64,000 nucleotides of DNA from Marmoricola sp. URHB0036 (GTDB lineage: Bacteria; Actinomycetota; Actinomycetes; Propionibacteriales; Nocardioidaceae), in the NCBI RefSeq assembly GCF_000426045.1, contig NZ_AUEP01000013.1, positions 1 through 64,000 on the forward strand, in the 5' to 3' direction. Of this stretch, positions 1-64,000 are shown one piece after another (the stretch's first letter is position 1; each line of letters begins with the position of its first letter). The notes under the pieces were generated by a model. It did not search any database, was not told where the DNA came from, and was given only the letters and a program-made list of their open reading frames with translations. The position numbers and the translations under genes are program-made.

Positions 1-68
1 CCCGCTGATCCGATGTCAGAGCCGGTCCGAGCCAGACCTTGATCGCGATGTCCTCGCCATAAGACGGT

Positions 69-305
69 TCACCAGTTGAGGGTATGCGTATCAGGCTCGC
101 CGTCGTCGTCATAGGCATTGCGGGTGTCAGCGAAGGCCAGCTCTGCGACCGGAACTCTTCGAGCCACCACAGCATGGAGACCCGCCTCAGCAGGTCCAAG
201 TGCGATCAGCAGGTCACCGTCGCGGAACCCATGCACGTGCGCGTCGTCGATGAACTGCCTCCTGCCGTCGGAAAACCGCAAGAGCACCCCGGTGTGTTTC
301 GCCAC
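69..305 (-). CDS. Small hypothetical protein
   Basis: I do not recognise this protein. The open frame continues upstream to 452, but that would overlap the divergent gene starting at 446. I therefore place the start at a GTG near 305, which begins VAKHTGVLLRF and gives about 78 residues. The visible product is a compact, mostly beta-type sequence (GVLLRFSDGR, DGDLLIALGP, VARRVPVAELAF) with an acidic tail ending THTLNW. No signal peptide or membrane segment is seen. There is no clear Shine-Dalgarno sequence at this start, so both the start and the reality of the gene are uncertain. Confidence 0.42.
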   Translation of the reverse strand: MAKHTGVLLRFSDGRRQFIDDAHVHGFRDGDLLIALGPAEAGLHAVVARRVPVAELAFADTRNAYDDDGEPDTHTLNW

Positions 306-445
306 GCCTGAACGATACGAGTCCGCCGGAGGCAGCGTCTGTGCGGCATGTCCGGACGCACCGGTTAGACGACCAGCAGGCGGATCGCCGAGGCTATGTG
401 CCGGTTTCGACATGGTTTCGGGGAACGTCGCCCAGAATGTGCGGC

Positions 446-1123
446 ATGACATCGTCAGATCGCGAGCGAGAGACGGTCCCAGGCTTCCTGTTCGCGGCGG
501 GGCTTGCTGACGCCGTCCGTTTCGCCCGAACGGGCCACGGCGCGTTCGTTGACTGCTTCGACGTCAACGTGGACTTCACGATTCACCCGGGCGGCACAGA
601 CGTTCGCGTTGTCGGACTCGGCGAGGATGACCCCGACAGTGAGTATCGAGTGGTTGGGGACACCGAATACCGCTTGGCCCACCGCTACGACACGAACACC
701 GATGGCCCCCCGCTGGTCACCCAGCAGTGGACCACAACCGACCTCACGGGCGAGCGGGAATGGACCACTGTCGGGACTCCCTTGGGATTGATCGAGGGCA
801 TCTTGCCCGATGGTGATGTCGAGGTTGTTTCGAGAGATGAAGACTCGACAACGTACAAGTGCCTCCTCAGCATCGCGGCGATTCAAAAGGCCGTCGGCGA
901 GAACGTCCGTGGGGAGGGATACGACGGGAGCGAACCGGGCGTGGACACAAGGATCGTCATTGATGCGGCCGGTCTTCCCAGGAGCATTCACCCGCACTAC
1001 ATGCACTGGCCCTTCACCTTCTCGGGATGGGGAACCACACCCCTGGTCACCGCACCTGACGCGTCAACAATGTCCTGGTTGGACTGGGAAATCTCGGGTC
1101 ACACGCCACCCGAAGAGAGCTGA
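446..1123 (+). CDS. Hypothetical protein, lower-GC gene
   Basis: This encodes about 225 residues from the ATG at 446 (MTSSDRERETVPGF). The frame is open from 341, but the upstream part is Arg-rich and lacks protein-like character. The body alternates beta-like strands (DVNVDFTIHPGG, DVRVVGLGEDD, YRLAHRYDTN) and ends in a Trp-rich segment (HWPFTFSGWG). That layout is vaguely like LppX/LprG-type beta sheets, but there is no lipobox or signal peptide, so the comparison is weak. Codon use is less GC3-biased than in neighbouring genes, which could mean recent acquisition. No function is assigned. Confidence 0.6.
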   Translation: MTSSDRERETVPGFLFAAGLADAVRFARTGHGAFVDCFDVNVDFTIHPGGTDVRVVGLGEDDPDSEYRVVGDTEYRLAHRYDTNTDGPPLVTQQWTTTDLTGEREWTTVGTPLGLIEGILPDGDVEVVSRDEDSTTYKCLLSIAAIQKAVGENVRGEGYDGSEPGVDTRIVIDAAGLPRSIHPHYMHWPFTFSGWGTTPLVTAPDASTMSWLDWEISGHTPPEES

Positions 1124-1323
1124 ACGGGCCGCGACCTACTCCTGGATGAGCGTCCGGACATCGGCATGTCCGGAGGTTTGAGCACGCGGGGCGCCAGGTG
1201 TGTCGGGCACGGAGTCACAGCGCCGTGGCGGTTCGCTCCGTGCGCTCACCCCGCAAGACGGCGGTTGTGAGGCGCACATCCCGCGTGCTGATCTGATGGA
1301 TCGTCGAGGGTGCGGAGACCACC

Positions 1324-2016
1324 ATGTGTGCTGACTGCAGCGGCCCCACCATCAGTCGCCGCCGCGCACTGTGGGTGCCACCCGCCGTGGTCGGTGCCAC
1401 CCTGCTGGGCGCTTCGCCGGCGGAGGCCGCCACGCGGAAGGTTCCGCTGCTGCGACGCTCCGCATGGGACGCACGTCCCGCGACCAAGCCCTTTGTCCGC
1501 CATCGGATCAGCCACATCACCATCCACCACAGCGGCGTCATCCTGCGCGACAACCGGACCGCGCCCGCGCAGCTACGCACATTTCAGGCGGACCATCAGG
1601 CGCGGGGGTGGCCTGACATCGCCTATCACCTGCTGATCGACCGGCATGGCAACGTCTACCAGGGTCGCCCGATATGGGCGGTGGGCGACACCAACACGGA
1701 CTACAACCCGCGCGGGCACCTACTGGTCATGGCGCTGGGCAACTTCGAGGAGCAGGCTGTCTCGACGGCCCAGTTCAGCGCCCTGCTCAACGTGTTGGCC
1801 TGGGGAAGCTCCCGTTTCGGCATCGCTCCGGCCGCGATTCGCGGTCACCGGGCGTATGCCTCGACACTCTGCCCGGGTGCCGACCTGCGGCGCCTCATCT
1901 TCAACGGCACAGTGCGGCGTCGTGTACGACGGCGCCGGGGACACGTGACGATGCGGGCCCTGAGCGTGAGCGCCGGCAGAGCGCGGGCCACACGGATCGA
2001 GAACGGGACCGATTGA
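1324..2016 (+). CDS. Tat-exported peptidoglycan recognition protein / N-acetylmuramoyl-L-alanine amidase
   Basis: This 230-residue protein is predicted to cleave the amide bond between N-acetylmuramic acid and L-Ala in peptidoglycan outside the membrane. Residues 1-36 form a signal with a twin-arginine stretch (SRRRALW), a hydrophobic core and an A-E-A-A cleavage region, so Tat export is likely. Residues ~43-195 match an Amidase_2/PGRP domain: ITIHHSG carries the first zinc His, AYHLLIDRHGNVYQGR the central strand, and IRGHRAY with STLCPG the second His and the Cys. The Arg-rich tail after residue 200 is not part of the domain. A GGAG motif lies about 8 bases before the start. It could act as a cell-wall hydrolase or turnover enzyme. 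Confidence 0.85.
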   Translation: MCADCSGPTISRRRALWVPPAVVGATLLGASPAEAATRKVPLLRRSAWDARPATKPFVRHRISHITIHHSGVILRDNRTAPAQLRTFQADHQARGWPDIAYHLLIDRHGNVYQGRPIWAVGDTNTDYNPRGHLLVMALGNFEEQAVSTAQFSALLNVLAWGSSRFGIAPAAIRGHRAYASTLCPGADLRRLIFNGTVRRRVRRRRGHVTMRALSVSAGRARATRIENGTD

Positions 2017-2258
2017 GCGAATCGAGACCGTCGGTGGAGTGCATGGAGCCCATGGAGTGACGAACGGCCACCCCGCGCTGTCGACACGGGGGGAGCCGAG
2101 ATGCGCGGGGCGGCCGCAGGTCCAGTCTGCCTTGCATCTCAGAACCTGGGACGGTCCGGTCTAGAGAGCCGTGATCCTCACGGCCTTCCCGGGTACCGGC
2201 CGTACGGGTGAGGGAGCTGTGTCGGTGATCGGGGGGCCGCAGCACTCCTAGCTCGTGG

Positions 2259-2290
2259 AACCGCCTCGGCCCATCAGTGCCGGGGCGGTT
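2259..2290. terminator. Strong hairpin between convergent genes
   Basis: AACCGCCTCGGC pairs with GCCGGGGCGGTT around an 8-base loop, giving a 12-bp stem with one G.U wobble. It lies between the ends of the convergent amidase gene (2016) and the stressosome operon (2352), so a bidirectional terminator is the simplest reading. No long T-tract follows, as is common in high-GC actinobacteria. The rest of 2017-2351 holds no gene I can support. Confidence 0.6.
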
Positions 2291-2351
2291 CTGCTGCACC
2301 TGTGCCCAGCGGGGGCGATGTCGGCGCCCCGACCGGTGCGTCACCCACTCT

Positions 2352-2642
2352 TCAGGAGCCGCTGAGGAAGCTCCGCTGAGTCATGTCATACGTGGCGAGC
2401 GCTTCGCCGAAGAACTGAGAGGCGCTCGTCACGACGCTGCCGAGCTCTTCTCTCTCCGTGTCTTGCAGGATCTCGACCAGGACCTCGTGGTGAATCCGTG
2501 ACAGGTCGAGAATGCTGAGCCCCTCCGTCACGGCCCAGCGACCGATCACGTACGCCGTGTGGAGAGGGGGCTCGTCGGTCCGGACCAGGTAGCGCAAGAG
2601 ACCGGTCTTGTAGTCACGTTTCAAGTCCGCCAACCGAGTCAT
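2352..2642 (-). CDS. Stand-alone RsbU N-terminal-like domain protein
   Basis: This 96-residue, all-helical protein resembles the N-terminal domain of the phosphatase RsbU (PF08673 type): MTRLADLKRDYKTGLLRYLV, then AYVIGRWAVTEGLSILDLSR and HHEVLVEILQ. In Bacillus that domain is the docking site for the kinase RsbT. Here the PP2C phosphatase half is entirely absent. The gene is last in the operon and its ATG overlaps the rsbS stop (ATGA). By inference it could bind the RsbT-like domain of the sigma fusion as an adaptor or a competitor of the stressosome. Family assignment is from the sequence pattern only. Confidence 0.72.
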   Translation of the reverse strand: MTRLADLKRDYKTGLLRYLVRTDEPPLHTAYVIGRWAVTEGLSILDLSRIHHEVLVEILQDTEREELGSVVTSASQFFGEALATYDMTQRSFLSGS

Positions 2643-3049
2643 GGCGCTCCCCGGAAAGGAGGAGAGGCCGGTGCCGAAGGTGTTGATGTGTGGCGCCCCA
2701 GATACGCCAGACCCTCTTCGAGGTCCAGTGCCGTGTGCATGGAATCCGCGTGGATGCCGAGCTCGACCATGGCGAAGGCAACGTCGGGCTGAATGCCCAC
2801 GATGACGGTGAGCGCCCCGCGCAGCCGGGACATCTCGGCGATGTTGCCCAGGGTTCGCGAGCCGAACGAGTCCAGGACGTCAAGGGCGCCGACATCGATG
2901 ATCACACCGCTCGACCGGTGCTGACCGATCTCCTGGATGAGGTCGTGCTGGAACCTCTCCATCTGGGCATCGTCCAGCGCAGTATGGATCGATGCGAGCA
3001 GGTACCGCCCCTGCCGCAGTATGGAAACCAGTGCCGGCCCCGTGTCCAC
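2639..3049 (-). CDS. rsbS: RsbS-type stressosome scaffold (STAS domain)
   Basis: This is a 136-residue single STAS-domain protein. In known stressosomes RsbS forms the core with RsbR and holds RsbT until phosphorylated by it. The motif GVIIDVGALDVLDSF contains Ser61 in the D-S-F context that matches the phosphorylated serine of Bacillus RsbS. Its start is a GTG immediately after the rsbR TAA stop, and its end overlaps the next gene by 4 bp, so translation is probably coupled. The ~20-residue C-terminal tail (STPSAPASPPF) is longer than usual and probably disordered. Confidence 0.9.
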   Translation of the reverse strand: MDTGPALVSILRQGRYLLASIHTALDDAQMERFQHDLIQEIGQHRSSGVIIDVGALDVLDSFGSRTLGNIAEMSRLRGALTVIVGIQPDVAFAMVELGIHADSMHTALDLEEGLAYLGRHTSTPSAPASPPFRGAP

Positions 3050-3928
3050 TTACTCCACCAACCCGTCCTGCCGACGCATGGTGTAGCCGATCAACCGCTC
3101 GGCCTCTTCGAGGCCGCCCTGAAGGTCGCCGATGGTGTTCATCTTGCTCAGGTCGACTCCGATGGTGACCAGTGTCTGAGCGATTTCCGGCGACAGCCCG
3201 GTGATGATCACGCTCGCTCCCATCAGGCGGGACGCGTCCACCGTGCGCACCAGGTGATTGGCCACCGCCTCGTCGACGTCAGGTGCACCGGTGATGTCGA
3301 TGACCACCACCTTGGCGCGGTGCGTCCGGATCCCGATCAGGAGCTGCTCGGTCAGCTGTCGTGCCCGCTCGGTGTCCAGGACGCCGACGATGGGCAGGAT
3401 CAGCAGCCGCTCTCGAACCGGCAGCACGGGAGTGGACAGCTCACGGATGGCATCCTGCTGTTGCCGGATGACCCGCTCCCGCTCATCGACGAAACTGACT
3501 GCCACGGTGTTGGCGATTCTGTTGGCTGCGGGTTCGTACGCATCCAGTACGCGGTTCAGCAGTGCGAAGTCCTGCTGGTACTTCTTGAAGAGCGATCGGG
3601 CCAGCGCGTCGCGCAGCAGAAGCACGATGCCGACTACTTCCTGGGTCTCGACGCCGCGCGGGATGATGCGTTCCGACAGGTCCCGCGCGTAGTGCTGCAG
3701 TGCCTCTACACTGCCCGTCTCCAGCACCTCGACGTAGTTGTCGTAGACGGACGTGGTCTCCAGCTCCATCTCCTGCGGCGACATCGCCTCGAGCAGGTGC
3801 GCGTCGTGGATCCTGGTGGCCCATTCCTGGCGCAGGCGTGTGCGGTGCTCACGCAGGTGTGCGACCAGCTGTGGGAGCAGCTCCTGCTCCTCGTCGCTGG
3901 CTGCCTGAGCTCGCGATGCCTCATTCAT
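3050..3928 (-). CDS. rsbR: RsbR-type stressosome sensor/co-antagonist
   Basis: This protein has 292 residues. Residues ~15-160 are a helical sensor domain and residues ~172-285 a STAS domain. Both RsbT target threonines of Bacillus RsbRA have counterparts: Thr213 in VIDITGAPDVD and Thr252 in GLSPEIAQTLV. The N-terminal domain has no obvious heme ligand that I can assign, so its signal is unknown. It overlaps the upstream sigma-RsbT gene by 8 bp and abuts rsbS, giving the order rsbT-like, rsbR, rsbS. It should build the mixed RsbR/RsbS particle that sequesters the kinase domain. Confidence 0.92.
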   Translation of the reverse strand: MNEASRAQAASDEEQELLPQLVAHLREHRTRLRQEWATRIHDAHLLEAMSPQEMELETTSVYDNYVEVLETGSVEALQHYARDLSERIIPRGVETQEVVGIVLLLRDALARSLFKKYQQDFALLNRVLDAYEPAANRIANTVAVSFVDERERVIRQQQDAIRELSTPVLPVRERLLILPIVGVLDTERARQLTEQLLIGIRTHRAKVVVIDITGAPDVDEAVANHLVRTVDASRLMGASVIITGLSPEIAQTLVTIGVDLSKMNTIGDLQGGLEEAERLIGYTMRRQDGLVE

Positions 3929-5012
3929 GGGGTGTTCCTTCCTGTCGCCACTTGGTCATGGTCACGGTGGTGCCTCGTCCCAGTTCGGAGACCAGGGTGA
4001 ATTCGTCCATCAGGCGGCGAGCGCCGGGCAGGCCCATCCCCAACCCGTTGTAGGTGCTGTACCCGTCCCTCAGTGCGCGGTCGACGTCAGTGATGCCCGG
4101 TCCGGTGTCGCTCGCTGTCACGCGGAGACCCGGCCGTGGGTCGTCCAGCATCTCGATGAGCACCACTCCCTTGCCGGCGAACCTGACGATGTTGCGCGCT
4201 ATCTCGGAGACAGCCGTCGCAAGGATGGTCTGATCCGTCCCAGAGAATCCCAGGCGGGATGCCAGCTCACGTGCCTGCTTGCGCGCCAGGACCACGTCTG
4301 GTGCGTCGTGGATCGGGACTCGCACCTCGGTGTCACTTTGTTGCCCACGGCTCATCAGCGGAAGGCTCAGGTCCGCGCACACATCGCATTCCAACAAGTG
4401 CCGTGCTGCGTGCACCTCCCGTTGTCGGCGACGCTCTCCGCTGGACAAGGCCAACAGCACTGGCCGGCACTGGGGAGTCGGCGCACTGATGTCGTGCAGG
4501 GCCAACAAGTACTCGACTCGCAGTCGGGCGCGCGTCCGGTTGAGCTGAGCAGCGACAGCACCGGCAGTCAGTCCCAGGTCGTCGCCCAGCACCCGCGTGT
4601 CGAGCCCGGACACCTCGTGGGCCAGGAGGGTCTGACGCTCCCTCTCGGACAATCGCTCCAAGGCGGTGGTGATGGCCTTCTCGTCCTCCTGCCGCAGCAG
4701 CTCGTCGTCGGGCGCCTCGACAGGGGAAAGGTCGAGGACACGATGTTGGTTGCGACGATGCCGGTCGCGCTCCTTCCACATGGAGGCCACGACATTTCTC
4801 GCAGTGACGATCGCATAGGGCTCGAGCGTCCCGGGCTCGATCCGGTGGGCAGCGCCCAGCACCCTGACCAAGGTCTCCTGGACGAGATCCTCGGCGGCTG
4901 AGGGATCGCTCACGCGTGCGCGGATGACGCGACGCACGACCGGGATGAGCGCCGTGATGTCAGGGTCCTCGCCGGGGTCCGCCGAGGCATCGGCCGACTC
5001 CATCACACCCAT
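3921..5012 (-). CDS. ECF-type sigma factor fused to zinc-binding segment and RsbT-like switch kinase
   Basis: This 363-residue fusion leads the stressosome operon. Residues ~18-92 are sigma-70 region 2 (SAAEDLVQETLVRVLGAA, then TARNVVASMWKERDRHRR). Residues ~112-172 are region 4 with its helix-turn-helix (LSERERQTLLAHEVSGL, GDDLGLTAGAVAAQL). H201-x3-H205-x3-C209-x2-C212 resembles the zinc site of anti-sigma factors. Residues ~232-356 are an RsbT/GHKL kinase with N-box TAVSEIARNIVRFA, DTGPGI and GLGMGLPGARRLMDEF. The domains are in one uninterrupted frame, and rsbR and rsbS follow directly. By inference the stressosome binds the RsbT part and so silences the sigma part; stress-triggered phosphorylation would free it to bind RNA polymerase. 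A second ATG four codons in is an alternative start. Confidence 0.93.
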   Translation of the reverse strand: MGVMESADASADPGEDPDITALIPVVRRVIRARVSDPSAAEDLVQETLVRVLGAAHRIEPGTLEPYAIVTARNVVASMWKERDRHRRNQHRVLDLSPVEAPDDELLRQEDEKAITTALERLSERERQTLLAHEVSGLDTRVLGDDLGLTAGAVAAQLNRTRARLRVEYLLALHDISAPTPQCRPVLLALSSGERRRQREVHAARHLLECDVCADLSLPLMSRGQQSDTEVRVPIHDAPDVVLARKQARELASRLGFSGTDQTILATAVSEIARNIVRFAGKGVVLIEMLDDPRPGLRVTASDTGPGITDVDRALRDGYSTYNGLGMGLPGARRLMDEFTLVSELGRGTTVTMTKWRQEGTPHE

Positions 5013-5484
5013 GCCTGAACACTACGGCTGATCCGACGCCGAGCACCAAGACGGGGAGTTGACAAGGACGTCGGAGGACGGCGCCCGATGCGTCCCTCCC
5101 TGGCCGCTCGGGCACCGTCTTCCCGGACACGGCACAGGTCCTCCCCGGAAACCCGATCCTGTGACCGCGGCGTCCCTGGCGGAGGGACCTCACGACCTCA
5201 GGACACCAGGTGACCGTCCCGACCCGTGCCAGTCCAGAGAGGCATGGAGCTGGATCGCCGAGTCCTTGCATGGTCAACCGTCGCCCTTCCGCCTCTCGTA
5301 GATGTAGATGCCTTCGGGCACACCAGATGACGGAGATCCGCCGAGAAAGATGTCGCCGCGCTCGAGAGGTCACGTCGATCGCACAGGACTTCCGGCGGAG
5401 CTGCTGCGCCTGCACAGGAGGGTGGACACCGAGAAACAACGCAACCGACACGTCATGCACGGCTGACGGGGGCGTGTCACAGGT
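5013..5484. other. Intergenic region between divergent sigma-RsbT and ANTAR genes
   Basis: This 472-bp stretch separates two divergent genes and should hold both promoters. I see no convincing ORF, RNA gene or strong palindrome, and no promoter match good enough to place. The length leaves room for regulation of the stressosome operon. Confidence 0.4.
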
Positions 5485-5895
5485 ATGAGCCAGCGATCTT
5501 CTGAGGAGGAGAGGGGCGTACCCGCCCCCGAGACCTCCCTGACCCGAAGGACCGCGACGGTGCCGGGGCCGAGCACCAGGCGTTCCCGCCCCGGCCGTCC
5601 GCCCCTGCCTTCGCGCGGAGAGCTCGGCCTGGTGGCTGAGCTACCTGCCCACTCCTCCGGAAACCCGCACGACGAGCTGGCCCGGATCACGCAGGAGAAC
5701 GCACAGCTCCACGAAGCGCTTCGGTCCCGCACCGTGCTCGGCCAGGCAACCGGCCTGCTCATGGCTGCGCTCCGCCTGTCCCCGGACGAGGCGTTCGCGG
5801 CGTTGACGAAGATGTCGTCCCACGAGAACCGTAAGGTGCGCGACGTTGCCGCCGGTGTCGTCGCACGGCGAACGCGACCCGGGCTCGGGAGATGA
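5485..5895 (+). CDS. ANTAR-domain protein, probable RNA-binding antiterminator
   Basis: This encodes 136 residues. The N-terminal ~50 residues are Pro/Arg-rich and probably disordered. Residues ~60-128 form a helical coiled coil and three-helix ANTAR domain (DELARITQENAQLHEALR, TVLGQATGLLMAALRLSPDEAF, AALTKMSSHENRKVRDVA). ANTAR domains bind paired RNA hairpins and prevent transcription termination. There is no attached sensor such as GAF or a receiver domain, so it may answer to a partner or be constitutive. It lies between the stressosome and sigF-like genes, which suggests a stress role. Confidence 0.78.
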   Translation: MSQRSSEEERGVPAPETSLTRRTATVPGPSTRRSRPGRPPLPSRGELGLVAELPAHSSGNPHDELARITQENAQLHEALRSRTVLGQATGLLMAALRLSPDEAFAALTKMSSHENRKVRDVAAGVVARRTRPGLGR

Positions 5896-6007
5896 TGCAC
5901 CCACCAGCCCTGTCGGAGCTCATGCGTCTCCTGCCCGAGACCTGGCCCGACCGGCCTCGGCCCGCAACCCGACGCATCAGGGTCGTCCGGACCAGCGAGG
6001 ACACACC

Positions 6008-6295
6008 ATGATCCCCGTCGTGGCGCCGCCGCTCGTCGAGCCACCCGTGCGCCTGCGGCGGTTCAGGGCCCATCGGCAGCCCGAGGGCCGTGCGAAGCTG
6101 CCTGGCCAGCTCACCCACCTCACCGAGGAGCCGAGCGGTGATGACCGACCACCGTCATCTTGGCTGTCGCGTCGGAGCCGGGAACGCCGACGGGCTCCAC
6201 GCCGCGCGGCGCCGGCCGTGCTGATGTGCCTGAGTGCAGCGGTCGCCCTTGCAGCCGCCATGGTCCGACGCAAGCAAGCCGGTGCCTCGACATGA
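6008..6295 (+). CDS. Possible small basic single-span membrane protein
   Basis: This weakly supported 95-residue frame starts at an ATG (MIPVVAPPLVEPP). It contains a very Arg-rich middle and one hydrophobic segment (AVLMCLSAAVALAAAMV) followed by RRK, the topology of a C-terminally anchored protein. The interval would otherwise be a ~450-bp gap between the ANTAR and DUF4235 genes. In related actinobacteria that position often holds small DUF3618 or holin-like membrane proteins, but I see no clear match. There is no good Shine-Dalgarno sequence. Confidence 0.3.
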   Translation: MIPVVAPPLVEPPVRLRRFRAHRQPEGRAKLPGQLTHLTEEPSGDDRPPSSWLSRRSRERRRAPRRAAPAVLMCLSAAVALAAAMVRRKQAGAST

Positions 6296-6353
6296 ATCAC
6301 GGTGACATCAGAACGAGGACGCATCCCGAGCCTCGTGTGGAGGTGAAACGACA

Positions 6354-6599
6354 GTGAGGTTCCTGCGCAGTCTGTTGGGGGGCCTGCTGTGGCTGTTGGC
6401 CAGCCTCGAGGCCGAGGAGACACTCCAGCTGCCGGCACGCGACGCCACCAAGACCGAGAAGGGGTCGGCCAAGGCGAAGGAAGACGTAGCGCGGGGACGG
6501 CAGCTTCGCCTGAGCCGAGGAGAGAGTCAGGAAACGGGCCACGGCACGGGAGACACGGGCACGGGCCCAGCGAAGGAGAAGTCCGATGGCACGAACTGA
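6354..6599 (+). CDS. Small hypothetical protein upstream of DUF4235 gene
   Basis: This predicted 81-residue protein starts at a GTG preceded by GGAGG about 10 bases upstream. It has a short hydrophobic N-terminus (FLRSLLGGLLWLLASL) followed by a charged Lys/Glu/Gly-rich tail, so it could be membrane-associated by its N-terminus. It overlaps the DUF4235 gene by 14 bp, which fits a translationally coupled pair. I do not recognise a family. Confidence 0.5.
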   Translation: MRFLRSLLGGLLWLLASLEAEETLQLPARDATKTEKGSAKAKEDVARGRQLRLSRGESQETGHGTGDTGTGPAKEKSDGTN

Positions 6600-6885
6600 G
6601 AAGCGATCCAGCAAGTCGGCGAAGATCCTCTACCAGCCTGTGGGGCTCATCAGCAGCGTGGTGGCGGGCGTCGTCGCCGGCCAGGTGTTCAAGCAGGTGT
6701 GGAAGCACGCCACCCCCGGTGATCAGGAAGACGCACCGAAGGCCCTGGAGTCGGAGTACAACCTGCGTGAGGTGCTCATCGCGGCACTCGTGCAAGGCGC
6801 CATCTTCGCAGCGGTCAAGGCACTGGTGAACCGAGGTGGTGCCAGGGCGTTCGAGCGCTGGACCGGCGAGTGGCCCGGGGATTGA
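6586..6885 (+). CDS. DUF4235 small membrane protein
   Basis: This 99-residue protein matches the DUF4235 pattern common in actinobacteria: KILYQPVGLISSVVAGVVAG, QVFKQVWKHATP and a second hydrophobic segment EVLIAALVQGAIFAAVKALV followed by ARAFERWTG. There are two membrane-inserted helices with a conserved loop between them. The function of the family is unknown; genes of this type often sit with stress-related or envelope genes. Here it lies just before the SigB/SigF-family gene. AAGGAG precedes the start. Confidence 0.82.
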   Translation: MARTEKRSSKSAKILYQPVGLISSVVAGVVAGQVFKQVWKHATPGDQEDAPKALESEYNLREVLIAALVQGAIFAAVKALVNRGGARAFERWTGEWPGD

Positions 6886-7032
6886 TCGCCGATGTGCGCA
6901 GGCCATCGCGATGTACCGCCAGGTTTGGGTGGTCGCGCCGCAGGGCAGGAACAGTGATACCCGCGGGGGTGGGCGGGTCGATGCTCACGCCGTCGAGCCC
7001 AGGCGGCGTGCCAGGCAACCGAAGGCGCTGAC

Positions 7033-7836
7033 ATGACGTCGTTGGTAGCAGTTGAGCGCAGGAAAAGCAGGGAGACGCGAGCAAGGCGCACCCAGGAGCT
7101 GTTCGGTCGCGTGCACGGGACCGACGACTCCGAGGAGCGTCGTCGGCTGCTCGACCAGATCATCGTCCTCAACATGACGATGGCCGATGCCGTCGTCTCC
7201 CGCTACACGGGCAGAGGGGTCGCCCGGGAAGACCTGCGTCAGGTCGCCTACGCGGCTCTCACCCGAGCAGCGCAGCGTTTCGATCCCACGCAGGGCAGCG
7301 AGTTCGTCGCGTTCGCGGTCCCGACCATGCGAGGCGAGGTCCGCAAGTACTTCCGCGACCACGCCTGGATGGTCCGTCCGACTCGGCGTATCCAGGAGCT
7401 CCAGCCACTGATGAACCGCGCACAGGACGAGCTGTGGCACGAGCTCGGACGATCCCCTCGTCCCAGCGAGATCGCACATCGCATCGGGGAACCACGCGAG
7501 GTCGTGGTGGAGGCACTGGGTACCGAAGGTTGCTACGCGCCATCGTCCTTGGACAGGCCGGTCAATGCGGACGGCTCCGGCCCCCCGTTGGGCGAGCTTC
7601 TGAGCGCAACCGACGATGCCCGGGACCTGGCCGAGGCCCGCGTCGTCCTGCTGCCGGTCATCCGCCGGCTCAGCGAGCGAGACCGCCGGATCCTGGCGTT
7701 GCGGTTCGTGCACGGGCTGACGCAACGCGAGATAGCAGCGGACATCGGTGTCACCCAGATGCAGGTCTCTCGTCTCCTGAACCGCATCTACCGTGACCTG
7801 CGTCTCGGCATAGGCGGTCTCGATGACAAGGTCTGA
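7033..7836 (+). CDS. SigB/SigF-family alternative sigma factor
   Basis: This is a 267-residue group-3 sigma factor. Region 2 is NMTMADAVVSRYTGRGVARE with DLRQVAYAALTRAAQRFDP and the strand-opening segment AFAVPTMRGEVRKYFRDHAW. Region 3 covers ~115-185 (LGRSPRPSEIAHRIGEP). Region 4 covers ~205-258 (LSERDRRILALRFVHGLTQR, EIAADIGVTQMQVSRLL). It should direct RNA polymerase to promoters of general stress or developmental genes, probably of the GTTT-GGGTA type. No anti-sigma/anti-anti-sigma pair is adjacent, so its control is probably encoded elsewhere or linked to the nearby stressosome. The gas-vesicle operon begins ~100 bp downstream on the same strand. Confidence 0.95.
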   Translation: MTSLVAVERRKSRETRARRTQELFGRVHGTDDSEERRRLLDQIIVLNMTMADAVVSRYTGRGVAREDLRQVAYAALTRAAQRFDPTQGSEFVAFAVPTMRGEVRKYFRDHAWMVRPTRRIQELQPLMNRAQDELWHELGRSPRPSEIAHRIGEPREVVVEALGTEGCYAPSSLDRPVNADGSGPPLGELLSATDDARDLAEARVVLLPVIRRLSERDRRILALRFVHGLTQREIAADIGVTQMQVSRLLNRIYRDLRLGIGGLDDKV

Positions 7837-7944
7837 CGGGATCCGTCGACGAACCCGTTCGGCGATGTCGTGCCCTCGCCCGTGCATGAAAGGCGTCGGG
7901 AGGGGCACGACGTGGAGGACGGGGCTGGAGCGAGGGAGGCAACA

Positions 7945-8166
7945 GTGGCCAGGATCGACCAGGACGACGCACGCGCAGAGCTCGTGGCAACGCTGCTGGA
8001 CAAGGTGCAGCAGGATCAATATCCATCGACCACGATGCTGGATCTCATCGAGGAGCTGTTGACGCCCGAGGAGACGCCGGCGTACGTCGTCTTCCTGCAG
8101 GACCGCATTCGCTCGGAGTCGTATCCGAGCATTCCGTTGCTGAAGCGTCTCACCGCGCTCGTCTGA
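7945..8166 (+). CDS. Small hypothetical protein at the head of the gas-vesicle region
   Basis: This encodes 73 residues from a GTG at 7945, chosen because GGGAGG sits 5-10 bases upstream; an ATG at 7870 would add an unlikely Arg-rich leader. The product is helical with two similar halves: LVATLLDKVQQDQYPSTTML then VVFLQDRIRSESYPSIPLL. The repeated Y-P-S-x-x-x-L motif suggests an internal duplication. Its position just before the vesicle genes suggests a linked role, but no function is known to me. Confidence 0.7.
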   Translation: MARIDQDDARAELVATLLDKVQQDQYPSTTMLDLIEELLTPEETPAYVVFLQDRIRSESYPSIPLLKRLTALV

Positions 8167-8349
8167 GGCTCGGAACTGCCGGGTGTCCTACGGCAGATCT
8201 GCCTGTGATGTGCGTAACACACAGCAACGTGGGTAAGGAAAGAGACGAGCACGACGGGGCTCGAGCCTTCCGCAGATCGGTTGTCTCGAGTGGGGTGTTC
8301 GGGGATGCGTCGCCGGGTCGGTGACGTCGAGGGAGCAACAGGGAGAACC

Positions 8350-9519
8350 ATGTCCGCTGCCAAAATTGGGCTCGGGGTGGCCGCCGGCTACCTGCTGGGC
8401 CGTACCAAGAAGTTCAAGCTGGCCATCACCGTGGGGAGCATGCTCGCCGGCCAGCGCATAGCCACCAACCCACAGGCGTTGATGAAGCAACTGGGGGAGC
8501 TGGCCGACAAGAATCCGGAGTTCGCCAAGCTGCAGGACCGGATCAAGGGCGAGCTGTTCACCGCCGCGAGAAGCGCGGCCATCTCCGTCGCCAGCAACCG
8601 TCTGGATTCCGCCAACAAGGCGCTCACCTCGCAGCGTCGGGGCGATGACGAGGACGAGTACGACGACTACGAGGAGGACGAGCAGGCGCCCGAGGAGGAC
8701 TACGACGAGGAGCCTGAGGACGAGGAGTCTGAGGACGAGGAGTCTGAGGACGAGGAGTCCGAAGAGCCTGCTGATGAGTACGAGGACGAAGAGTCCGAGG
8801 ACGAGGAGCCTGAGGACGAGGAGTCCGAGGGCGACGACGCCGAAGAGCCTGCTGATGAGTACGAGGACGAAGAGGCCGAGGACGAGGAACCTGAGGACGA
8901 GGAGTCCGAGGACGAGGAGTCCGAAGAGCCTGCTGACGAGTACGAGGACGAAGAGGCTGACGAGCCCGAGGACGAGCCTGAGGACGAGCCCGAGGACGAC
9001 GGGGCCGAGGACGAGCCTGAGGACGAGGCCGATCAGCCCGAGGACGAGGATGACGAGGAGCCGGTGAGCCGGTCCTCCCGTTCATCCCGGCCGCGGCGCG
9101 GTCGCTCCCGTCGTACAGCCAAGAAGTCGGCAGCCAAGAAGTCCGCACCGGCGAAGAAGTCGGCTCCGGCCAAGAAGTCGGCAGCCAAGAAGTCGGCTCC
9201 GGCGAAGAAGTCTGCGGCCAAGAAGGCGTCGCCGGCGAAGAAGTCCGCCGCGAAGAAGTCCGCGCCGGCGAAGAAGTCGGCTCCGGCCAAGAAGTCAACG
9301 GCCAAGAAGACCTCGCCCGCGAAGAAGGCGACGGCCAAGAAGACGACGACCAAGCGGACGTCGACTGCCAAGAAGTCGGCACCGGCGAAGAAGTCGGCGC
9401 CCGCCAAGAAGGCAGCCGCCAAGAAGGCGCCGGCCACCAAGTCCACGGCCAAGAAGTCCACGGCCAAGAAATCCGCCTCGCGGAGCCGTTCGCGCTCCGG
9501 CGCAGGCTCGAGGAGCTGA
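8350..9519 (+). CDS. GvpY-like gas-vesicle-associated protein with acidic and Lys/Ala-rich repeats
   Basis: This 389-residue protein has three distinct parts. Residues 1-~95 have a small-residue hydrophobic stretch and a conserved-looking start ([20 protein letters not shown]) like the GvpY proteins of Streptomyces vesicle clusters, which are often misannotated as DNA primase. Residues ~97-238 are almost entirely Asp/Glu with Ser, Pro and Tyr. Residues ~255-376 are repeated PAKKSA/AAKK units like histone H1 tails. The start at 8350 has GGGAG upstream. The protein is a strong polyampholyte and may bind vesicles, nucleic acid or itself. The next gene begins 5 bp after its stop. The GvpY match is from memory of family sequence, so moderate. 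Confidence 0.8.
8641..9063 (+). repeat. In-frame acidic repeat tract (Glu/Asp-Ser-Pro)
   Basis: This is an imperfect array of GAGGACGAG-based codons encoding units such as EDEESEDEE and [11 protein letters not shown]. The longer unit containing PADEYEDEE occurs three times. It is coding and not a CRISPR. Such tracts are prone to copy-number change. Confidence 0.85.
9118..9477 (+). repeat. In-frame Lys/Ala repeat tract (KKSA/KKTA)
   Basis: More than 15 short units of the type [11 protein letters not shown] are encoded by near-identical codons (GCCAAGAAGTCG and variants). It follows the acidic tract in the same protein and gives a highly basic C-terminal third. Confidence 0.85.
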
Positions 9520-9524
9520 TCGCG

Positions 9525-10649
9525 ATGGCGAAGAACACAGGAACCGAGGGCCTCGACAAGCTGAAGGACTCCGGGTCAGAGCTGCTCCGCAACCTGGGCG
9601 ACAAGGCCATGGACACGGTCAACGACAAGCTCAGCGGCCTGACCGACAAGCTGACCGACATCGGTGACGGAGGTCCGATCGGCAAGGCCACGGCCAAGGC
9701 CGGCGAGGCCGCCGCCCAGGGGGACAACCCGGTCTTGGGTGGTCTGAAGGGCGCAGCGTCCGGCATCAAGGACAAGATCACCGGCGGGGGCGGCGGCAAG
9801 AGCGGCGGCGGGAAGGCCACCAAGTCCACCAACATCGTCGAGACGATCGATGTCGGCGTGCCGGTGCGGGTCGCCTACAACCAGTGGACCGAGTTCGGTG
9901 CGTTCCCCAGCTTCATGAAGAAGGTGGAGAACGCCGAGGCAACCGACGACAACAAGATCAACTTCAAGGCGCAGATCTTCCTCAGCCACCGCAGCTGGGA
10001 GGCGACGATCCTCCAGCAGATCCCCGACGAGTGCATCGTGTGGCGCTCGAAGGGTCAGAAGGGGCACGTCGACGGCGCGGTCACCTTCCACGAGATCGGG
10101 CCCAACCTGACCCGCATCCTCGTCGTACTGGAGTACTACCCGCAGGGTCTGTTCGAGAAGACCGGCAACATCTGGGAGGCCCAGGGACGTCGGGCCCGGG
10201 CCGAGGTGCGCCACTTCCGTCGCCACGTGATGACGCGGACCATCCTCGATCCCGACGGGGTCGAGGGGTGGCGCGGCCGCATCGAGGACGGCGAGGTCGT
10301 GGAGAGCCATGAGGAGGCTCTCGAGCGCGAGGAGCAGGAAGAGCAGGAAGCGGACGAGAGTCCAGAGGACTCCGAGGACGAGTACGACGAGGAGGGTGAG
10401 TCCGAGGACGACGAGGCCGAGGAGGAGCCCGAGGACGAGTACGACGAGGAGGGTGAGTCCGAGGACGACGAGGCCGAGGAGGAGCCCGAGGACGAGTACG
10501 ACGAGGAGGGTGAGTCCGAGGACGACGAGGCCGAGGAGGAGCCCGAGGACGAGTACGACGAGGAGGGTGAGCCCGAGGAAGACGAAGCCGAGGAGGAGCC
10601 CGAGGAGGAGGAAGAGGAGTCACCGCCACGCCGGCGCCGCGCCAGCTAG
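9525..10649 (+). CDS. SRPBCC-domain gas-vesicle cluster protein (GvpZ-like) with acidic repeat tail
   Basis: This 374-residue protein starts with an amphipathic helical region (residues 1-90, [17 protein letters not shown]). An SRPBCC/cyclase-like domain at ~100-230 follows ([68 protein letters not shown]). The C-terminal ~100 residues are Asp/Glu repeats. SRPBCC proteins at this position in Streptomyces vesicle operons are called GvpZ-like. SRPBCC folds usually bind hydrophobic ligands, so a vesicle-assembly chaperone role is possible (inference). GAGGAG precedes the start by 6 bases. Confidence 0.82.
10374..10601 (+). repeat. Four tandem 57-bp in-frame repeats
   Basis: Four head-to-tail copies start at 10374, 10431, 10488 and 10545. 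Each encodes 19 residues beginning EDEYDEEGE and ending DEAEEEP. The first three are nearly identical in DNA; the fourth differs at the Ser-Glu-Asp positions. This indicates recent expansion by slippage or unequal exchange. Confidence 0.95.
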
Positions 10650-10694
10650 CAGATCCGACCACCAGACCTCAGGCTCACCACGAAAGGACACACC

Positions 10695-11105
10695 GTGACT
10701 GTTCAGACCACGCAGCGCCGCGGCGGCGGCTATCTCGAGCGACCCGCCCCGAGCGGGCTCGCCGACGTCCTCGAGATCATCCTCGACAAGGGCATCGTCA
10801 TCGACATCTACCTGCGCGTCTCGCTGGTGGGTATCGAGCTGCTCACCATCGATGCGCGCATCGTCATCGCGAGCGTCGACACCTACCTGCGCTTCGCGGA
10901 GGCGACCAACCGCCTCGACCTCTACGAGCACGGTGGCAAGGACCTGACCGAGGTTGTCGGCGACCTGCAGGAGAGCGGCGCCGCCAAGAAGGTCGGTGGA
11001 GCCGTCAAGGGGGTCAAGAAGGCGATCAAGGGCGGCAGCGACGACGACGACCGCTCGTCGAGTCGCAGCAGGTCCTCGCGCCGACGTCAGACCGAGGATG
11101 CCTGA
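10695..11105 (+). CDS. gvpA: Gas vesicle structural protein GvpA
   Basis: This is a 136-residue shell protein. Residues ~18-78 carry the GvpA core ([40 protein letters not shown]), which packs into the ribbed vesicle wall. Actinobacterial GvpA proteins carry an extra C-terminal tail; here it is Lys/Ser/Arg-rich after residue ~95. Start is a GTG with GAAAGG 8 bases upstream. It is the only full GvpA core with the [15 protein letters not shown] pattern of the main subunit; the other two family members in the operon look like GvpJ and GvpS. Confidence 0.95.
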
Positions 11106-11856
11106 GGCTCACGAGCGCGCCCCCGAGACCGGGTACTACGTCTACGGCGTGGTCCCGGCCCCCGGGGGCTCGCCCCTGCCACTGCAGGGCATCGACCAGG
11201 CTGACGTCGAGTACGTCGCGTACGAGGAGGTGGCCGCAGCGGTGTCGGTCATCGCTCTCGACCGCCCTCCCGGACGCCGGGCCGAGCTGATGGCGCACAA
11301 CTCGGTCGTCGACGCGCTGGCCAACGCCACCACGGTGCTGCCGGTGAAGTTCGGCTCGATCATGGCGGACCGCGACAGCGTCATCCACGACCTGCTCGCC
11401 CCGTCGCACGATCGTTTCGCGGACCTCCTGGCCAACCTGGCGGGCTGTCGCCAGTTCAACCTGAGGGCCACCTACGTGCAGGACCAGGTCCTGGCCGAGG
11501 TGGTGCAGAGCAATCCGGAGATCGCCGAGCTCAGACGACGGACGCGGGAGCTGCCCGAGGGCACGATGCACCCCGACCTGGTGCGGCTGGGTGAGCTCGT
11601 CTCGCGCGTGCTCGAGGACAAGCGCGACGACGACGCCCGCACCATCCTGGACACGATCCGACCGTTTGCGCTGGACGAGGCGCGTCGGCAAGGTGGGGGA
11701 GTGGACCACTTGCTGGACCTGGCCGTGTTGGTCGAGGACGAGCGGATCGCCGAGTTCGAGGACGGCCTCGAGCAGCTGGCCGAGGCGTTGCACGAGCGTG
11801 TGCGTCTGCGCCTGGTCGGACCGGTGGCGCCGTACGAGTTCGCGGGCGCCGGCTGA
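11098..11856 (+). CDS. gvpF: Gas vesicle protein GvpF (GvpL/F family)
   Basis: This encodes 252 residues from the ATG at 11098, which overlaps the gvpA stop by 8 bp; the longer open frame from 10954 is Arg-rich and unlikely. The N-terminus has the family signature [10 protein letters not shown]. It also carries [19 protein letters not shown] and ends [12 protein letters not shown], as GvpF/L proteins do. GvpF binds GvpA and is thought to prevent its premature aggregation and help initiate vesicles. A second family member, gvpL, lies downstream. Confidence 0.93.
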
Positions 11857-12104
11857 TGGGCCTCATCAAGGGCATCCTCGGTCTGCCGACAGCACCGCTC
11901 CGCGGCGTCGTCGCGGCGGCCGAGCAGGTGCGCCAGCACGCCGAGGAGGTCTTCTACGACCCGGTGGCGATCCGTCAGCAGCTGGAAGAGGTCGAGCGCC
12001 AGCGGGCCGAGGGCATCCTGAGTGATGCTGAAGCAACGATGTGGGAGGACGAGCTCGTCGAGCGGCTGTTGGTCGCGCGGGACCGTCCCAGAAGGGAGCA
12101 GTGA
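11856..12104 (+). CDS. gvpG: Gas vesicle protein GvpG
   Basis: This 82-residue helical protein begins with the GvpG hallmark GLIKGILGLPTAPLRGVVAA and continues EVFYDPVAIRQQLEEVERQR with an EGILSDAEA motif. GvpG is a minor vesicle protein that binds GvpF/L and is needed for assembly. Its ATG overlaps the gvpF stop by one base and its own stop overlaps gvpO, so the operon is tightly coupled. Confidence 0.95.
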   Translation: MGLIKGILGLPTAPLRGVVAAAEQVRQHAEEVFYDPVAIRQQLEEVERQRAEGILSDAEATMWEDELVERLLVARDRPRREQ

Positions 12105-12544
12105 TGGCAGCGAGCACGTCTCGGTCATCCGGCACCAAGAAATCGAGCACGCGCAAGACCGCCGCCAAGAAGAGCAGCGACGAGGGAAACGAGGACCAGA
12201 GCACCACCACCAAGAAGAGCGGCAGCAGCTCGACGAGGAAGGCGTCCCCGCGCTCGCAGAGTGCGCCGCGCGCAGAGTCGCGTCCGGCCGCGCGCGCCAG
12301 CCAGGTCGCCGCCAAGGCTGCCGGTGAGCTGCTCGAGCTGACCGGCAAGGCCGTCGAGGGCGTCACCGGACTGGAGAGCACGGACGACGGCTGGACCGTG
12401 CAGGTCGAGGTGGTCGAGATGCGCCGCATCCCGGACACCACCGACGTGCTGGCGCTCTACGAGGTCAGCACCGACAAGCAGGGTTCGCTGCTCGGCTACC
12501 GGCGGCTGCGCCGCTACGCCCGGGGAACACCGGGTGACGACTGA
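12104..12544 (+). CDS. gvpO: Gas vesicle protein GvpO
   Basis: This encodes 146 residues from the ATG at 12104 overlapping the gvpG stop. The first ~65 residues are a disordered Ser/Lys/Arg-rich extension. Residues ~70-140 match the GvpO domain (AGELLELTGKAVEGVTGLES, GWTVQVEVVEMRRIPDTTDV, LALYEVSTDKQGSLLGY). GvpO is required for vesicle formation in haloarchaea and conserved in actinobacterial clusters. It ends with Arg-rich RRLRRYARG. Confidence 0.93.
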   Translation: MAASTSRSSGTKKSSTRKTAAKKSSDEGNEDQSTTTKKSGSSSTRKASPRSQSAPRAESRPAARASQVAAKAAGELLELTGKAVEGVTGLESTDDGWTVQVEVVEMRRIPDTTDVLALYEVSTDKQGSLLGYRRLRRYARGTPGDD

Positions 12545-12900
12545 TGACCGAGGCTGCTGGCACCCCCGCCACCTCTCGTCCCTACTCCAGCTCGGTGGAG
12601 CGCAGCTCCTACGGACCTGCGCCCGCGAACCTCGCCGACATCCTCGAGCGGGTGCTCGACAAGGGCATCATCATCGCGGGTGACATCAAGGTGAACCTGC
12701 TCGACATCGAGCTCCTGACGATCAAGATCAGGCTGCTGATCGTCTCGGTCGACAAGGCAGCCGAGATGGGCATCGACTGGTGGCGCAACGATCCGATGCT
12801 CAGCTCGAGCGAGCAGGGACTGGCCGACGAGAACCGCGAGCTGAGGCGCCGACTCGAGGAGCTGGAGGCCGGCTCGGGGGGAGACAGGGCCGATGCCTGA
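12544..12900 (+). CDS. gvpJ: Gas vesicle protein GvpJ (minor GvpA-family protein)
   Basis: This 118-residue GvpA-fold protein has the GvpJ-type core ANLADILERVLDKGIIIAGD, then IKVNLLDIELLTIKIRLLIV and SVDKAAEMGIDWW. The W-W after the core and the acidic helical tail ([14 protein letters not shown]) distinguish it from the main shell protein. It probably helps nucleate or shape vesicles. The start overlaps the gvpO stop by one base. Confidence 0.9.
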   Translation: MTEAAGTPATSRPYSSSVERSSYGPAPANLADILERVLDKGIIIAGDIKVNLLDIELLTIKIRLLIVSVDKAAEMGIDWWRNDPMLSSSEQGLADENRELRRRLEELEAGSGGDRADA

Positions 12901-13660
12901 GTCGCAACCCGAGCACGGTCGCTACCTGTTCGCCTTCGCTCGAGGGCTGGATCCAGCGCGGCTGGTGGGTGTCCTGGGCCTTCGTGGCGCGCCACTCGAG
13001 GTGGTCGAGCATCGGGACCTGCAGGCGGTCGTCTGCTCGGTGGACCTCGAGGAGTTCGGCGAGGACCGGCTCAAGGAGCACCTCGAGGACATGGAGTGGC
13101 TCGAGGAGGTCGCCCGCACGCACCACGATGTCGTCTACGCCGTCTCCGAGGTAGGTGCCGTCGCCCCCACGCGGCTGGTCACCATCTGTTCCGACGACGC
13201 CAGCGTGCGGGGACGCGTCGAGACTCTGCACACCCAGCTGTCCGAGGCGCTCAGCCGTGTCGAGGGGCGACGCGAGTGGAGCGTCAAGGTCTACGCAACG
13301 AGGCCGGCGCCACCGGAGACCGTTGACGCGGGGCGACCGGCGTCCGGCGCGGCGTACCTCCAGCGCAAGCGCGAGCAGGCGGCCCAGCGGCGGTCGACCG
13401 GCGACCAGCACCTTCGAGAGGCCGACGAGATCCACCAGACGCTGACGCGTTCGGTGGTCGCGACCAGGGTGCTGCAACCGCAGGACCCTCGGCTGACCGG
13501 CAGGGCCGACACCATGATCCTCAACGGTGCCTACCTCGTCCCCACGGAGGAGACCGACGGCTTCCGCGCCGTGGTGTCCCGTCTGGCCGAGCTCAACCCG
13601 ACGCTGGAGATCGAGCTGAACGGTCCGTGGCCGCCCTACTCCTTCGCCACGCTCGACTGA
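12893..13660 (+). CDS. gvpL: Gas vesicle protein GvpL (second GvpL/F family protein)
   Basis: This 255-residue second GvpL/F protein starts GRYLFAFARGLDPARL and has the conserved core VVCSVDLEEFGEDRLKEHLE, THHDVVYAVSEVGAVAPTRL and a C-terminal GPWPPYSFATLD. Between ~145 and ~185 is an extra charged helical segment with YLQRKREQAAQRR, as expected of GvpL. It begins inside the last codons of gvpJ (8-bp overlap). Confidence 0.93.
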   Translation: MPESQPEHGRYLFAFARGLDPARLVGVLGLRGAPLEVVEHRDLQAVVCSVDLEEFGEDRLKEHLEDMEWLEEVARTHHDVVYAVSEVGAVAPTRLVTICSDDASVRGRVETLHTQLSEALSRVEGRREWSVKVYATRPAPPETVDAGRPASGAAYLQRKREQAAQRRSTGDQHLREADEIHQTLTRSVVATRVLQPQDPRLTGRADTMILNGAYLVPTEETDGFRAVVSRLAELNPTLEIELNGPWPPYSFATLD

Positions 13661-13661
13661 C

Positions 13662-13898
13662 ATGAGCGAGATCCAGAGCTCCGTCGGGGGACAGCTCTCG
13701 GTGCGGGATGCCGGCCAGATCTCGCTCGTGGACCTTCTGGATCGACTCCTCGGCACCGGTGTCGTGCTGGCCGGTGACGTGCTGATCTCCCTGGCTGGGG
13801 TGGACCTGGTGCAGATCCGGTTGCACGCGCTCATCACGACCGTGAGGGCGGACATGCCGGTTCCGCGCAACCTGCAAGGAGGAGGCACAGATGGCTGA
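13662..13898 (+). CDS. gvpS: Gas vesicle protein GvpS (short GvpA-family protein)
   Basis: This encodes 78 residues. The core (QISLVDLLDRLLGTGVVLAG, DVLISLAGVDLVQIRLHALI) is a GvpA fold with the sequence features of the minor protein placed between gvpL and gvpK in Streptomyces. It starts one base after the gvpL stop and overlaps gvpK by 8 bp. The AGGAGG ribosome site for gvpK lies within its last codons. Confidence 0.9.
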   Translation: MSEIQSSVGGQLSVRDAGQISLVDLLDRLLGTGVVLAGDVLISLAGVDLVQIRLHALITTVRADMPVPRNLQGGGTDG

Positions 13899-14190
13899 GA
13901 ACGCCCGTCGACTGCTGACCCAGCGGCTCGAGACCGACCCGGACTCCGTGGAGCGCGACCTGTTCAAGCTCGTGCTCACCATCATCGAGCTGGTCCGCCA
14001 GCTGATGGAGGCCCAGGCGCTGCGCCGGGTGGAGGAGGGGGACCTCACCGACGACCAGGTGGAGGCCCTCGGGCTCGGGCTGAGTCGGCTCGAGGAGGCG
14101 ATGGAGGACCTGAAGTCGCGCTACGACCTCACCACGGAGGACCTGAACATCGACCTCGGTCCGCTCGGCACCCTGCTCTCCGAGCCCTGA
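13891..14190 (+). CDS. gvpK: Gas vesicle protein GvpK
   Basis: This 99-residue helical protein has the GvpK signature DPDSVERDLFKLVLTIIELV, RQLMEAQALRRVEEGDLTDD and ends ERM-like with LSRLEEAMEDLKSRYDLTTE, DLNIDLGPLGTLL. GvpK is a small accessory protein required for vesicle formation in several organisms. It closes the operon. Confidence 0.95.
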   Translation: MAENARRLLTQRLETDPDSVERDLFKLVLTIIELVRQLMEAQALRRVEEGDLTDDQVEALGLGLSRLEEAMEDLKSRYDLTTEDLNIDLGPLGTLLSEP

Positions 14191-14315
14191 CGACGTCGGG
14201 AAGGGTGCTGGCACACCACGACGTCCGCCTGCGCGTGCGCCGTACCTTTCGGTAACTTTTGTGACTATTCAGTATGGCGTTACGGGCACTCCGCTGGGGG
14301 TAGTGGTTTCGGAAT

Positions 14316-14334
14316 GCCGGGGAAACACCCCGGC
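14316..14334 (+). promoter_or_regulatory. Hairpin just upstream of the ribosome site
   Basis: GCCGGGG pairs with CCCCGGC around the loop AAACA, immediately before the GAGGGAGG ribosome site of the gene at 14351. It is too close to the start to end the gvp operon usefully, so a leader hairpin affecting translation or mRNA stability is more likely. Function is inferred only. Confidence 0.4.
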
Positions 14335-14350
14335 GAGGGAGGTTCTGGAA

Positions 14351-14998
14351 ATGACCCACAGCAACGCCATCAGGCGGCTGGGCCCGACGGGGCTCATCGC
14401 CGTCGTACTGGCACTGTCGATGACTCTGTTCGGAGCGGCGGTGGGCAGCGCATCAGCCGCTACCGCCCCAGGAAGGATCCACGCCAAGGCCAAGCACGTG
14501 AAGATCACCGCGCCGGTGCGCGGGGTGACCGCTGGCGGCCGCGTCGTGCGAGCGGTGTTCGTTCCCAAGCACTTCCAGACCACCGCGGGAGTGCTGACGG
14601 CGCGAGGGATCCTGAAGGGTCGCATCGTGCGCCCGGGTCCCGACCTGAAGTTCCTCAAGCGTGGAGTGGTCATGAAGGTGGCCTCGGTCGACGGTCACCG
14701 GGCAACGGCGCCGGCCGCGCGGGCGGCGGCCTTCCCGCCCACCCCGCCGGCGGGCGCGTGCAACGTGCTCAACCTGGTGCTGGCTCCGCTGGACCTGAAC
14801 ATCCTGGGGCTGCAGGTGCACCTGAACCGGGTGGTGCTCAACGTCATCGCCCAGTCGGGTGCGGGACAGCTGCTGGGCAACCTGCTGTGCTTCGTGGCGG
14901 GTCTCCTCGATGGGGGCAGCCCGTTGTCCAACCTGCTCGGCCGGGTCACCACCCTGCTGAACCGGATTCTCGGGGCCCTCGGAGCGCTGCGCGCCTGA
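14351..14998 (+). CDS. Secreted actinobacterial protein of unknown function
   Basis: This encodes 215 residues from the ATG at 14351, chosen because GAGGGAGG lies ~9 bases upstream; the frame is open from 14261. Residues 1-37 are a Sec signal peptide (TGLIAVVLALSMTLFGAAVG, cleavage near SASAA). The C-terminal half carries the conserved pattern CNVLNLVLAPLDLNILGLQV, HLNRVVLNVIAQSGAGQLLG, NLLCFVAGLLDGG, with two cysteines that could form a disulfide. I know this pattern from many actinobacterial secreted proteins, but no function is established to my knowledge. Confidence 0.82.
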   Translation: MTHSNAIRRLGPTGLIAVVLALSMTLFGAAVGSASAATAPGRIHAKAKHVKITAPVRGVTAGGRVVRAVFVPKHFQTTAGVLTARGILKGRIVRPGPDLKFLKRGVVMKVASVDGHRATAPAARAAAFPPTPPAGACNVLNLVLAPLDLNILGLQVHLNRVVLNVIAQSGAGQLLGNLLCFVAGLLDGGSPLSNLLGRVTTLLNRILGALGALRA

Positions 14999-15164
14999 CG
15001 CACGACAGCTAGCGGGGTTCGGGGCGGCGAGCCAACAGCTCGCCGTCCCGAACGCTGCGGACGGTCGATACTGCTGCCCGAGCACCGGCTGGCCTCGAAA
15101 GGTCGGCCGTGCGTGTGCGTGAGCGTCATGTCTCGGGATCCGCGGTACTGGGTACGAGGCATCC

Positions 15165-17591
15165 GTGACCACCGATGCGTCCGACCACTTCGTGCGCGTC
15201 CGCGGAGCCAGCGAACACAACCTCCGACACGTCGATGTCGACATCCCGCGCGACGCCATGGTCGCGTTCACCGGGATCTCCGGGTCGGGCAAGTCGTCGC
15301 TGGCCTTCGGGACGCTGTACGCCGAGGCGCAGCGCCGGTACTTCGAGTCGGTGGCGCCGTACGCGCGGCGGCTGCTGCAGCAGGTCGGCGCTCCGCACGT
15401 CGAGGAGGTGACCGGACTGCCGCCGGCGGTGGCCCTGCAGCAGCGACGCGGCGCAGCGACGTCCCGATCGTCCGTCGGCACCATCACCACCCTGTCCAAC
15501 CTGGTGCGGATGCTCTACTCACGGGCGGGGGACTACCCCGCCGGAGCCGACCACCTCGCCGCCGAGGCGTTCTCACCCAACACCGCGGCCGGGGCGTGTC
15601 CCCGCTGCCACGGTCTGGGTGTCGTCCACGACGTGACCGAAGAGCTGCTCGTCCCGGATCCGTCCTTGAGCATCCGTGAGGGAGCGATCGCCGCCTGGCC
15701 CGGCGCCTGGCAGGGCGCCAACCTCCGGAGCATCGTCTCCGGTCTCGGCATCGACATCGACAAGCCGTGGCGTCGGCTGAGGAAGAAGGACCGCGACTGG
15801 CTGCTCTACACCGACGAGCAGCCGTCGGTGTACATCGAGCCTGAACCTGACCGCGTCGACTACGGGTACTACGGCAAGTTCTGGAGTGCACGCAAGCACG
15901 TCATGCACGTGCTGGCCGACTCCAAGAGTGAGCGGATGCGCGAGCGGGCACTGCGGTTCGTCGAGGACGCGCCCTGCCCCGAGTGCCATGGCAGCGGTCT
16001 GCGCCCCGAGGCACGCGCGGTGACCTTTGCGGGGAGGTCGATTGCCGAGCTGAACGACCTGCCACTCGGCGAGCTGGTCGGCATCCTGCGCCCGTTCGCG
16101 GACCTGCCCGAGGACACCAACGAGGTCGCCGTGCGCATCTGCAGTGACCTGGTGGCCCGCGTCGAGGTGCTGCTCGACCTGGGGTTGGGATACCTCAGCC
16201 TGCGACGGAGCTCGACGACGCTGTCACCCGGCGAGACGCAGCGCCTGCGGATCGCCACCCAGCTCCGCTCCGGGCTGTTCGGCGTCGTCTACGTGCTGGA
16301 CGAGCCCTCTGCCGGCCTGCACCCGGCCGATGCCGAGCCGCTGCTCGAGGTGCTGGACCGGCTCAAGGAGTCCGGCAACTCCCTCTTCGTCGTGGAGCAC
16401 GACCTCGACGTCGTACGCCGGGCGGACTGGGTGGTCGACATCGGCCCGGGAGCAGGTGAGTCCGGGGGTCGCGTGCTCTACAGCGGTCCGGTCGCGGGTC
16501 TCGAGGATGTCCAGGAGTCGATCACCGGCGCCCACCTGTTCGGTCGTGCTGAGCCGTTGGAGCACGACGTGCGTGCTCCCGACGGCTGGTTGCGGCTGGC
16601 TGGGGTGTCCCGCCACAACCTCCGCGACGTGTCTGTCGACATCCCGCGCTGCGTGCTGACTGCCGTCACCGGCGTCTCCGGGTCCGGCAAGTCGACCCTG
16701 GTCAGCCAGGTGCTCGCGGAGGACGCACGTGCTCTCGAGTCCTTCGACCGGCTGGTGCTCGTCGACCAGCGTCCGATCGGTCGCACGCCGCGGTCGAACC
16801 TCGCGACGTACACCGGGATGTTCGACACCGTACGCAAGCTGTACGCCGCGACGGACGAGGCGCAGCGGCGCGACTACGGTCCGGGCCGCTTCTCCTTCAA
16901 CGTCCCCGAGGGCCGGTGCCAGACGTGCGAGGGGGAGGGCTTCGTCGCTGTCGAGCTGCTCTTCCTCCCCGGCACCTACGCGCCGTGTCCGACGTGCCAC
17001 GGTGCGCGGTACAACGCCGAGACGCTCGAGATCAGCTATCACGGCAAGAACGTCGCGGAGGTGCTCGACCTGCCGGTCGATGCTGCGGCGAGGTTCCTCG
17101 CCGACGTGCCGGCCGCGGCCCGGAGCCTCGAGACGCTTCGCGAGGTGGGGTTGGGCTACCTCCGGCTGGGACAGCCGGCGACCGAGCTCAGTGGGGGAGA
17201 GGCGCAACGGATCAAGCTCGCCACCGAGCTCCAACGCGCCCGCCGAGGCCACGCGCTGTACCTGCTCGACGAGCCGACGTCGGGGCTGCACCCTGCGGAC
17301 ACCGCTCTGCTCCTGCGGCAGCTGCATCGCCTCGTCGACGCCGGCAACACCGTGGTCGTGGTCGAGCACGACCTCGATGCGGTCGCCACGGCCGACTGGG
17401 TCATCGACCTGGGCCCGGGCGGGGGAGACGCCGGTGGTCGCGTGGTTGCGACCGGCACTCCGTCCGACGTCGCCAGGGTCGAGGCCAGCGCGACTGCGCC
17501 GTACCTCGCACGCCGGCTGGAGCGGGCCCTGAACGGGGTGACCGACGGCTATCCACGGCGCGCGGTCCGGCGTCCACGTCGCGCGTCGTGA
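15165..17591 (+). CDS. UvrA-like ABC ATPase of the short class without UvrB-binding domain
   Basis: This 808-residue protein has two ABC ATPase halves. The first Walker A is GISGSGKSSL and the second GVSGSGKSTL; signature motifs are LSPGETQRLRIA and LSGGEAQRIKLA, with Walker B segments VLDEPSAGLHP and LLDEPTSGLHP. Zinc modules CPRCHGLG, CPECHGSG, CQTCEGEG and CPTCHGAR are present. It is ~150 residues shorter than canonical UvrA, and the segment after the first Walker A lacks the UvrB-interaction insertion. It is therefore the UvrA2/DrrC-like class linked in some organisms to tolerance of DNA-binding drugs. Start is a GTG; no uvrB or uvrC is adjacent. Confidence 0.9.
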   Translation: MTTDASDHFVRVRGASEHNLRHVDVDIPRDAMVAFTGISGSGKSSLAFGTLYAEAQRRYFESVAPYARRLLQQVGAPHVEEVTGLPPAVALQQRRGAATSRSSVGTITTLSNLVRMLYSRAGDYPAGADHLAAEAFSPNTAAGACPRCHGLGVVHDVTEELLVPDPSLSIREGAIAAWPGAWQGANLRSIVSGLGIDIDKPWRRLRKKDRDWLLYTDEQPSVYIEPEPDRVDYGYYGKFWSARKHVMHVLADSKSERMRERALRFVEDAPCPECHGSGLRPEARAVTFAGRSIAELNDLPLGELVGILRPFADLPEDTNEVAVRICSDLVARVEVLLDLGLGYLSLRRSSTTLSPGETQRLRIATQLRSGLFGVVYVLDEPSAGLHPADAEPLLEVLDRLKESGNSLFVVEHDLDVVRRADWVVDIGPGAGESGGRVLYSGPVAGLEDVQESITGAHLFGRAEPLEHDVRAPDGWLRLAGVSRHNLRDVSVDIPRCVLTAVTGVSGSGKSTLVSQVLAEDARALESFDRLVLVDQRPIGRTPRSNLATYTGMFDTVRKLYAATDEAQRRDYGPGRFSFNVPEGRCQTCEGEGFVAVELLFLPGTYAPCPTCHGARYNAETLEISYHGKNVAEVLDLPVDAAARFLADVPAAARSLETLREVGLGYLRLGQPATELSGGEAQRIKLATELQRARRGHALYLLDEPTSGLHPADTALLLRQLHRLVDAGNTVVVVEHDLDAVATADWVIDLGPGGGDAGGRVVATGTPSDVARVEASATAPYLARRLERALNGVTDGYPRRAVRRPRRAS

Positions 17592-17689
17592 GGACCGAGG
17601 TCATGGCTCCCTCCCGCGAAGGAGAGGTGCGGTGATGCGACCACGCGCTGCGACGGTGTCGCCGTGAGCTGGCGGGGTACCGGCATCGG

Positions 17690-18685
17690 ATGAAGCCTAC
17701 GAAAGTCGGCCTCGTCGCGGATCCGGCCGCCCCTACCGAGGTCGCCGATCGGGTGGGCAGGCTCCGTCCTCACGGCAAGGACGACGGCGACTGGGACATC
17801 GAGGTCGTCAGCCAGCCCTTCACCATCGACTGCGAGGACATCGAGACGGCGGTGGGGCGACTACGAGACCAGGCGGACGAGCACGAGTGGGATCTGGTCG
17901 TGGGGCTCACCGAGCTTCCGCTTCGTGATGCCGACGGCTCGTACCTGCTGGTCGAGACCGACCCGCAGTGCCGAACTGCAGTGATCTCGCTGCCTGCGCT
18001 CGGCGGCGTCCGGGTGCACGCACGCACCCGTGCCGCCCTGCGTCGGCTCCTCACCGGCATGGTCGACTCCACGTCGAAGGAACAACATCGCGTGCCGCTG
18101 CCTCGGCGCAGAGGCCGCTGGCGCCTGCTCCTGGGCATGGTGCTGGCCAACCGTCCGTGGTTGCTCGTGCCCGGCCTGAAGTCTGCACTGGTCGCGGCCT
18201 TGGCGACCGGTGCCATCGCCACGATCAACTCCACGGTGTGGCTGCTCGCCGGTTCCTTGTCCTGGTGGCGCCTGACGGTCGCGACGGTCGTGTCCATCGC
18301 GCTGGTCGTCGGCTGGATCGTGATCGACGGCGAGCTCTGGGACAGACCTGAGAACGACTCAGCGGAGGCTCGGGAGAGGTCCCGTCTCTACAACACCTCA
18401 ACCCTGCTGACGCTGACTACGGGGGTGCTCATCTGCTATGCCGCGCTGTACGTCGTGAACCTGGCGTGGGCGATGTTCATCCTGGATCCGGGCCTGATGG
18501 GCAGCTACCTGAAACAGCCGATGGGATACGGCGAGCTGTTCGTGCTGACCTGGTTCGTGGCGTCGGCGGCCACCGTCGGCGGTGCGCTCGGCACCGGTCT
18601 GGAGTCGGACGAGGCGATCCGGGCAGCGGCGTACTCCAAGCGTGAAGAGGAGCGCCGGGAGCGCCTCGCGGGGGACCGCGACTGA
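17690..18685 (+). CDS. Membrane protein with N-terminal soluble domain, unknown function
   Basis: This encodes 331 residues. Residues 1-~145 look soluble (KVGLVADPAAPTEVADRVGR, HEWDLVVGLTELPLRDADG). About five membrane segments follow: LVPGLKSALVAALATGAIAT, WWRLTVATVVSIALVVGWIV, LTLTTGVLICYAALYVVNLA, a short segment at LAWAMFILDPG, and LFVLTWFVASAATVGGALG. The tail is highly charged (KREEERRERLAGDRD). No family name is certain. It is separated from the UvrA-like gene by ~100 bp. Confidence 0.75.
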   Translation: MKPTKVGLVADPAAPTEVADRVGRLRPHGKDDGDWDIEVVSQPFTIDCEDIETAVGRLRDQADEHEWDLVVGLTELPLRDADGSYLLVETDPQCRTAVISLPALGGVRVHARTRAALRRLLTGMVDSTSKEQHRVPLPRRRGRWRLLLGMVLANRPWLLVPGLKSALVAALATGAIATINSTVWLLAGSLSWWRLTVATVVSIALVVGWIVIDGELWDRPENDSAEARERSRLYNTSTLLTLTTGVLICYAALYVVNLAWAMFILDPGLMGSYLKQPMGYGELFVLTWFVASAATVGGALGTGLESDEAIRAAAYSKREEERRERLAGDRD

Positions 18686-18758
18686 GAGGTTGGTCAGCGG
18701 CCTGTCCGCGCACACTCGCGCGTCCCTCTTGCGGTCCCGCGTCGGCAGTGCCATTGTC

Positions 18759-18779
18759 CGTTAGGAAAGTTTCCTAACG
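18759..18779. promoter_or_regulatory. Perfect palindrome, probable ROK-regulator operator
   Basis: Arms CGTTAGGAAA and TTTCCTAACG flank a central G. It ends 14 bp before the ATG of the ROK regulator at 18794, and a TAACGA (18775-18780) with a TTGTCC upstream could be a weak overlapping promoter. Sites of this TTAGGAAA-type are typical of ROK-family sugar regulators. Autoregulation of the whole operon is therefore likely (inference). Confidence 0.75.
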
Positions 18780-18793
18780 AACCGGAGGCGCGG

Positions 18794-19993
18794 ATGAGGC
18801 CGGGAACTCCACGGCTGCTGCGCGGCATGAACGACCGGGCCGCCCTCGACCTGCTGCTGGAGCACGGACCGCTGTCCCGCACGCGGCTCGGTGAGCTGAC
18901 CGGGCTGTCCAAGCCGACCGCCTCCCAACTCCTGGCGCGGCTGGAGCGTGCCGGCCTGGTCGTCGCGACCGGCGTCCGGGAAGGTGGGCCTGGCCGCAAC
19001 GCGCAGCTCTACGAGATCAACCCTGTGAGTGCGTACGCCGCCGCGCTGGACGTCACGTCGACCCGCATCGTGGCCGCCGTCGCCGATGTCAGTGGCAGCG
19101 TCGTCGGCAGGTCAGAGCTCCGCACCCGGCGCGGTTCGGGGGTGACGGCCATCCAGCAGGTCGAGCGCGTGCTGGATGACGCACTGGCGGGCGAGCCCGG
19201 GGTGGGTCGAGCCGATCTGCACCGCGTCGTCATCGGGACTCCGGGAGCGTTCGACCCGACGACGGGGCGACTCCGCTACGCCCGGCACCTCCCGGGCTGG
19301 CACGACCCCGACATGCTCGCCCGTGTCTCGGACGCCGTCGGTGTGCCGGTCGAGGCCGAGAACGACGTGAACCTCGCCGCGGTGGCCGAGCGGGAGGTCG
19401 GGCGGGCGGTCGGAGTCGACAACTTCGTGCTGCTCTGGGCCGAGGAGGGGCTCGGCGCCGCCATCGTGATCGACGGCCGCCTGCACCGAGGCGCCACCGG
19501 CGGGGCCGGCGAGGTGGGCTTCCTCCCGCTGCCCGGCACGCCGCTCGTCCGCCACGTGAGCCGCAGCAACACGGGTGGTTTCCAGGAGCTCGCCGGCGGT
19601 AAGCAGGTGCTGGCCCTGGCCCGGTCGATGGGCCTGCGGGCACGTAGCCCCGAGTCGGCCGTCGCTCTGGCGCTCAGCACACCTGGCTCCGGGGACCAGC
19701 TCCTCCAGCTGGTCGGCGAGCGGGTCGCTCTCGGGCTGGCGTCCATCGTCGCCGTCCTGGACCCCGCGCTCATCGTGCTGGGCGGCGGGGTCCTGAGCGC
19801 TGGCGGCGAGCGACTCGCGGACATCGTGCGCGCAGAGCTGGCCGACCTGACCGTGGCCCGCCCCTTGCTGGAGCTCTCCGCGGTCTCGGAGGCTCCCGTG
19901 CTGACGGGAGCGCTGCACACCGCGCTCGCCGCGACCCGCGAGCACGTCTTCGACACCCTGCAGACCCACCCGACCCTCTCGGTCACCACCTGA
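18794..19993 (+). CDS. ROK-family transcriptional regulator
   Basis: This encodes 399 residues. Residues ~12-65 form a winged helix-turn-helix (ALDLLLEHGPLSRTRLGELT, GLSKPTASQLLARLERAGLV). The rest is a ROK sugar-kinase-like domain (DVTSTRIVAAVADVSGSVVG, AENDVNLAAVAEREVGRAVG, GATGGAGEVGFLPLPG, VLGGGVLSAGGE). The CxCGxxGCxE zinc motif of ROK kinases is missing, which fits a ligand-sensing regulator, not an enzyme. GGAGG precedes the ATG. It leads the transporter-GH4-kinase-nagB operon and probably represses it through the palindrome at 18759, with an amino-sugar derivative as inducer. Confidence 0.92.
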   Translation: MRPGTPRLLRGMNDRAALDLLLEHGPLSRTRLGELTGLSKPTASQLLARLERAGLVVATGVREGGPGRNAQLYEINPVSAYAAALDVTSTRIVAAVADVSGSVVGRSELRTRRGSGVTAIQQVERVLDDALAGEPGVGRADLHRVVIGTPGAFDPTTGRLRYARHLPGWHDPDMLARVSDAVGVPVEAENDVNLAAVAEREVGRAVGVDNFVLLWAEEGLGAAIVIDGRLHRGATGGAGEVGFLPLPGTPLVRHVSRSNTGGFQELAGGKQVLALARSMGLRARSPESAVALALSTPGSGDQLLQLVGERVALGLASIVAVLDPALIVLGGGVLSAGGERLADIVRAELADLTVARPLLELSAVSEAPVLTGALHTALAATREHVFDTLQTHPTLSVTT

Positions 19994-20017
19994 GCACCGA
20001 CCAGTAGGAGGAATCCC

Positions 20018-21352
20018 ATGCCCGCATCACGACACCGCCGCCACCTGGCGGCTGCGGCGACCGCCGCCGTCCTCGTCCTCAGCGCAACGGCGTGCGGCGG
20101 CTCGGGCGGCGCGAGCGACGACCCGAACGCCAAGACGACCATCACCTTCTGGCACGGCTGGAGCGCACCCAACGAGGTCAAGGCGATCAAGGACAACATC
20201 GCCGCCTTCGAGAAGGTCCACCCCAACATCACCGTCAAGGCAGTCAGCAACATCACCGACGACAAGATCAACCAGGCCCTGCGCGCGGGTGGGCCCAAGG
20301 CGCCGGACGTGGTGTCGTCGTTCACGACCGACAACGTCGGCGAGTTCTGCAGCTCGCACGCCTTCGTCGACCTCACGCCGTTCCTCAAGAAGTCCGGCAT
20401 CGACCCCGCGGCGACGTTCCCCCAGGCACAGCTCGACTACACGCAGTACAAGGGAGACCAGTGCTCGCTGCCGCTGCTCAGTGACGCCTACGGGCTGTAC
20501 TACAACAAGGCGATGTTCGCGAAGGCCGGCATCACCGCGCCGCCCAAGACCCTCTCCGAGTTCGACGCCGATGCCGTCAAGCTGACCAAGAGCAACGGTG
20601 ACTCCTACTCCCAGCTCGGGTTCATGCCCGACTACCACTTCTACGAGTCCACGATCACTCACTTCGCGGCCCAGTTCGACCCGACGTACTTCTCCGAGGA
20701 CGGCACGTCCACCGTGGCCGACGACCCGGGGCTCGAGGCGGCCTACGAGTGGCAGCGGAAGCTCGTCGACTCGCTGGGTGGCTTCCAGAAGCTCGAGAAG
20801 TACCGCGCCTCGTTCGGCGACGAGTTCGGAGCCAAGAACGCCTTCATGGCCGGCCAGGTCGCGATGCTCATCGACGGCGAGTGGCGCGGAGGCATGATCG
20901 ACGACAGCAAGTCCGGCATCGACTACGCCACGGCGCCGTTCCCGGTGCCCGACGCCCTCGCCGACGAGTACGGCAAGGGCTACACGACCGGCACGATCGT
21001 GGGCATCGCGAGCACGAGCCAGAAGCAGAACGCGGCCTGGCAGTTCGTGAAGTTCCTGACGACTGACACCGATGCCGTGGTGAGCTTCGCCAACGCGATC
21101 CACAACGTGCCCTCGACGAAGGCTGCGCTGGCCTCGCCCAAGGTCGACCAGGACCCCAACTTCCAGACGTTCCTGAAGATCGCGCAGAACCCGCACAGCA
21201 ACACCACGCCGTCCAGCCCGAACGGCGGCGCCTACCAGCTCACCCTGCAGAACGTCGGGTATGCCTACGAATCGGGCAAGAACGATGACCTGAAGGGGGC
21301 GCTGGACAAGGCCGCCAAGCAGATCGACACCGACATCGCCCAGGCCCAATGA
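20018..21352 (+). CDS. Sugar ABC transporter substrate-binding lipoprotein
   Basis: This 444-residue lipoprotein has a positively charged N-terminus, a hydrophobic stretch and lipobox SATAC with Cys26. The mature protein is a type-1 extracellular sugar-binding fold (TITFWHGWSAPNEVKAIKDN, LLSDAYGLYYNKAMFAKAGI, YPSGG-like GEWRGGMIDDS). It should capture an oligosaccharide outside the membrane and deliver it to the two permeases that follow. AGGAGGAA precedes the ATG; the next gene overlaps by 4 bp. Its operon suggests a beta-linked amino sugar or disaccharide. No ATPase gene is in the operon, so a shared MsiK-type ATPase is likely. Confidence 0.92.
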   Translation: MPASRHRRHLAAAATAAVLVLSATACGGSGGASDDPNAKTTITFWHGWSAPNEVKAIKDNIAAFEKVHPNITVKAVSNITDDKINQALRAGGPKAPDVVSSFTTDNVGEFCSSHAFVDLTPFLKKSGIDPAATFPQAQLDYTQYKGDQCSLPLLSDAYGLYYNKAMFAKAGITAPPKTLSEFDADAVKLTKSNGDSYSQLGFMPDYHFYESTITHFAAQFDPTYFSEDGTSTVADDPGLEAAYEWQRKLVDSLGGFQKLEKYRASFGDEFGAKNAFMAGQVAMLIDGEWRGGMIDDSKSGIDYATAPFPVPDALADEYGKGYTTGTIVGIASTSQKQNAAWQFVKFLTTDTDAVVSFANAIHNVPSTKAALASPKVDQDPNFQTFLKIAQNPHSNTTPSSPNGGAYQLTLQNVGYAYESGKNDDLKGALDKAAKQIDTDIAQAQ

Positions 21353-22278
21353 GCCGTCCTGCGCGACCGGCAAGACACACGCTGCGCAACCTGGCGTTCT
21401 TGTCACCCTGGCTCGTGGGCACCGGGCTGTTCTTCCTCTACCCGCTGGTGGCGACGGCGTACCTCTCGTTCACGCACTACGACGGCTTCACGGCACCCAC
21501 GTGGACGGGCCTGCGCAACTGGTCGTACGTCGTGCATCACTATCCGTTCTTCTGGCCGGCCATGCGCAACACGCTGTGGCTGGTGATCGTGATCGTGACC
21601 CTCCGGCTGCTGTTCGGACTCGCGGTCGGCATGCTCGTGATCCGGCTGAAGAGGGGAGGGGGCTTCTTCCGGACGCTGTACTACGCGCCGTACCTCGCTC
21701 CGCCGGTGGCGGGCACGATCGCCTTCGTCTTCCTGCTCAACCCGGGGACTGGTGCCGTCAACACAGTCCTCGGCCGGTTGGGGCTTCCCCAGCCGGGATG
21801 GTTCAACGACCCTGCCTGGTCCAAGCCGTCGCTGACGCTGCTGGCGCTGTGGTGCATCGGTGACCTGATGGTCATCTTCATGGCCTCGCTGCTCGACGTG
21901 CCCCGGGACCTGTACGAGGCCGCTGACCTGGACGGAGCCGGTGCGTTCGCGCGCTTCCGCTTCGTGACGCTGCCGTTCATCCAGCCGATCCTGGTCTTCG
22001 CCGCCGTCACGGGCGTGATCGCGATGATGCAGTACTACACCGAGCCGCAAGTTGCCGGGCAGGTCGCCAGTGGTCAGATCATCGGCTCGGGCACGCAGAC
22101 CGAGCCCGGTTATCCGGACGGGTCCACGCTGACGCTCCCGCAGCTGGTCTACAACCTCGGCTTCCAGCGGTTCGACGTCGGTGCGGCCTGTGTCATCGCC
22201 CTCGTCCTCTTCGCCTTCTCCATGGTTTTCGCGGCGCTGCTGATGCGTCGCGGCTCGGGCTTCCTGGCGGAGGACTGA
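21349..22278 (+). CDS. Sugar ABC transporter permease (MalF-type)
   Basis: This 309-residue inner-membrane protein has about six membrane segments (FLSPWLVGTGLFFLYPLVAT, LWLVIVIVTLRLLFGLAVGM, PPVAGTIAFVFLLN). The EAA loop for contact with the ATPase is DLYEAADLDGAGAFARFRFV. It pairs with the next permease and the preceding lipoprotein. It starts in the ATGA overlap with the binding-protein stop. Confidence 0.93.
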   Translation: MSRPARPARHTLRNLAFLSPWLVGTGLFFLYPLVATAYLSFTHYDGFTAPTWTGLRNWSYVVHHYPFFWPAMRNTLWLVIVIVTLRLLFGLAVGMLVIRLKRGGGFFRTLYYAPYLAPPVAGTIAFVFLLNPGTGAVNTVLGRLGLPQPGWFNDPAWSKPSLTLLALWCIGDLMVIFMASLLDVPRDLYEAADLDGAGAFARFRFVTLPFIQPILVFAAVTGVIAMMQYYTEPQVAGQVASGQIIGSGTQTEPGYPDGSTLTLPQLVYNLGFQRFDVGAACVIALVLFAFSMVFAALLMRRGSGFLAED

Positions 22279-22279
22279 G

Positions 22280-23140
22280 GTGGCGGCCGTGAGCGCAGAC
22301 CGACCGACGTACCGGTCACGCCCGATGCTGGGGTGGATCGCGGAGCACGCGGTGGCCGTCGGACTCGGGCTGTTGTTCGTGCTGCCGTTCGTCTTCGTGT
22401 TCCTGACCTCGGTGATGTCCGACCAGCAGACGTTGACCAAGGACCTGTGGCCGCAGACCTGGCAGTGGCACAACTACGTCGACGTCTGGCACACCGGCGG
22501 ATTTGCGACCTGGTGGCGCAACACCATCCTCTACGCGACTCTGGGGACCGCGCTCACGCTGGTCTCCAGCATTCCGGTGGCCTACGCACTCGCCCACTTC
22601 CGCTTCCGTGGCCGCAAGCTCGCGATGATGGTCGTGGTGGCGACGATGATGCTGCCGCCACAGGTCGTGATCGTGCCGATGTACCTCTTCTGGGCCAAGG
22701 AGCTGCACCTGTCCGGCACCCTGTGGCCGTTGATCATCCCGCTGGCCTTCGGTGACGCCTTCTCCATCTTCCTGCTGCGTCAGTTCCTGCTGACCGTGCC
22801 ACGCGAGTACATCGAGGCGGCCCGGATCGACGGCTGCAGCGACCTGGGCGCGATGCTGCGCATCGTGCTGCCGCTGTCACGACCTGCGATCGTGGCGGTG
22901 GGCCTGTTCCAGTTCTTCTACCTGTGGAACGACTACTTCGGGCCGCAGATCTACACGAGCGAGAACCCGGGGGCGTGGACCTTGAGCTATGGACTGGCAT
23001 CGTTCAAGAGCGCACACCACACCAACTGGAACCTCACCATGGCAGCGACCCTGCTGGTGATGGCTCCGGTGATCGCGGTGTTCTTCCTGGCGCAGAAAGC
23101 CTTTATCGAAGGCGTCACACTCACGGGGGTGAAGGGATGA
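22280..23140 (+). CDS. Sugar ABC transporter permease (MalG-type)
   Basis: This 286-residue second permease has ~six membrane segments (VGLGLLFVLPFVFVFLTSVM, KLAMMVVVATMMLPPQVVIV) and EAA loop EYIEAARIDGCSDLGAMLRI. It starts at a GTG one base after the previous stop; a GTG three codons later is an alternative. Its stop overlaps the start of the GH4 gene. Confidence 0.92.
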   Translation: MAAVSADRPTYRSRPMLGWIAEHAVAVGLGLLFVLPFVFVFLTSVMSDQQTLTKDLWPQTWQWHNYVDVWHTGGFATWWRNTILYATLGTALTLVSSIPVAYALAHFRFRGRKLAMMVVVATMMLPPQVVIVPMYLFWAKELHLSGTLWPLIIPLAFGDAFSIFLLRQFLLTVPREYIEAARIDGCSDLGAMLRIVLPLSRPAIVAVGLFQFFYLWNDYFGPQIYTSENPGAWTLSYGLASFKSAHHTNWNLTMAATLLVMAPVIAVFFLAQKAFIEGVTLTGVKG

Positions 23141-24396
23141 AGATCGCGGTAGTCGGCGGCGGGTCGACGTACACACCGGAGCTGGTCGACGGCATCGGCC
23201 GGATGCAGGCGGCGCTGCCGGTCGACGAGCTGGTGCTGATCGATCCGGCCGAGGACCGGCTCGCACTCATCGGTGCCCTCGGCCGACGGATGCTGCAGCG
23301 ACACGACCACCCCGGCGTCCTGACCACGACGTCGGACCTCGACGCCGGTGTCGAGGGGGCGGACGCGGTGCTCCTCCAGCTCCGCGTCGGCGGACAGGCC
23401 GCGCGCGGGCAGGACGAGACCTGGCCGCTCGAGTGCGGGTGCGTGGGGCAGGAGACCACCGGGGCCGGAGGCCTGGCCAAGGCCCTGCGGACCGTCCCCG
23501 TGGTCCTGGACATCGCGTCGCGCGTGCAGAAGGCCAGCCCGGACGCGTGGATCGTCGACTTCACCAACCCGGTCGGCATCGTCACCCGGGCCCTCCTGGA
23601 GGCGGGGCACCGGGCGGTGGGGTTGTGCAACGTCGCCATCGGCTTCCAACGCCGCTTCGCCGGGATGCTGGGCGTCGAGCCGGAGCGGGTGCGGCTCGAC
23701 CACGTCGGGCTCAACCACCTGACCTGGGAGCGACGCGTGCTCGTCGACGGCCGTGACCGGTTGCCCGAGCTGCTCGACGAGCACGTCCAGGACATCGCCG
23801 AGTCGCTCGAGCTCCCGGCGTGGCTGCTGCGCCAGCTGGGCGTGGTGCCGTCGTACTACCTGCGCTACTTCTACGCCCACGACGAGGTCGTCCGCGAGCT
23901 GATGGCCTCGCCCTCGCGCGCTGCCCGGGTGGCCGAGATCGAGCAGGAGCTGCTGCGGCAGTACGCCGACGAGCGGCTCGACACGAAGCCCGAGCTGCTC
24001 ACCCAGCGCGGCGGGGCGTTCTACTCCGAGGCCGCCGTCGACCTGTGCGCCCGCCTGCTCGGCAGCTCGACGCAGGCCGAGGAGCAGGTGGTGAACGTCC
24101 GCAACGGTGACACGCTGCCCTTCCTGCCGGCCGACGCGGTCGTGGAGGTCCCGGCGAGGGTCGAGCCCGGAGTGGTGACACCACTACCCGTGGAGCCGCT
24201 CGCGCCGCTCTTCGCGGGGCTGGTGTCCGCGGTCACGGCCTACGAGCACCTGGCGCTCGATGCCGCGCTGCGTGGCGGCCGGGAGCGCGTCTTCGAGGCG
24301 TTGCTCGCGCACCCGCTCGTGGGGCAGGTCGAGCTCGCCGACGGGCTGACCGACCGGCTGCTCGCGCACAACAGGGACTACCTGCCATGGGCGTGA
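23137..24396 (+). CDS. Glycoside hydrolase family 4, 6-phospho-beta-glucosidase-like
   Basis: This encodes 419 residues from the ATG at 23137 (ATGA overlap with the permease); the open frame upstream is the permease in another frame. The N-terminal NAD-binding motif is KIAVVGGGSTYTPELV. GH4 features follow: GGQAARGQDE, CVGQETTGAGGLAKALRTVP, DFTNPVGIVTRALL, metal Cys in GLCNVAIG and His in LNHLTWE, then YLRYFYAHDEV. GH4 enzymes use NAD and Mn for an oxidation-elimination mechanism, and this subgroup acts on 6-phosphorylated beta-glucosides. Since the transporter is ABC-type and non-phosphorylating, the neighbouring kinase may supply the phosphate. Substrate is inferred. Confidence 0.9.
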   Translation: MKIAVVGGGSTYTPELVDGIGRMQAALPVDELVLIDPAEDRLALIGALGRRMLQRHDHPGVLTTTSDLDAGVEGADAVLLQLRVGGQAARGQDETWPLECGCVGQETTGAGGLAKALRTVPVVLDIASRVQKASPDAWIVDFTNPVGIVTRALLEAGHRAVGLCNVAIGFQRRFAGMLGVEPERVRLDHVGLNHLTWERRVLVDGRDRLPELLDEHVQDIAESLELPAWLLRQLGVVPSYYLRYFYAHDEVVRELMASPSRAARVAEIEQELLRQYADERLDTKPELLTQRGGAFYSEAAVDLCARLLGSSTQAEEQVVNVRNGDTLPFLPADAVVEVPARVEPGVVTPLPVEPLAPLFAGLVSAVTAYEHLALDAALRGGRERVFEALLAHPLVGQVELADGLTDRLLAHNRDYLPWA

Positions 24397-25382
24397 CACC
24401 TGCCGTGCTGGCCGTCGACGCCGGCAACTCGAAGACGGACGTGGCGGTCGTGTCCGAGGACGGCGAGGTCCTCGGATCCTCCCGGGGACCCGGCTTCCTG
24501 CCGCACATCGTGCAGCCTGATACAGCGGTGGCGAGCCTGCACGTCCTGGTCGAGCAGGCGGCCGCCGATGCCGGCATCGCCGCGCCCACCGGCATGGTGC
24601 GCCACGTCTCCGCCTGCCTCGCCAACGTGGACCTGCCCGTCGAGCAACGGCTCCTGGAACAGGCCGTGGAGGCGCGGGCCTGGGGTGCGACGAGCGCGGT
24701 CTTCAACGACACCTACGCGCTGCTGCGCGCCGGACTGGAGGAACCGCAGGGTGTCGCCGTGATCTGCGGTGCTGGCATCAACTGCACCGGCCGCTCGCGC
24801 GACGGGCGCGAGGTCAGGTTCGCGGCGGTCGGGCACATCTCCGGAGACTGGGGTGGAGGCGGGTTCCTCTGGACCGAGGCGATGTGGTGGGCGGCACGGG
24901 CCGCCGACGGACGTGGCCCGCAGACCGCGCTGCGCGAGGCCCTACCGGCGCACTACGGACTCCCGACGATGGAGGCGCTCATCGAGGCGGTCCACCTCGG
25001 TCACCTGGCCCCGGAACGCTGCGTGGAGATGACGCCGTTGCTGTTCGACGTCGCTGCCGGCGGCGACCGCATCGCTGTCGACGTCGTACGACGCCAGGCG
25101 GCCGAGGTGGTCGCCCTCGCGAACGCGGCGCTGACCCGTCTGGATCTGCACGATGAGCCGACCCCCGTGGTTCTCGGAGGAGGCGTGCTCACGGCCGGGC
25201 ACCGGATGCTCCTCGACGGCATCGACGAGGAGCTCGCCGCTTCGGCGCCGAAGGCCTTCACCCGGGTGGTCACCACTCCTCTCGTCCTCGGGGCCGCTCT
25301 GCTCGGGCTCGACCACGTCTCGGCGCCGGACAGCTCGAAGGAGCGCCTGCGCGAGAGCGTCGCGCCGGCGGGGGAGCGCTGA
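24387..25382 (+). CDS. BadF/BadG-type sugar kinase, probable N-acetylglucosamine kinase
   Basis: This 331-residue ASKHA-fold kinase has the phosphate-1 loop AVDAGNSKTDVAVV, adenosine region VAVICGAGINCTGRSRDG and GHISGDWGGGGFLWTEAMWW, and the C-terminal VVLGGGVLTAGHRMLLDG. These match the BcrAD/BadF family that includes N-acetylglucosamine kinases. It overlaps the GH4 gene by 10 bp and abuts nagB. It probably makes the 6-phosphate of an amino sugar or of a disaccharide that GH4 then cleaves. A second, distant BadF kinase lies at 28955. Confidence 0.9.
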   Translation: MGVTPAVLAVDAGNSKTDVAVVSEDGEVLGSSRGPGFLPHIVQPDTAVASLHVLVEQAAADAGIAAPTGMVRHVSACLANVDLPVEQRLLEQAVEARAWGATSAVFNDTYALLRAGLEEPQGVAVICGAGINCTGRSRDGREVRFAAVGHISGDWGGGGFLWTEAMWWAARAADGRGPQTALREALPAHYGLPTMEALIEAVHLGHLAPERCVEMTPLLFDVAAGGDRIAVDVVRRQAAEVVALANAALTRLDLHDEPTPVVLGGGVLTAGHRMLLDGIDEELAASAPKAFTRVVTTPLVLGAALLGLDHVSAPDSSKERLRESVAPAGER

Positions 25383-26167
25383 TGGAGGTCGTCATCTGTC
25401 CCGACTCGGGTGCCGCCTCGGTCCTGGTGGCAGACGCCATCGAGCGACTGGCGCGTCGTACTCCCGACGCCGTGCTCGGCCTGGCCACCGGCTCCAGCCC
25501 CCTCGGTGTGTACGACGAGCTCGCCCGCCGCGTCCAGGCCGGCACCCTGACCCTGTCCCGCGCCCGGGCCTTCCTGCTCGACGAGTACGTCGGACTCCCT
25601 GAGGGACACCAGCAGAGCTACCGATCCGTGATCCACCGGGAGCTCGTCAGCCGGGTCGACCTCGATCCGGCCAACGTCCACGGGCCTGACGGCAACGCGA
25701 CCGACGTGGCCCGGGAGTGCGCGGCCTACGAGGAAGCGATCGCGGGCGCCGGCGGTGTGGACCTCCAGCTGCTCGGCGTCGGCACCGACGGCCACCTTGC
25801 CTTCAACGAACCCGGGTCGTCGCTCGCGTCGCGCACCCGCATCAAGACCCTCACCACGCAGACCCGGCAGGACAACGCGCGGTTCTTCGGCGGAGATCCC
25901 GACGCCGTACCCCGCCACTGCCTGACGCAGGGCATCGGCACCATCCTCGAGGCGCGACACCTCGTGCTGATCGCGTCCGGTCCGGCCAAGGCCGAGGCGG
26001 TCCGCCAGCTGGCGGAAGGCCCGGTGTCGGCGAGCTGGCCCGCGACAGCGCTCCAGCTGCACCCCCACGCGACCGTGCTGGTGGACCCCGACGCGGCCTC
26101 GAGGCTGGACCGCCGCGACCAGTACGTCGAGACCTACGAGGCCAAGCCGGAGTGGCAGGGGCTGTAG
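25382..26167 (+). CDS. nagB: Glucosamine-6-phosphate deaminase
   Basis: This 261-residue enzyme converts glucosamine-6-phosphate to fructose-6-phosphate and ammonia. The motifs are complete: VLGLATGSSPLGVYDELA for phosphate, FLLDEYVGLP with the catalytic Asp, LLGVGTDGHLAFNEPGSSL with Asp, His and Glu of the ring-opening site, and ALQLHPHATVLVD near the C-terminus. Its ATG overlaps the kinase stop by one base. It is the only nagB in the window; the matching deacetylase nagA is in the second locus at 36044. Confidence 0.96.
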   Translation: MEVVICPDSGAASVLVADAIERLARRTPDAVLGLATGSSPLGVYDELARRVQAGTLTLSRARAFLLDEYVGLPEGHQQSYRSVIHRELVSRVDLDPANVHGPDGNATDVARECAAYEEAIAGAGGVDLQLLGVGTDGHLAFNEPGSSLASRTRIKTLTTQTRQDNARFFGGDPDAVPRHCLTQGIGTILEARHLVLIASGPAKAEAVRQLAEGPVSASWPATALQLHPHATVLVDPDAASRLDRRDQYVETYEAKPEWQGL

Positions 26168-26207
26168 TGAGTGACCGGTGTGGACGCTTGCGAGCAGGTG
26201 AGCTGGC

Positions 26208-26255
26208 GGACGTCATACGAAGTGGTCGTCATGGCGACCGGAACGTATGACGTCC
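26208..26255. terminator. Long perfect hairpin between convergent genes
   Basis: GGACGTCATACG (26208-26219) pairs with CGTATGACGTCC (26244-26255). Inside it a second pairing, GGTCG with CGACC, gives a two-part stem around TCATGG. It lies 40 bp after nagB and covers the last codons of the convergent acetyltransferase gene. A bidirectional terminator is the likeliest role. Confidence 0.65.
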
Positions 26256-26740
26256 TGCGCCACGCTGACCCACACCGTCTCTGGTTCGTCCGGGTCGGCA
26301 GATCGTGACCGGTGGTCCTCGGTGAATCCGTTCGCGGCGTAGAACTGAGCCGCATGTTCATTGCCGGCGACGTACTCCAGGGCGACGCGAGCCGTGTCGG
26401 GTGGGGCAATCCTGATGAGGTGGCTCAGCAGTGCGCGTCCGAGGCCGGTTCGCTGCGCTGCGGGGTGGACGTAGAGCTTCCAGATGACTGGTACGTCGCC
26501 GCGCGTGTCCAGGTTGCCGACACCGAGGATCCGTCCGTCTCGCTCGGCGACGACCAGCTGTGTTGTCGCGAGGCAGGTCGCGAGGGCCTCGGGGGTCCAC
26601 CAGGTCTTCAGCCCGCGTTCGATGTAGGCGGGGCCGGCGAACGCGTAGGCCACGCGCCAGGCAGCCACACCTACCTGTTGCATCTCCGGGATGTCAGAGG
26701 TCGTTGCGGGTCGGATCCGGTTGGTGCTGCGGGGCTGCAT
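26213..26740 (-). CDS. GNAT-family N-acetyltransferase
   Basis: This 175-residue protein has the GNAT fold: VGVAAWRVAYAFAGPAYIER, QLVVAERDGRILGVGNLD, then the acetyl-CoA loop VHPAAQRTGLGRALLSHLI and the final HAAQFYAANGFTEDHRS. It acetylates an amine of an unknown small molecule or protein. Its last ~14 codons lie inside the terminator-like palindrome. It overlaps no other gene and is probably monocistronic. Confidence 0.9.
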   Translation of the reverse strand: MQPRSTNRIRPATTSDIPEMQQVGVAAWRVAYAFAGPAYIERGLKTWWTPEALATCLATTQLVVAERDGRILGVGNLDTRGDVPVIWKLYVHPAAQRTGLGRALLSHLIRIAPPDTARVALEYVAGNEHAAQFYAANGFTEDHRSRSADPDEPETVWVSVAQDVIRSGRHDDHFV

Positions 26741-26747
26741 GGCTGTC

Positions 26748-27155
26748 CTAGGCCCCGAGCAACGAGAAGGCAGGACTGGTGCTCCGCCGGGGTTGCACCG
26801 AGTAGCGACCGAAGCGGGCCCAGGCCACAGCGGCGCTCACCATGCCGAGCACGCCGGTGGCGATGCTGGTGCCGGGTTCACCGATCGAGATGTTGGTGAG
26901 GGTGGCGGCGACCATGGTGACGGTCAGGGCGGAGGCCGCCACGGGGGTGAGCACGGGCAAGACCCTGGTGGCAGCCGGCAGCACGAGACCGATCGCGCCG
27001 AGGATCTCGGCAGCGCCGGCGATGCGCAGCATGGCGACGGGAACGCCCTGGGCTGACTGGCGCAGGTCCTCGACGGAGACGAACAGCTTTCCGGCACCCG
27101 TCATCACGAACGCGGCGGCGAGTAGGACGGAGGTGATCCAGACGGTGGTTCTCAT
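26748..27155 (-). CDS. DoxX-like small membrane protein
   Basis: This 135-residue protein has four hydrophobic helices typical of the DoxX family: WITSVLLAAAFVMTGAGKLF, VAMLRIAGAAEILGAIGLVL, VLPVLTPVAASALTVTMVAA and IATGVLGMVSAAVAWARFG. DoxX-like proteins are linked to redox or thiol stress in some bacteria, but the role here is unknown. It is the last gene of a three-gene minus-strand group with the FMN-binding and DHFR-like genes. Confidence 0.85.
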   Translation of the reverse strand: MRTTVWITSVLLAAAFVMTGAGKLFVSVEDLRQSAQGVPVAMLRIAGAAEILGAIGLVLPAATRVLPVLTPVAASALTVTMVAATLTNISIGEPGTSIATGVLGMVSAAVAWARFGRYSVQPRRSTSPAFSLLGA

Positions 27156-27195
27156 GGTGGCTCCTTGGGATGAGTGCTGCGAGAGGGAGAGGTGC

Positions 27196-27672
27196 TCATA
27201 CCTCGACGGTCATGTCGAGGACGTTGCGGAAGTGTTCGTTGCCCCCACGGACGAGGACGTAGCGGTGCTGGACGTGTGCTTGGTAGACCGCCAAGTGGCC
27301 GGTCGGTGCGATGTCCTCGATGCCCACGCGTCGATCGAGTGGGAGGCGTGCGTTCAACGCCGCCAGTGCTGCGTGGATGGCGTCGGCCCCGGCGCGCTCG
27401 GCCTGCGCATCGAAGTACGCCGCCTCGGCGTGACCGACCTCGACACGTGAGTCGAAGACGGTGAGGGCGACCTGAGGCTGCTGCTCGATGTTGGACGAGT
27501 GCCGACTGTCGGGTGAAGAGAGCCAGACCAGGGTGTCGGCGTCCCTCGGTGCGAAGAAGACCGGTGTCGTCCACGGCCTGCCGGCCTCGTCGACCGATCC
27601 GATCACGAGGTACTTGTTGTGATCGAGGATCCGGTCGACCGAGGTGCGATCGGGCCTCGTCGAGCGCGTCAT
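27196..27672 (-). CDS. Pyridoxamine 5'-phosphate oxidase-like flavin-binding protein
   Basis: This 158-residue split-barrel protein carries LDHNKYLVIGSVDEAGRPWT, TPVFFAPRDADTLVWLSSPD, SRHSSNIEQQPQVALTVFDS. This is the pattern of the PNPOx-like family that binds FMN or F420 and reduces or oxidises diverse substrates. It overlaps the upstream DHFR-like gene by 4 bp. The true vitamin B6 oxidase is less likely because of its short length. Confidence 0.88.
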   Translation of the reverse strand: MTRSTRPDRTSVDRILDHNKYLVIGSVDEAGRPWTTPVFFAPRDADTLVWLSSPDSRHSSNIEQQPQVALTVFDSRVEVGHAEAAYFDAQAERAGADAIHAALAALNARLPLDRRVGIEDIAPTGHLAVYQAHVQHRYVLVRGGNEHFRNVLDMTVEV

Positions 27673-28277
27673 GCACGCACCTTGAAACGAAGGTGCAGGA
27701 CCCCGTCACCCTGGATGACCACGTGAGGGTCCTCCAGCAGGTACTGGCGATCGATGCGACCGAAGTAGCGCCGACCCGAGCCGAAGACCACCGGCACGAC
27801 GTCCATGGCCACTTCGTCGACGAGCCCTGCCGCCAGTGCCTGCGCACCCACGTCACCGGCGTTCACGGCAACGGTGCGGTCACCCGCGAGCTCCTTGGCC
27901 TTCGCAATCGCGGCCGCCACCTCGTCGAGGAAGTGGTAGGAGGCTTCGGGATGCCAGCCGGCCGGCTTGGGCCGGTGCGAGACCACGACGACGTGCTCGC
28001 CCGCCGGTGGGTCACCCTGCCAGCCGTCGACGAGGTCGAAGAGCCTGCGGCCCATCACGATCGTGCCCAGCGAGTCCCACACCTCCGCGACGTAGCGGGC
28101 AGATGCCCGGGAGACCCGGAAGTGGCTGCCCACACCTGAGTGGTCGAAGGAGGCCTGGTCGCTCGTGATCGGGGTGTCCCCGCCGAAGTACCACTCGTGC
28201 AAGGGGCCGGGTTGATCGTTCTCGTCGGCGATGAAGCCGTCGACCGAGACCACACTGTGCATGATCACTGTTCCCAT
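27669..28277 (-). CDS. Dihydrofolate reductase / RibD C-terminal-fold protein
   Basis: This encodes 202 residues from the ATG at 28277, chosen because CCGGAGGA lies ~6 bases upstream; the open frame to 28322 is untranslated. The motifs are VIMHSVVSVDGFIADENDQP, LGTIVMGRRLFDLVDGW, VVVVSHRPKPAGW and AVNAGDVGAQALAAGLVDEV, the arrangement of RibD-C/YwjB-like reductases that use NADPH. Substrate unknown. It is the first gene of the minus-strand group and is divergent from the CGNR regulator, which may control it. Confidence 0.88.
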   Translation of the reverse strand: MGTVIMHSVVSVDGFIADENDQPGPLHEWYFGGDTPITSDQASFDHSGVGSHFRVSRASARYVAEVWDSLGTIVMGRRLFDLVDGWQGDPPAGEHVVVVSHRPKPAGWHPEASYHFLDEVAAAIAKAKELAGDRTVAVNAGDVGAQALAAGLVDEVAMDVVPVVFGSGRRYFGRIDRQYLLEDPHVVIQGDGVLHLRFKVRA

Positions 28278-28321
28278 CGAGTCCTCCGGGGGTTGAGGTG
28301 CGCATTCATACGTACCTGACA

Positions 28322-28338
28322 TATACTGTTTGAACAGT
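28322..28338. promoter_or_regulatory. -10 element and overlapping palindrome for the CGNR/DHFR divergon
   Basis: TATACT (28322-28327) is a good -10 match. It overlaps the inverted repeat ACTGTT-TG-AACAGT (28325-28338), which reaches the first base pair of the CGNR GTG start. A regulator bound here would block the promoter. The spacing suggests a leaderless transcript for the CGNR gene. Confidence 0.55.
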
Positions 28339-28927
28339 GACGGTAGAGCAGAAAGAGGTGCCTGGTCAAGTGTTCATAGACAGGTATGCACAAGCGACTG
28401 GTGCCCGGGTCGCGTTGGCCTTGGTCAATGACCTGGTGATCACGCCCACGCAGCCGGCAGCAGAGATCCTCGAGCAGGTGTTTGCCTTCGACCCGGAGTC
28501 CGTTGCGGACCGCCCGGGCCAACGGGTCGAGGAGATGACGGCGCTCGCGCACCGCCTTCGCCACGTCATCGAAGCAATGCATGTCGGCGACGTCGACCTG
28601 GCCGCGAGCACGCTCAACGAGCTCTTGGCGGAAGCGCCGGCCGTTCCCCACCTGGTCCGGAGCGACGATGGGACGTGGAGCCTGCACCACCACCCTCAAC
28701 GTGCCGACTTCGTCCTGGCGTGGACCTCCCTGTGCGCCGAGGCGATGGCTCTCCTCATCGGAGAAGGCCATGCAGATCGGGTGCATCTCTGCGCAGCCGA
28801 GGACTGCGGCAGGGCCTTCGTCGACACGACCAAGAACGGCACCCGAAGGTTCTGCTCGGAGCGGTGCCAGAACCGGGTGAAGGCCGCCGCACTCCGGCGA
28901 CGTCGTGCCGCGCAAGCACAACGCTGA
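28337..28927 (+). CDS. CGNR zinc-finger (ABATE-domain) putative regulator
   Basis: This encodes 196 residues. Residues ~10-140 fit the ABATE stress-induced ligand-like domain (ARVALALVNDLVITP, AHRLRHVIEAMHVGDVDLAA). The C-terminus is a zinc finger: HLCAAEDCGRAFVDTTKNGT followed by RRFCSERCQNRVKAAALRRR, giving Cys-x4-Cys and Cys-x3-Cys with a C-Q-N-R in place of C-G-N-R. Such proteins are thought to be DNA-binding regulators. The GTG start sits about 10 bases from a TATACT -10, which fits leaderless translation. It probably regulates the divergent reductase genes. Confidence 0.85.
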   Translation: MTVEQKEVPGQVFIDRYAQATGARVALALVNDLVITPTQPAAEILEQVFAFDPESVADRPGQRVEEMTALAHRLRHVIEAMHVGDVDLAASTLNELLAEAPAVPHLVRSDDGTWSLHHHPQRADFVLAWTSLCAEAMALLIGEGHADRVHLCAAEDCGRAFVDTTKNGTRRFCSERCQNRVKAAALRRRRAAQAQR

Positions 28928-28954
28928 GGGTCCTCCTTCGGGTGTCCTCGACGA

Positions 28955-29932
28955 TCAGCGCACGGCAGCGAGGGAGGTCGCCAACCGCTGGAACGCGGCC
29001 GCGTCGACGGTCGTGCCAGTACGACGGAGGGCGAGGACGCAGACCCCGAGAACGCCGTCAGCCACGACGTGGACCTCGGCCGCGCCACGGGCGCCGACGA
29101 GTCGGTCGACGAGCTTGTCGCCGCGGCCCAGGATGCCCCCGCCGAGCACCACCGGCCCGGAGACAGTGGGGGACCGGACAGCGTCGAGGGTCCGCTCGAG
29201 GGCGGCGGCGGCGGCGTCGAGGATGCGGTCCGCGGTCATGTCCCCGTCGACCTCGAACGCCAGGCGTGCGTGGTCGGCCAGCCGGACCGGCGGGCCGGCG
29301 TACAGCGCCCGGACCAGCGCCAGGATCGGCTCCCGGTCGGTCGGATCCGAGGGTGCGGCCACGCCGAGCCGCCCGAGCAGGAGCGGAGTGAGCTCCGTGG
29401 CCGGGCCGCGGCCGTCGAGGTCGGCCAGTGCGGCGCGTACGACGCGGTGGCCGATCCAGAAGCCGGAGCCCTCGTCGCCCAGCAGCCAACCCAGCCCGTC
29501 CGCGACAGCGACCTGTCGCCCCTGCTCCACCCGGATCGCGCCTGCACCGGTCCCGGAGATCACGGCGTACCCGTCGGCGCGATGGGTCCCCGAGAAGTAC
29601 GTCGCCAGCAGGTCGGACTCGAAGACCACCGGCGCCTCGAGGCCCACGTCCGCGAGCCGCGAGCTGACCTCCGCCGAGACTGAGGGACTGCCCGCACCGG
29701 CCATCGCGAGCACGACCAACCGGGTCGCCGTGCTCGGGATCCTCGCCTTCTCGAGCGCGACACGGACGCTCTGCGCCACGGACGCAGCGGCTGTCTCCGG
29801 CCCGACGGCGACCGGGTTGCTGCTGCCGGCGACTGCGTAGCCCAGGCAGTGGCCGGCCGGGTCGAGGACCACGGTGCGGGTGCTGGTGCCGCCGGCGTCG
29901 ACGGCGACCAGTCCGGTGAGCTGCTCGGTCAT
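28955..29932 (-). CDS. BadF/BadG-type kinase, probable N-acetylglucosamine kinase
   Basis: This 325-residue ASKHA kinase shows VAVDAGGTSTRTVVLDPAGH, VLAMAGAGSPSVSAEVSSRL, GYAVISGTGAGAIRVEQGRQ, GLGWLLGDEGSGFWIGHRVV and PVVLGGGILGRGDKL. GDEGS with the ISGTGA loop is the usual N-acetylglucosamine-kinase form. It is divergent from the RpiR regulator and would phosphorylate GlcNAc imported by NgcEFG. It differs strongly from the kinase at 24387, so the two are not a recent duplication. Confidence 0.9.
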   Translation of the reverse strand: MTEQLTGLVAVDAGGTSTRTVVLDPAGHCLGYAVAGSSNPVAVGPETAAASVAQSVRVALEKARIPSTATRLVVLAMAGAGSPSVSAEVSSRLADVGLEAPVVFESDLLATYFSGTHRADGYAVISGTGAGAIRVEQGRQVAVADGLGWLLGDEGSGFWIGHRVVRAALADLDGRGPATELTPLLLGRLGVAAPSDPTDREPILALVRALYAGPPVRLADHARLAFEVDGDMTADRILDAAAAALERTLDAVRSPTVSGPVVLGGGILGRGDKLVDRLVGARGAAEVHVVADGVLGVCVLALRRTGTTVDAAAFQRLATSLAAVR

Positions 29933-29962
29933 TCGTTACCTATTCGTGACTGTCGGGTGCTG

Positions 29963-29976
29963 GTGATCTGGATCAC
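29963..29976. promoter_or_regulatory. CRP/GlxR-like palindrome between kinase and rpiR-type gene
   Basis: GTGATC-TG-GATCAC is a perfect inverted repeat that fits the GTGA-N6-TCAC core of Crp-family sites. It lies in the 97-bp divergent intergenic region, so it could control both directions, for example in response to cAMP. The binding protein is inferred only. Confidence 0.5.
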
Positions 29977-30029
29977 GATATGCAAATAGTTTTCCTCTAA
30001 CCACTGACATCGCTGATAGGGATTTTCAG

Positions 30030-30989
30030 ATGGCTGTTGCGGAGGGCCCCGCGGTCCATGCGCTGGCAGGCTACGGCGCCAGCAGCAGGATCCGTGCGGC
30101 CCTGCCGCAGATGCCCGGAGCCATGGCCAAGATCGGCACCCTCCTGCTCGAGGACCCGTCCCTTCCGTTGCGGCTCTCGATCACCGAGCTGGCCGCGCGA
30201 GCAGGTGCCTCGCCGGCGACGGTCACCCGGTTCTGCCGCGCGATCGACTACACCGGCTACCCCGCCCTGCGCGTGGGTGCCGCGGCCGAACAGGGTCGGT
30301 TGAGCGCCGACGAGACCTGGGACGCCGACATCGGGCGCGCGTTCCACCCGGGGGACACCGCGACCGAGGTGATGCACACGCTGGTGAACGCCCACACGGT
30401 GGCGCTCACCTCCACCGCGGACCGGCTCGACCCCGCGCTCGTCGGTCGGGTCGCGGACGCCGTCGCCCAGAGCTCCCACGTCGACATCTACGGCATCGGC
30501 GGCAGCGCCGGCATGGCCGTCGAGCTGCAGGCTCGCCTCTACCGGATCGGCATCAACGCGCACGCGTGGAGCGAGGTCCACGTCGGCCTCACCAGCGCCG
30601 CCCGGCTGGGCGACTCGAGCGTTGCCATCGCCTTCTCCAACACCGGTCGCACCGAGGCCACGATCGAGATGCTGGCCCTGGCGAAGTCGTCGGGTGCCTA
30701 CGCCGTCGCGGTCACCAGCGACCCGAGCTCGCCGTTGGCGCAGCTCGCCGACGCCCACCTGATCAGCTACGCGCCGGGGGAGTACCTCCAGCCCGACGAC
30801 CTGTCGGCCAAGCACGCCCAGCTCTTCGTGATCGACCTGCTCTACCTCCTCGCGGCCCAACGCGACTTCTCACGTACGACGAGCCTGCTGGCGGCCTCGG
30901 CAGCAGCCGTCGCCCCACATCGCCGCCCGCTTCGTACGCCGGCCCGGCCACGCACCTCGCCCTCGTCGAAAGGAACCGCCACGACATGA
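30030..30989 (+). CDS. MurR/RpiR-family transcriptional regulator
   Basis: This encodes 319 residues. The N-terminal helix-turn-helix (MAKIGTLLLEDPSLPLRLSI, TELAARAGASPATVTRFCRA) is followed by a SIS phosphosugar-binding domain (VDIYGIGGSAGMAVELQARL, VAIAFSNTGRTEATIEMLAL, YAVAVTSDPSSPLAQLAD). It probably senses GlcNAc-6-phosphate or a related phosphosugar and controls the divergent kinase and its own operon. AGGGA lies ~9 bases before the ATG. The final ~30 residues are Pro/Arg-rich and unlike the family. The SIS gene overlaps the stop. Confidence 0.92.
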   Translation: MAVAEGPAVHALAGYGASSRIRAALPQMPGAMAKIGTLLLEDPSLPLRLSITELAARAGASPATVTRFCRAIDYTGYPALRVGAAAEQGRLSADETWDADIGRAFHPGDTATEVMHTLVNAHTVALTSTADRLDPALVGRVADAVAQSSHVDIYGIGGSAGMAVELQARLYRIGINAHAWSEVHVGLTSAARLGDSSVAIAFSNTGRTEATIEMLALAKSSGAYAVAVTSDPSSPLAQLADAHLISYAPGEYLQPDDLSAKHAQLFVIDLLYLLAAQRDFSRTTSLLAASAAAVAPHRRPLRTPARPRTSPSSKGTATT

Positions 30990-31741
30990 GCGCCCCACTT
31001 GCCGACTTCGCCACCGAGGTCCGCGACCGGCTCGACGCCCTCGACCAGGAGGTCCGCGCCGGCGGCCTCGACCCGGCCATCGAGCTGATCGTGTCCTCGA
31101 TGCAGCGCGGCGGCGTCGTGCAGGTGTTCGGCACCGGCCACTCCCAGGCGTTCGCCATGGAGGTCGCAGGCCGTGCGGGCGGGCTCATCCCGACGCATGC
31201 GATCGTGCTGCGCGACGTCGTCCTGCGCGGCAACCGGGACGTCTCGGTGCTCGAGGGCGGCACGCTCGAACGTGACGAGTCGGTCGCCGACGAGCTCTAC
31301 GAGCTGTACTCCTTCGACCCCGCCGACGTCTTCATGGTCGCCTCCAACTCCGGCGTCAACGGGTCGATCGTCGGACTCGCCCTGCGCGCCAAGGCCGACG
31401 GCCATCCCGTCATCGCGGTGACGAGCCTGGAGCACACCAACGCGGTCAGCCCCAAGCACAGCAGCGGCAAGCGGCTCTCGGAGATCGCCGACATCGTGAT
31501 CGACAACCGGGCGCCGTACGGCGACGCGACGATCGACCTCGGCGACGGGCTCTCGGCCGGCGCCGTCTCCTCGATCACGGCGGCCTACATCGCCCAGCTC
31601 CTCACGCTCGGCACGGCTCAGCGACTCCGAGACGCGGGCGAGATCCCGCCGCTGTACATCTCGGCCAACGTTCCGGGAGGTGACGAGCACAACGACGCAC
31701 TCAAGGCGCGGTACGGCGAGCGCATCGCCGGCCTCACCTGA
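30986..31741 (+). CDS. SIS-domain phosphosugar-binding protein
   Basis: This encodes 251 residues from the ATG at 30986 (ATGA overlap with the regulator); the longer open frame from 30566 is a shadow. The SIS fold is clear: VVQVFGTGHSQAFAMEVAGR, DVFMVASNSGVNGSIVGLAL, HPVIAVTSLEHTNAVSPKHS. It resembles the UPF0309 group. It could be an isomerase, an etherase-like enzyme or a phosphosugar sensor working with GlcNAc-6P; no catalytic assignment is possible from sequence alone. Confidence 0.88.
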   Translation: MSAPLADFATEVRDRLDALDQEVRAGGLDPAIELIVSSMQRGGVVQVFGTGHSQAFAMEVAGRAGGLIPTHAIVLRDVVLRGNRDVSVLEGGTLERDESVADELYELYSFDPADVFMVASNSGVNGSIVGLALRAKADGHPVIAVTSLEHTNAVSPKHSSGKRLSEIADIVIDNRAPYGDATIDLGDGLSAGAVSSITAAYIAQLLTLGTAQRLRDAGEIPPLYISANVPGGDEHNDALKARYGERIAGLT

Positions 31742-31824
31742 CCGCCACGTGCGGCAGCGCGCGCAGCAGGACACCCGTGAGAACCAAGCACCACCAGCAG
31801 GGACATCACGAAAGGCACCCGACG

Positions 31825-33240
31825 ATGACTCAAGAAAAAGCACAACTCGACCGACGTAGCTTCCTCCGTGGCTCGCTCGCAGCAGCGGCACTCGTACCGC
31901 TCGCCGGCACGCTCGCCTCCTGCTCGTCCCCGAGCAGCGGAGGCGGCGGTGGCGGTGGCGGCACGAAGTCCGCGACCAACCCCTTCGGGCTCGCGAAGAG
32001 CTCGAGCGTGGATGCAGTGATCTTCAACGGCGGCTACGGCTACGACTACGTCAAGTACGCCGCCGACCAGGTCACCAAGCAGAAGGGCTTCTCGGGCGTC
32101 ACCATCAAGGTGTCCCCGTCGACGCAGATCGCCCAGCAGCTGCAGCCGCGCTTCGTCGGCGGCACGCCGCCCGACCTGATCGACAACTCGGGTGCGAACG
32201 CCATCGGGTTCAACGTCATCGCGAAGCAGTGCGAGACACTGGACGACGTGTTCGAGGCCAACAACTACGAGGGCACCAAGATCTCCGACACGCTCTACCC
32301 GAACGTCAAGGTCCCCGGCACCTTCGACGGCAAGTTCATCGCGATGAACTACGTGATGACGGTCTACGGCGTCTGGTACTCCGCGTCGCTGTTCAAGCAG
32401 AACGGCTGGACCCCTCCGGCCACCTGGGACGACGCACTCGCCCTCGGCGCCAAGGCCAAGGCCAAGGGCAAGTACCTCTTCGTGTGGGGCAAGGAGGCGG
32501 CGACGTACTACCAGACGATGTCCGTCAACTCCGCCATCAAGGAGGGCGGCGACGAGGTCCGCCTCGCGCTGGAGAACCTCCAGCCGAAGTGCTGGTCGAT
32601 GCCGCAGCTCCAGGACGTCTTCAAGGCCCTCGCCGAGATGGTGTCGAAGGAGTACTTCGTCCCCGGCGGTGCCGGCACCCAGTTCACCGCTGCCCAGGCG
32701 AAGTGGAGCAACGACGAACAGGCGATCCTCTACCCGTCCGGTGGCTGGATCGAGAACGAGATGAAGTCGGCGACGAAGTCGGGCTTCGAGATGACCGGCG
32801 CTCCCGAGCCGACGGTCTCGTCCAGCCCCAAGCTGCCCGCCGCGGGGCTCCGTGCCGCTGCCGGTGAGCCGTACGTCGTGCCGTCCCAGTCGAAGAACAG
32901 CGCCGGCGGCAAGGAGCTCCTGCGAGCGATGCTGTCGAAGGATGCCGCGACCAACTTCTCCAAGACGCGGCTGGCGCCGACGATCGTCAAGGGCCTGGTG
33001 CCCGATGACGGCTTCGGGTCGACGGCGCTGGTCTCGCAGACGAAGATGCTGAGCGCCGCCGGCAGCAACATCTTCAATTACCAGTTCGTCGACTACTACG
33101 GCATGAACACCGACCAGCTGGTGGTGTGGAACTCGTTCCTGTCCGGTCAGACCGATGTCGCCGGCCTCACCAAGGGGCTGCAGGGCATCACCGACAAGAT
33201 CGCGAACGACTCGTCGGTGAAGAAGCTCAAGATCACGTGA
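31825..33240 (+). CDS. ngcE: N-acetylglucosamine/chitobiose ABC transporter binding lipoprotein NgcE
   Basis: This encodes 471 residues from the ATG at 31825; upstream codons are non-protein-like. The N-terminus is a Tat lipoprotein signal: RRSFLRG at 10-16, a hydrophobic core and lipobox LASC with Cys33, then a Gly linker. The mature part (SSVDAVIFNGGYGYDYVKYA, PSTQIAQQLQPRFVGGTPPD, KYLFVWGKEAATYYQTMSVN, NTDQLVVWNSFLSGQTD) matches NgcE of Streptomyces as I remember it. It binds GlcNAc and chitobiose outside the membrane. GAAAGG lies ~11 bases upstream. NgcF and NgcG follow; no ATPase is encoded, consistent with a shared MsiK. Confidence 0.93.
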   Translation: MTQEKAQLDRRSFLRGSLAAAALVPLAGTLASCSSPSSGGGGGGGGTKSATNPFGLAKSSSVDAVIFNGGYGYDYVKYAADQVTKQKGFSGVTIKVSPSTQIAQQLQPRFVGGTPPDLIDNSGANAIGFNVIAKQCETLDDVFEANNYEGTKISDTLYPNVKVPGTFDGKFIAMNYVMTVYGVWYSASLFKQNGWTPPATWDDALALGAKAKAKGKYLFVWGKEAATYYQTMSVNSAIKEGGDEVRLALENLQPKCWSMPQLQDVFKALAEMVSKEYFVPGGAGTQFTAAQAKWSNDEQAILYPSGGWIENEMKSATKSGFEMTGAPEPTVSSSPKLPAAGLRAAAGEPYVVPSQSKNSAGGKELLRAMLSKDAATNFSKTRLAPTIVKGLVPDDGFGSTALVSQTKMLSAAGSNIFNYQFVDYYGMNTDQLVVWNSFLSGQTDVAGLTKGLQGITDKIANDSSVKKLKIT

Positions 33241-34229
33241 CCAGCGCCATGACGACGACGACCGGCGGCCGGCCTCGGCCGGTCGCCCGGTCGCGCCGGA
33301 TGCCGAGCCTCGAACGGCTGAGCTTCATGGCGGTGTTCCTCGGGCTGCCGCTGGCGATCTTCCTCGTCTTCGTGATCTACCCGTTCGGCCAGGCGTTGTA
33401 CTTCGCGATGACCGACTGGAACGGGTTCTCTCCGTCGTACAACTTCATCGGGCTGGACAACTTCACGAAGCTGTTCCACGACGACACCTTCATGAAGTCG
33501 TTGGGCAACAACATCCAGCTCGCGATCGTGGTGCCGCTCGTGACCATCGTGCTGGCACTCGCCATCGCGACGATGGTCACGGTGGGCGGTCCCACCAAGG
33601 GCAACATCCGCGGGATCCGCGGCTCCGGGTTCTACCGGATCGTGTCGTTCTTCCCCTACACCGTCCCGGCCATCGTCATCGGCCTCATCTGGGCGCAGGT
33701 GTACGACCCCTCGGCCGGTCTCCTCAACGCCACCCTCACCAAGATCGGCCTCAGCGGGTTCGAGGACTTCGCCTGGCTCGGCGACCCGCGTACGGCGATG
33801 CCCGCGTCCATGTTCGTGATCATCTGGAGCTTCGTCGGTTTCTACACGGTGCTGTTCGTCGCGGCCATCAAGGGGATCCCGGCGGAGATCTACGAGGCCG
33901 CTCGCATGGACGGCGCCGGCCGGTTCCGCACGGCCATCTCGGTGACCCTCCCGCTCGTCCGCGACAACGTGCAGACGGCGTACATCTATCTCGGGATCAC
34001 GGCCCTCGATGCCTTCGTGTACATGCAAGCGCTGAACCCCAACGGCGGACCCGACAACACCACTCGGACGATGAGCCAGGAGCTCTTCAACACGGCGTTC
34101 CGGAAGGGCCAGTTCGGCTATGCCACGGCGATGGGCGTCGTGCTCGCGGTCGTGACGCTGCTGTTCGCCGCGATCGTGTTCGCGGCCAATCGGTTCACCG
34201 GAGGCGGCGAGCGGAGGCTGCGCCGATGA
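33237..34229 (+). CDS. ngcF: ABC transporter permease NgcF
   Basis: This encodes 330 residues from the GTG at 33237, which overlaps the ngcE stop (GTGA); the ATG at 33249 is an alternative. There are six membrane segments beginning SFMAVFLGLPLAIFLVFVIY and TIVLALAIATMVTVGG, and the EAA loop is EIYEAARMDGAGRFRTAISV. It forms the membrane channel with NgcG for GlcNAc/chitobiose uptake. A Thr/Pro/Arg-rich leader precedes the first helix. Confidence 0.92.
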   Translation: MTSAMTTTTGGRPRPVARSRRMPSLERLSFMAVFLGLPLAIFLVFVIYPFGQALYFAMTDWNGFSPSYNFIGLDNFTKLFHDDTFMKSLGNNIQLAIVVPLVTIVLALAIATMVTVGGPTKGNIRGIRGSGFYRIVSFFPYTVPAIVIGLIWAQVYDPSAGLLNATLTKIGLSGFEDFAWLGDPRTAMPASMFVIIWSFVGFYTVLFVAAIKGIPAEIYEAARMDGAGRFRTAISVTLPLVRDNVQTAYIYLGITALDAFVYMQALNPNGGPDNTTRTMSQELFNTAFRKGQFGYATAMGVVLAVVTLLFAAIVFAANRFTGGGERRLRR

Positions 34230-35110
34230 GCGCCGTCGCGGCAGACGAGAGCGTCGACACCGAGACGCGCAACGACCGGACCGGTGGCGACCTCGCTGTC
34301 GAAGCCACCTCGCACGTGCTCCTGGCGATCTGGACGCTCATCGTGATCGTCCCGTTCCTGTGGGTCGTGCTGTCCTCCTTCAAGACGACCAAGGAGATCC
34401 TGGCCTCACCGTTCTCACTGCCGGCGCACTGGAGCTTCGACAACTACGTCCACGCATGGACCGACGCCGGGATCCGGCAGTTCTTCCTGAACACCGTCAT
34501 CGTGGTGGGTGTCGCCCTCGTGCTCGTCATGCTGCTGGGAGCGATGTGCGCCTACGTGCTCGCGCGGTTCCAGTTCCCCGGTGCGCGAGTCATCTACTAC
34601 CTGATGCTCGCCGGGCTCACCTTCCCGATCTTCCTCGCGATCGTGCCGCTGTTCTTCGTCCTGAAGAACGTCGGGCTGCTCAACACCCTGCCGGGGCTGA
34701 TCATGGTGTACGTCGCGTTCGCCCTCCCGTTCACGGTGTTCTTCCTCTATGCCTTCTTCAAGTCCCTGCCCGACGACGTCTACGAGGCGGCGCTGATGGA
34801 CGGTGCGGGGGACTGGCGCACGTTCTTCCAGATCATGCTGCCGATGGCCCGGCCCGGGATGGCGACCGTCGCGATCTTCAACTTCCTGGGGCTGTGGAAC
34901 CAGTTCCTGCTGCCGGTGGCCCTGAACACCGACATGAGCAAGTACGTCCTGACCCAGGGGATGGCGGAGTTCGCCTCGCAGGCGGGCTACGCCGTCGACT
35001 TCGGCGCGCTCTTCGCCGCAGTCGTCATCACGGTCGTGCCGGTGCTGATCGTCTTCCTGATCTTCCAGCGTCGGCTGGAGGGGTCGGTGTCCCAGGGAAC
35101 GTTCCGATGA
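34226..35110 (+). CDS. ngcG: ABC transporter permease NgcG
   Basis: This 294-residue MalG-type permease shows LAIWTLIVIVPFLWVVLSSF, FLNTVIVVGVALVLVMLLGA and EAA loop DVYEAALMDGAGDWRTFFQI. Start overlaps the ngcF stop by 4 bp. It ends QRRLEGSVSQGTFR, a common C-terminus of this family. It completes the NgcEFG transporter. Confidence 0.92.
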   Translation: MSAVAADESVDTETRNDRTGGDLAVEATSHVLLAIWTLIVIVPFLWVVLSSFKTTKEILASPFSLPAHWSFDNYVHAWTDAGIRQFFLNTVIVVGVALVLVMLLGAMCAYVLARFQFPGARVIYYLMLAGLTFPIFLAIVPLFFVLKNVGLLNTLPGLIMVYVAFALPFTVFFLYAFFKSLPDDVYEAALMDGAGDWRTFFQIMLPMARPGMATVAIFNFLGLWNQFLLPVALNTDMSKYVLTQGMAEFASQAGYAVDFGALFAAVVITVVPVLIVFLIFQRRLEGSVSQGTFR

Positions 35111-35135
35111 GGTCCGCTGTCCTCGGGCCGGCCCC

Positions 35136-36047
35136 ATGACGGTTGGCGAGGGGCTCGCACTCGCCGTCGACGTCGGCGGCACGACCATCAAGGCGGAACT
35201 GGTCGACCACGCGGGGACGGTGGTGGCGGCCGAGCAACGTCCTACACCACCGGGGCAACGAGCCCTGGAGGCGATCACCGAGGTGGGTCACACCCTGCTT
35301 GCACAACGGTCCGGCGCATCCGTGGTCGGCGCGGGCGTCGTGGTCCCGGGCCTGGTCAACCGCGAGACCGGCGTCGCGACGTACAGCGCCAACATCGGGT
35401 GGCGCGACCTCGAGCTCGTCCGCGCACTCGGGGCCGAGTGGCAGCTGCCGGTGCGGATCGCCAACGACGTCGCCGCCGGCGGCGTGGCCGAGCACCGGCT
35501 CGGCGCGGGTGTCGGCACCCAGGACCTGGTCTTCATGCCCATCGGCACCGGAATCGCCGCATCCATCGTCTCCGGCGGGCATCTGCTGACCGGGCACTGC
35601 GGCGAGACGGCGGAGATCGGGCACCTCGTCGTCCGGCCCGGCGTCCGGTGCGCGTGCGGTCGTGACGGCTGCCTCGAAGCCGTCGCCTCCGCGGCGGCGA
35701 TCGCGCGCCGCTACACGGGTCTGAGCGGGAACGACGTCACGGGCGCGCACGACGTGGCCGCGCGGCTGGACGCGGACGCCGTCGCACGGCAGGTCTGGCA
35801 GGACGCGGTGGACGCCCTCGCGGACGCGCTCGACATCCTCTCCCTGCTCGTCAGCCCGGCCCGGGTGGTGATCGGCGGGGGACTCAGCCGCGCCGGCGAA
35901 GCGCTGCTGACCCCACTGCGGGTCGCGCTGCACCAGCGGGTCGCCATCGTCCATCCCGCCGAGCTGACCACGTCGACCCTCGGTGACCGGGGTGGCGTGA
36001 TCGGTGCGGCGCTCCTGGCCCGCGACGGATGGGCGCCCGAGTCATGA
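35136..36047 (+). CDS. ROK-family sugar kinase
   Basis: This 303-residue enzyme has the ATP loop LAVDVGGTTIKAELVDHAGT, DVAAGGVAEHRLGAGVGTQD, the ROK signature around MPIGTGIAASIVSGGHLLTG and GETAEIGHLVVRPGVRCACG, and the zinc motif CACGRDGCLE. It phosphorylates a hexose, probably GlcNAc or glucosamine given its place between ngcG and nagA. With two BadF kinases nearby, three kinases are available for the pathway, so substrate division is likely. No HTH is present, so it is not a regulator. Confidence 0.9.
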   Translation: MTVGEGLALAVDVGGTTIKAELVDHAGTVVAAEQRPTPPGQRALEAITEVGHTLLAQRSGASVVGAGVVVPGLVNRETGVATYSANIGWRDLELVRALGAEWQLPVRIANDVAAGGVAEHRLGAGVGTQDLVFMPIGTGIAASIVSGGHLLTGHCGETAEIGHLVVRPGVRCACGRDGCLEAVASAAAIARRYTGLSGNDVTGAHDVAARLDADAVARQVWQDAVDALADALDILSLLVSPARVVIGGGLSRAGEALLTPLRVALHQRVAIVHPAELTTSTLGDRGGVIGAALLARDGWAPES

Positions 36048-37207
36048 CCGCGGCGGCGCTGGCCGGGCGGCTCGTGACGACCGCCGGGATCCTGGACGAG
36101 GGCGTGCTCGAGGTGCGCCCCGACGGCACGATCGGGTACGTCGGTCCGGCGTCCGGTTGGTCGGGACCGGCCCCGGAACCGGTCGACACGGTCGCGCCCG
36201 GGTACGTCGACATCCACTGCCACGGCGGCGGGAGCCACACCGTCACCTCGGGCGACACGGTCGAGGTCGCCGCCGTCGGAGCGCACCATCTCTCCCGCGG
36301 CACCACGACGATGCTGGCCAGTCTGGTGAGCGCGCCGGCCCCCGAGCTGTTCGCCGCGATCAGGGCGATCGCCTCGGTGGCGGCGACGGGATCCTCGGTC
36401 GTGGGGTGCCATGTCGAAGGACCCTTCCTGGACCTGGAGCACCGGGGTGCACACGATCCCGCCCACCTGCGCCTACCCGGGACCGACGAGATCGCCGACT
36501 GGCTGGCGGCCGGGGTCGACGACGCCGGGCGTCCGACCGTCCGGATGGTGACGCTCGCCCCCGAGCTGCCCGGCGCGGTCGCCGCCGCCGAGCTCCTCGA
36601 GCGTTCCGGCGTGCTCGTGGGTCTCGGCCACACCGGAGCCGACGCCCGCGCCTTCGGCGAGGCCCTGCGATCACTCGACAAGCCCCTGGTCACCCATCTG
36701 TTCAACGGCATGGAGCCCCTGCACCATCGCCGGCCGGGCCCGGTCGCCGCCTCCCTGGACGCCCTGGCCCGCGGAGCAGCGCACGTGGAGCTCATCGCGG
36801 ACGGCGTGCACGTCGCCGACGAGACGGCGCACCTGGTGTTCGCCGTGGACCCCGGGCGGCACGTCGTGCTCGTCAGCGACGCGATGGTGGCTGCCGGGAT
36901 GCCCGACGGTGACTTCGAGCTCGGGTCGGTGCGGGTGCGGGTCGCGGACGGCCGGGCGTGGACGCGGACCGACCCGCCGTCGCTCGCGGGAGGTACGGCG
37001 CACGCCGCCGACCTGGTCCGCCGCTGCGTGGTCCACGCCGGCGTCGATCCCGTCGCCGCTGTGGCTGCGGCGACCTCCACGCCCGCAGCCCTGCTCGGCC
37101 TGGACGACCGCGGCAGCCTGGAGACCGGGTTGCGAGCGGACCTCGTGGTGCTCGACCGCGACTGGCGGGTCCGCCGGGTGATGCGTGGAGGTGACTGGAT
37201 CCGATGA
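36044..37207 (+). CDS. nagA: N-acetylglucosamine-6-phosphate deacetylase
   Basis: This encodes 387 residues from the ATG at 36044 (ATGA overlap with the kinase stop); an ATG at 36029 in the same frame is less likely. It removes acetate from GlcNAc-6-phosphate. Motifs: VDIHCHGGGSHTVTSGDT near the N-terminus, VVGCHVEGPFLDLEHRGAHD with the metal Glu, VGLGHTGADAR and VTHLFNGMEPLHHR with the metal His residues, VLVSDAMVAAG with the catalytic Asp. The product feeds NagB, which is only seen at 25382. The deacetylase gene overlaps its stop by 4 bp. Confidence 0.95.
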   Translation: MTAAALAGRLVTTAGILDEGVLEVRPDGTIGYVGPASGWSGPAPEPVDTVAPGYVDIHCHGGGSHTVTSGDTVEVAAVGAHHLSRGTTTMLASLVSAPAPELFAAIRAIASVAATGSSVVGCHVEGPFLDLEHRGAHDPAHLRLPGTDEIADWLAAGVDDAGRPTVRMVTLAPELPGAVAAAELLERSGVLVGLGHTGADARAFGEALRSLDKPLVTHLFNGMEPLHHRRPGPVAASLDALARGAAHVELIADGVHVADETAHLVFAVDPGRHVVLVSDAMVAAGMPDGDFELGSVRVRVADGRAWTRTDPPSLAGGTAHAADLVRRCVVHAGVDPVAAVAAATSTPAALLGLDDRGSLETGLRADLVVLDRDWRVRRVMRGGDWIR

Positions 37208-37899
37208 TCCAGCAACCCGGCGAGGCTCTCGTCGCCGTCAGCCCGGACGAGGGGCCCTCGGTGCTGCTGACCTACGACGACGGCCCTGACCCCGAGAGCA
37301 CCCCCGCGGTCCTGCGCGAGCTCGCCGCGGCCGGCGCCCGGGCCACCTTCTTCGTGCTCGGCACGCGCGTGAGGCTCTACCCCGACGTGTTCAGGTCGGT
37401 CGTCGCCGAGGGCCACGAGATCGGCCTGCACGGCGCCGACCACCGTCGTGTCGACCAGGTACCGGAGGCGGAGTTCGCGAGCGGCCTGGTCGAGACCAAG
37501 GACCTGCTCGAGCAGGTCATCCAGCGCCCGGTGGTCTGGTACCGGCCGCCGTACGGACGGTTCACGCTGTCGGCCTGGGCAGCCGTGCACGACGTGGGCC
37601 TGACCACCGCATGCTGGACCTGCGACATCCGGGACTGGCTCGACGTGCCCCTCGAAGAGCACCTGGCTGCGCTGGACGCGGTCACGCGCGCCGGCGAGAT
37701 CGTCCTGTCCCATGATGCGTACGCCGACAAGCGCGACCTGGTCGACGACGGCCCGCCACCGCCGGTCGACCGGGCGCTGCTGGCTCGGGCCGTTCTCGAG
37801 CGGATCTCCTCAGCCGACTGTGCCCAGCCGACCCTCTCGGAGGCGATGGCGCACGGCACCCCGGTGGGGCGACCGTGGGTCGAGGACGCGACTACGTAG
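37204..37899 (+). CDS. Polysaccharide deacetylase (NodB-type), probably cytoplasmic
   Basis: This 231-residue carbohydrate esterase family 4 protein has TYDDGPDPES with the catalytic and metal Asp residues (25-26), H76-x3-H80 in GLHGADH, RPPYGRF at 114-120 and the catalytic His170 in VLSHDAY. It removes N-acetyl groups from chito-oligosaccharides or peptidoglycan. There is no signal peptide or membrane anchor, which is unusual for the family. Together with its place at the end of the ngc-nagA operon, this suggests it acts on imported chitobiose or chitotriose. Confidence 0.9.
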   Translation: MIQQPGEALVAVSPDEGPSVLLTYDDGPDPESTPAVLRELAAAGARATFFVLGTRVRLYPDVFRSVVAEGHEIGLHGADHRRVDQVPEAEFASGLVETKDLLEQVIQRPVVWYRPPYGRFTLSAWAAVHDVGLTTACWTCDIRDWLDVPLEEHLAALDAVTRAGEIVLSHDAYADKRDLVDDGPPPPVDRALLARAVLERISSADCAQPTLSEAMAHGTPVGRPWVEDATT

Positions 37900-38293
37900 A
37901 CGAGCCCACGTGTGCTCGTCTCCGTAGCACTCGCGGTGGGCCCGCGTCCGCCTCGACGGCGTCCCACAGGGGGGCCACCCCGCGTCCACTCGTGATGAGG
38001 CACGCGAGATGGCCCCAGCCGCAACCGCCGTGGAGGACCTCGTGGGGGGCAGATGCCCCGCCTCCCGAACGGAAGGGCCGACGGTCCAGAGCCGAGGTCC
38101 AGAGCCTCTGGCCGTCAGGACACAAGCTCCGCTTCTTGACGCTGCGTCCTACCCCCCAGCATGGCACCGAACCGAGAGCCGGAACCCGCGGTCCGCCGAC
38201 TTTCTCCCGGGAATTCGCCGGGGTGGGGCCGATGCCCCGCGGCCGGCCGCCTCTGCGGGACGGCTCAGGCGACTGGACGGGCGTTCACGTCGT
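37900..38293. other. Intergenic region between convergent genes
   Basis: This ~390-bp stretch contains a direct repeat of GGTCCAGAGCC (near 38090-38110) and several GC-rich self-complementary patches, but no ORF, tRNA or clean terminator I can support. Confidence 0.35.
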
Positions 38294-39094
38294 CTACTGG
38301 GTGCTCGTGCGCCGGCTGCTCAGCTCGATGGTCTGGCCGCGCTCGACGGTGCTCACCGTCGAGCCCAGGCCCTCACGCTCCGCCCGTTGCAGGAAGGCGG
38401 ACAACGGGCTGCGGAAGACGCGGTAGTCGTCGTAGTGGACCGGCACGGCCTGGCGCGGCCGGACCCGCGTGAGGAAGTCGACGCCCTGGGCGTCGTCCAT
38501 CGTCACGGTGTGGAAGAGCACGCGCGTGCCCCCGAGATGCACGACGGCGGCATCGATGTCCGGATGCCGAGCGGCGATCTCGTCGACGTGTGCTCCGGTG
38601 AGGGTGTCTCCACTGAGGTAGATCCGGGCGCTGAGGCGATCCCCGACCCGGTGCTCGAGCAACGAGCCCATCACGGGAGGCAGCAGTGCGCCCATCAGGC
38701 CGCGGGCATGGATCGCGGGCAGGGCGTGGACGGTCAACGAGTCCTTCCCTCGGTACAGGGTCTCGCTCGACCAGGTCTCGAGCCCGCGCGTCTCGAAGCC
38801 CCATCTGTGCAGGCGCCTTGCAGCCGGTGGCGTGGTGATGATCGGCTGCGATCGCTCCAGCCCGCGGCGCGCCACCCGGTCGAAATGGTCGCCGTGGAGG
38901 TGGGAGAGCACGATCGCGTCGAGCGGTGGCAGGTCCTCCGGTTGCAGGCTGGGTTCGGTCAGCCGCCTGCTCCACAGGCCCTTCCCGAGGTAGGCGCGTT
39001 GGCCACGGTGCAGGAAGTTGGGGTCCGTGAGCACCGTGAACTCGCCGAGCCGCAGCAGGGTTGTGGCCGTCCCGACGAAGGTCAGCGAGGGCAC
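38294..39094 (-). CDS. MBL-fold metallo-hydrolase (UlaG-like)
   Basis: This encodes 266 residues from the GTG at 39094, chosen because GAGGTGGG lies 5-12 bases upstream and the protein then begins SLTFVGTATTLLRLGEF as the family does; the frame is open to 39238. Metal site: LSHLHGDHFD (H-x-H-x-D-H), YLSGDTLTG with the bridging Asp, and PVHYDDYRVF with the last His. This resembles UlaG/NAPE-PLD-like beta-lactamase-fold hydrolases acting on phosphoesters or lactones. Substrate unknown. Confidence 0.88.
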   Translation of the reverse strand: MPSLTFVGTATTLLRLGEFTVLTDPNFLHRGQRAYLGKGLWSRRLTEPSLQPEDLPPLDAIVLSHLHGDHFDRVARRGLERSQPIITTPPAARRLHRWGFETRGLETWSSETLYRGKDSLTVHALPAIHARGLMGALLPPVMGSLLEHRVGDRLSARIYLSGDTLTGAHVDEIAARHPDIDAAVVHLGGTRVLFHTVTMDDAQGVDFLTRVRPRQAVPVHYDDYRVFRSPLSAFLQRAEREGLGSTVSTVERGQTIELSSRRTSTQ

Positions 39095-39125
39095 CGGTCC
39101 CACCTCGCGGTCGGTGGTGCGCTGG

Positions 39126-39362
39126 TCATTGGGGCGAGGTGTTGTCCGTGCCACCCAGCTGGGCCAGGAGCTCGTGAGCGCGGTGGGCACGGGCCTGGTC
39201 CTGGTCCATGACCTCCCGGAAGAACGAGGCGATGTCATCCGTCCCGGCGTTCTCGGCGTCGCGCACGTACTGGCCGTAGTCGTGGCCCGCCTTCAGCGCG
39301 TGGTACTGCACCGAGATCAGGTCGAAGGTCACGTCGTCGAAGCCGGTCTCTCCTGTTGCCAT
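39126..39362 (-). CDS. Small helical protein, possible ferritin-like fold
   Basis: This encodes 78 residues from the ATG at 39362, with AAGGAGA seven bases upstream; the longer frame to 39419 lacks a ribosome site. Two helices are evident (VTFDLISVQYHALKAGHDYG, DIASFFREVMDQDQARAHRA) with D/E/H residues spaced as in small ferritin-like or hemerythrin-like bundles. I know similar short conserved proteins in actinobacteria but no function. Confidence 0.7.
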   Translation of the reverse strand: MATGETGFDDVTFDLISVQYHALKAGHDYGQYVRDAENAGTDDIASFFREVMDQDQARAHRAHELLAQLGGTDNTSPQ

Positions 39363-39500
39363 GGTGTCTCCTTCGATGGGGGTCGAGACACCCCCGCTAC
39401 CCGGACGACGAGGTCGCATGCGCCCGCGCCGGAGATCGACCGTGCGCTCGCCACCGTTCCCGCGCTGCCGGCAATCGACATCCGGCGACGAGGCGTCGCC

Positions 39501-40094
39501 CTACGGGGCGGGCGCACCCTCCAGCTCGTCGACCAGGGCCAGGCCACGGTCGGCCCACGCGACCTCGGCTCGCGCCTGGTCGATCAGGCCGTCGTAGGCG
39601 AACACCTTGTAGCGGACGATGCGCTCGTGCTGGTCGGGGGAGTGCCTGGCCAGGCGGTGGGCCAAGGTCGGGTGGGTCCGGTCGACGAGGGTCTGCCGGG
39701 TGCGCTCGAGGAGGTCGAGGTGCGCTGTCCAGTAGTCGTGGTGCTGGCGCAGCTGGGAGCGGGCGGCATCGGCGTCGGCCCACTCGAGATAGGCGGCCTT
39801 GAGGTACGCCGGGTCCCGCTGCCGCCTGATCTCCAGGGGCGAGTTGATCCACTCGCGGAACGCCGCCAGTCCGGCGTCGGTGACGTGGTACTCCTTCTTG
39901 GTCCCCTTCGGCCCCCAGGCGACCGGCACCGACTCCAGCAGCCCGTCGCGCTCCATCCGGTTCAGCTCGGGATAGATCTGCGAGTCCGGGGCGTGCCAGA
40001 CGTGGGCCACCGACTGGCTGAACTGCTTGGACAGGTCGTAGCCGGTCATCGGGCGCGAGCCGAGCAGCGCCAGCAGTGCGAAACGGAGCGACAT
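39501..40094 (-). CDS. vanR: PadR-family regulator, probable VanR
   Basis: This encodes 197 residues from the ATG at 40094, preceded by GGAGGAGG; the in-frame GTG two codons earlier is too close to that site. PadR winged helix: SLRFALLALLGSRPMTGYDL, HAPDSQIYPELNRMERDGLL, TKKEYHVTDAGLAAFREWI. The C-terminal helices (YLEWADADAARSQLRQHHDY) form the usual dimer domain. In Corynebacterium the vanAB repressor VanR is also a PadR protein. This gene is divergent from vanAB with a large palindrome between them, so I assign it as VanR, responding to vanillate (inference). Confidence 0.88.
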   Translation of the reverse strand: MSLRFALLALLGSRPMTGYDLSKQFSQSVAHVWHAPDSQIYPELNRMERDGLLESVPVAWGPKGTKKEYHVTDAGLAAFREWINSPLEIRRQRDPAYLKAAYLEWADADAARSQLRQHHDYWTAHLDLLERTRQTLVDRTHPTLAHRLARHSPDQHERIVRYKVFAYDGLIDQARAEVAWADRGLALVDELEGAPAP

Positions 40095-40138
40095 CGCCAC
40101 CTCCTCCGGAGCAATCTGGGCTCGACCCTAGCCAATGA

Positions 40139-40183
40139 CTATGGAGATAGGTAGTGTGACGCGCCTAATACCTATCTGCATAG
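40139..40183. promoter_or_regulatory. Large inverted repeat, probable PadR/VanR operator
   Basis: CTATGGAGATAGGTA (40139-40153) is followed, after 15 bases, by TACCTATCTGCATAG (40169-40183); 14 of 15 positions pair. It lies between the divergent regulator and vanA, covers a TAATAC -10-like element, and ends next to the vanA ribosome site. Repression of both genes from this site is likely. The AATACCTA core resembles the Corynebacterium VanR operator as I recall it. Confidence 0.78.
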
Positions 40184-40192
40184 GGAGTGAAG

Positions 40193-41398
40193 ATGACCCT
40201 CACCCGCCCCGGCACCGACGCCCGTAGCCGGGCCACCTCCCAGACCACCTCCCAGGCCACCTCCCTGCGGCCCGGGGACCGCGTGGCCGACAACCCCGTG
40301 GATCCGAGCGCCCCGGCGTCGGCGACCAGCAAGATCTTCGCCTCGCCGCTGAACGCGTGGTACGTCGCGGCGTGGGACCACGAGGTCACCTCCCGGGAGC
40401 CGCTGGCCCGCACCGTGGCCGGGCGACCACTGGCCCTGTGGCGCACCGCGGACGGACGGGTCTCCGCCCTGGCCGACGCCTGCTGGCACCGGCTGGCCCC
40501 GCTGTCGAAGGGAAAGATCCTCGGCGAGGAGCTGCAGTGCCCCTACCACGGCCTGCGCTACAACCGGGCCGGACGGTGCACCTCGATGCCGGCCCAGGAG
40601 ACGGTGAACCCGAGCGCCACCGTGCCCGCGTTCCCGGTCGTCGAGCGGCACCGCTTCCTCTGGGTCTGGCTGGGCGACCCCGACCTCGCCGACCCCGACC
40701 TGGTCCCCGACATGCACCAGATGGACTCACCCGACTGGGCGGGCGACGGCGAGACGATCCAGGCGGGCTGCAACTACCAGCTCGTGCTCGACAACCTGAT
40801 GGACCTCACCCACGAGGAGTTCGTGCACTCCTCGAGCATCGGACAGGACGAGCTCTCGGAGTCCGAGTTCGAGGTCACCCACGACGAGCGGCACGTGACC
40901 GTGAGCCGCTGGATGCGCGACATCGAGCCGCCACCGTTCTGGCTCAAGAACATGCGGGACAAGTTCCCCGACTTCGAGGGACGCGTGGACCGCTGGCAGA
41001 TCATCCACTTCGAGGCGCCCTCGACCATCTGCATCGACGTCGGCGTCGCCAAGGCCGGCACCGGCGCACCCGAGGGTGACCGCAGCCAGGGCGTCAACGG
41101 CTACGTGATGAACACGATCACGCCCGAGACCGAGCGGACCTGTCACTACTTCTGGGCCTTCATGCGCAACTACCGCCTGGAGAGCCAGACCATCACCACC
41201 CAGCTGCGCGACGGGGTGCACGGCGTCTTCGGTGAGGACGAGGAGATGCTGATCGCCCAGCAGGGCGCCATCGACGCCAACCCCGACTACGAGTTCTACA
41301 GCCTGAACATCGATGCCGGCGGGATGTGGGTGCGCCGCATCCTGGACCGGATGCTGCAGGCCGAAGGGCGCTCCGCGGACGCCCGGGTCCGGGACTGA
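40193..41398 (+). CDS. vanA: Rieske oxygenase, probable vanillate O-demethylase oxygenase subunit
   Basis: This encodes 401 residues from the ATG at 40193, 6 bases after AGGGAG; a GTG two codons earlier is an alternative. The Rieske cluster ligands are C97-x-H99 (ACWHRLAP) and C116-x2-H119 (QCPYHGLRY). The mononuclear iron site is N201-L-M-D204-x2-H207-x4-H212 (NLMDLTHEEFVHSS). This is the VanA/PobA-type group that demethylates methoxybenzoates such as vanillate to protocatechuate with release of formaldehyde. The N-terminal ~45 residues, rich in Thr/Ser, are an extension. The reductase gene follows after 3 bp. Confidence 0.9.
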   Translation: MTLTRPGTDARSRATSQTTSQATSLRPGDRVADNPVDPSAPASATSKIFASPLNAWYVAAWDHEVTSREPLARTVAGRPLALWRTADGRVSALADACWHRLAPLSKGKILGEELQCPYHGLRYNRAGRCTSMPAQETVNPSATVPAFPVVERHRFLWVWLGDPDLADPDLVPDMHQMDSPDWAGDGETIQAGCNYQLVLDNLMDLTHEEFVHSSSIGQDELSESEFEVTHDERHVTVSRWMRDIEPPPFWLKNMRDKFPDFEGRVDRWQIIHFEAPSTICIDVGVAKAGTGAPEGDRSQGVNGYVMNTITPETERTCHYFWAFMRNYRLESQTITTQLRDGVHGVFGEDEEMLIAQQGAIDANPDYEFYSLNIDAGGMWVRRILDRMLQAEGRSADARVRD

Positions 41399-41401
41399 GC
41401 G

Positions 41402-42415
41402 ATGGCGGCCCAGTCGACCCTGCGCTGGCAGCAGGCCGAGGTGGTCGAGGCGAGCGACGTCGCGGACGGCGTACGCCGCATCGTGCTCGCGCCCGAACGC
41501 CCCCGGCCGGCCACGCCGGGCTCCCACCTCGACGTCGAGGTGAGCCACCAGGGACGGACCATCCGGCGCTCCTACTCGATCGTGCGCTCGGAGGACGAGG
41601 GGCGGCGCTGGACCGTCAGCGTCCAGCTGGCCCCCGCCTCTCGCGGCGGCTCGCGGGCGATGCACGCGCTGGCGGAGGGTGCTCGGATCCGGGTCTCCGA
41701 CCCGTTGCAGAACTTCCCGCTGGGCGTCGGCGCCTCGCGCTACCTGCTGGTCGCGGGCGGCATCGGGGTGACCGCGCTGGTCGCCATGGCAACGGCGTTG
41801 CGCCGCCGCGGGGCCGACTACTCCCTCGTGCTCGTGGGACGGTCGCGCGCGGTGATGGCCTACCTCGACGACCTCACCGTCGAGCACGGCGACCGGGTCC
41901 GGGTGCACGTGGACGACGAAGCCACCGGGCTGGACGTCGGCTCCCTGGTCGACGAGGTGGCGAGCTCGGACCTGGCGACCGACACCGAGCTCTACATGTG
42001 CGGCCCGATCCGGCTGATGGATGCCGTTCGCCGCGAGTGGGCCGGGCGTCGGCTGCCGATGCCCAACGTGAGGTTCGAGACCTTCGGCAACAGTGGCGCC
42101 TGGGCTCCCGAGAGGTTCCGGGTCTCCATCCCGTCGCTCGACCGCGAGGTCGTGGTGGACGAGGACGCCTCCATGCTCGAGGCACTGGAGGCCGCGGGCG
42201 TCGACGTGATGTGGGACTGCCGCAAGGGCGAGTGCGGGTTGTGCACGGTGCGCGTGCTCGAGTGTGACGGTCGGATCGACCACCGCGACGTGTTCCTCAG
42301 CGACGAGCAGAAGCAGCGCGACACCTCCCTGTGCTCCTGCGTGTCCCGGGTCGCTGCCGGTGACCAGCAGGCCGCGTCCGACGGGTGCCGCACCCTGGTC
42401 ATCGACCGTCCCTGA
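41402..42415 (+). CDS. vanB: Vanillate O-demethylase reductase subunit (FAD, NAD, 2Fe-2S)
   Basis: This 337-residue phthalate-dioxygenase-reductase-type protein has FAD contact RRSYSIVRS at ~55-63, NAD segment LLVAGGIGVTALVAMA at ~115-130 and YMCGPIRLM, and the C-terminal plant-type ferredoxin with C273, C278, C281 (CRKGECGLC) and C311. It carries electrons from NADH to VanA. It is the second gene of the vanAB pair under the PadR regulator. Confidence 0.92.
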   Translation: MAAQSTLRWQQAEVVEASDVADGVRRIVLAPERPRPATPGSHLDVEVSHQGRTIRRSYSIVRSEDEGRRWTVSVQLAPASRGGSRAMHALAEGARIRVSDPLQNFPLGVGASRYLLVAGGIGVTALVAMATALRRRGADYSLVLVGRSRAVMAYLDDLTVEHGDRVRVHVDDEATGLDVGSLVDEVASSDLATDTELYMCGPIRLMDAVRREWAGRRLPMPNVRFETFGNSGAWAPERFRVSIPSLDREVVVDEDASMLEALEAAGVDVMWDCRKGECGLCTVRVLECDGRIDHRDVFLSDEQKQRDTSLCSCVSRVAAGDQQAASDGCRTLVIDRP

Positions 42416-42442
42416 GCTCGGACAGGAGGGCACGACCCTGAC

Positions 42443-42484
42443 TTGACCATGACGGCGCGCGTGGTCAACAATCAGGAAACCTGT
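42443..42484 (+). promoter_or_regulatory. Inverted repeat and shared motif upstream of the cou-like operon
   Basis: TTGACCA (42443-42449) and TGGTCAA (42462-42468) form perfect 7-bp arms 12 bases apart. Directly after is ATCAGGAAACCTGT (42471-42484), identical over 14 bases to a sequence between the MarR regulator and the MFS gene (49223-49236). The motif is therefore a candidate MarR operator shared by both transcripts, just upstream of the AGGAGG ribosome site. Confidence 0.6.
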
Positions 42485-42503
42485 TCTTTAGGAGGAGCCT
42501 GTC

Positions 42504-43313
42504 GTGCCAGAAGCGCTCGAGCCGGAGGTCCTCGACATCGACCTTCCCGACAACCTCCGGGCGAGGCGCGTCGGCAAGGTCGCGGTCCTGACCCTGGCCC
42601 GTCCGGCGAAGCGCAACGCGCTCAACGACGCCGCGGTGCTGGGGATCGAGCGGTTCTTCACGACGTTGCCGGGAGACATCGCCAGCGTGGTCATCGACGC
42701 CGAGGGTGATCACTTCTGTGCCGGCCTCGACCTCTCCGAGATGGCCGAGCGAGACACCTTGTCCGGCGTCCGTCACTCGCGGATGTGGCACCGGGCCTTC
42801 GAGCAGATCGAGTTCGGACCGGTCCCGGTGGTCTCCGCACTGAAGGGCGCCGTGGTCGGCGGCGGTCTCGAGCTGGCGGCCGCCACCCACCTGAGGGTGG
42901 CCGAACGCTCGACCTTCTACGCCCTGCCCGAGGGAATGCGCGGGATCTTCGTCGGGGGTGGGGCCTCGGTGCGGGTGCCCCGGCTGATCGGCGTCGCGCG
43001 GATGGCCGACCTGATGCTCACCGGTCGAAGGTACGACGCCGAGGAGGGCGCTGCCGTCGGCCTCTCGCAGTACGTCGTCGACGACGGCACCGGCCTCGAC
43101 GTCGCGATCGACCTCGCCAGCCGCGTCGCGGACAACGCCCCGCAGACCAACTTCGCGATCATCCAGGCGCTGCCGCGCATCGCGGAGGCGGCTCCCCGCG
43201 AGGGCTACTTCATGGAGGCGATGATGGCCGCGATCGCCCAGGGCACCGACGACGCCAAGGCCCGGATGCAGGACTTCCTCGACGGACGGGCCGAGAAGGT
43301 GACCGACCGGTGA
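42504..43313 (+). CDS. Crotonase-family enoyl-CoA hydratase/isomerase (CouM-like)
   Basis: This 269-residue protein starts at a GTG with AGGAGG ~8 bases upstream. Crotonase motifs: GKVAVLTLARPAKRNALNDA, DHFCAGLDLSEMAE and the oxyanion-hole glycines in KGAVVGGGLELAAATHLRVA, then PEGMRGIFVGGGASVRVPRL. In p-hydroxycinnamate catabolism this type hydrates the cinnamoyl-CoA double bond to the beta-hydroxy compound. It lacks the features I know from feruloyl-CoA hydratase-lyase, so a beta-oxidation-like route is favoured. Gene order ligase, dehydrogenase and amidohydrolase downstream supports this. Confidence 0.87.
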   Translation: MPEALEPEVLDIDLPDNLRARRVGKVAVLTLARPAKRNALNDAAVLGIERFFTTLPGDIASVVIDAEGDHFCAGLDLSEMAERDTLSGVRHSRMWHRAFEQIEFGPVPVVSALKGAVVGGGLELAAATHLRVAERSTFYALPEGMRGIFVGGGASVRVPRLIGVARMADLMLTGRRYDAEEGAAVGLSQYVVDDGTGLDVAIDLASRVADNAPQTNFAIIQALPRIAEAAPREGYFMEAMMAAIAQGTDDAKARMQDFLDGRAEKVTDR

Positions 43314-45316
43314 GCACGCCGTACGCCGACGACCGGGCCGCCCCGGTCAGGCCGGGCGACGTGCTGTGGCGTCCGCCCGCGGACGTGCTGGAGACGACCC
43401 GGGTGGGCCACTTCCTGTCCTGGGTGCGCGAGCACCGCGACCTCGACCTGCGCGACCACGACGCACTGTGGAGGTGGTCGGTCGACGACCTCGAGGGGTT
43501 CTGGACGGCGATCTGGGACTTCTTCGACGTGACCGACCACGGGTCGCGGACCTCGGTGCTGGCCGACCGGACCATGCCCGGAGCGCGCTGGTTCGAGGGC
43601 TCGATGCTCAACTACGTCGAGCACGCCCTGCGCGGACAGGGGCTCGACGACGGTGACGTCGCGGTCCACGCGCGCTCGCAGACCCGTCCCGACACGTCGC
43701 TGACGTGGGAAGAGCTGCGCGACCAGGTCGCGCGCGCCCGGCGGGTGCTGGTCGACCTCGGCGTCGGACCGGGTGACCGGGTGGCCGGCTACCTGCCCAA
43801 CTGTCCGGACGCGGTGGTGGCGTTCCTCGCGGCCGCCGGCCTGGGCGCGGTGTGGGCGAGCTGCGCGAGCGAGTTCGGTCCACGCAGCGTGGTCGACCGC
43901 TTCGGCCAGGTGGAGCCGGTGGTGCTCCTGGTCGCGGGCGGCTACCGCTACGGACGCAAGGACATCGACCGCCTCGCCGAGGTGGACGAGATCGTCGCCC
44001 AGCTGCCGAGCGTGCGGCAGGTCTTCGACATCGAGTACGGCGACTGGCGCGTCGACGGCGCGATCTCCTGGTCGCAGGCCATCGCCGCGGTCACCGAACC
44101 GATCCACGAGACGCGACCGGTCGCCTTCGACCACCCGCTGTTCGTGCTGTTCTCCTCCGGCACCACCGGTAAGCCGAAGGCGATCGTGCACGGCCACGGC
44201 GGGATCCTGCTCGAGCACCTGAAGAACCATGCCCTGTCCTGGGACCTCGGCCCCGGAGACGTCCTCCTCTGGTACTCCACCACGGCGTGGATGATGTGGG
44301 ACGCGCTGGTCTCCGGCCTGCTCGTCGGCGCCACCATCGTGCTGGTCGACGGCGACCCGGCGTACCCCGACCTCGGCTGGCAGTGGGGGCTGGCGGAGGA
44401 GACCGGGGCCACCTTGATGGGGGCGAGCCCGGGCTACGTGATGGCCTGCCGTGCCGCCGGGCTGGAGCTGTCCGGGCTCGACCTGCGGATCCGGGTGGTG
44501 GGTTCGGCCGGTGCGCCGCTGCCACCCGAGGGATACGCGTGGATCACCGACCAGCTCGGACCCGAGGTCCAGGTCAACGTCGGCAGCGGCGGCACCGACG
44601 TCTGCAGCGGGCTCGTGCAGAACAACCCGTTGCTGCCGGTCCGCGCCGGGATGATCTCCGGTCGCTCGCTCGGCGTCGACGTGCACGCCTTCGACGAGGA
44701 CGGCCACGAGGTGGTCGGCGAGCCGGGCGAGCTGGTGGTGACCGCGCCGATGCCGTCGATGCCGCTCGGCCTGTGGGGCGACGACGACGGCAGCCGGCTG
44801 CGGGACACCTACTTCGACCGCTACCCGGGCATCTGGCGGCACGGCGACTGGATCGTCTTCGAGCCCGACGGCAGATGCGTGGTCACCGGGCGCAGCGACG
44901 CGACCCTGAACCGTGGGGGAGTGCGCCTCGGCACGGCCGAGTTCTACCGCGTCGTCGAGGAGCTGCCCGGGGTGAGCGACAGCCTGGTGGTCCACCTCGA
45001 GGACAAGGTCGGCGGCAACGGCGAGCTGATCCTCTTCGTGGTCACCCGCGGGGAGCTGGACGACGAGCTGGTCGGCACCATCCGGTCCGCCCTCCGCGCC
45101 GAGCTCTCGCCGCGCCACGTGCCCGACCAGGTCATCAGGGTGCCGGCGGTGCCGCGCAACCTGACCGGCAAGAAGCTGGAGCTGCCGGTCAAGCGCATCC
45201 TCCAGGGCGTGCCGGTCGCTCGGGTGGCCAGCTTGGACTCCCTGGCCGACCCGACGTCGCTGGACGTGTTCGTCACCCTCGCCGAGGAGCGAGCCGGCGC
45301 CGAGGTGGGCTCCTGA
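43310..45316 (+). CDS. Acetoacetyl-CoA synthetase-like acyl-CoA ligase
   Basis: This encodes 668 residues from a GTG overlapping the crotonase stop; the frame is open far upstream but as shadow. It is an ANL-superfamily ligase: AMP loop FVLFSSGTTGKPKAIVHGHG, GGTDVCSGLVQNNPLLPVRA, hinge TGRSDATLNRGGVRLGTAEF and catalytic Lys in PRNLTGKKLELPVKRIL. The length and N-terminal ~100 residues fit acetoacetyl-CoA synthetases. In this operon it may activate acetoacetate or a beta-keto aryl acid, or be a second aryl-CoA synthetase; the exact role is unclear. Confidence 0.88.
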   Translation: MSTPYADDRAAPVRPGDVLWRPPADVLETTRVGHFLSWVREHRDLDLRDHDALWRWSVDDLEGFWTAIWDFFDVTDHGSRTSVLADRTMPGARWFEGSMLNYVEHALRGQGLDDGDVAVHARSQTRPDTSLTWEELRDQVARARRVLVDLGVGPGDRVAGYLPNCPDAVVAFLAAAGLGAVWASCASEFGPRSVVDRFGQVEPVVLLVAGGYRYGRKDIDRLAEVDEIVAQLPSVRQVFDIEYGDWRVDGAISWSQAIAAVTEPIHETRPVAFDHPLFVLFSSGTTGKPKAIVHGHGGILLEHLKNHALSWDLGPGDVLLWYSTTAWMMWDALVSGLLVGATIVLVDGDPAYPDLGWQWGLAEETGATLMGASPGYVMACRAAGLELSGLDLRIRVVGSAGAPLPPEGYAWITDQLGPEVQVNVGSGGTDVCSGLVQNNPLLPVRAGMISGRSLGVDVHAFDEDGHEVVGEPGELVVTAPMPSMPLGLWGDDDGSRLRDTYFDRYPGIWRHGDWIVFEPDGRCVVTGRSDATLNRGGVRLGTAEFYRVVEELPGVSDSLVVHLEDKVGGNGELILFVVTRGELDDELVGTIRSALRAELSPRHVPDQVIRVPAVPRNLTGKKLELPVKRILQGVPVARVASLDSLADPTSLDVFVTLAEERAGAEVGS

Positions 45317-46287
45317 TGAGTACGTCGTCCATGCGAACCGTCCCGGACACCGTGGCCGTCGTCGGCGCCGGCTCGATCGGCGGCAGCTGGAGCGCCCTGG
45401 CGCTCTCCCGCGGCTCGATCGTGCACGTCAGCGACCCGGCTCCGGATGCGGAGGAGCGGCTGCGCGAGGCCGTCGCCGACCACCTCCACCAGCTCGAGGC
45501 CGACGCCTCCGCCCTCGACCGGCTGCACTTCCATGCCGACCCGGCCAGTGCCGTCGAGACCGCCGACCTGGTCATCGAGTCCGGACCGGAACGGCTGGAC
45601 CTCAAGCGCACGCTCTTCGCCGCCCTCGACGAGGCGGCAGCGCCTGACGTCGTACTGGCCAGCAGCTCCTCGGGGCTCGGTCCGAGCTCGTTCCAGGACG
45701 CGTGCCGGCGTCCCGAGCGCGTGGTCGTGGCCCATCCCTTCAACCCGCCTCACCTCGTGCCGTTGGTCGAGGTTGTCGGCGGACGCTTGACCTCCGAGGA
45801 CACGGTGGCCGCGACCATGACCCTGATGACGGCACTCGGCCGTCGCCCGGTCCGGGTGCGGGCCGAGCTGCCCGGTCATGTCGTCAACCGGCTGCAGGCG
45901 GCGCTGTGGCGCGAGGCCTACGACCTGGTCCGCCGCGGAGCGATCTCGGTCTCCGACCTGGACCTCGCCGTGTCGTCCGGCCCCGGCCTGCGCTGGGCGC
46001 TGCTCGGTCCGATCGCGACCCAGCACCTCTCGGGCGGTCCCGGCGGACTGGCGCACGTCCTCGACCACCTCGGCCCGCCGATGGTGGACTGGTGGGCCGA
46101 CCTTGGCCACCCCGAGCTCACTCCGGAGCTGACCGAGCAGCTGGTCGACGGGGTGTCCGAGGAGCTCGGCGGCCGGGAGCGCGACGTACTCGCCCGACGC
46201 GACGAGGCGCTGGGTCAGCTGCTCGCCCTCAAGGACCGGCTCGGGCTCTCGTCGCCAGGGCCGGCATCGCAGGAGACCGACCGATGA
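45316..46287 (+). CDS. 3-hydroxyacyl-CoA dehydrogenase (CouN-like)
   Basis: This encodes 323 residues from the ATG overlapping the previous stop. NAD-binding motif TVAVVGAGSIGGSWSALALS near the N-terminus, then ADLVIESGPERLDLKRTLFA, catalytic region RVVVAHPFNPPHLVPLVEVV with the active-site His, and LPGHVVNRLQAALWREAYDL. It should oxidise the beta-hydroxy aryl-propionyl-CoA to the beta-keto compound. It closely resembles lambda-crystallin/L-gulonate-type short dehydrogenases as well, so substrate comes from context. Confidence 0.88.
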   Translation: MSTSSMRTVPDTVAVVGAGSIGGSWSALALSRGSIVHVSDPAPDAEERLREAVADHLHQLEADASALDRLHFHADPASAVETADLVIESGPERLDLKRTLFAALDEAAAPDVVLASSSSGLGPSSFQDACRRPERVVVAHPFNPPHLVPLVEVVGGRLTSEDTVAATMTLMTALGRRPVRVRAELPGHVVNRLQAALWREAYDLVRRGAISVSDLDLAVSSGPGLRWALLGPIATQHLSGGPGGLAHVLDHLGPPMVDWWADLGHPELTPELTEQLVDGVSEELGGRERDVLARRDEALGQLLALKDRLGLSSPGPASQETDR

Positions 46288-47786
46288 GGGACCAGGGTCT
46301 CGGGTCGTGGCCGCGCCGCCGGGCCCGGATGACGCCAGCCAAGGCGGCGCTCGTCCAGGACGGCACCCCGATGTCGTACGCCGACCTCGACCGCGCCGTC
46401 ACCCGACTGGCCCACGGACTCCGCGCGCGCGGTGTCGAACGCGGTGACCGGGTGGCGTTCCTCGGCCTGAACTCGATCGAGATGGTCCTCACCGTGCTGG
46501 CCACTGCCCGGCTGGGCTCGGTGTCGGTGCCGGTGAACACCCGGCTCGCCGCCCCGGAGCTGGCCCACGTGCTCGACCACAGCGGCACCCGTCTGCTCGT
46601 CGTCGAGGACGTCTTCGCCGACGCGCTCCAGGCCCCCCAGGTCTCCGGGCTCGGGCTCGAGACGGTCGACTTCACCCGCGCCGCCGGCGTCGGCCTCGAG
46701 CACCTCGCGGTCGACGACCTCACCGAGATCGACGAGCCGATCGGGCTCGACGACCTGTTCATGATCCAGTACACCTCGGGGACGAGCGGGCGGCCGAAGG
46801 GCGTCATGCTGACCCACGGCAACGTGGTGTGGAACGTCGCCAACCTGCTGGTCGACGTCGACATCGGCAGCCAGGAGGTGGCGCTCGTGACCGCCCCGTT
46901 GTTCCACACCGCCGCTCTCAACCAGGTGCTGTTCCCGACCATCCTCAAGGGCGGTACGGCGTTGATCGAGGCCCGGTTCGACGCTGCGCGAGCGGTGGAC
47001 CTCATCGAGTCGCAGGGCGTCACGCTGCTGTTCGGCGTCACCTCGATGTACCTCGCGATCGCGGCCGCGCCACGTTTCGCCGGAGCCGACCTGAGCAGCC
47101 TCCGGCTGGCGCTGAGCGGTGGCGCCCCGATCCCCGAGTCGCTGCTGCGCACCTGGCTCGACCGCGGCCTGATGATCATCCAGGGTTACGGCCTGACCGA
47201 GGCCTCGCCCGGGACCACGATGCTGCGGGCCGACGAAGGAGTGCGCAAGCTCGGCTCGGCCGGCACGGCCTGCTTCTTCACCGACGTGCGCGTCGTTGCC
47301 GGCGACCGCGATGCCGAGGACGGCGAACCGGGGGAGGTGCTGGTCTCCGGCCCCCACGTCTCTCCTGGCTACTGGCAGGACGACGCGGCGACCGCCAGTG
47401 CCTTCGAGGACGGCTGGCTGCACACCGGTGACCTCGCGACCAGGGACGACGAGGGCTACCTGAGGATCGTCGACCGGCTCAAGGACATGTACATCTCGGG
47501 CGGTGAGAACGTCTACCCGGCCGAGGTGGAGCGCGCCCTGCACGAGCACCCGGCGGTCGCGGAGTGCGCCGTGGTCGGCGTACCCGACGAGAGGTGGGGC
47601 GAGGTCGGCCGGGCCTTCGTCGTCGTACGGGCAGGGGAGGAGGTGGACGAGGCCGATGTGCTCGCCCATCTCGAGGGCCGCCTGGCGCGCTACAAGCTGC
47701 CGAGGTCGGTGGTGTTCCTCCCCGAGCTGCCCCACAACGCCTCCGGCAAGCTGCTGAAGTCCCGTCTACGAGAGGTCACCCCGTGA
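46284..47786 (+). CDS. Acyl/aryl-CoA synthetase (AMP-forming), CouL-like
   Basis: This encodes 500 residues from the ATG overlapping the dehydrogenase stop by 4 bp. ANL motifs: FMIQYTSGTSGRPKGVMLTH, IIQGYGLTEASPG, GWLHTGDLATRDDEGYLRIV, DRLKDMYISGGENVYPAEVE and catalytic Lys in PHNASGKLLKSRL. In Rhodococcus the ligase of the cou cluster activates p-coumarate and ferulate to CoA thioesters, the first step of the pathway. Here the same role is probable from gene order. Confidence 0.9.
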   Translation: MRDQGLGSWPRRRARMTPAKAALVQDGTPMSYADLDRAVTRLAHGLRARGVERGDRVAFLGLNSIEMVLTVLATARLGSVSVPVNTRLAAPELAHVLDHSGTRLLVVEDVFADALQAPQVSGLGLETVDFTRAAGVGLEHLAVDDLTEIDEPIGLDDLFMIQYTSGTSGRPKGVMLTHGNVVWNVANLLVDVDIGSQEVALVTAPLFHTAALNQVLFPTILKGGTALIEARFDAARAVDLIESQGVTLLFGVTSMYLAIAAAPRFAGADLSSLRLALSGGAPIPESLLRTWLDRGLMIIQGYGLTEASPGTTMLRADEGVRKLGSAGTACFFTDVRVVAGDRDAEDGEPGEVLVSGPHVSPGYWQDDAATASAFEDGWLHTGDLATRDDEGYLRIVDRLKDMYISGGENVYPAEVERALHEHPAVAECAVVGVPDERWGEVGRAFVVVRAGEEVDEADVLAHLEGRLARYKLPRSVVFLPELPHNASGKLLKSRLREVTP

Positions 47787-48670
47787 GCCGCTACCTTCCG
47801 CGCATCGATCTCGGCGCGGTCAGCGCCATCGACGTGCACGTGCACGTCGAGTCCGACGACCACGGTCACCTCTCGCTCGACCAGGAGCTCATGGATGCCT
47901 CGGCGGCGTACTTCAAGGGCTCGGAGAACCGGACGCCGACGGTCGCCGACCTGGCCACGCGGTACCGCGACGCCGGTATGGCGGCGGTCGTGTTCACGGT
48001 CGACGCCACCACCGCGACGGGTCACCCGGCCCTGTCGAGCGAGCAGATCGCCGAGGAGGCCGCCGAGCACGCCGACGTGTTGATCCCGTTCGGCTCGGTC
48101 GACCCGCACCAGGGCGCCGCAGCCGTCTCGCGCGCCCGACACCTCGTGGAGGACTTCGGGGTGCGCGGCTTCAAGTTCCACCCCAGCCTGCAGGCCTTCT
48201 CACCGGACGACCCGGCGTTCACCCCGCTGTGGGCGGCGCTCGAGGAGCTCGGTGTACCCGCGCTCTTCCACACCGGCCAGAACGGCATCGGGGCCGGGCT
48301 GCCGGGCGGGCGGGGGATCAAGCTGCGCTACTCCAACCCGCTGCTGCTCGACGACCTCGCCGCCGACTTCCCCGGGCTGACCGTGATCCTCGCGCACCCC
48401 TCGGTGCCGTGGCAGGCCGAGGCGATCTCGATGGCCACGCACAAGGCCAACGTGTTCATCGACCTCTCCGGCTGGCGACCGAAGTACTTCCCGCCCGAGC
48501 TGGTCCGGGCCGCCGGCGGGATGCTCAGGCACAAGGTGCTGTTCGGCACCGACTACCCGCTCATCACGCCCGAGCGCTGGATGGAGGACTTCGAAGCCCT
48601 CGGTATCGACCCGGAGCGGTGGGCGGGGATCCTCAAGGGCAACGCGGCCGGTGTCCTGGGCCTGGCGTGA
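47783..48670 (+). CDS. Amidohydrolase-fold hydrolase (CouO-like)
   Basis: This encodes 295 residues from the GTG at 47783 (GTGA overlap). TIM-barrel metal motifs: AIDVHVHVESDDHGH, FGVRGFKFHPSLQAF, VPALFHTGQNGIGAG, VILAHPSVPWQAEA and LFGTDYPLITPERW. This is the ACMSD-like subgroup. In the Rhodococcus cou pathway an amidohydrolase of this fold cleaves the beta-keto aryl-CoA to a benzoate and acetyl-CoA. The neighbouring crotonase, dehydrogenase and ligase make that role likely. Confidence 0.87.
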   Translation: MSRYLPRIDLGAVSAIDVHVHVESDDHGHLSLDQELMDASAAYFKGSENRTPTVADLATRYRDAGMAAVVFTVDATTATGHPALSSEQIAEEAAEHADVLIPFGSVDPHQGAAAVSRARHLVEDFGVRGFKFHPSLQAFSPDDPAFTPLWAALEELGVPALFHTGQNGIGAGLPGGRGIKLRYSNPLLLDDLAADFPGLTVILAHPSVPWQAEAISMATHKANVFIDLSGWRPKYFPPELVRAAGGMLRHKVLFGTDYPLITPERWMEDFEALGIDPERWAGILKGNAAGVLGLA

Positions 48671-48722
48671 GCTTCCCTAGGATGGGCGGACCACGTGCGG
48701 CCCCGGTCGCGAGGAGGCCGCA

Positions 48723-49199
48723 ATGACACCGACCACCGGTCGCGTCGGCCAGCACGGGGCGCCGACCCTGCTCTACCTGATGAAGCAGGTCGAGCTGGCC
48801 GTTCGCGCCGAGCTCGACGACCTCACCCGTCCGGTAGGTCTGACGGCACTGCAGTACACAGCGTTGACGGTGCTCGAGCGGCATCCCGACCTCACCTCGG
48901 CGCACCTCGCGCGGCACTCCTTCGTCACCTCGCAGAGCATGGCCGACATGGTGACCACGCTGCTCGACCGTGGCCTCATTGATCGCCACCGCGACGCGGC
49001 CGACCGACGGCGTCTGGTGATCTCGCTGACCCCCGACGGCCAGCGACTGCTCCACGGCCTGCGGCCCCAGGTGGCCGCGCTCGAGGCCCGGATGCTCTCC
49101 CTGCTCTCGCGCGACGACGCCGAGGTGCTGCGGTCCTCGCTCGAGCTGTGCCGGCAGGCATTGCTCACGCCCGCCGACGCGCCCACCGAGTCTGCCTAG
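48723..49199 (+). CDS. MarR-family regulator (CouR-like)
   Basis: This 158-residue winged-helix protein reads LTALQYTALTVLERHPDLTS, AHLARHSFVTSQSMADMVTT, LLDRGLIDRHRDAADRRRLV. It has GAGGAGG ~6 bases upstream. In Rhodococcus the cou operon is repressed by the MarR protein CouR, which releases DNA on binding p-hydroxycinnamoyl-CoA. Here it is the last gene of the catabolic operon and next to a palindrome before the transporter gene. The same 14-base motif lies before the crotonase gene, so control of both transcripts is likely. Confidence 0.88.
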   Translation: MTPTTGRVGQHGAPTLLYLMKQVELAVRAELDDLTRPVGLTALQYTALTVLERHPDLTSAHLARHSFVTSQSMADMVTTLLDRGLIDRHRDAADRRRLVISLTPDGQRLLHGLRPQVAALEARMLSLLSRDDAEVLRSSLELCRQALLTPADAPTESA

Positions 49200-49223
49200 T
49201 CATCTCACTGGACGAAAAAGTCA

Positions 49224-49252
49224 TCAGGAAACCTGTACATCAGGGTTCCTGA
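49224..49252. promoter_or_regulatory. Imperfect palindrome upstream of the MFS gene, candidate MarR operator
   Basis: TCAGGAAACCTG (49224-49235), a 5-base spacer and CAGGGTTCCTGA (49241-49252) pair at 11 of 12 positions. It lies between the MarR gene and the MFS start. The left arm recurs at 42472-42483 before the crotonase gene. Confidence 0.7.
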
Positions 49253-49270
49253 TGTGATTGCCTCGGCGCC

Positions 49271-50956
49271 ATGAGCGAGACCGTCGCGAACCGAGACCTG
49301 CCCGCCTCCCTGCCCCGACTGACCACCGGCACGCTCGTGGCCGCCATCAGCGCCTGCTTCGTCGCGCAGTTCGGCCTGAGCATCCCCGCGGTGATCAACG
49401 GCTACATCAACCAGGACCTCGGGTTGTCCTCCACCCAGCTGACCTGGGTCTCGGACGCCTTCCTGGTCCCGGTCACCCTTTTCGAGCTCTCCTTCGGGGT
49501 GGTCGGCGACCTGTTCGGCCGCAAGCGGCTCCTGGCCATCGGCTCGGCGCTGGTGGTGCTGGGTGGCCTGCTCGGCTTCCTCACCCCCTCCGCGAACGTC
49601 GGTGTGCTGCTCACCGGGCAGGTCATCGCCGGCTTCGGCGCCGCCGCGATCTTCCCGACCTCGATCGCCATGCTCGCCGCAGGCACCCACACCATCCAGG
49701 AGCGGGCGCACGCGATCTCCCTCTGGGCAGCCGCCCTGACCGCCGGGGGCTTCATGTCTCCGTTGATCGGCGGTGCGCTCGCCAGGATCGAGCACTCCGG
49801 CGGTGAGTTCGCCAGCTGGCGCTACGCGTTCCTGGCCATGGCCGTGATTGCCGTCGTCAGCACCGTGATCACCCTGGTCGCGGCCCAGGACTCCTCGTCG
49901 CCGGTGGGTCGCTCGCTCGACTGGCCGGGCCAGATCACGATTGCCGTGTCTCTCTTCGCGTTGTTGTACGCCATCATCCAGGGAGCCGAGGACGGCTGGG
50001 GGAGCGCGCAGGTGATCGTCAGCTTCGTCGTCGCGGCCTTGTTCATGGTGGCGTTCGTGTACATCGAGCGACGGGTGGACAAGCCGTTGATCCAGCTCGA
50101 GCTGTTCAGCAACCGGATGTTCACGGTCTCCGCCGTGGTGACCGTGCTCGCCATGTTCGCCTACCTCGGCACGGCGTACGCCACCAGCATCCGGCTCTCG
50201 GCCATCCAGGAGTTCCCGCCGCTGAAGACGGCAGTCGGGTTCGTCCTGCTCAACATCATGGGCGTCGCGCTCTTCCCGGTCAGCAGCAGGACGTTGCAGC
50301 GGTTCAACCCCGGGTGGGTGCTGGCGGCCGGAGCGGCCCTGATCGGTGTCGGTGACCTGGTACTGGCCGCCATCCCGGCCACCAACCTCTCGATCGCGGC
50401 CATCGCCGTACCCCTGCTCGTCGTCGGTGCCGGCTTCAAGACCGCCGTCACCGCCATCACCGTGGTCGCGGTGAACAGCGTGCCCACGCCGAAGGCCGGC
50501 ATGGCGAGCGGCGCGACCAGCATGCTGCGCGACTTCGGTCTCACCCTCGGCCCGGCCATCGTGGGAGCGATCGCCCTCACCAACGCGGCCAGCGCCATCG
50601 CCGCGAAGATCGCCGAGTCACCCTCCCTCCACAAGGCGGTCACTGCGTTCTACGCCTCGCCCGCGCACGTGCCCGCCGACAAGCGAGCCGAGGTCGAGGC
50701 GGCTGTCGGAGCCGTGAAGTCCGGGCCGCTGGGCGCCAACGCGGTGCCCTCGCACGTGCCGGGACCCGACGGCCACCTGGTGCCGTTCAACCCGCTCCAG
50801 GACGTCGCCTTCCACGCCCTGTCACACGCCTACGCCATCGGTTTCCTGGTGTGCGGGATCGCCGCCCTGCTCGCTGCCATCATCGCTGCCACGATGCTCG
50901 GGGGGCGCAAGCAGAGTCACGCCTTCGTCGAGCGCGAGATGGCCGACCCGCTCTGA
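49271..50956 (+). CDS. MFS transporter, DHA2 type (EmrB/QacA-like)
   Basis: This 561-residue protein has about 14 membrane segments, for example AISACFVAQFGLSIPAVING and VSTVITLVAAQD, and the motif-A-like loop GVVGDLFGRKRLLAIGSALV. It also has the DHA2 motif C-like region ALTAGGFMSPLIGGALARIE. A long extracytoplasmic loop lies before the last segment (FYASPAHVPADKRAEVEAAV). In cou clusters an MFS gene is present for hydroxycinnamate transport. DHA2 proteins are usually drug exporters, so the direction of transport is open. Confidence 0.88.
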   Translation: MSETVANRDLPASLPRLTTGTLVAAISACFVAQFGLSIPAVINGYINQDLGLSSTQLTWVSDAFLVPVTLFELSFGVVGDLFGRKRLLAIGSALVVLGGLLGFLTPSANVGVLLTGQVIAGFGAAAIFPTSIAMLAAGTHTIQERAHAISLWAAALTAGGFMSPLIGGALARIEHSGGEFASWRYAFLAMAVIAVVSTVITLVAAQDSSSPVGRSLDWPGQITIAVSLFALLYAIIQGAEDGWGSAQVIVSFVVAALFMVAFVYIERRVDKPLIQLELFSNRMFTVSAVVTVLAMFAYLGTAYATSIRLSAIQEFPPLKTAVGFVLLNIMGVALFPVSSRTLQRFNPGWVLAAGAALIGVGDLVLAAIPATNLSIAAIAVPLLVVGAGFKTAVTAITVVAVNSVPTPKAGMASGATSMLRDFGLTLGPAIVGAIALTNAASAIAAKIAESPSLHKAVTAFYASPAHVPADKRAEVEAAVGAVKSGPLGANAVPSHVPGPDGHLVPFNPLQDVAFHALSHAYAIGFLVCGIAALLAAIIAATMLGGRKQSHAFVEREMADPL

Positions 50957-51046
50957 CACGCCGGGGGCCGGCGCCCATACCAGACCCACGGCGGGGGAAT
51001 GCCGGAAAACCCTCAGATCGTGCATTTCCGACACTAGGGTGGGCAC

Positions 51047-52756
51047 ATGGCCCGTACGTCGTGGACTTCGGCGGCCGTCGCGACAGGAGTCGTGGCGGCC
51101 GTAGTCGTGTACGTCCTGACCGACAACAAGACCTTGGACAACGTCTGCTACCTCGGTGTCCTGGTCGGGGCCGGCATCGGCGCCTGGATCGGAGCCGCGC
51201 GGGCCCCACGGGGCCGGCGGCTGGTGCCAGGGCTGATCGCGACCGGGGTCTCGCTCTCCGCGCTGGGGGACGTGCTGTGGACGGTGCTCGACGCGCTGGG
51301 CGCCGGCACCGATGTCTCCATCGCCGACCCGCCCTGGTTCGCGAGCTACGTCGTCCTCTGCATCGCGCTCTGGATCGCGCTTCGGCGCAGCCTGGGTCCG
51401 AGCAGCCGGCGCCTCGACCGGGACTTCGCGCTCGACGTCCTGACGATCGTGATCGTCAGCGTGCTGATCTTCTGGAGTCTCTCGGTCAACACGATCGTGG
51501 CCGACCCGAGCGTGACCCCCGGGGTTCGCGTCGTCTGGGCCTCCTACCCGATCGCGGATGCGGTCCTGCTCGCGCTCGTCGCCCGAGCCCTGTTCAGCCG
51601 CAGCGCCCGCGCAGCCGTCGGTGCCTCGTTCGCTGCTGGAGTCTGCTTGTGGCTGGCGGCCGACATCACCTACCTCCGGACGGCCGAAGAGGGCGTTGCC
51701 GGCATGGCGATGGACATCGCGTGGATGGTCGCGCCCGTCCTGATCGCCAGGGCAGCCTGGCATCCGGTGGCGAGCTACGACGCGGCGAACGCCCCGCGCA
51801 ACGTGACCTCACTGGGCCAGATCATGGTCGCTGTGGCACCACTGTTCGTGCCGGCCGGACTCGAGGTGGTGGGGGACCTGGCCGGGCAGCCCGACCACCC
51901 GTGGCAGCTGTTGATCGGCACGATCGCGTTGATGGCGATCGCCTTCGTGCGTACGGCGCGGCTGATCCGCTCCGAGGAGCGGGCCCTTCGACAGCTCGAG
52001 CACGCGAGGGATGCGGCGCTGGACGCCTCGCGGGCCAAGTCGATGTTCCTGGCCAACATGAGCCACGAGATCCGCACACCCCTGACCACGGTCCTCGCCA
52101 CCGCTGAGCTCCTCGAGGACACCGTGCTGGACGAGGAGCAGTCGTACCTCCTGGAGAAGATGGCCCGGTCGGGAGGGCTGCTCACGTCACTGGTCGAGGG
52201 GATCCTGGACTTCTCGCGCATCGAGGCCGGGCAGCTCAAGCTCGCCTCCGCTCCCTTCGACCTGCACGCCGTCGTGGCCGATGCCGCAGACGCCTATGCC
52301 CCCCGCGCCACCCGGCAAGGCCTTCGCTTCGGCTCGACCATCGACCCGGGCGTCCCGCGGATCGTCGTGGGTGACCGCGACCGGCTCTACCAGGTCCTGA
52401 CCAACCTGCTCGACAACGCGGTGAAGTTCACCAACGCCGGCCAGGTGAGCCTCCATGTCCGGCCCGCGACCGATGCCGGGCAGGCGGTGGAGTTCATCGT
52501 CTCCGACACGGGCATCGGGATCCCCGAGCAGAACCAGAAGATGGTCTTCGACTCCTTCCACCAGGTCGACGGCTCCATCACCCGGAGCTACGGCGGCAAC
52601 GGCCTGGGCCTGGCCATCTGCAAGGAGCTGACCGAGCTCATGAGCGGGTCCATCAGTGTGCAGAGCCACTTCGGCGCCGGCAGCACCTTCGTGGCCCGCA
52701 TTCCACTGGCCGCCGTCCGTGTCGAGCAGCAGAGCCCGATCCTGCGGGTGGTCTGA
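51047..52756 (+). CDS. Membrane-bound histidine kinase, orphan
   Basis: This encodes 569 residues. Residues 1-~305 hold about nine hydrophobic segments (AAVATGVVAAVVVYVLTD, VLTIVIVSVLIFWSLSVNTI, LLIGTIALMAIAFVRTARLI), a long integral-membrane sensor. A short coiled coil leads to HisKA with phospho-His340 in ANMSHEIRTPL. The ATPase has N-box QVLTNLLDNAVKFTNAGQ, DTGIGIP and GGNGLGLAICKEL. No response regulator is adjacent, so its partner is elsewhere. No receiver domain is present. The sensor resembles those of some GGDEF proteins from actinobacteria. Confidence 0.9.
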   Translation: MARTSWTSAAVATGVVAAVVVYVLTDNKTLDNVCYLGVLVGAGIGAWIGAARAPRGRRLVPGLIATGVSLSALGDVLWTVLDALGAGTDVSIADPPWFASYVVLCIALWIALRRSLGPSSRRLDRDFALDVLTIVIVSVLIFWSLSVNTIVADPSVTPGVRVVWASYPIADAVLLALVARALFSRSARAAVGASFAAGVCLWLAADITYLRTAEEGVAGMAMDIAWMVAPVLIARAAWHPVASYDAANAPRNVTSLGQIMVAVAPLFVPAGLEVVGDLAGQPDHPWQLLIGTIALMAIAFVRTARLIRSEERALRQLEHARDAALDASRAKSMFLANMSHEIRTPLTTVLATAELLEDTVLDEEQSYLLEKMARSGGLLTSLVEGILDFSRIEAGQLKLASAPFDLHAVVADAADAYAPRATRQGLRFGSTIDPGVPRIVVGDRDRLYQVLTNLLDNAVKFTNAGQVSLHVRPATDAGQAVEFIVSDTGIGIPEQNQKMVFDSFHQVDGSITRSYGGNGLGLAICKELTELMSGSISVQSHFGAGSTFVARIPLAAVRVEQQSPILRVV

Positions 52757-52798
52757 CCGCGGCCCACCTGCTGGGGACGTCCTGTCCCGGCGGGGGTG

Positions 52799-53458
52799 TC
52801 ACGGGATCAGCAGGCCGGCCGCGCGCTCGAGGTCCTCGACCAGCCGAGCCAGGTCGTCCTCGCGCTGCCGGGAGCGCAGCACGGCCGACGGATGCATGGT
52901 GGCCAGCGCCCAGTCCGGTGGCTGTACGACGGAAGAGCCGCGGATCTCGTCGGGCCAGTCGAGCCGCACGCCTCGCGACTCGGTGATGCGGAAGTCCGAC
53001 CCGTACACGGACTGGGCAGCGGTGGCACCGAGCAGCACCACTCCTTGCGGTTGCACCATGTCCAGCTCCGCGACCAGCCACGGTCCGCACGCCGCCACGT
53101 GCGTCCGCGTCGGTCCCTTGTGCAGCCGGTTGCCACGACGCCCTCGCTCCCACCGGAAGTGCTTGACGGCGTTGGTGCGGTAGACGCTCTCAGGATCGAT
53201 ACCTGCCGCCGCCAACGCACGGTCGAGCAGCTTGCCCGCCGGCCCTACGAAGGCCTCTCCGGCCTTGTCCTCCTGGTCACCCGGCTGCTCGCCCACCACC
53301 ATCAGCGGGGCGTCGCGAGGACCGCGTCCGGGCACACCGTGGGTGGCGTTCTCGTAGAGCTCACAACCGCGGCACTGGTCCACGCCCGCACGCAATCGTT
53401 GCGGGGTCACCCGGTCGGGCACCCAGCGCTGGGCACCGGGCGCCTGCTTGCCGGCCAT
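52799..53458 (-). CDS. udgX: UdgX-type uracil-DNA glycosylase
   Basis: This encodes 219 residues. The family motif GEQPGDQEDKAGEAFVGPAG at ~56-75 replaces the canonical one of family 4 enzymes, Fe-S ligands C29-x2-C32 and C124 are present, and VKHF has His where family 4 has Cys. The UdgX-specific loop follows: GRRGNRLHKGPT, where His113 corresponds to the residue that makes a covalent bond with the abasic sugar in Mycobacterium UdgX. It recognises uracil in DNA and stays bound. The loop here reads N-R-L-H, not the usual R-R-I-H. It is divergent from the GAF-ANTAR gene. Confidence 0.92.
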   Translation of the reverse strand: MAGKQAPGAQRWVPDRVTPQRLRAGVDQCRGCELYENATHGVPGRGPRDAPLMVVGEQPGDQEDKAGEAFVGPAGKLLDRALAAAGIDPESVYRTNAVKHFRWERGRRGNRLHKGPTRTHVAACGPWLVAELDMVQPQGVVLLGATAAQSVYGSDFRITESRGVRLDWPDEIRGSSVVQPPDWALATMHPSAVLRSRQREDDLARLVEDLERAAGLLIP

Positions 53459-53555
53459 GGTGTGCCTCCTCGTCGCTTCGACCTCGTTACCCGATGCACC
53501 GGAAGTGATGTGCCGCCGTCAGGTCGGCGACACCCCAGCCTGCTCTCCCGGGATG

Positions 53556-53581
53556 GTGTGAACGGCTCGTGCCGGGGGTAC
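53556..53581 (+). promoter_or_regulatory. Candidate SigB/SigF-type promoter
   Basis: GTGT (53556-53559), 16 bases, then GGGTAC (53576-53581) fits the GTTT-N14-16-GGGTA pattern of SigB/SigF-family promoters with one mismatch in each box. It lies ~35 bases before the GAF-ANTAR start. The nearby sigma factor at 7033 is a plausible user. Weak evidence on its own. Confidence 0.45.
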
Positions 53582-53615
53582 AAGAGGTGCTGGGGAGAGG
53601 GAGGACAACGTTCGC

Positions 53616-54248
53616 ATGCCGCTGCTCGAACACCTGGGGAGGACGGTCGAGGAGGTCATCGAGGTGGTGCCCGCATGCCTCGGCCTCAGCATCGTCCGGA
53701 TCGATCAGACAGACAGCTGCACCGTCGCGGCGTCTGACGACACGGTCGCGGTGCTCGACGGAGTTCAGTACCTCGACGGGGGCCCGGGAGTGGAGGCCGG
53801 CGTACGCCGGCAGTGGGGCGCCACCAGCACCGCCTCGCTGGACGGCAGGTGGCCGCTGTACGCCGCTGCCAGCCAGCGCGCGGGGGTGCAGAGCACCCTG
53901 ACCCTGCCGGTCACCGACCATGAGGTCGCACTCGGCGCAGTGCGCGTGTACGCCGGCCTCGCGGACGCCTTCGAGGATCGCGAGGCAGACGTCGCTCGCC
54001 TCGTCGACGGCGGTGGGGCCGCCGACCTCGTGCTCGGCTCGGCGACGACGCTGACGACGCGACGGCTGGCCGAGCACTCGCCACTGAGCCTGCGGGCACA
54101 GGGCGCGTTGAACCGCGCCATCGGTGCCCTCACGCTGCACCTCGACACCGACGTGACCACCGCGCACGAACGCCTCGTCGACGCAGCACAGCGTGCCGGC
54201 ATCACCGTCGAGCGCCTGGCCCAGACCGTGGTGGAGCTGCACGACTGA
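53616..54248 (+). CDS. GAF-ANTAR protein
   Basis: This encodes 210 residues. Residues ~12-145 fit a GAF sensor (ACLGLSIVRIDQTDSCTVAA, QSTLTLPVTDHEVALGAVRV) and residues ~155-205 an ANTAR RNA-binding domain (RAQGALNRAIGALTLHLDTD, VTTAHERLVDAAQRAGITVE). It should antiterminate transcription when the GAF domain binds its unknown ligand. This is the second ANTAR protein in the window. GGAGG lies upstream. Confidence 0.88.
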   Translation: MPLLEHLGRTVEEVIEVVPACLGLSIVRIDQTDSCTVAASDDTVAVLDGVQYLDGGPGVEAGVRRQWGATSTASLDGRWPLYAAASQRAGVQSTLTLPVTDHEVALGAVRVYAGLADAFEDREADVARLVDGGGAADLVLGSATTLTTRRLAEHSPLSLRAQGALNRAIGALTLHLDTDVTTAHERLVDAAQRAGITVERLAQTVVELHD

Positions 54249-54269
54249 CCGACAAGGACCTGGCTGGGC

Positions 54270-54485
54270 TCAGGCGCCGACCTCGGTGTTGGTGGACTCC
54301 GGCATCTGACCTGGCTCCGCGTCCGAGTCAGGATCGATCAACGGGTCGCCGTGCGGGTGTTGCGGATCGCCGGCCGGGTCGCCCGGTGTCTCCCCGGGGT
54401 CCACGGGATCGATCTTCTCCGGGGTGGGATCGCCCGACGGAACGACGGCGGGGTCCTGGCTGGGTTCGTCCGGTGTCGTGGTCAT
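54270..54485 (-). CDS. Small Pro/Asp-rich acidic protein
   Basis: This encodes 71 residues from the ATG at 54485: MTTTPDEPSQDPAVVPSGDP, then a run of Asp-Pro units (GDPTPEKIDPVDPGETPGDP). The much longer open frame upstream is the antisense of the catalase gene. The product is probably disordered. Proteins of this kind are found beside stress genes in related organisms but no function is known. Support is the independent composition and the stop just after the GAF-ANTAR gene. Confidence 0.5.
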   Translation of the reverse strand: MTTTPDEPSQDPAVVPSGDPTPEKIDPVDPGETPGDPAGDPQHPHGDPLIDPDSDAEPGQMPESTNTEVGA

Positions 54486-54626
54486 GCCTGCTCCGGTACC
54501 CGGTGCGGGCAGAAGCACCACGCCGGCGGCGGATGTTCTCGGCCGTGGTGCGGATCTGCGAGGCAGCAGCATGCCCGGCCCGGCCTCGGGTACGGCGGGC
54601 TTCCCACCACGACCGAAAGGTTCGCC

Positions 54627-56897
54627 ATGAGCCCCGACAACGCGAAGCAGGCCGTCGAAGACACCGTCGAGAAGCTGGTCGACACGGCCAAGGACGTCAT
54701 CCAGTCGGGAAGCGCGACCGTCCCGGGCGCGCCCGGCAGCGAGCCGCCCTCGGTCGAGGAGCCCACCGAGCCGCGCGAGCCGTTGCCACCCAAGGCCGAG
54801 CACGGAGCACCGGACACCGTGACGCCGACCGGGGCACGGACGGGCGCTCCGGCGGATGCGCTCGGGCAGCAGGGTGGCTTCCTGACCACGGCCAACGGCG
54901 CCCGGCTCAGGGACAGCGACCACTCGCTCAAGGCCGGTGAGCGAGGCCCGACGCTGCTGCAGGACCACCACCTGCGCGAGAAGATCACCCACTTCGACCA
55001 CGAACGGATCCCGGAGCGCGTCGTGCACGCGCGCGGTGCCGGAGCGCACGGCGTCTTCGAGGGATACGGCACGGCCGACGACGTGTGCCTCGCCGGCTTC
55101 CTGAAGAAGGGCAAGCAGACCGACGTGTTCGTGCGCTTCTCCACCGTGCTGGGCAGCCGGGGATCGGCCGACACCGTCCGCGACACCCGAGGCTTCGCGA
55201 CGAAGTTCTACACCGAGGAGGGCACCTTCGACCTCGTCGGCAACAACATCCCGGTCTTCTTCATCCAGGACGGCATCAAGTTCCCCGACGTCATCCACGC
55301 CGGCAAGCCGCACCCGGACCGGGAGATCCCGCAGGCCCAGAGCGCCCACGACACCTTCTGGGACTTCGTCTCCCTGCACACCGAGGCCCAGCACCACACG
55401 ATCTGGAACATGTCCGACCGCGGCATCCCGCGCTCCTACCGGATGATGGAGGGGTTCGGCGTACACACCTTCCGGCTGGTCAACGAAGCCGGCGCGACCG
55501 TGCTGGTGAAGTTCCACTGGAAGCCCAAGCTCGGTGTGCACTCCCTGACCTGGGAGGAGGCGCAGCTGATCGGCGGCCTCGACCCCGACTTCCACCGGCG
55601 CGACCTGTACGACGCCATCGAGTCCGGTGCCTTCCCGGAGTGGGAGCTCGGCATCCAGGTGATGCCCGACAACCCGGAGGAGACCTTCGAAGGCATCGAC
55701 CTGCTCGACCCGACGAAGATCGTGCCCGAGGAGCTGGCACCGGTGCAGCCGGTCGGCAAGCTGACCCTGAACCGGGTGCCCTCGAACTTCTTCGCCGAGA
55801 CCGAGCAGGTCGCCTTCCACGTCGGTCACCTGCCTCCCGGCATCGACGTCACCAACGACCCGCTGCTGCAGACGCGTCTGTTCTCCTACGTCGACACCCA
55901 GATCACCCGGCTCGGAGGACCGAACTTCAGCCAGATCCCGGTGAACCGACCGCACGCTCCTGTCAACGACATGCTGCGTGACGGTTTCCACCAGCATGGT
56001 GTGCACACCGGCGTCGCGCCGTACAAGCCGAACTCGCTCGACGGGGGCTGTCCCTTCTTCGCCGGCGCCGAGGACGGCGCGTTCGTCGACGTACCCGTGC
56101 AGGTGGCCGAGGCCACCAAGGTGCGCGCCAACCCGGCCTCCTTCGACGACCACTACAGCCAGGTGCGGCTGTTCTGGGCGAGCATGAGCCCGGTCGAGAA
56201 GGAGCACATCATCCGGGCGTACTCCTTCGAGCTCGGCAAGTGCTACGAGCAGGCGATCAAGGAGCGCCAGCTCCGGGCGCTGGCCAACATCGACCCGGTG
56301 CTGTGCTCGGAGGTGGCCACCGCCCTCGGGCTGCCGGCGCCGGAGCCGACGGAGACGTTCGGCGAGGTCGAGGCCAGCCCGGCGCTCTCCCAGGTGACGG
56401 GCGAGTGGCCCCCGGACGGCCGGATGGTCGGCATCGTGATCGATCCCGACCGTGACCTCGACGGCGTGCGGGAGCTGCGCGAGACGATCTTCGCGGCCGG
56501 GATGGTGCCCCTGCTGATCGCACCGCACGGCGGCATGGTCGAGGAGCTGCCCGTCCAGCGGACCTTCTCGACCGGTCGTTCGGTGGAGTACGACGTGCTG
56601 CTGCTGGCTGGGTCGCCGCCCCCGGCTCCCGACGCCATCCCGGCGCGTGAAGCGGAGGCGGCCGCCTCCACCTCGGCGACCGTCGACCCACGGGTGCTGC
56701 TGATGATCGAGGAGTGCTGGCGGCACGCCAAGGTCATCGGCGCGTGGGGTGACGGGATCCCGGCCCTGTCCCAGGCCGGCGCCGACGGCTCGGCCGGGGT
56801 GGTCACCGGCGAGAGTGCGGCGGCGGTGTTCGAGGAAGTCCAGCAGCTGATGGCCTCCCACCGGGTGTGGGAGCGCTTCCCGGCCAGCGTGGCCTGA
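54627..56897 (+). CDS. katE: Large-subunit catalase (HPII/KatE type)
   Basis: This encodes 756 residues from the ATG at 54627, with GAAAGG ~8 bases upstream. The catalytic His134 is in RVVHARGAGAHGVFEGYG, the distal Asn in FDLVGNNIPVFFIQDGIKFP, and the heme-ligand Tyr in RLFSYVDTQITRLGGPNFSQ. The C-terminal ~150 residues (RMVGIVIDPDRDLDGVRELR, EYDVLLLAGS) are the flavodoxin-like domain that defines the large subunit class. It disproportionates hydrogen peroxide. The first ~75 residues are an extra helix (AKQAVEDTVEKLVDTAKDVI) and Pro/Glu-rich linker not normally conserved. Stress regulation is likely. Confidence 0.95.
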   Translation: MSPDNAKQAVEDTVEKLVDTAKDVIQSGSATVPGAPGSEPPSVEEPTEPREPLPPKAEHGAPDTVTPTGARTGAPADALGQQGGFLTTANGARLRDSDHSLKAGERGPTLLQDHHLREKITHFDHERIPERVVHARGAGAHGVFEGYGTADDVCLAGFLKKGKQTDVFVRFSTVLGSRGSADTVRDTRGFATKFYTEEGTFDLVGNNIPVFFIQDGIKFPDVIHAGKPHPDREIPQAQSAHDTFWDFVSLHTEAQHHTIWNMSDRGIPRSYRMMEGFGVHTFRLVNEAGATVLVKFHWKPKLGVHSLTWEEAQLIGGLDPDFHRRDLYDAIESGAFPEWELGIQVMPDNPEETFEGIDLLDPTKIVPEELAPVQPVGKLTLNRVPSNFFAETEQVAFHVGHLPPGIDVTNDPLLQTRLFSYVDTQITRLGGPNFSQIPVNRPHAPVNDMLRDGFHQHGVHTGVAPYKPNSLDGGCPFFAGAEDGAFVDVPVQVAEATKVRANPASFDDHYSQVRLFWASMSPVEKEHIIRAYSFELGKCYEQAIKERQLRALANIDPVLCSEVATALGLPAPEPTETFGEVEASPALSQVTGEWPPDGRMVGIVIDPDRDLDGVRELRETIFAAGMVPLLIAPHGGMVEELPVQRTFSTGRSVEYDVLLLAGSPPPAPDAIPAREAEAAASTSATVDPRVLLMIEECWRHAKVIGAWGDGIPALSQAGADGSAGVVTGESAAAVFEEVQQLMASHRVWERFPASVA

Positions 56898-56944
56898 GGC
56901 CGAGGGTGGATCCCGCCCGGTGCCGGGCGGGACCCACCCCTGGC

Positions 56945-57193
56945 TCAGCTCGGTCCCGATCCCAGGACGTCAGCGACGTCCTCGCGGCCGCCTCCCTGCT
57001 CGATGTGACTGGCCAGGGCCTTGCGAGTGCTGTCGTCCACGTCGATGTCCGCCTGGGCGATCGCCTCGTCCAGCTCGCTGCGAATCCGCTCCGGGGTGGC
57101 GCTCTCCTCCCAGGAGTTGATCCGGTCGTAGACCGCCTGGAGCACCTCGAGACGTGGGTCGTCGTGCTCGATCGGGTTCTGGTCAGCACTCAT
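56945..57193 (-). CDS. Small hypothetical protein
   Basis: This encodes 82 residues from the ATG at 57193, with AGGAGGAG just upstream; the frame is open to 57250. The product is acidic and helical: EHDDPRLEVLQAVYDRINSW, EESATPERIRSELDEAIAQA, DIDVDDSTRKALASHI. It is not a family I recognise. It is between katE and the epimerase gene and is probably a stand-alone small gene. Confidence 0.65.
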   Translation of the reverse strand: MSADQNPIEHDDPRLEVLQAVYDRINSWEESATPERIRSELDEAIAQADIDVDDSTRKALASHIEQGGGREDVADVLGSGPS

Positions 57194-57289
57194 GCGGCTC
57201 CTCCTGGTGGTTGCGGGGGGAGTGCCCGTTCCCGCATCGGTCGGCGACAAACGTCCAGGGCGACGCGGGCTGAGCGGAGGGCCGGTCCG

Positions 57290-58339
57290 TCAGGGGCGGT
57301 GACCGAGACCGGTCGCGAGCTCCTGCGCCCGCACTCCCACACCGTCGTGCTGGGGGAGTGGCGGGGTCTCGGGCTCATCGGCGTTGTCGAGCGGCCGGAG
57401 GAACGACGCCAGGGCGTCGCGGCCGTCGTACCGGGGATGCCAGTCGAGCTCGTTCCGCGCCCGCTCGGTGCTCATCACCGGCACGGTCATCAGCAGGTCG
57501 AACAGCTCCGGCGCGGTCGGCACGACGTGGACGCGGTGGGCCATGGCCAACCCGCCCCGCAGCAGACCGGCCGGCGCCGCCGTCCAGCGGGCATGCAGGA
57601 GTGCAGCCAGCGCGTCCGGGTCGAGCACAGGGTCGGCCGCGATGTTGAACGCTCCTCGCGTCGTACCGAGGGCAGCGGCCAGGTAGGCGGCCGCGACGTC
57701 GGTGGTGTGCACGGCCTGGAGCCGCAGGTCCCTCGGCATCGGCAGCAGGGGGACCCTCCCAGGCCGGAGGACAGCGCCGGGCACCAACGGACCGAGGAAG
57801 AGTCGTCGCTGCTGGATGCCCGATCGTGGCTGGAAGGTGAACGCCGGTCTCAGTCGTACGACGCGTCTGTCGGGGTGGGCCTCCTCATGCACGTCGAGCA
57901 GACGCTCGACGTACGCCTTCTCCCTGCTGTACGCCGTCAGCGGCTGGCCGTCCGTCGGCCAGGTCTCGTCCACCGGTTCGAGGTCGAGCCGGGGTGAGTA
58001 GGCGCCGACCGACGACGCCACCACCAGGGAAGGTACGCCGGTCCGGGCCACCGCATCGACGAGGCGACGCGTGCCGAGCACGTTGGAGTGCCAGGTGACC
58101 TCGGGGTGCCGCATGGGGTGGAACAACCAGGCCAGGTGCACGACGACGTCGACTCCCCGCAGGACCGTGTCGAGGTCCATCTCGGCCACGTCACCCCACT
58201 GCCACGTGGTCCGCGGCGGCCGCCAGTCGTGGGGACGGCGACTGATCCCGGTCACCGAGGTCACGCGCTGGTCGGCGACAAGGGCCTCCACGACCGCGCT
58301 GCCGACATTCCCGCTGGCACCTGTCACGACGACGTGCAT
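57290..58339 (-). CDS. NAD-dependent epimerase/dehydratase-family protein
   Basis: This encodes 349 residues from the ATG at 58339, preceded at 8 bases by GGAAGGGA; a GTG two codons earlier is an alternative. Rossmann motif MHVVVTGASGNVGSAVVEAL, VDVVVHLAWLFHPMRHPE, and active-site Y-x3-K in TAYSREKAYVERLL. This is the extended SDR fold that acts on nucleotide sugars or other small substrates. The substrate is unknown and no sugar pathway genes are adjacent. Confidence 0.9.
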   Translation of the reverse strand: MHVVVTGASGNVGSAVVEALVADQRVTSVTGISRRPHDWRPPRTTWQWGDVAEMDLDTVLRGVDVVVHLAWLFHPMRHPEVTWHSNVLGTRRLVDAVARTGVPSLVVASSVGAYSPRLDLEPVDETWPTDGQPLTAYSREKAYVERLLDVHEEAHPDRRVVRLRPAFTFQPRSGIQQRRLFLGPLVPGAVLRPGRVPLLPMPRDLRLQAVHTTDVAAAYLAAALGTTRGAFNIAADPVLDPDALAALLHARWTAAPAGLLRGGLAMAHRVHVVPTAPELFDLLMTVPVMSTERARNELDWHPRYDGRDALASFLRPLDNADEPETPPLPQHDGVGVRAQELATGLGHRP

Positions 58340-58402
58340 GGGCACTCCCTTCCGAGGTCGATCCCGGTACCCTGCGGCGGACGGGCCACACCTCGAGTGG
58401 CG

Positions 58403-59128
58403 TCACGAACGTTCGTGTCGCAGCTCGTCTCGTTCGCTCGGGTCGACGGTGGCGTCGACGTTGGTCAGCTCGCCCAGGCCGGTGCGCGCTCGCACCATCC
58501 CTCGGTCCCAGTCGATCTCGTCGATGTCGGTGGCGGAGATCATGCCGCTGTGGCGATGCAGTCGCCGGACGATGCGCCGCACCAGCCAGGGACCCTGGTC
58601 GTCGCTCCGGTCGTATCCGAGGTAGGAACCGGGACGACCACGACCGACCAGCAGCCCGGTCAGGTCGAGGGCCGGGTCCCGTGCGTCGCGAGTCGGAGCC
58701 AGACGCACGTCCAGGACGTTGCCGAGGTGTTCGTCCCCGGGACCGACGACGTCGGCACCGAGGAGGTCGTCCACGAGCCGCCGAACCGAGGCACGCTCCG
58801 GGTCCTGTCGACGCAGTACGCCGTCGCGCTCGCGCCGGAGGTGAATCTCCTGGCTCACCTGCGCGATGTCGGCGAGGTCGATCCGGTAAGGACGCTGCCG
58901 ATCACTCTGCGCACCGCCGAGACGCCGCCACCGTTCGCCGAGCCAGGAGCTCACCCGGGGCACCCACACCGGTGCGCCGACGAGGAGAGCAGTGACCGTG
59001 AGGGTGCCATCCTCGTGCTGCTCGAGCTCGAGGTCGTCGCACTTGCACACCAGGAGGTCTTCAGAGTCGATGACCTGCCGGTCCATGAGGTGCAGCAGGC
59101 CGTCCAGCGGACGCTCGAGTCTGTTCAT
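58403..59128 (-). CDS. PRC-barrel-like protein next to NRAMP-like transporter
   Basis: This encodes 241 residues. The first ~60 look like a PRC-barrel-type strand set (LLHLMDRQVIDSEDLLVCKC, DDLELEQHEDGTLTVTALLV), with a similar pattern at ~115-230 (GADVVGPGDEHLGNVLDVRL, HSGMISATDIDEIDWDRGMV). Such domains occur next to metal transporters and at MgtE-type proteins, so a regulatory or accessory role for the neighbouring transporter is likely. Its ATG is one base from the transporter stop. Family match is moderate. Confidence 0.75.
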   Translation of the reverse strand: MNRLERPLDGLLHLMDRQVIDSEDLLVCKCDDLELEQHEDGTLTVTALLVGAPVWVPRVSSWLGERWRRLGGAQSDRQRPYRIDLADIAQVSQEIHLRRERDGVLRRQDPERASVRRLVDDLLGADVVGPGDEHLGNVLDVRLAPTRDARDPALDLTGLLVGRGRPGSYLGYDRSDDQGPWLVRRIVRRLHRHSGMISATDIDEIDWDRGMVRARTGLGELTNVDATVDPSERDELRHERS

Positions 59129-59129
59129 C

Positions 59130-60359
59130 TCATGATCCCATCCCGGTCAGCACCATCAACGGTACGGCGGCCACCGCCGCGATCACGATCACGAGCAGGT
59201 AGAACGTGCCGAGACCGTTGGCCAGGCGACCATTGACATGAGGGCCCATGTAGTCGTGGTCGTTGGCGACCACCAGGATCGGGAAGTACGTGAGCGGGAG
59301 GGCCACGGCCGAGAACACCACCGAGGCCTCGGTGACCAGGATCGGGTCGACCGACGTGATCAGTACTCCGACCGCGAGCAGCGTGCTCAGGACGAGCACG
59401 AGGTGGAAGCGGGCGGCAACGTTCGGACGCACGTACTTGCCCCACTGCCAGCCGAAGTACTGGGCGATGCTGTACCCGACCGACAACCCCGTCTCGCAGG
59501 CGGCACCGAAGGTGGCGGCCACGAACCCGACCAGGGCGACGGCCAGACCGATCTTGCCCAAGGCGATGGCCACCGGAAGGCCGACCTGACCGAGCGAAGC
59601 CACGGTGATGTCCAGCGGGCCGAGGACGACGGCGGCGCACCCGGCGATCGCCAACGACAGGAGGCCGCCGAGCGGGAAGCCGATGAACACGTTGGCGCGC
59701 ATCGTGCCGATGTCCTTCGGTCCCCACTTCTCCTCGACTCCTCCCGAGGAGAAGAAGAAGACCTCGTAGGGCGTCAGCGCTGCGCCGAACAGCGCCACGG
59801 CGTAGTAGGACCAGGTCAGCCAGGTCTCGTCGCCCGGCTTGTCCACGGTCACCCACTGGTGGGCGAGGTGGGACCAGTCCGGGCCGAGCTTCCAGAGGGC
59901 CACCACGTAGACGATGAGCGCCAGGCCGAGCAGCCCGAGCACGTTCTCCATGACCGTGAACCGCGCCCGCCACAGCACCGCCCACACCAGGAACGCGATG
60001 AACGGGACGAGCAGCACCTCGTTGACCGAGGAGACGAGCTCCAGGGAGAGGGCCACGCCGCCGATCTCGGCCACGAAGGTCAGCAGCGTCACCGCCATGG
60101 AGCCCAGCAGGTTGATCAGCCCCATGCGCGGACCCAGCCGTTCGCGCACGAGGTCGAAGGTGGCTCGTCCGCTCACGGCTGCCACCCGGCCCGACATCTC
60201 GGCGAAGACGCAGATGCCGAGGACGCCCACGAGGACCACCCAGGCCAGCGACAGCCCGAACCGGGCGCCGACTTGGGCGTTCGTGACCAGGTCCCCGATG
60301 TCCACGAACCCGCCGATGGCCGTGAGGATGCCGAGGGCGACGGCGAAGACCTTCTTCAT
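59130..60359 (-). CDS. NRAMP-related divalent metal transporter with altered motifs
   Basis: This encodes 409 residues from the ATG at 60359 (ATGA overlap with the lipoprotein gene) and has ~11 membrane segments (VFAVALGILTAIGGFVDIGD, AVTLLTFVAEIGGVALSLEL). The first helix carries D-I-G-D where NRAMP transporters have D-P-G-N, and the sixth reads LTPYEVFFFSSGG where they have M-P-H. The Met that selects Mn/Fe is therefore replaced by Thr. It is NRAMP-like, but metal specificity is probably changed, perhaps toward Mg. It is the middle gene of the lipoprotein, transporter and PRC-barrel operon. Confidence 0.85.
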   Translation of the reverse strand: MKKVFAVALGILTAIGGFVDIGDLVTNAQVGARFGLSLAWVVLVGVLGICVFAEMSGRVAAVSGRATFDLVRERLGPRMGLINLLGSMAVTLLTFVAEIGGVALSLELVSSVNEVLLVPFIAFLVWAVLWRARFTVMENVLGLLGLALIVYVVALWKLGPDWSHLAHQWVTVDKPGDETWLTWSYYAVALFGAALTPYEVFFFSSGGVEEKWGPKDIGTMRANVFIGFPLGGLLSLAIAGCAAVVLGPLDITVASLGQVGLPVAIALGKIGLAVALVGFVAATFGAACETGLSVGYSIAQYFGWQWGKYVRPNVAARFHLVLVLSTLLAVGVLITSVDPILVTEASVVFSAVALPLTYFPILVVANDHDYMGPHVNGRLANGLGTFYLLVIVIAAVAAVPLMVLTGMGS

Positions 60360-60811
60360 GACGCTGCTCGCAGACTGCTCGCGAGTGGCCGTAGTCGGGC
60401 CAACAGCCTGGTCAGGTCGACGACGGCCTTGCGGCTCTTCGGTTCGTCGTCCGCGGCGACCGCAATGCGCGCGCTGGCGATGGCATCGGTGGCGTCCGAG
60501 AGCAAGGTGGTCAGGTCGTCGTAGCTCGGGCGCGCAGACGGGGGTGGTTGCACGGTGGAGACTGAGTCGGATGCCTTCCCAGCGGCTTCCTCGGAGTAGG
60601 TGAGGACCACGATCGCGTAGCGGCCGACGAACCGGTCGCGCAGCTGCTCCTGGACGGTCAGGCGGCTCGTGGCCACCTCGCTGACCATGTCGGAGACCGC
60701 TTGCTCGGCTGTGCTTCGCCAACCCTTCTCATCGGGGCTCGAGGGCCGGCACGCGGAGGGCAGGAGCAGCGCAGCGAGCAGCAGCAACGTGCCTGCCAAC
60801 CGCTTGACCAC
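60356..60811 (-). CDS. Lipoprotein of unknown function
   Basis: This 151-residue protein has a lipoprotein signal (VKRLAGTLLLLAALLLP) with lipobox PSAC and Cys21. The mature part is helical (AEQAVSDMVSEVATSRLTVQ, YDDLTTLLSDATDAIASARI, KAVVDLTRLLARLRPLASSL). It leads the minus-strand metal-transporter operon with a 4-bp overlap to the transporter. It could be a periplasmic partner or a sensor; no family is recognised. Confidence 0.78.
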   Translation of the reverse strand: MVKRLAGTLLLLAALLLPSACRPSSPDEKGWRSTAEQAVSDMVSEVATSRLTVQEQLRDRFVGRYAIVVLTYSEEAAGKASDSVSTVQPPPSARPSYDDLTTLLSDATDAIASARIAVAADDEPKSRKAVVDLTRLLARLRPLASSLRAAS

Positions 60812-60880
60812 GGCTTTGAGTTACCCAAACTGTCGCTCGACATGCCATGGCACATGCCGAGCGCTCGACAGCCGGCTGGC

Positions 60881-62356
60881 TCAGGTCTCGGCCACCACCC
60901 GGATCGTGCCCAGGTCACTGTCGGCGGCGTCGGGGAGGAACATGCCGGCTCGACGGCCAGAGACGAGGTAGTCCAGCACCGCCTGGCCGATCCGTTCCCC
61001 CGGAAGCAGGGCCGGGATGCCTGGCGGGTACGGCGTGATCTGCTCGGCCGCGATGCGATCTGCCGCGTCCTGCACGGGCACGTCCTGGACGGGTGCGAAG
61101 AACGCTTCACGCGGCGAGAGCACCTGTTCGAGCTCGAGCTCGCCGGGTTCCGGCAGCTCCACGGCTGGGGGAGGATCGAAGGAAGCAGACGCGTCACACA
61201 GCCGGCCCAGCGACTGCACGAGGAGCTCGATGTCGGCCTCGGTGTTGGCCACCGAGATCTGAGCCTCGACGCGTTGTGCGTCCGCCAGGTGTACGTCGAG
61301 GTGTTCGTTCTCTCGCAACCAGTCGGCGGCCTGGTAGCCGCTGATGCCGAGGGCATCGACCTGCACCAATAGGTGCAGCTCGTCGAGGTCGTGCGAGGCC
61401 TGGGCTCCGCACAGCTGCTCGTGGAGTACGACGAGGCCGGTGCGCTCGCGAATCTGCTCGCGTCCGAGCCGGGCCAGAGCGAGCGCTTCACCGAGCAGGC
61501 GGGTGCCGTGCTGCACCATCTGACGACGCCAGCCGTCGAGGGCGGCGTACACGAGCACGTTGGGGCTGGTGGTCGAGAGCATGTCGGCGCACGCGGCGAG
61601 ATGATCGAGATCGATGAGGTCGCCCTGGACGTGGAAGACCGAGCCCTGTTCGAGCCCGGTCCCCATCTTGTGCGCGCTGACGACGCACAGGTCGGCTCCC
61701 GCGTCCATGGCCCACGTCGGCAGGTCGTCGTGGAAGGGAAGGTGAGCACCCCAGGCCTCGTCGACGATCAGCGGCTTCCCAGCGGCATGGCACACCTCGG
61801 CAATGGCGGCGAGGTCGGCACAGGTCCCGTAGGGGGAGGGGCTGGTCACCATCACGCCGCCGACGTCAGGCGCCTGCTCGAGGCCAGCTGCGAAGTCGTC
61901 AGGACTCGGTGGGTGCGCCAGGTGGAGGGAGCTGTCCCACTGCGGATGCACCCAGACCGGTTCGATGCCTCCGAGGACCAGCCCGGAGATCGCCGACTTG
62001 TGGGCATCTCGGCCCAGCAGCAAGCTGCCCGCTCGTCCAGCGACGGCGAGCATCGCGCTCTTGACCGAGAGCGAGCTTCCGCAGGTGGTGAAGAAGGCGT
62101 GCTCGGCGCCCACGGCCTTTGCCATCAACGCTTCTGCTCGGGCGAGGACCTGTCCGCGCCCGGCCCGGTCGTCGAGCTCACCGTTGGCGAGGTAGTCGTG
62201 GGAGAACACGTCGGCGCCCACCGCCTGCAGGACCCGCTCGTCGGCGCCCTTGCCCTGTCGGTGACCTGGCGGTGCGAAGCTCACGTGCGGACTCTGGTCG
62301 TGCTCGCGCAGCGCCTCGAGGACGGGCGCCTGCTCCTGGCGGTCGTCAGCAGTCAT
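60881..62356 (-). CDS. Orn/Lys/Arg decarboxylase-family PLP enzyme
   Basis: This 491-residue fold-I decarboxylase of the Orn/Lys/Arg group starts SFAPPGHRQGKGADERVL. It has AFFTTCGSSLSVKSAMLAVA, VMVTSPSPYGTCADLAAIAE, KPLIVDEAWGAHLPFHDDLP, and the PLP Lys230 in VVSAHKMGTGLEQGSVF. The C-terminal domain carries YPPGIPALLPGERI. It decarboxylates a basic amino acid to a polyamine or an amine (cadaverine, agmatine or putrescine); substrate is not decidable here. No antiporter gene is adjacent, so pH homeostasis is not implied. Confidence 0.9.
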   Translation of the reverse strand: MTADDRQEQAPVLEALREHDQSPHVSFAPPGHRQGKGADERVLQAVGADVFSHDYLANGELDDRAGRGQVLARAEALMAKAVGAEHAFFTTCGSSLSVKSAMLAVAGRAGSLLLGRDAHKSAISGLVLGGIEPVWVHPQWDSSLHLAHPPSPDDFAAGLEQAPDVGGVMVTSPSPYGTCADLAAIAEVCHAAGKPLIVDEAWGAHLPFHDDLPTWAMDAGADLCVVSAHKMGTGLEQGSVFHVQGDLIDLDHLAACADMLSTTSPNVLVYAALDGWRRQMVQHGTRLLGEALALARLGREQIRERTGLVVLHEQLCGAQASHDLDELHLLVQVDALGISGYQAADWLRENEHLDVHLADAQRVEAQISVANTEADIELLVQSLGRLCDASASFDPPPAVELPEPGELELEQVLSPREAFFAPVQDVPVQDAADRIAAEQITPYPPGIPALLPGERIGQAVLDYLVSGRRAGMFLPDAADSDLGTIRVVAET

Positions 62357-62423
62357 GGACCGATCCTGCCCGCTGACGGGCGTCGAGTCAGCCTGGCCTG
62401 TGGTTCGCGGCCTGTCGCCCGGC

Positions 62424-63239
62424 TCAGTTGCCGGATCCCGGCTCGGCCATGCTGCGGTGCATCGCGGCCTTGAGCTTGTCGGGCATGACCTTGCTGGCCA
62501 CGTCCTGGACGCGCGTCTTCAGGCCGCCGCCGGTCACGCGCGGCTTGCCTGCCAGGAGGGCCTCGACACCCTGTTCGGCAACGGTGGCCGGGTCGTCCTT
62601 GCTGGCCTGGCCGATCTTGGTGTCCAGCATCCCGGCGCGCTCGAAGAACTCGGTCTCGGTCGGCCCGGGCATCAGCGAGGTGATCGTGACCGCACTGTCC
62701 TTCAGCTCGTTCTGGAGGGCCTGGGCGAAGGACTGCACGAACGACTTCGAGGCGTTGTAGACGGCCTGGAACGCGCCGGGCATCTCCGAGGCGATCGAGG
62801 ACGTGAACAGCACGCGACCCGAGTCGTTCGCGACCATGTCGCGCAGCACCAGCTTGGCGAGGCGGACGGTGGCGGTGACGTTGAGGTCGATGATCGACTG
62901 CTCGTCGGCGAGGTCGGTCTCGACGAACGAGCCGCCCTTGCCGACACCGGCGTTCAGGGCCATCACGTCGAGGGGACGACCGTCCTCCTTGATGGCGGCG
63001 TACAGCTGGTCGACGCCGCTGGGATCACGCAGGTCGGCCCGGACGGTGCGTGCCTGCGCGCCCTCGGCACTGACCTGGTCGGCAGCGCTCTCGAGCGCGT
63101 CGTCCTCGGCATTGATGATCAGGTCGTAGCCACGTCTGGCCAGCGCGAGCGCCAGGTGCAGACCGATGCCGCTGGAAGCCCCGGTCACGGCAGCCAGGGG
63201 ACGGGCGGACGAGCCGGAGGCAGTGCGTTCTTCGCTCAT
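62424..63239 (-). CDS. Short-chain dehydrogenase/reductase
   Basis: This encodes 271 residues from the ATG at 63239, which overlaps the stop of the upstream glycosyltransferase (ATGA). Motifs: LAAVTGASSGIGLHLALALA, VMALNAGVGKGGSFVE, RVLFTSSIASEMP and the active-site YNASK, in the classical SDR order. The substrate is unknown. An earlier in-frame start at 63272 is less likely because it lacks a ribosome site. Confidence 0.9.
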   Translation of the reverse strand: MSEERTASGSSARPLAAVTGASSGIGLHLALALARRGYDLIINAEDDALESAADQVSAEGAQARTVRADLRDPSGVDQLYAAIKEDGRPLDVMALNAGVGKGGSFVETDLADEQSIIDLNVTATVRLAKLVLRDMVANDSGRVLFTSSIASEMPGAFQAVYNASKSFVQSFAQALQNELKDSAVTITSLMPGPTETEFFERAGMLDTKIGQASKDDPATVAEQGVEALLAGKPRVTGGGLKTRVQDVASKVMPDKLKAAMHRSMAEPGSGN

Positions 63240-64000
63240 GAGGAGCCCGGTACCCGCGTTCGCGACGGGCATACGCGCGTCCAGCCATCAGCGGTATGAC
63301 GCAGGAGACCGAGCCGCTCGAACTCCTCGAGCCACCCAGTCATCGGCCACCGTCCCCAACGAGCATGGAACAGCGTCGCGTTGCGGACGATGTCGTCGAG
63401 GTGGTCGACCGGCGGGTCCTGCACCGGATGGTGCTGGTGGTAGGCGCGGGCCGAGCCGACCCAGGCGAAGTCGAGGCCTCGCTGGGCCGCCTGCTGGGCG
63501 AAGTCGGTGTCCTCCCCGCCATAGCCGGTGTAGTCCTCGCAGAATCCACCGCTTCTCTGCCAGGCGTCCCGGTGGAGGGCGAACGAGAGTGACCAGAACA
63601 GGTCCGGATCGGTCTGGCGTACGACGTGACCCGGGTCCGGGGCTGGACGCGCGGGGTGGGGCTCGTCGTACGACCACGGGCGGGTCAGCTCCTTCTCGGA
63701 GAGGCCCGCGGGCAGGTAGCTCACCGGACCTGACCAGATCGTCCCGGGAGCATCCGTGACGGCGACGTCGTAGGCCGCCACCAGCTCGGGTCCGGCCAGA
63801 CAGTCGACGTCGAGGAACACCAGGGTGCGGGCGCCGGACTCCCACGCCGTTCGAGCCCCGACATTGCGGGCCCGCGCGAGCGGCAACGGCCCGGACCGGT
63901 CGACGCGGGCGATGGTCGGCGTCAGTCCGTGGGCCGGCCCCCAGGTCGCGACCACGTCGTCGTCGATCGCCACCACGACGTAGAGGTCGGGGACCCGGGT
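63236..64000 (-). CDS. Family 2 glycosyltransferase, 5' end outside the window
   Basis: This gene is partial: the frame is open through base 64000, giving 254 residues here; the initiation codon lies upstream of the window. Visible parts are VAIDDDVVATWGPAHG, ARNVGARTAWESGARTLVFL with DVDC as the DxD-like metal site, and SGGFCEDYTGYGGEDTDFAQ with the E-D catalytic region of GT2 galactosyltransferase-like enzymes. It should transfer a sugar to an envelope glycan or glycolipid. It shares a 4-bp overlap with the SDR gene. Confidence 0.87.
   Translation of the reverse strand, partial: TRVPDLYVVVAIDDDVVATWGPAHGLTPTIARVDRSGPLPLARARNVGARTAWESGARTLVFLDVDCLAGPELVAAYDVAVTDAPGTIWSGPVSYLPAGLSEKELTRPWSYDEPHPARPAPDPGHVVRQTDPDLFWSLSFALHRDAWQRSGGFCEDYTGYGGEDTDFAQQAAQRGLDFAWVGSARAYHQHHPVQDPPVDHLDDIVRNATLFHARWGRWPMTGWLEEFERLGLLRHTADGWTRVCPSRTRVPGSS

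Follow-up and report, generated by a model that had tools for sequence, protein, structure and literature searches.

The stressosome systems closest to the locus described here are of the RsbR–RsbS–RsbT/RsbU type known from Bacillus SigB control (PMC9237108, PMC12143880). In the account of RsbU_N-linked stressosomes given in PMC12143880, released RsbT acts by docking on an effector-linked RsbU_N domain, and RsbU transmits activation through its linker and output domain; rsbRSTX modules whose output is a histidine kinase or a diguanylate cyclase are also known (PMC9237108, PMC12143880). ECF52/ECF53-type sigma factors (for example, SCO4117) are described as carrying sigma2 and sigma4 and then a zinc finger (ZAS) in one chain, with a fused membrane anchor (PMC5826349, PMC8999054), and the Rv1364c-type chain of Mycobacterium tuberculosis brings phosphatase, anti-sigma and antagonist domains together (PMC12143880). 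Class I zinc anti-sigma domains (ChrR, RsrA type) are, as characterized in PMC7406223, small helical segments with an Hx3Cx2C signature in which helix 4 forms part of a dual sigma-binding interface, and their soluble zinc-binding members are often redox-linked.

Here we describe a fusion of a sigma factor with an RsbT-type kinase, encoded in the genome of Marmoricola sp. URHB0036 within a stretch of 64,000 nucleotides that was analysed as a whole (hereafter, the window). The locus shares with the Bacillus-type stressosome the STAS proteins RsbR and RsbS, the RsbS phosphoserine position, an RsbT-type kinase, an RsbU_N docking domain and a single compact operon, but its effector (that is, the sigma factor) sits on RsbT instead of on RsbU_N, which stands alone in the fusion operons. 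Like ECF52/ECF53-type proteins, the fusion has sigma2, sigma4 and ZAS in one chain, yet it carries an RsbT kinase in place of the extracytoplasmic part and has no transmembrane helix, its fusion relatives lacking any strongly hydrophobic stretch behind the ZAS segment. With Rv1364c it shares the joining of partner-switch parts in one polypeptide, whereas Rv1364c, as described in PMC12143880, has neither a sigma factor nor a stressosome kinase. No published description of a sigma–RsbT fusion was found in the open literature (the 2021 ECF classification lay outside the material covered), in agreement with an earlier reading of the DNA letters (the sequence-only reading), which knew of no described system of this design.

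A sigma factor fused to an RsbT-type kinase

The fusion gene ('sigT'; positions 3921–5012, minus strand) encodes 363 amino acids in a frame, running from 5012 to 3921, whose terminal stop is the only in-frame stop. Pfam matches above the curated cut-offs place sigma region 2 at residues 20–84 (Sigma70_r2, 4.7e-12; codons at 4761–4955, minus strand), sigma region 4 at residues 113–164 (Sigma70_r4_2, 5.6e-08; codons at 4521–4676, minus strand) and a kinase match at residues 239–354 (HATPase_c_2, 2.6e-11). Sigma70_r3 is absent by Pfam, which gives the ECF (group 4) layout of sigma2 and sigma4 without sigma3; the protein also matches the sigma70-ECF superfamily (2.5e-20), and an alignment of 20 fusions shows no variation at region-2 positions including D42, Q45 and E46. 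The kinase domain as a whole spans residues 229–355 (3948–4328, minus strand), as delimited by Pfam, the alignment and Foldseek matches to SpoIIAB and RsbW, and its N, G1 and G2 motif residues are intact and invariant in 20/20 aligned fusions. The single uninterrupted frame joining ECF sigma regions 2 and 4 to a complete RsbT-like kinase, as the sequence-only reading had it, is thus borne out. An AlphaFold model of the fusion has a pTM of 0.45, so the relative packing of the domains is not fixed by the model.

Unlike RsbT switch kinases, which are free-standing small proteins, this kinase domain is fused C-terminally to the sigma–ZAS part. It matches stand-alone RsbT-type proteins at 43–58% (those scanned adjoin rsbS) and SpoIIAB at only about 26% in the Foldseek alignment; in view of these values and of the neighbours rsbR, rsbS and RsbU_N, we rejected an assignment as an RsbW/SpoIIAB-like anti-sigma kinase. 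Two arginines that align with R19 and R23 of what we take to be the B. subtilis RsbT sequence are invariant in all 20 aligned fusions. R19 and R23 are named in PMC12143880 as buried in the RsbT–RsbU interface.

Between sigma region 4 and the kinase lies a ZAS-like segment (residues 182–222, from the alignment and model helices; 4347–4469, minus strand), in which an H-x3-H-x3-C-x2-C string had been noticed before. The string is present (H201, H205, C209 and C212), but we rejected it as a ligand set: position 201 is histidine in only 1 of the 20 aligned fusions, whereas C182, H205, C209 and C212 are invariant in all of them, so the conserved motif is, as judged from the alignment, C-x22-H-x3-C-x2-C, a ZAS-type set. 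This zinc-ligand set was found in every fusion and every membrane-type relative scanned. On sequence grounds, then, a ZAS-type anti-sigma-like domain makes up the middle of the protein; it would add a layer of intramolecular control that the sequence-only reading overlooked. The segment is helical in the AlphaFold model and resembles class I zinc anti-sigma domains in its Hx3Cx2C signature and its small helical form. It differs from them in being carried in cis on the sigma factor and in that helix 4 appears to be missing, as the modelled helices stop at residue 222 and the kinase starts at about residue 229.

A compact operon with a stand-alone docking domain

Downstream of the fusion, on the same minus strand, lie an rsbR-like gene (3050–3928; 292 amino acids), an rsbS-like gene (2639–3049; 136 amino acids) and a gene for a stand-alone RsbU_N, the RsbT-docking domain (2352–2642; 96 amino acids), joined in this order by an 8-nt overlap, a stop directly followed by a start and a 4-nt overlap. 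The placement of the fusion at the head of an operon with rsbR and rsbS was therefore recognized correctly from the letters, and the fourth gene was missed. RsbR has a STAS domain at residues 167–259 above its Pfam cut-off and an RsbRD_N-like domain below its own, and matches solved RsbR chains (best E 2.1e-36); RsbS, also a STAS protein, matches the RsbS chain 6jhk (E 2.3e-24), and its Ser61 occupies the Ser59 position of RsbS, where a phosphorylatable serine is found in 38/38 aligned rows (duplicates included). Going by these sequence matches to solved stressosome chains, RsbR and RsbS may assemble into a megadalton core.

RsbU_N was identified by PF08673 (2.5e-11) and by a profile match to the B. 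subtilis RsbU N-domain 2j70 (E 0.005); its model is a four-helix structure (pLDDT 90) with 1w53 as the top fold match (E 0.11), and it has no C-terminal PPM phosphatase. It is the single RsbU_N found in the host genome, where the fusion's kinase half likewise gave no second match, and no SpoIIE match occurs on the window's contig. As the host genome contains no RsbU phosphatase with an RsbT-docking domain, the Bacillus RsbT–RsbU–RsbV–RsbW relay cannot run through one. A further difference from Bacillus concerns RsbX, which resets the stressosome there: it is not in the operon and was not found in the host genome with an RsbX-like protein (from locus L051) as the query, a search that had no positive control, and resetting is thus unexplained by the model proposed below. 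An Rfam search of positions 1800–7100 gave no match.

Conservation across genomes

In all, 29 distinct genomes carry the fusion; they belong to five families in two classes and include soil actinobacteria. These come from four overlapping samples (14/149, 4/394, 12/391 and 4/396), in which shared genomes were counted once by match spans, and three of the fusions (G065, G772 and G804) were seen in part only. Full-length relatives at 50–71% identity occur in many genomes, including the single-contig assemblies G344, G541, G583, G626 and G686. A joining of two genes by sequencing error or chance, which would have undone the earlier claim, was accordingly rejected, and with the junction recurring in 29 genomes and the ZAS linker conserved we give an assembly or annotation artefact practically no weight.

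The gene next to the fusion is rsbR in 29/30 distinct loci in which that gene is visible, and the order fusion–rsbR–rsbS–RsbU_N was seen in 23 distinct loci. The remaining case is a locus in G804 (L101) in which the contig start truncates the fusion and RsbU_N comes next, with neither rsbR nor rsbS between them; no RsbR was found in the 340 contigs of this genome with the window RsbR as the query (no positive control). The notion that the fusion always travels with rsbR and rsbS was therefore rejected: the fusion can occur apart from the stressosome genes, and in G804 the fusion and RsbU_N may work as a pair without it.

RsbU_N is alone in all 24 distinct fusion loci with a visible end, with 1–31 amino acids after the domain, whereas 7/8 of the stand-alone-RsbT operons with RsbU_N carry 262–670 further residues, which form a phosphatase in four loci (L051, L127, L131 and L132), a histidine kinase in two (L128 and L129) and, as judged by eye, a histidine-kinase-like tail in L035. 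The short tails in 24/24 loci, with no SpoIIE on the window's contig, led us to reject the view that RsbU_N is what is left of a broken RsbU. Among 14 stand-alone RsbU_N sequences none has Tyr at the position of RsbU Tyr28; in B. subtilis, changing this residue reportedly abolishes binding of RsbT (PMC12143880). The loci also differ at the RsbR Thr205 position, which is Glu, Gln or His in 18/18 distinct fusion loci and Ser or Thr in 5/5 stand-alone-RsbT loci.

A promoter-like motif beside the operon in relatives

A de novo search for dyads in the upstream regions of nine PRC-DUF2382 genes, which scored at or barely above shuffles, gave the lead to a promoter-like motif, CGTCATG-N15-YGTCTTCA (also met as CGTCATG-N15-CGTCTTCA), that clusters beside the fusion operons of relatives and in one locus (L018) precedes the fusion gene itself. 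The motif was trained on 11 of 12 distinct sites, leaving out one in a stand-alone-RsbT locus (L025) near the locus end. In a leave-one-out scan, sites scoring above 18 were found in 13/30 fusion loci and in 0/12 stand-alone-RsbT loci and 0/40 reversed controls; several of the loci are related, and the bases scanned were unequal (334,547 fusion, 72,674 membrane-type and 105,305 stand-alone-RsbT). This is a fairer test than the genome-wide scan, which is not independent in that the near-operon sites are largely the training sites. In the genome-wide scan, 10 of the 24 sites found in the 15 genomes with the fusion lie away from the operon, and 15 genomes lacking the fusion had 7; with so few sites off the operon, any regulon looks local.

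The host genome itself has no copy of the motif at up to one mismatch, and inspection by eye showed none in front of the secreted protein's homologue in the window. Scanned with the variant CGTCATG-N15-YGTCTYCA, the window gave 11 matches against 7.95 expected, within chance. Two weak matches, each with three mismatches, lie at 5451–5480 (plus strand; 4 nt before an ANTAR gene at 5485) and, upstream of the fusion, at 5303–5332 (minus strand; PWM 14.7, the level of shuffled sequence). A weak possible -10 element (GTAGTGTT; 5018–5025, minus strand) ends 5 nt before the fusion start codon. Similar GTANNST strings occur upstream in 17/20 relatives, 8–16 nt before the start in 15 and 50–56 nt in 2, although some of the start positions used for these distances are not start codons. 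Padding put part of the position table for these upstream regions out of register, and no frequencies were drawn from it. As no conserved -35 was seen upstream of the fusion in the 20 relatives, we draw no conclusion on autoregulation from this footprint.

Proposed model and alternatives

What was observed is a conserved fusion with its motifs intact, a conserved operon, a host genome with neither another RsbU_N nor a second RsbT-like match, and a motif that recurs beside the operons of relatives. From this we infer as follows what binds what, which protein is phosphorylated and which released, how the polymerase is activated and in which direction RsbU_N acts. RsbR and RsbS would form the sensor core of a stressosome whose client is the sigma factor. 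In unstressed cells, the core would grip the RsbT-type kinase domain of the fusion; the sigma surfaces may in addition be masked by the ZAS segment. Under stress, the kinase domain would phosphorylate RsbS at the Ser59-equivalent, lose affinity and depart, and the freed sigma domain would reach RNA polymerase without an RsbU–RsbV–RsbW relay. The stand-alone RsbU_N would be a second partner of the kinase domain, competing with RsbS for the released fusion; most likely it occupies the kinase domain and holds it apart from the sigma domain, although its effect may have the opposite sign, with RsbU_N as a sink that terminates the response. Release with no partner-switching cascade at all, as the sequence-only reading envisaged, is not supported: RsbU_N is present in every locus in which it is visible, which makes it very likely that the kinase domain keeps two alternative partners. 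We regard retention through the kinase domain and release on RsbS phosphorylation, with RsbU_N as second partner, as somewhat better than an even bet; that the stressosome stores copies of the ECF sigma factor in the role of kinase subunit and launches them straight at polymerase on that phosphorylation, beside a free RsbU_N as second partner, stands barely above even. The 35 HATPase_c_2 matches in the host genome (counted for the family as a whole), the absence of the promoter motif from that genome, the few motif sites away from the operon in relatives, the RsbX search without a hit and the residues at the Tyr28 position speak against the model, and the G804 locus led us to weight both of these readings lower.

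The same locus raises the standing of an alternative in which the fusion is active when free and is regulated chiefly by RsbU_N, most likely as an inhibitor (an anti-sigma sink on the kinase domain), with the stressosome, where there is one, setting only how much fusion RsbU_N can reach. The adjacent pair in G804 may be the core of the system, the 1–31-residue tails leave no room for most of the linker or any of the output domain, and a titrating inhibitor would resemble just such a short co-expressed docking domain; however, RsbT bound to RsbU_N is the active state in the characterized systems (PMC12143880), and the known RsbT antagonists RsbS and RsbR are in the operon at 29 of the 30 loci. 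We therefore hold it to be a possible but distinctly less probable account. Control could instead be mainly intramolecular, with the ZAS and kinase domains holding the sigma part until redox release of zinc or the nucleotide state opens the protein, and the stressosome a minor modifier. The invariance of the zinc ligands, the redox link of many class I domains (PMC7406223) and the fold likeness to the anti-sigma kinases SpoIIAB and RsbW all speak for this, but membrane-type relatives equally carry the zinc set, which may thus be structural, and the kinase is RsbT-like rather than RsbW-like by sequence and operon context, which leaves it improbable. Least credible of the three is a sigma part that is no longer a working sigma factor and serves as a tether placing a stressosome kinase at RNA polymerase or DNA: the host genome lacks the promoter motif, as such a tether would allow, yet sigma regions 2 and 4 score above the Pfam cut-offs, region-2 residues are invariant in the 20 aligned fusions (D42, Q45 and E46 among them) and the ECF-like motif recurs beside the operon in relatives.

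If the preferred model of stressosome-held sigma factor is true, output has left the RsbU side of the switch and now lies with RsbT, and one phosphorylation step would lie between stress sensing and promoter choice. It would be the shortest stressosome output known to us and a direct transcriptional readout of stressosome release, in which the release trigger and the reset could be traced without the RsbU–RsbV–RsbW relay. The move of the effector onto the kinase and the stripping of RsbU_N to a docking domain go in step in all 24 distinct loci in which both are visible.

Relationship to membrane-anchored sigma factors

The sigma half of the fusion groups with membrane-type ECF–ZAS proteins, which may be of the ECF52/ECF53 type. 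In the sigma tree all 24 fusions group together, with a support of only 0.64; in a midpoint-rooted tree of kinase domains the fusion kinases fall into more than one clade, and that tree does not show that the kinase half arose once. The exchange of a membrane-linked part for a kinase suggests that the sensor end of membrane-anchored ECF–ZAS sigma factors is replaceable by a soluble switch module. The two groups also separate by their maximum 19-residue hydropathy, which is 0.58–1.25 in the fusions and 1.68–2.56 in the membrane-type relatives.

A four-gene operon headed by a sigma factor–kinase fusion

The fusion gene (5012-3921 (-)) runs as a single uninterrupted frame of 363 codons, as the sequence-only reading had held, and ECF sigma region 2 (residues 20-84), sigma region 4 (residues 113-164) and a GHKL kinase domain (residues 239-354) all exceed the Pfam curated cut-offs, which bears out the domains named there. 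That reading also placed the gene at the head of an operon with rsbR and rsbS, and both do lie directly downstream with tight junctions (that is, an 8-nt overlap between fusion and rsbR, and directly abutting stop and start between rsbR and rsbS). By Pfam, the RsbR-like protein has a STAS domain and an RsbRD_N-like N-terminus scoring below the cut-off, and the RsbS-like protein has a STAS domain. A fourth gene, which had been missed, overlaps rsbS by 4 nt and encodes 96 amino acids consisting solely of RsbU_N (PF08673, 2.5e-11), the domain through which RsbT is reported to dock on RsbU (PMC12143880). AlphaFold confidently predicts a four-helix fold for this protein (pLDDT 90). The top-ranking PDB structure for that fold is 1w53, the kinase-recruitment domain from B. 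subtilis RsbU (Foldseek probability 1.00 but E 0.11), and a profile from 14 stand-alone RsbU_N proteins matches 2j70 and 1w53 (E 0.005-0.006).

The best fold matches of the kinase are SpoIIAB and RsbW, at about 26% identity (Foldseek), and its PDB sequence matches include no RsbT entry. In genome searches, stand-alone RsbT-type proteins share 43-58% identity with the domain, and those scanned with profiles adjoin RsbS; on the basis of this identity and these neighbours, the fusion kinase is, as far as sequence goes, RsbT-type. The N-box (E270, R273, N274), G1 (D302, GPGI 304-307) and G2 (G323, G325, G330) residues are invariant in 20/20 fusions, as are R244 and R248, which we take to align with R19 and R23 of B. 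subtilis RsbT. The latter two residues are reported to be buried in the RsbT–RsbU interface (PMC12143880).

Between sigma factor and kinase, the H-x3-H-x3-C-x2-C string of the sequence-only reading is present in the window, but its first histidine (H201) is unconserved (His in 1/20, Asp in 17/20 and Gly in 2/20 fusions); C182, H205, C209 and C212 are invariant across the 20 aligned fusion proteins. The putative metal-binding pattern is Hx3Cx2C, the signature of zinc-binding class I anti-sigma domains (PMC7406223), plus one upstream Cys, and we therefore read the protein as sigma2-sigma4-ZAS-RsbT (ZAS, zinc anti-sigma-like segment). The AlphaFold model of the fusion has short helices at 182-222 and the kinase thereafter, so that, unlike known class I domains, in which helix 4 belongs to the sigma-binding interface (PMC7406223), the ZAS apparently has no helix 4. 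The pTM of 0.45 is too low for domain packing to be read from the model.

A docking domain without an effector

Fetched loci were scanned with profiles of sigma-ZAS, RsbT, RsbR, RsbS and RsbU_N. In 29 of 30 distinct loci with a visible next gene, rsbR comes next after the fusion, and in 23 of those 29 (window included) the order fusion-rsbR-rsbS-RsbU_N is traceable to the end of RsbU_N. In the exception (L101 of genome G804, 3-1608), the contig begins inside the fusion gene and RsbU_N (649-951) comes next, without an rsbR or rsbS in between; a motif of the CGTCATG type (965) and a gene for a secreted protein lie beyond it. The window RsbR as query, run with no positive control, found no match in the 340 contigs of this genome. 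This locus is possibly a minimal pair of fusion and RsbU_N.

RsbU_N proteins end 1-31 residues past the domain in 24/24 fusion loci with a visible end. Among stand-alone-RsbT operons with RsbU_N (n = 8), 262-670 more residues follow in seven, as a SpoIIE phosphatase (L051, L127, L131, L132), a histidine kinase (L128, L129) or, by eye, a tail resembling a PAS-histidine kinase (L035); in the eighth (L130), the RsbU_N frame is short and a SpoIIE-like frame lies beyond it (by eye), an apparent frameshift. The comparison thus pairs an effector on the kinase with a docking domain that lacks one, and the reverse. L051, which has rsbR (76% identity), rsbS, rsbT, an RsbX-like phosphatase and full RsbU, may preserve the ancestral arrangement. 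Within the short DNA scanned, RsbU_N was not seen in stand-alone-RsbT loci L024-L027, all of the same family, where the frames that come after RsbT are again HATPase-like. A second RsbS-like paralogue with the conserved Ser lies near the fusion operons of L045 (12843-13259), L036 (9301-9783) and L033 (340-747).

Phosphosites and host genome

Ser occupies the Ser59 position of RsbS in 38/38 aligned rows, a count that takes in duplicates as well as stand-alone-RsbT loci. At the RsbR position corresponding to Thr205 (Thr209 in Listeria), the 18 distinct fusion loci have Glu (15), Gln (2) or His (1), and 5/5 stand-alone-RsbT loci have Thr or Ser; at the Thr171 position, 14 of the 18 fusion loci have Ser or Thr (duplicates counted once, the truncated L044 row with gaps there left out, and L116-L124 outside the alignment). 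These positions are phosphosites in Bacillus and Listeria, and the solved RsbR structures matched include Glu and Ala at the Thr205 position. Given the RsbS serine and the Glu, Gln or His of RsbR, the RsbS release step looks intact and the second RsbR phosphorylation seems to have been lost.

The host genome has a single RsbU_N match, no second kinase-half match with the fusion as query, and three SpoIIE phosphatases, none of them on the window's contig or near RsbU_N; by homology, a Bacillus-type relay via RsbU is therefore unavailable. It also has 35 HATPase_c_2 family matches, counted without regard to type, and an RsbX-like query, run with no positive control, found no match. An 890-aa frame elsewhere (G000:C4:289929-291209) has STAS, HATPase and SpoIIE matches and resembles Rv1364c-type fused partner-switch proteins.

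Origin and distribution

Ten searched genomes carry a matching sigma-ZAS half (37-53% identity) without the kinase; in these membrane-type relatives, 156-230 residues with a hydrophobic segment follow, and all ten have the ZAS ligand set. Compared by description only, they are alike in architecture to ECF52/ECF53 sigma factors, for which sigma-ZAS plus a membrane segment is described (PMC8999054, PMC5826349). In a sigma-half tree rooted on an ECF factor from the host genome, 24 fusions cluster (support 0.64) among the membrane-type proteins, and the simplest reading, with modest support, has RsbT taking the place of the membrane sensor. A single origin of the kinase half was not seen in the kinase tree. 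PRC-barrel/DUF2382 genes recur beside both sigma gene types (L033, 2579-1815 and 1676-897; L052, L050, L126, L023), joined in some of these loci by mechanosensitive-channel-like genes.

With type judged by reading match spans, the fusion was found in 14/149 genomes of the family, 12/391 of the order, 4/394 of the class and 4/396 of the phylum, samples that overlap and each include the window's genome. Pooled, they give 29 distinct fusion genomes (G065, G772 and G804 seen only in part) in five families (f1, f2, f10, f34, f89), of which f89 lies outside the class; two further contigs (L030, L036) were not assigned to any counted genome. The 20 congeners listed in the family search gave no match, so the distribution is patchy.

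Candidate promoter motif

CGTCATG-N15-YGTCTTCA was first noticed upstream of PRC-DUF2382 genes, which in some loci adjoin fusion genes as well as membrane-type genes. A scan of the fetched loci for GTCATG.{14,16}[CT]GTC.TC gave 12 distinct matches versus 1 in one shuffle. A leave-one-out scan, in which each locus's own sites were excluded from the matrix, found sites above the threshold score of 18 in 13/30 fusion loci (334,547 bases), 1/10 membrane-type loci (72,674), 0/12 stand-alone-RsbT loci (105,305) and 0/40 reversed controls. For 14 of 18 sites with downstream frames listed, the frame 31-101 nt downstream is, by eye, that of a small secreted or related protein, of PRC-DUF2382 or of a mechanosensitive-channel-like protein, and in the case of L018 that of the fusion; the other four sites are not so placed. 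Fifteen genomes with the fusion hold 9 exact sites and 24 at up to one mismatch, 14 of these 24 lying no more than about 3 kb from the operon (coordinates read by eye), versus 1 and 7 in 15 genomes without it; the reversed pattern has 9 matches over all 30. As the operon-near sites are largely those that yielded the motif, we count the clustering and controls alone as evidence, and we take them as good evidence that the relatives' sigma half functions as a sigma factor whose regulon is small and local. The motif is absent from the window's own genome at up to one mismatch, two 3-mismatch matches near the window's operon are within chance, and it is no evidence regarding the window's own sigma half.

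A small secreted-looking family (97-122 amino acids) adjoins RsbU_N in L045 (12374-12667, no Pfam match), L049, L028, L030 and L036, with a CGTCATG-type motif before the gene in 4/5 loci (that of L030 is weak).

Proposed mechanism

We envision that an RsbR-RsbS core would hold the fusion via its kinase domain, that stress would lead to RsbS phosphorylation and departure of the fusion, and that the sigma domain, once freed, would engage polymerase. RsbU_N would capture the kinase domain of the released fusion, with an effect of either sign: as an activator, it would keep the sigma domain clear of the kinase or ZAS; as an inhibitor, it would act as a sink. RsbT is reported to be active when bound to RsbU (PMC12143880), which sets the order in which we give these rivals. 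The pair in G804 favours the view that RsbU_N is the fusion's closer partner, shifting the odds a little. The open literature, as far as our search reached (the 2021 ECF classification and the 2005 RsbRST-module survey lying outside it), yielded no description of a sigma factor–RsbT fusion or a stand-alone RsbU_N, and we file the operon as a stressosome variant with newly wired output.

Neighbouring genes

Upstream of the operon, on the opposite strand, lies an ANTAR-domain gene (5485-5895 (+); PF03861, 1.4e-18), a relative of which (by clustering) is also upstream in L031. A gas-vesicle cluster (10695-14187 (+); three PF00741, two GvpL_GvpF, GvpO and GvpK) lies about 6 kb from the operon and is preceded by a SigB/SigF/SigG-like sigma factor (7033-7836; 216.5 bits, below the NCBIfam cut-off of 234.35). 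A secreted-looking protein without a Pfam family is encoded at 14261-14998 (+); its homologues adjoin the fusion operon in L043, L119, L121 and L101, and the CGTCATG motif precedes three of these four.
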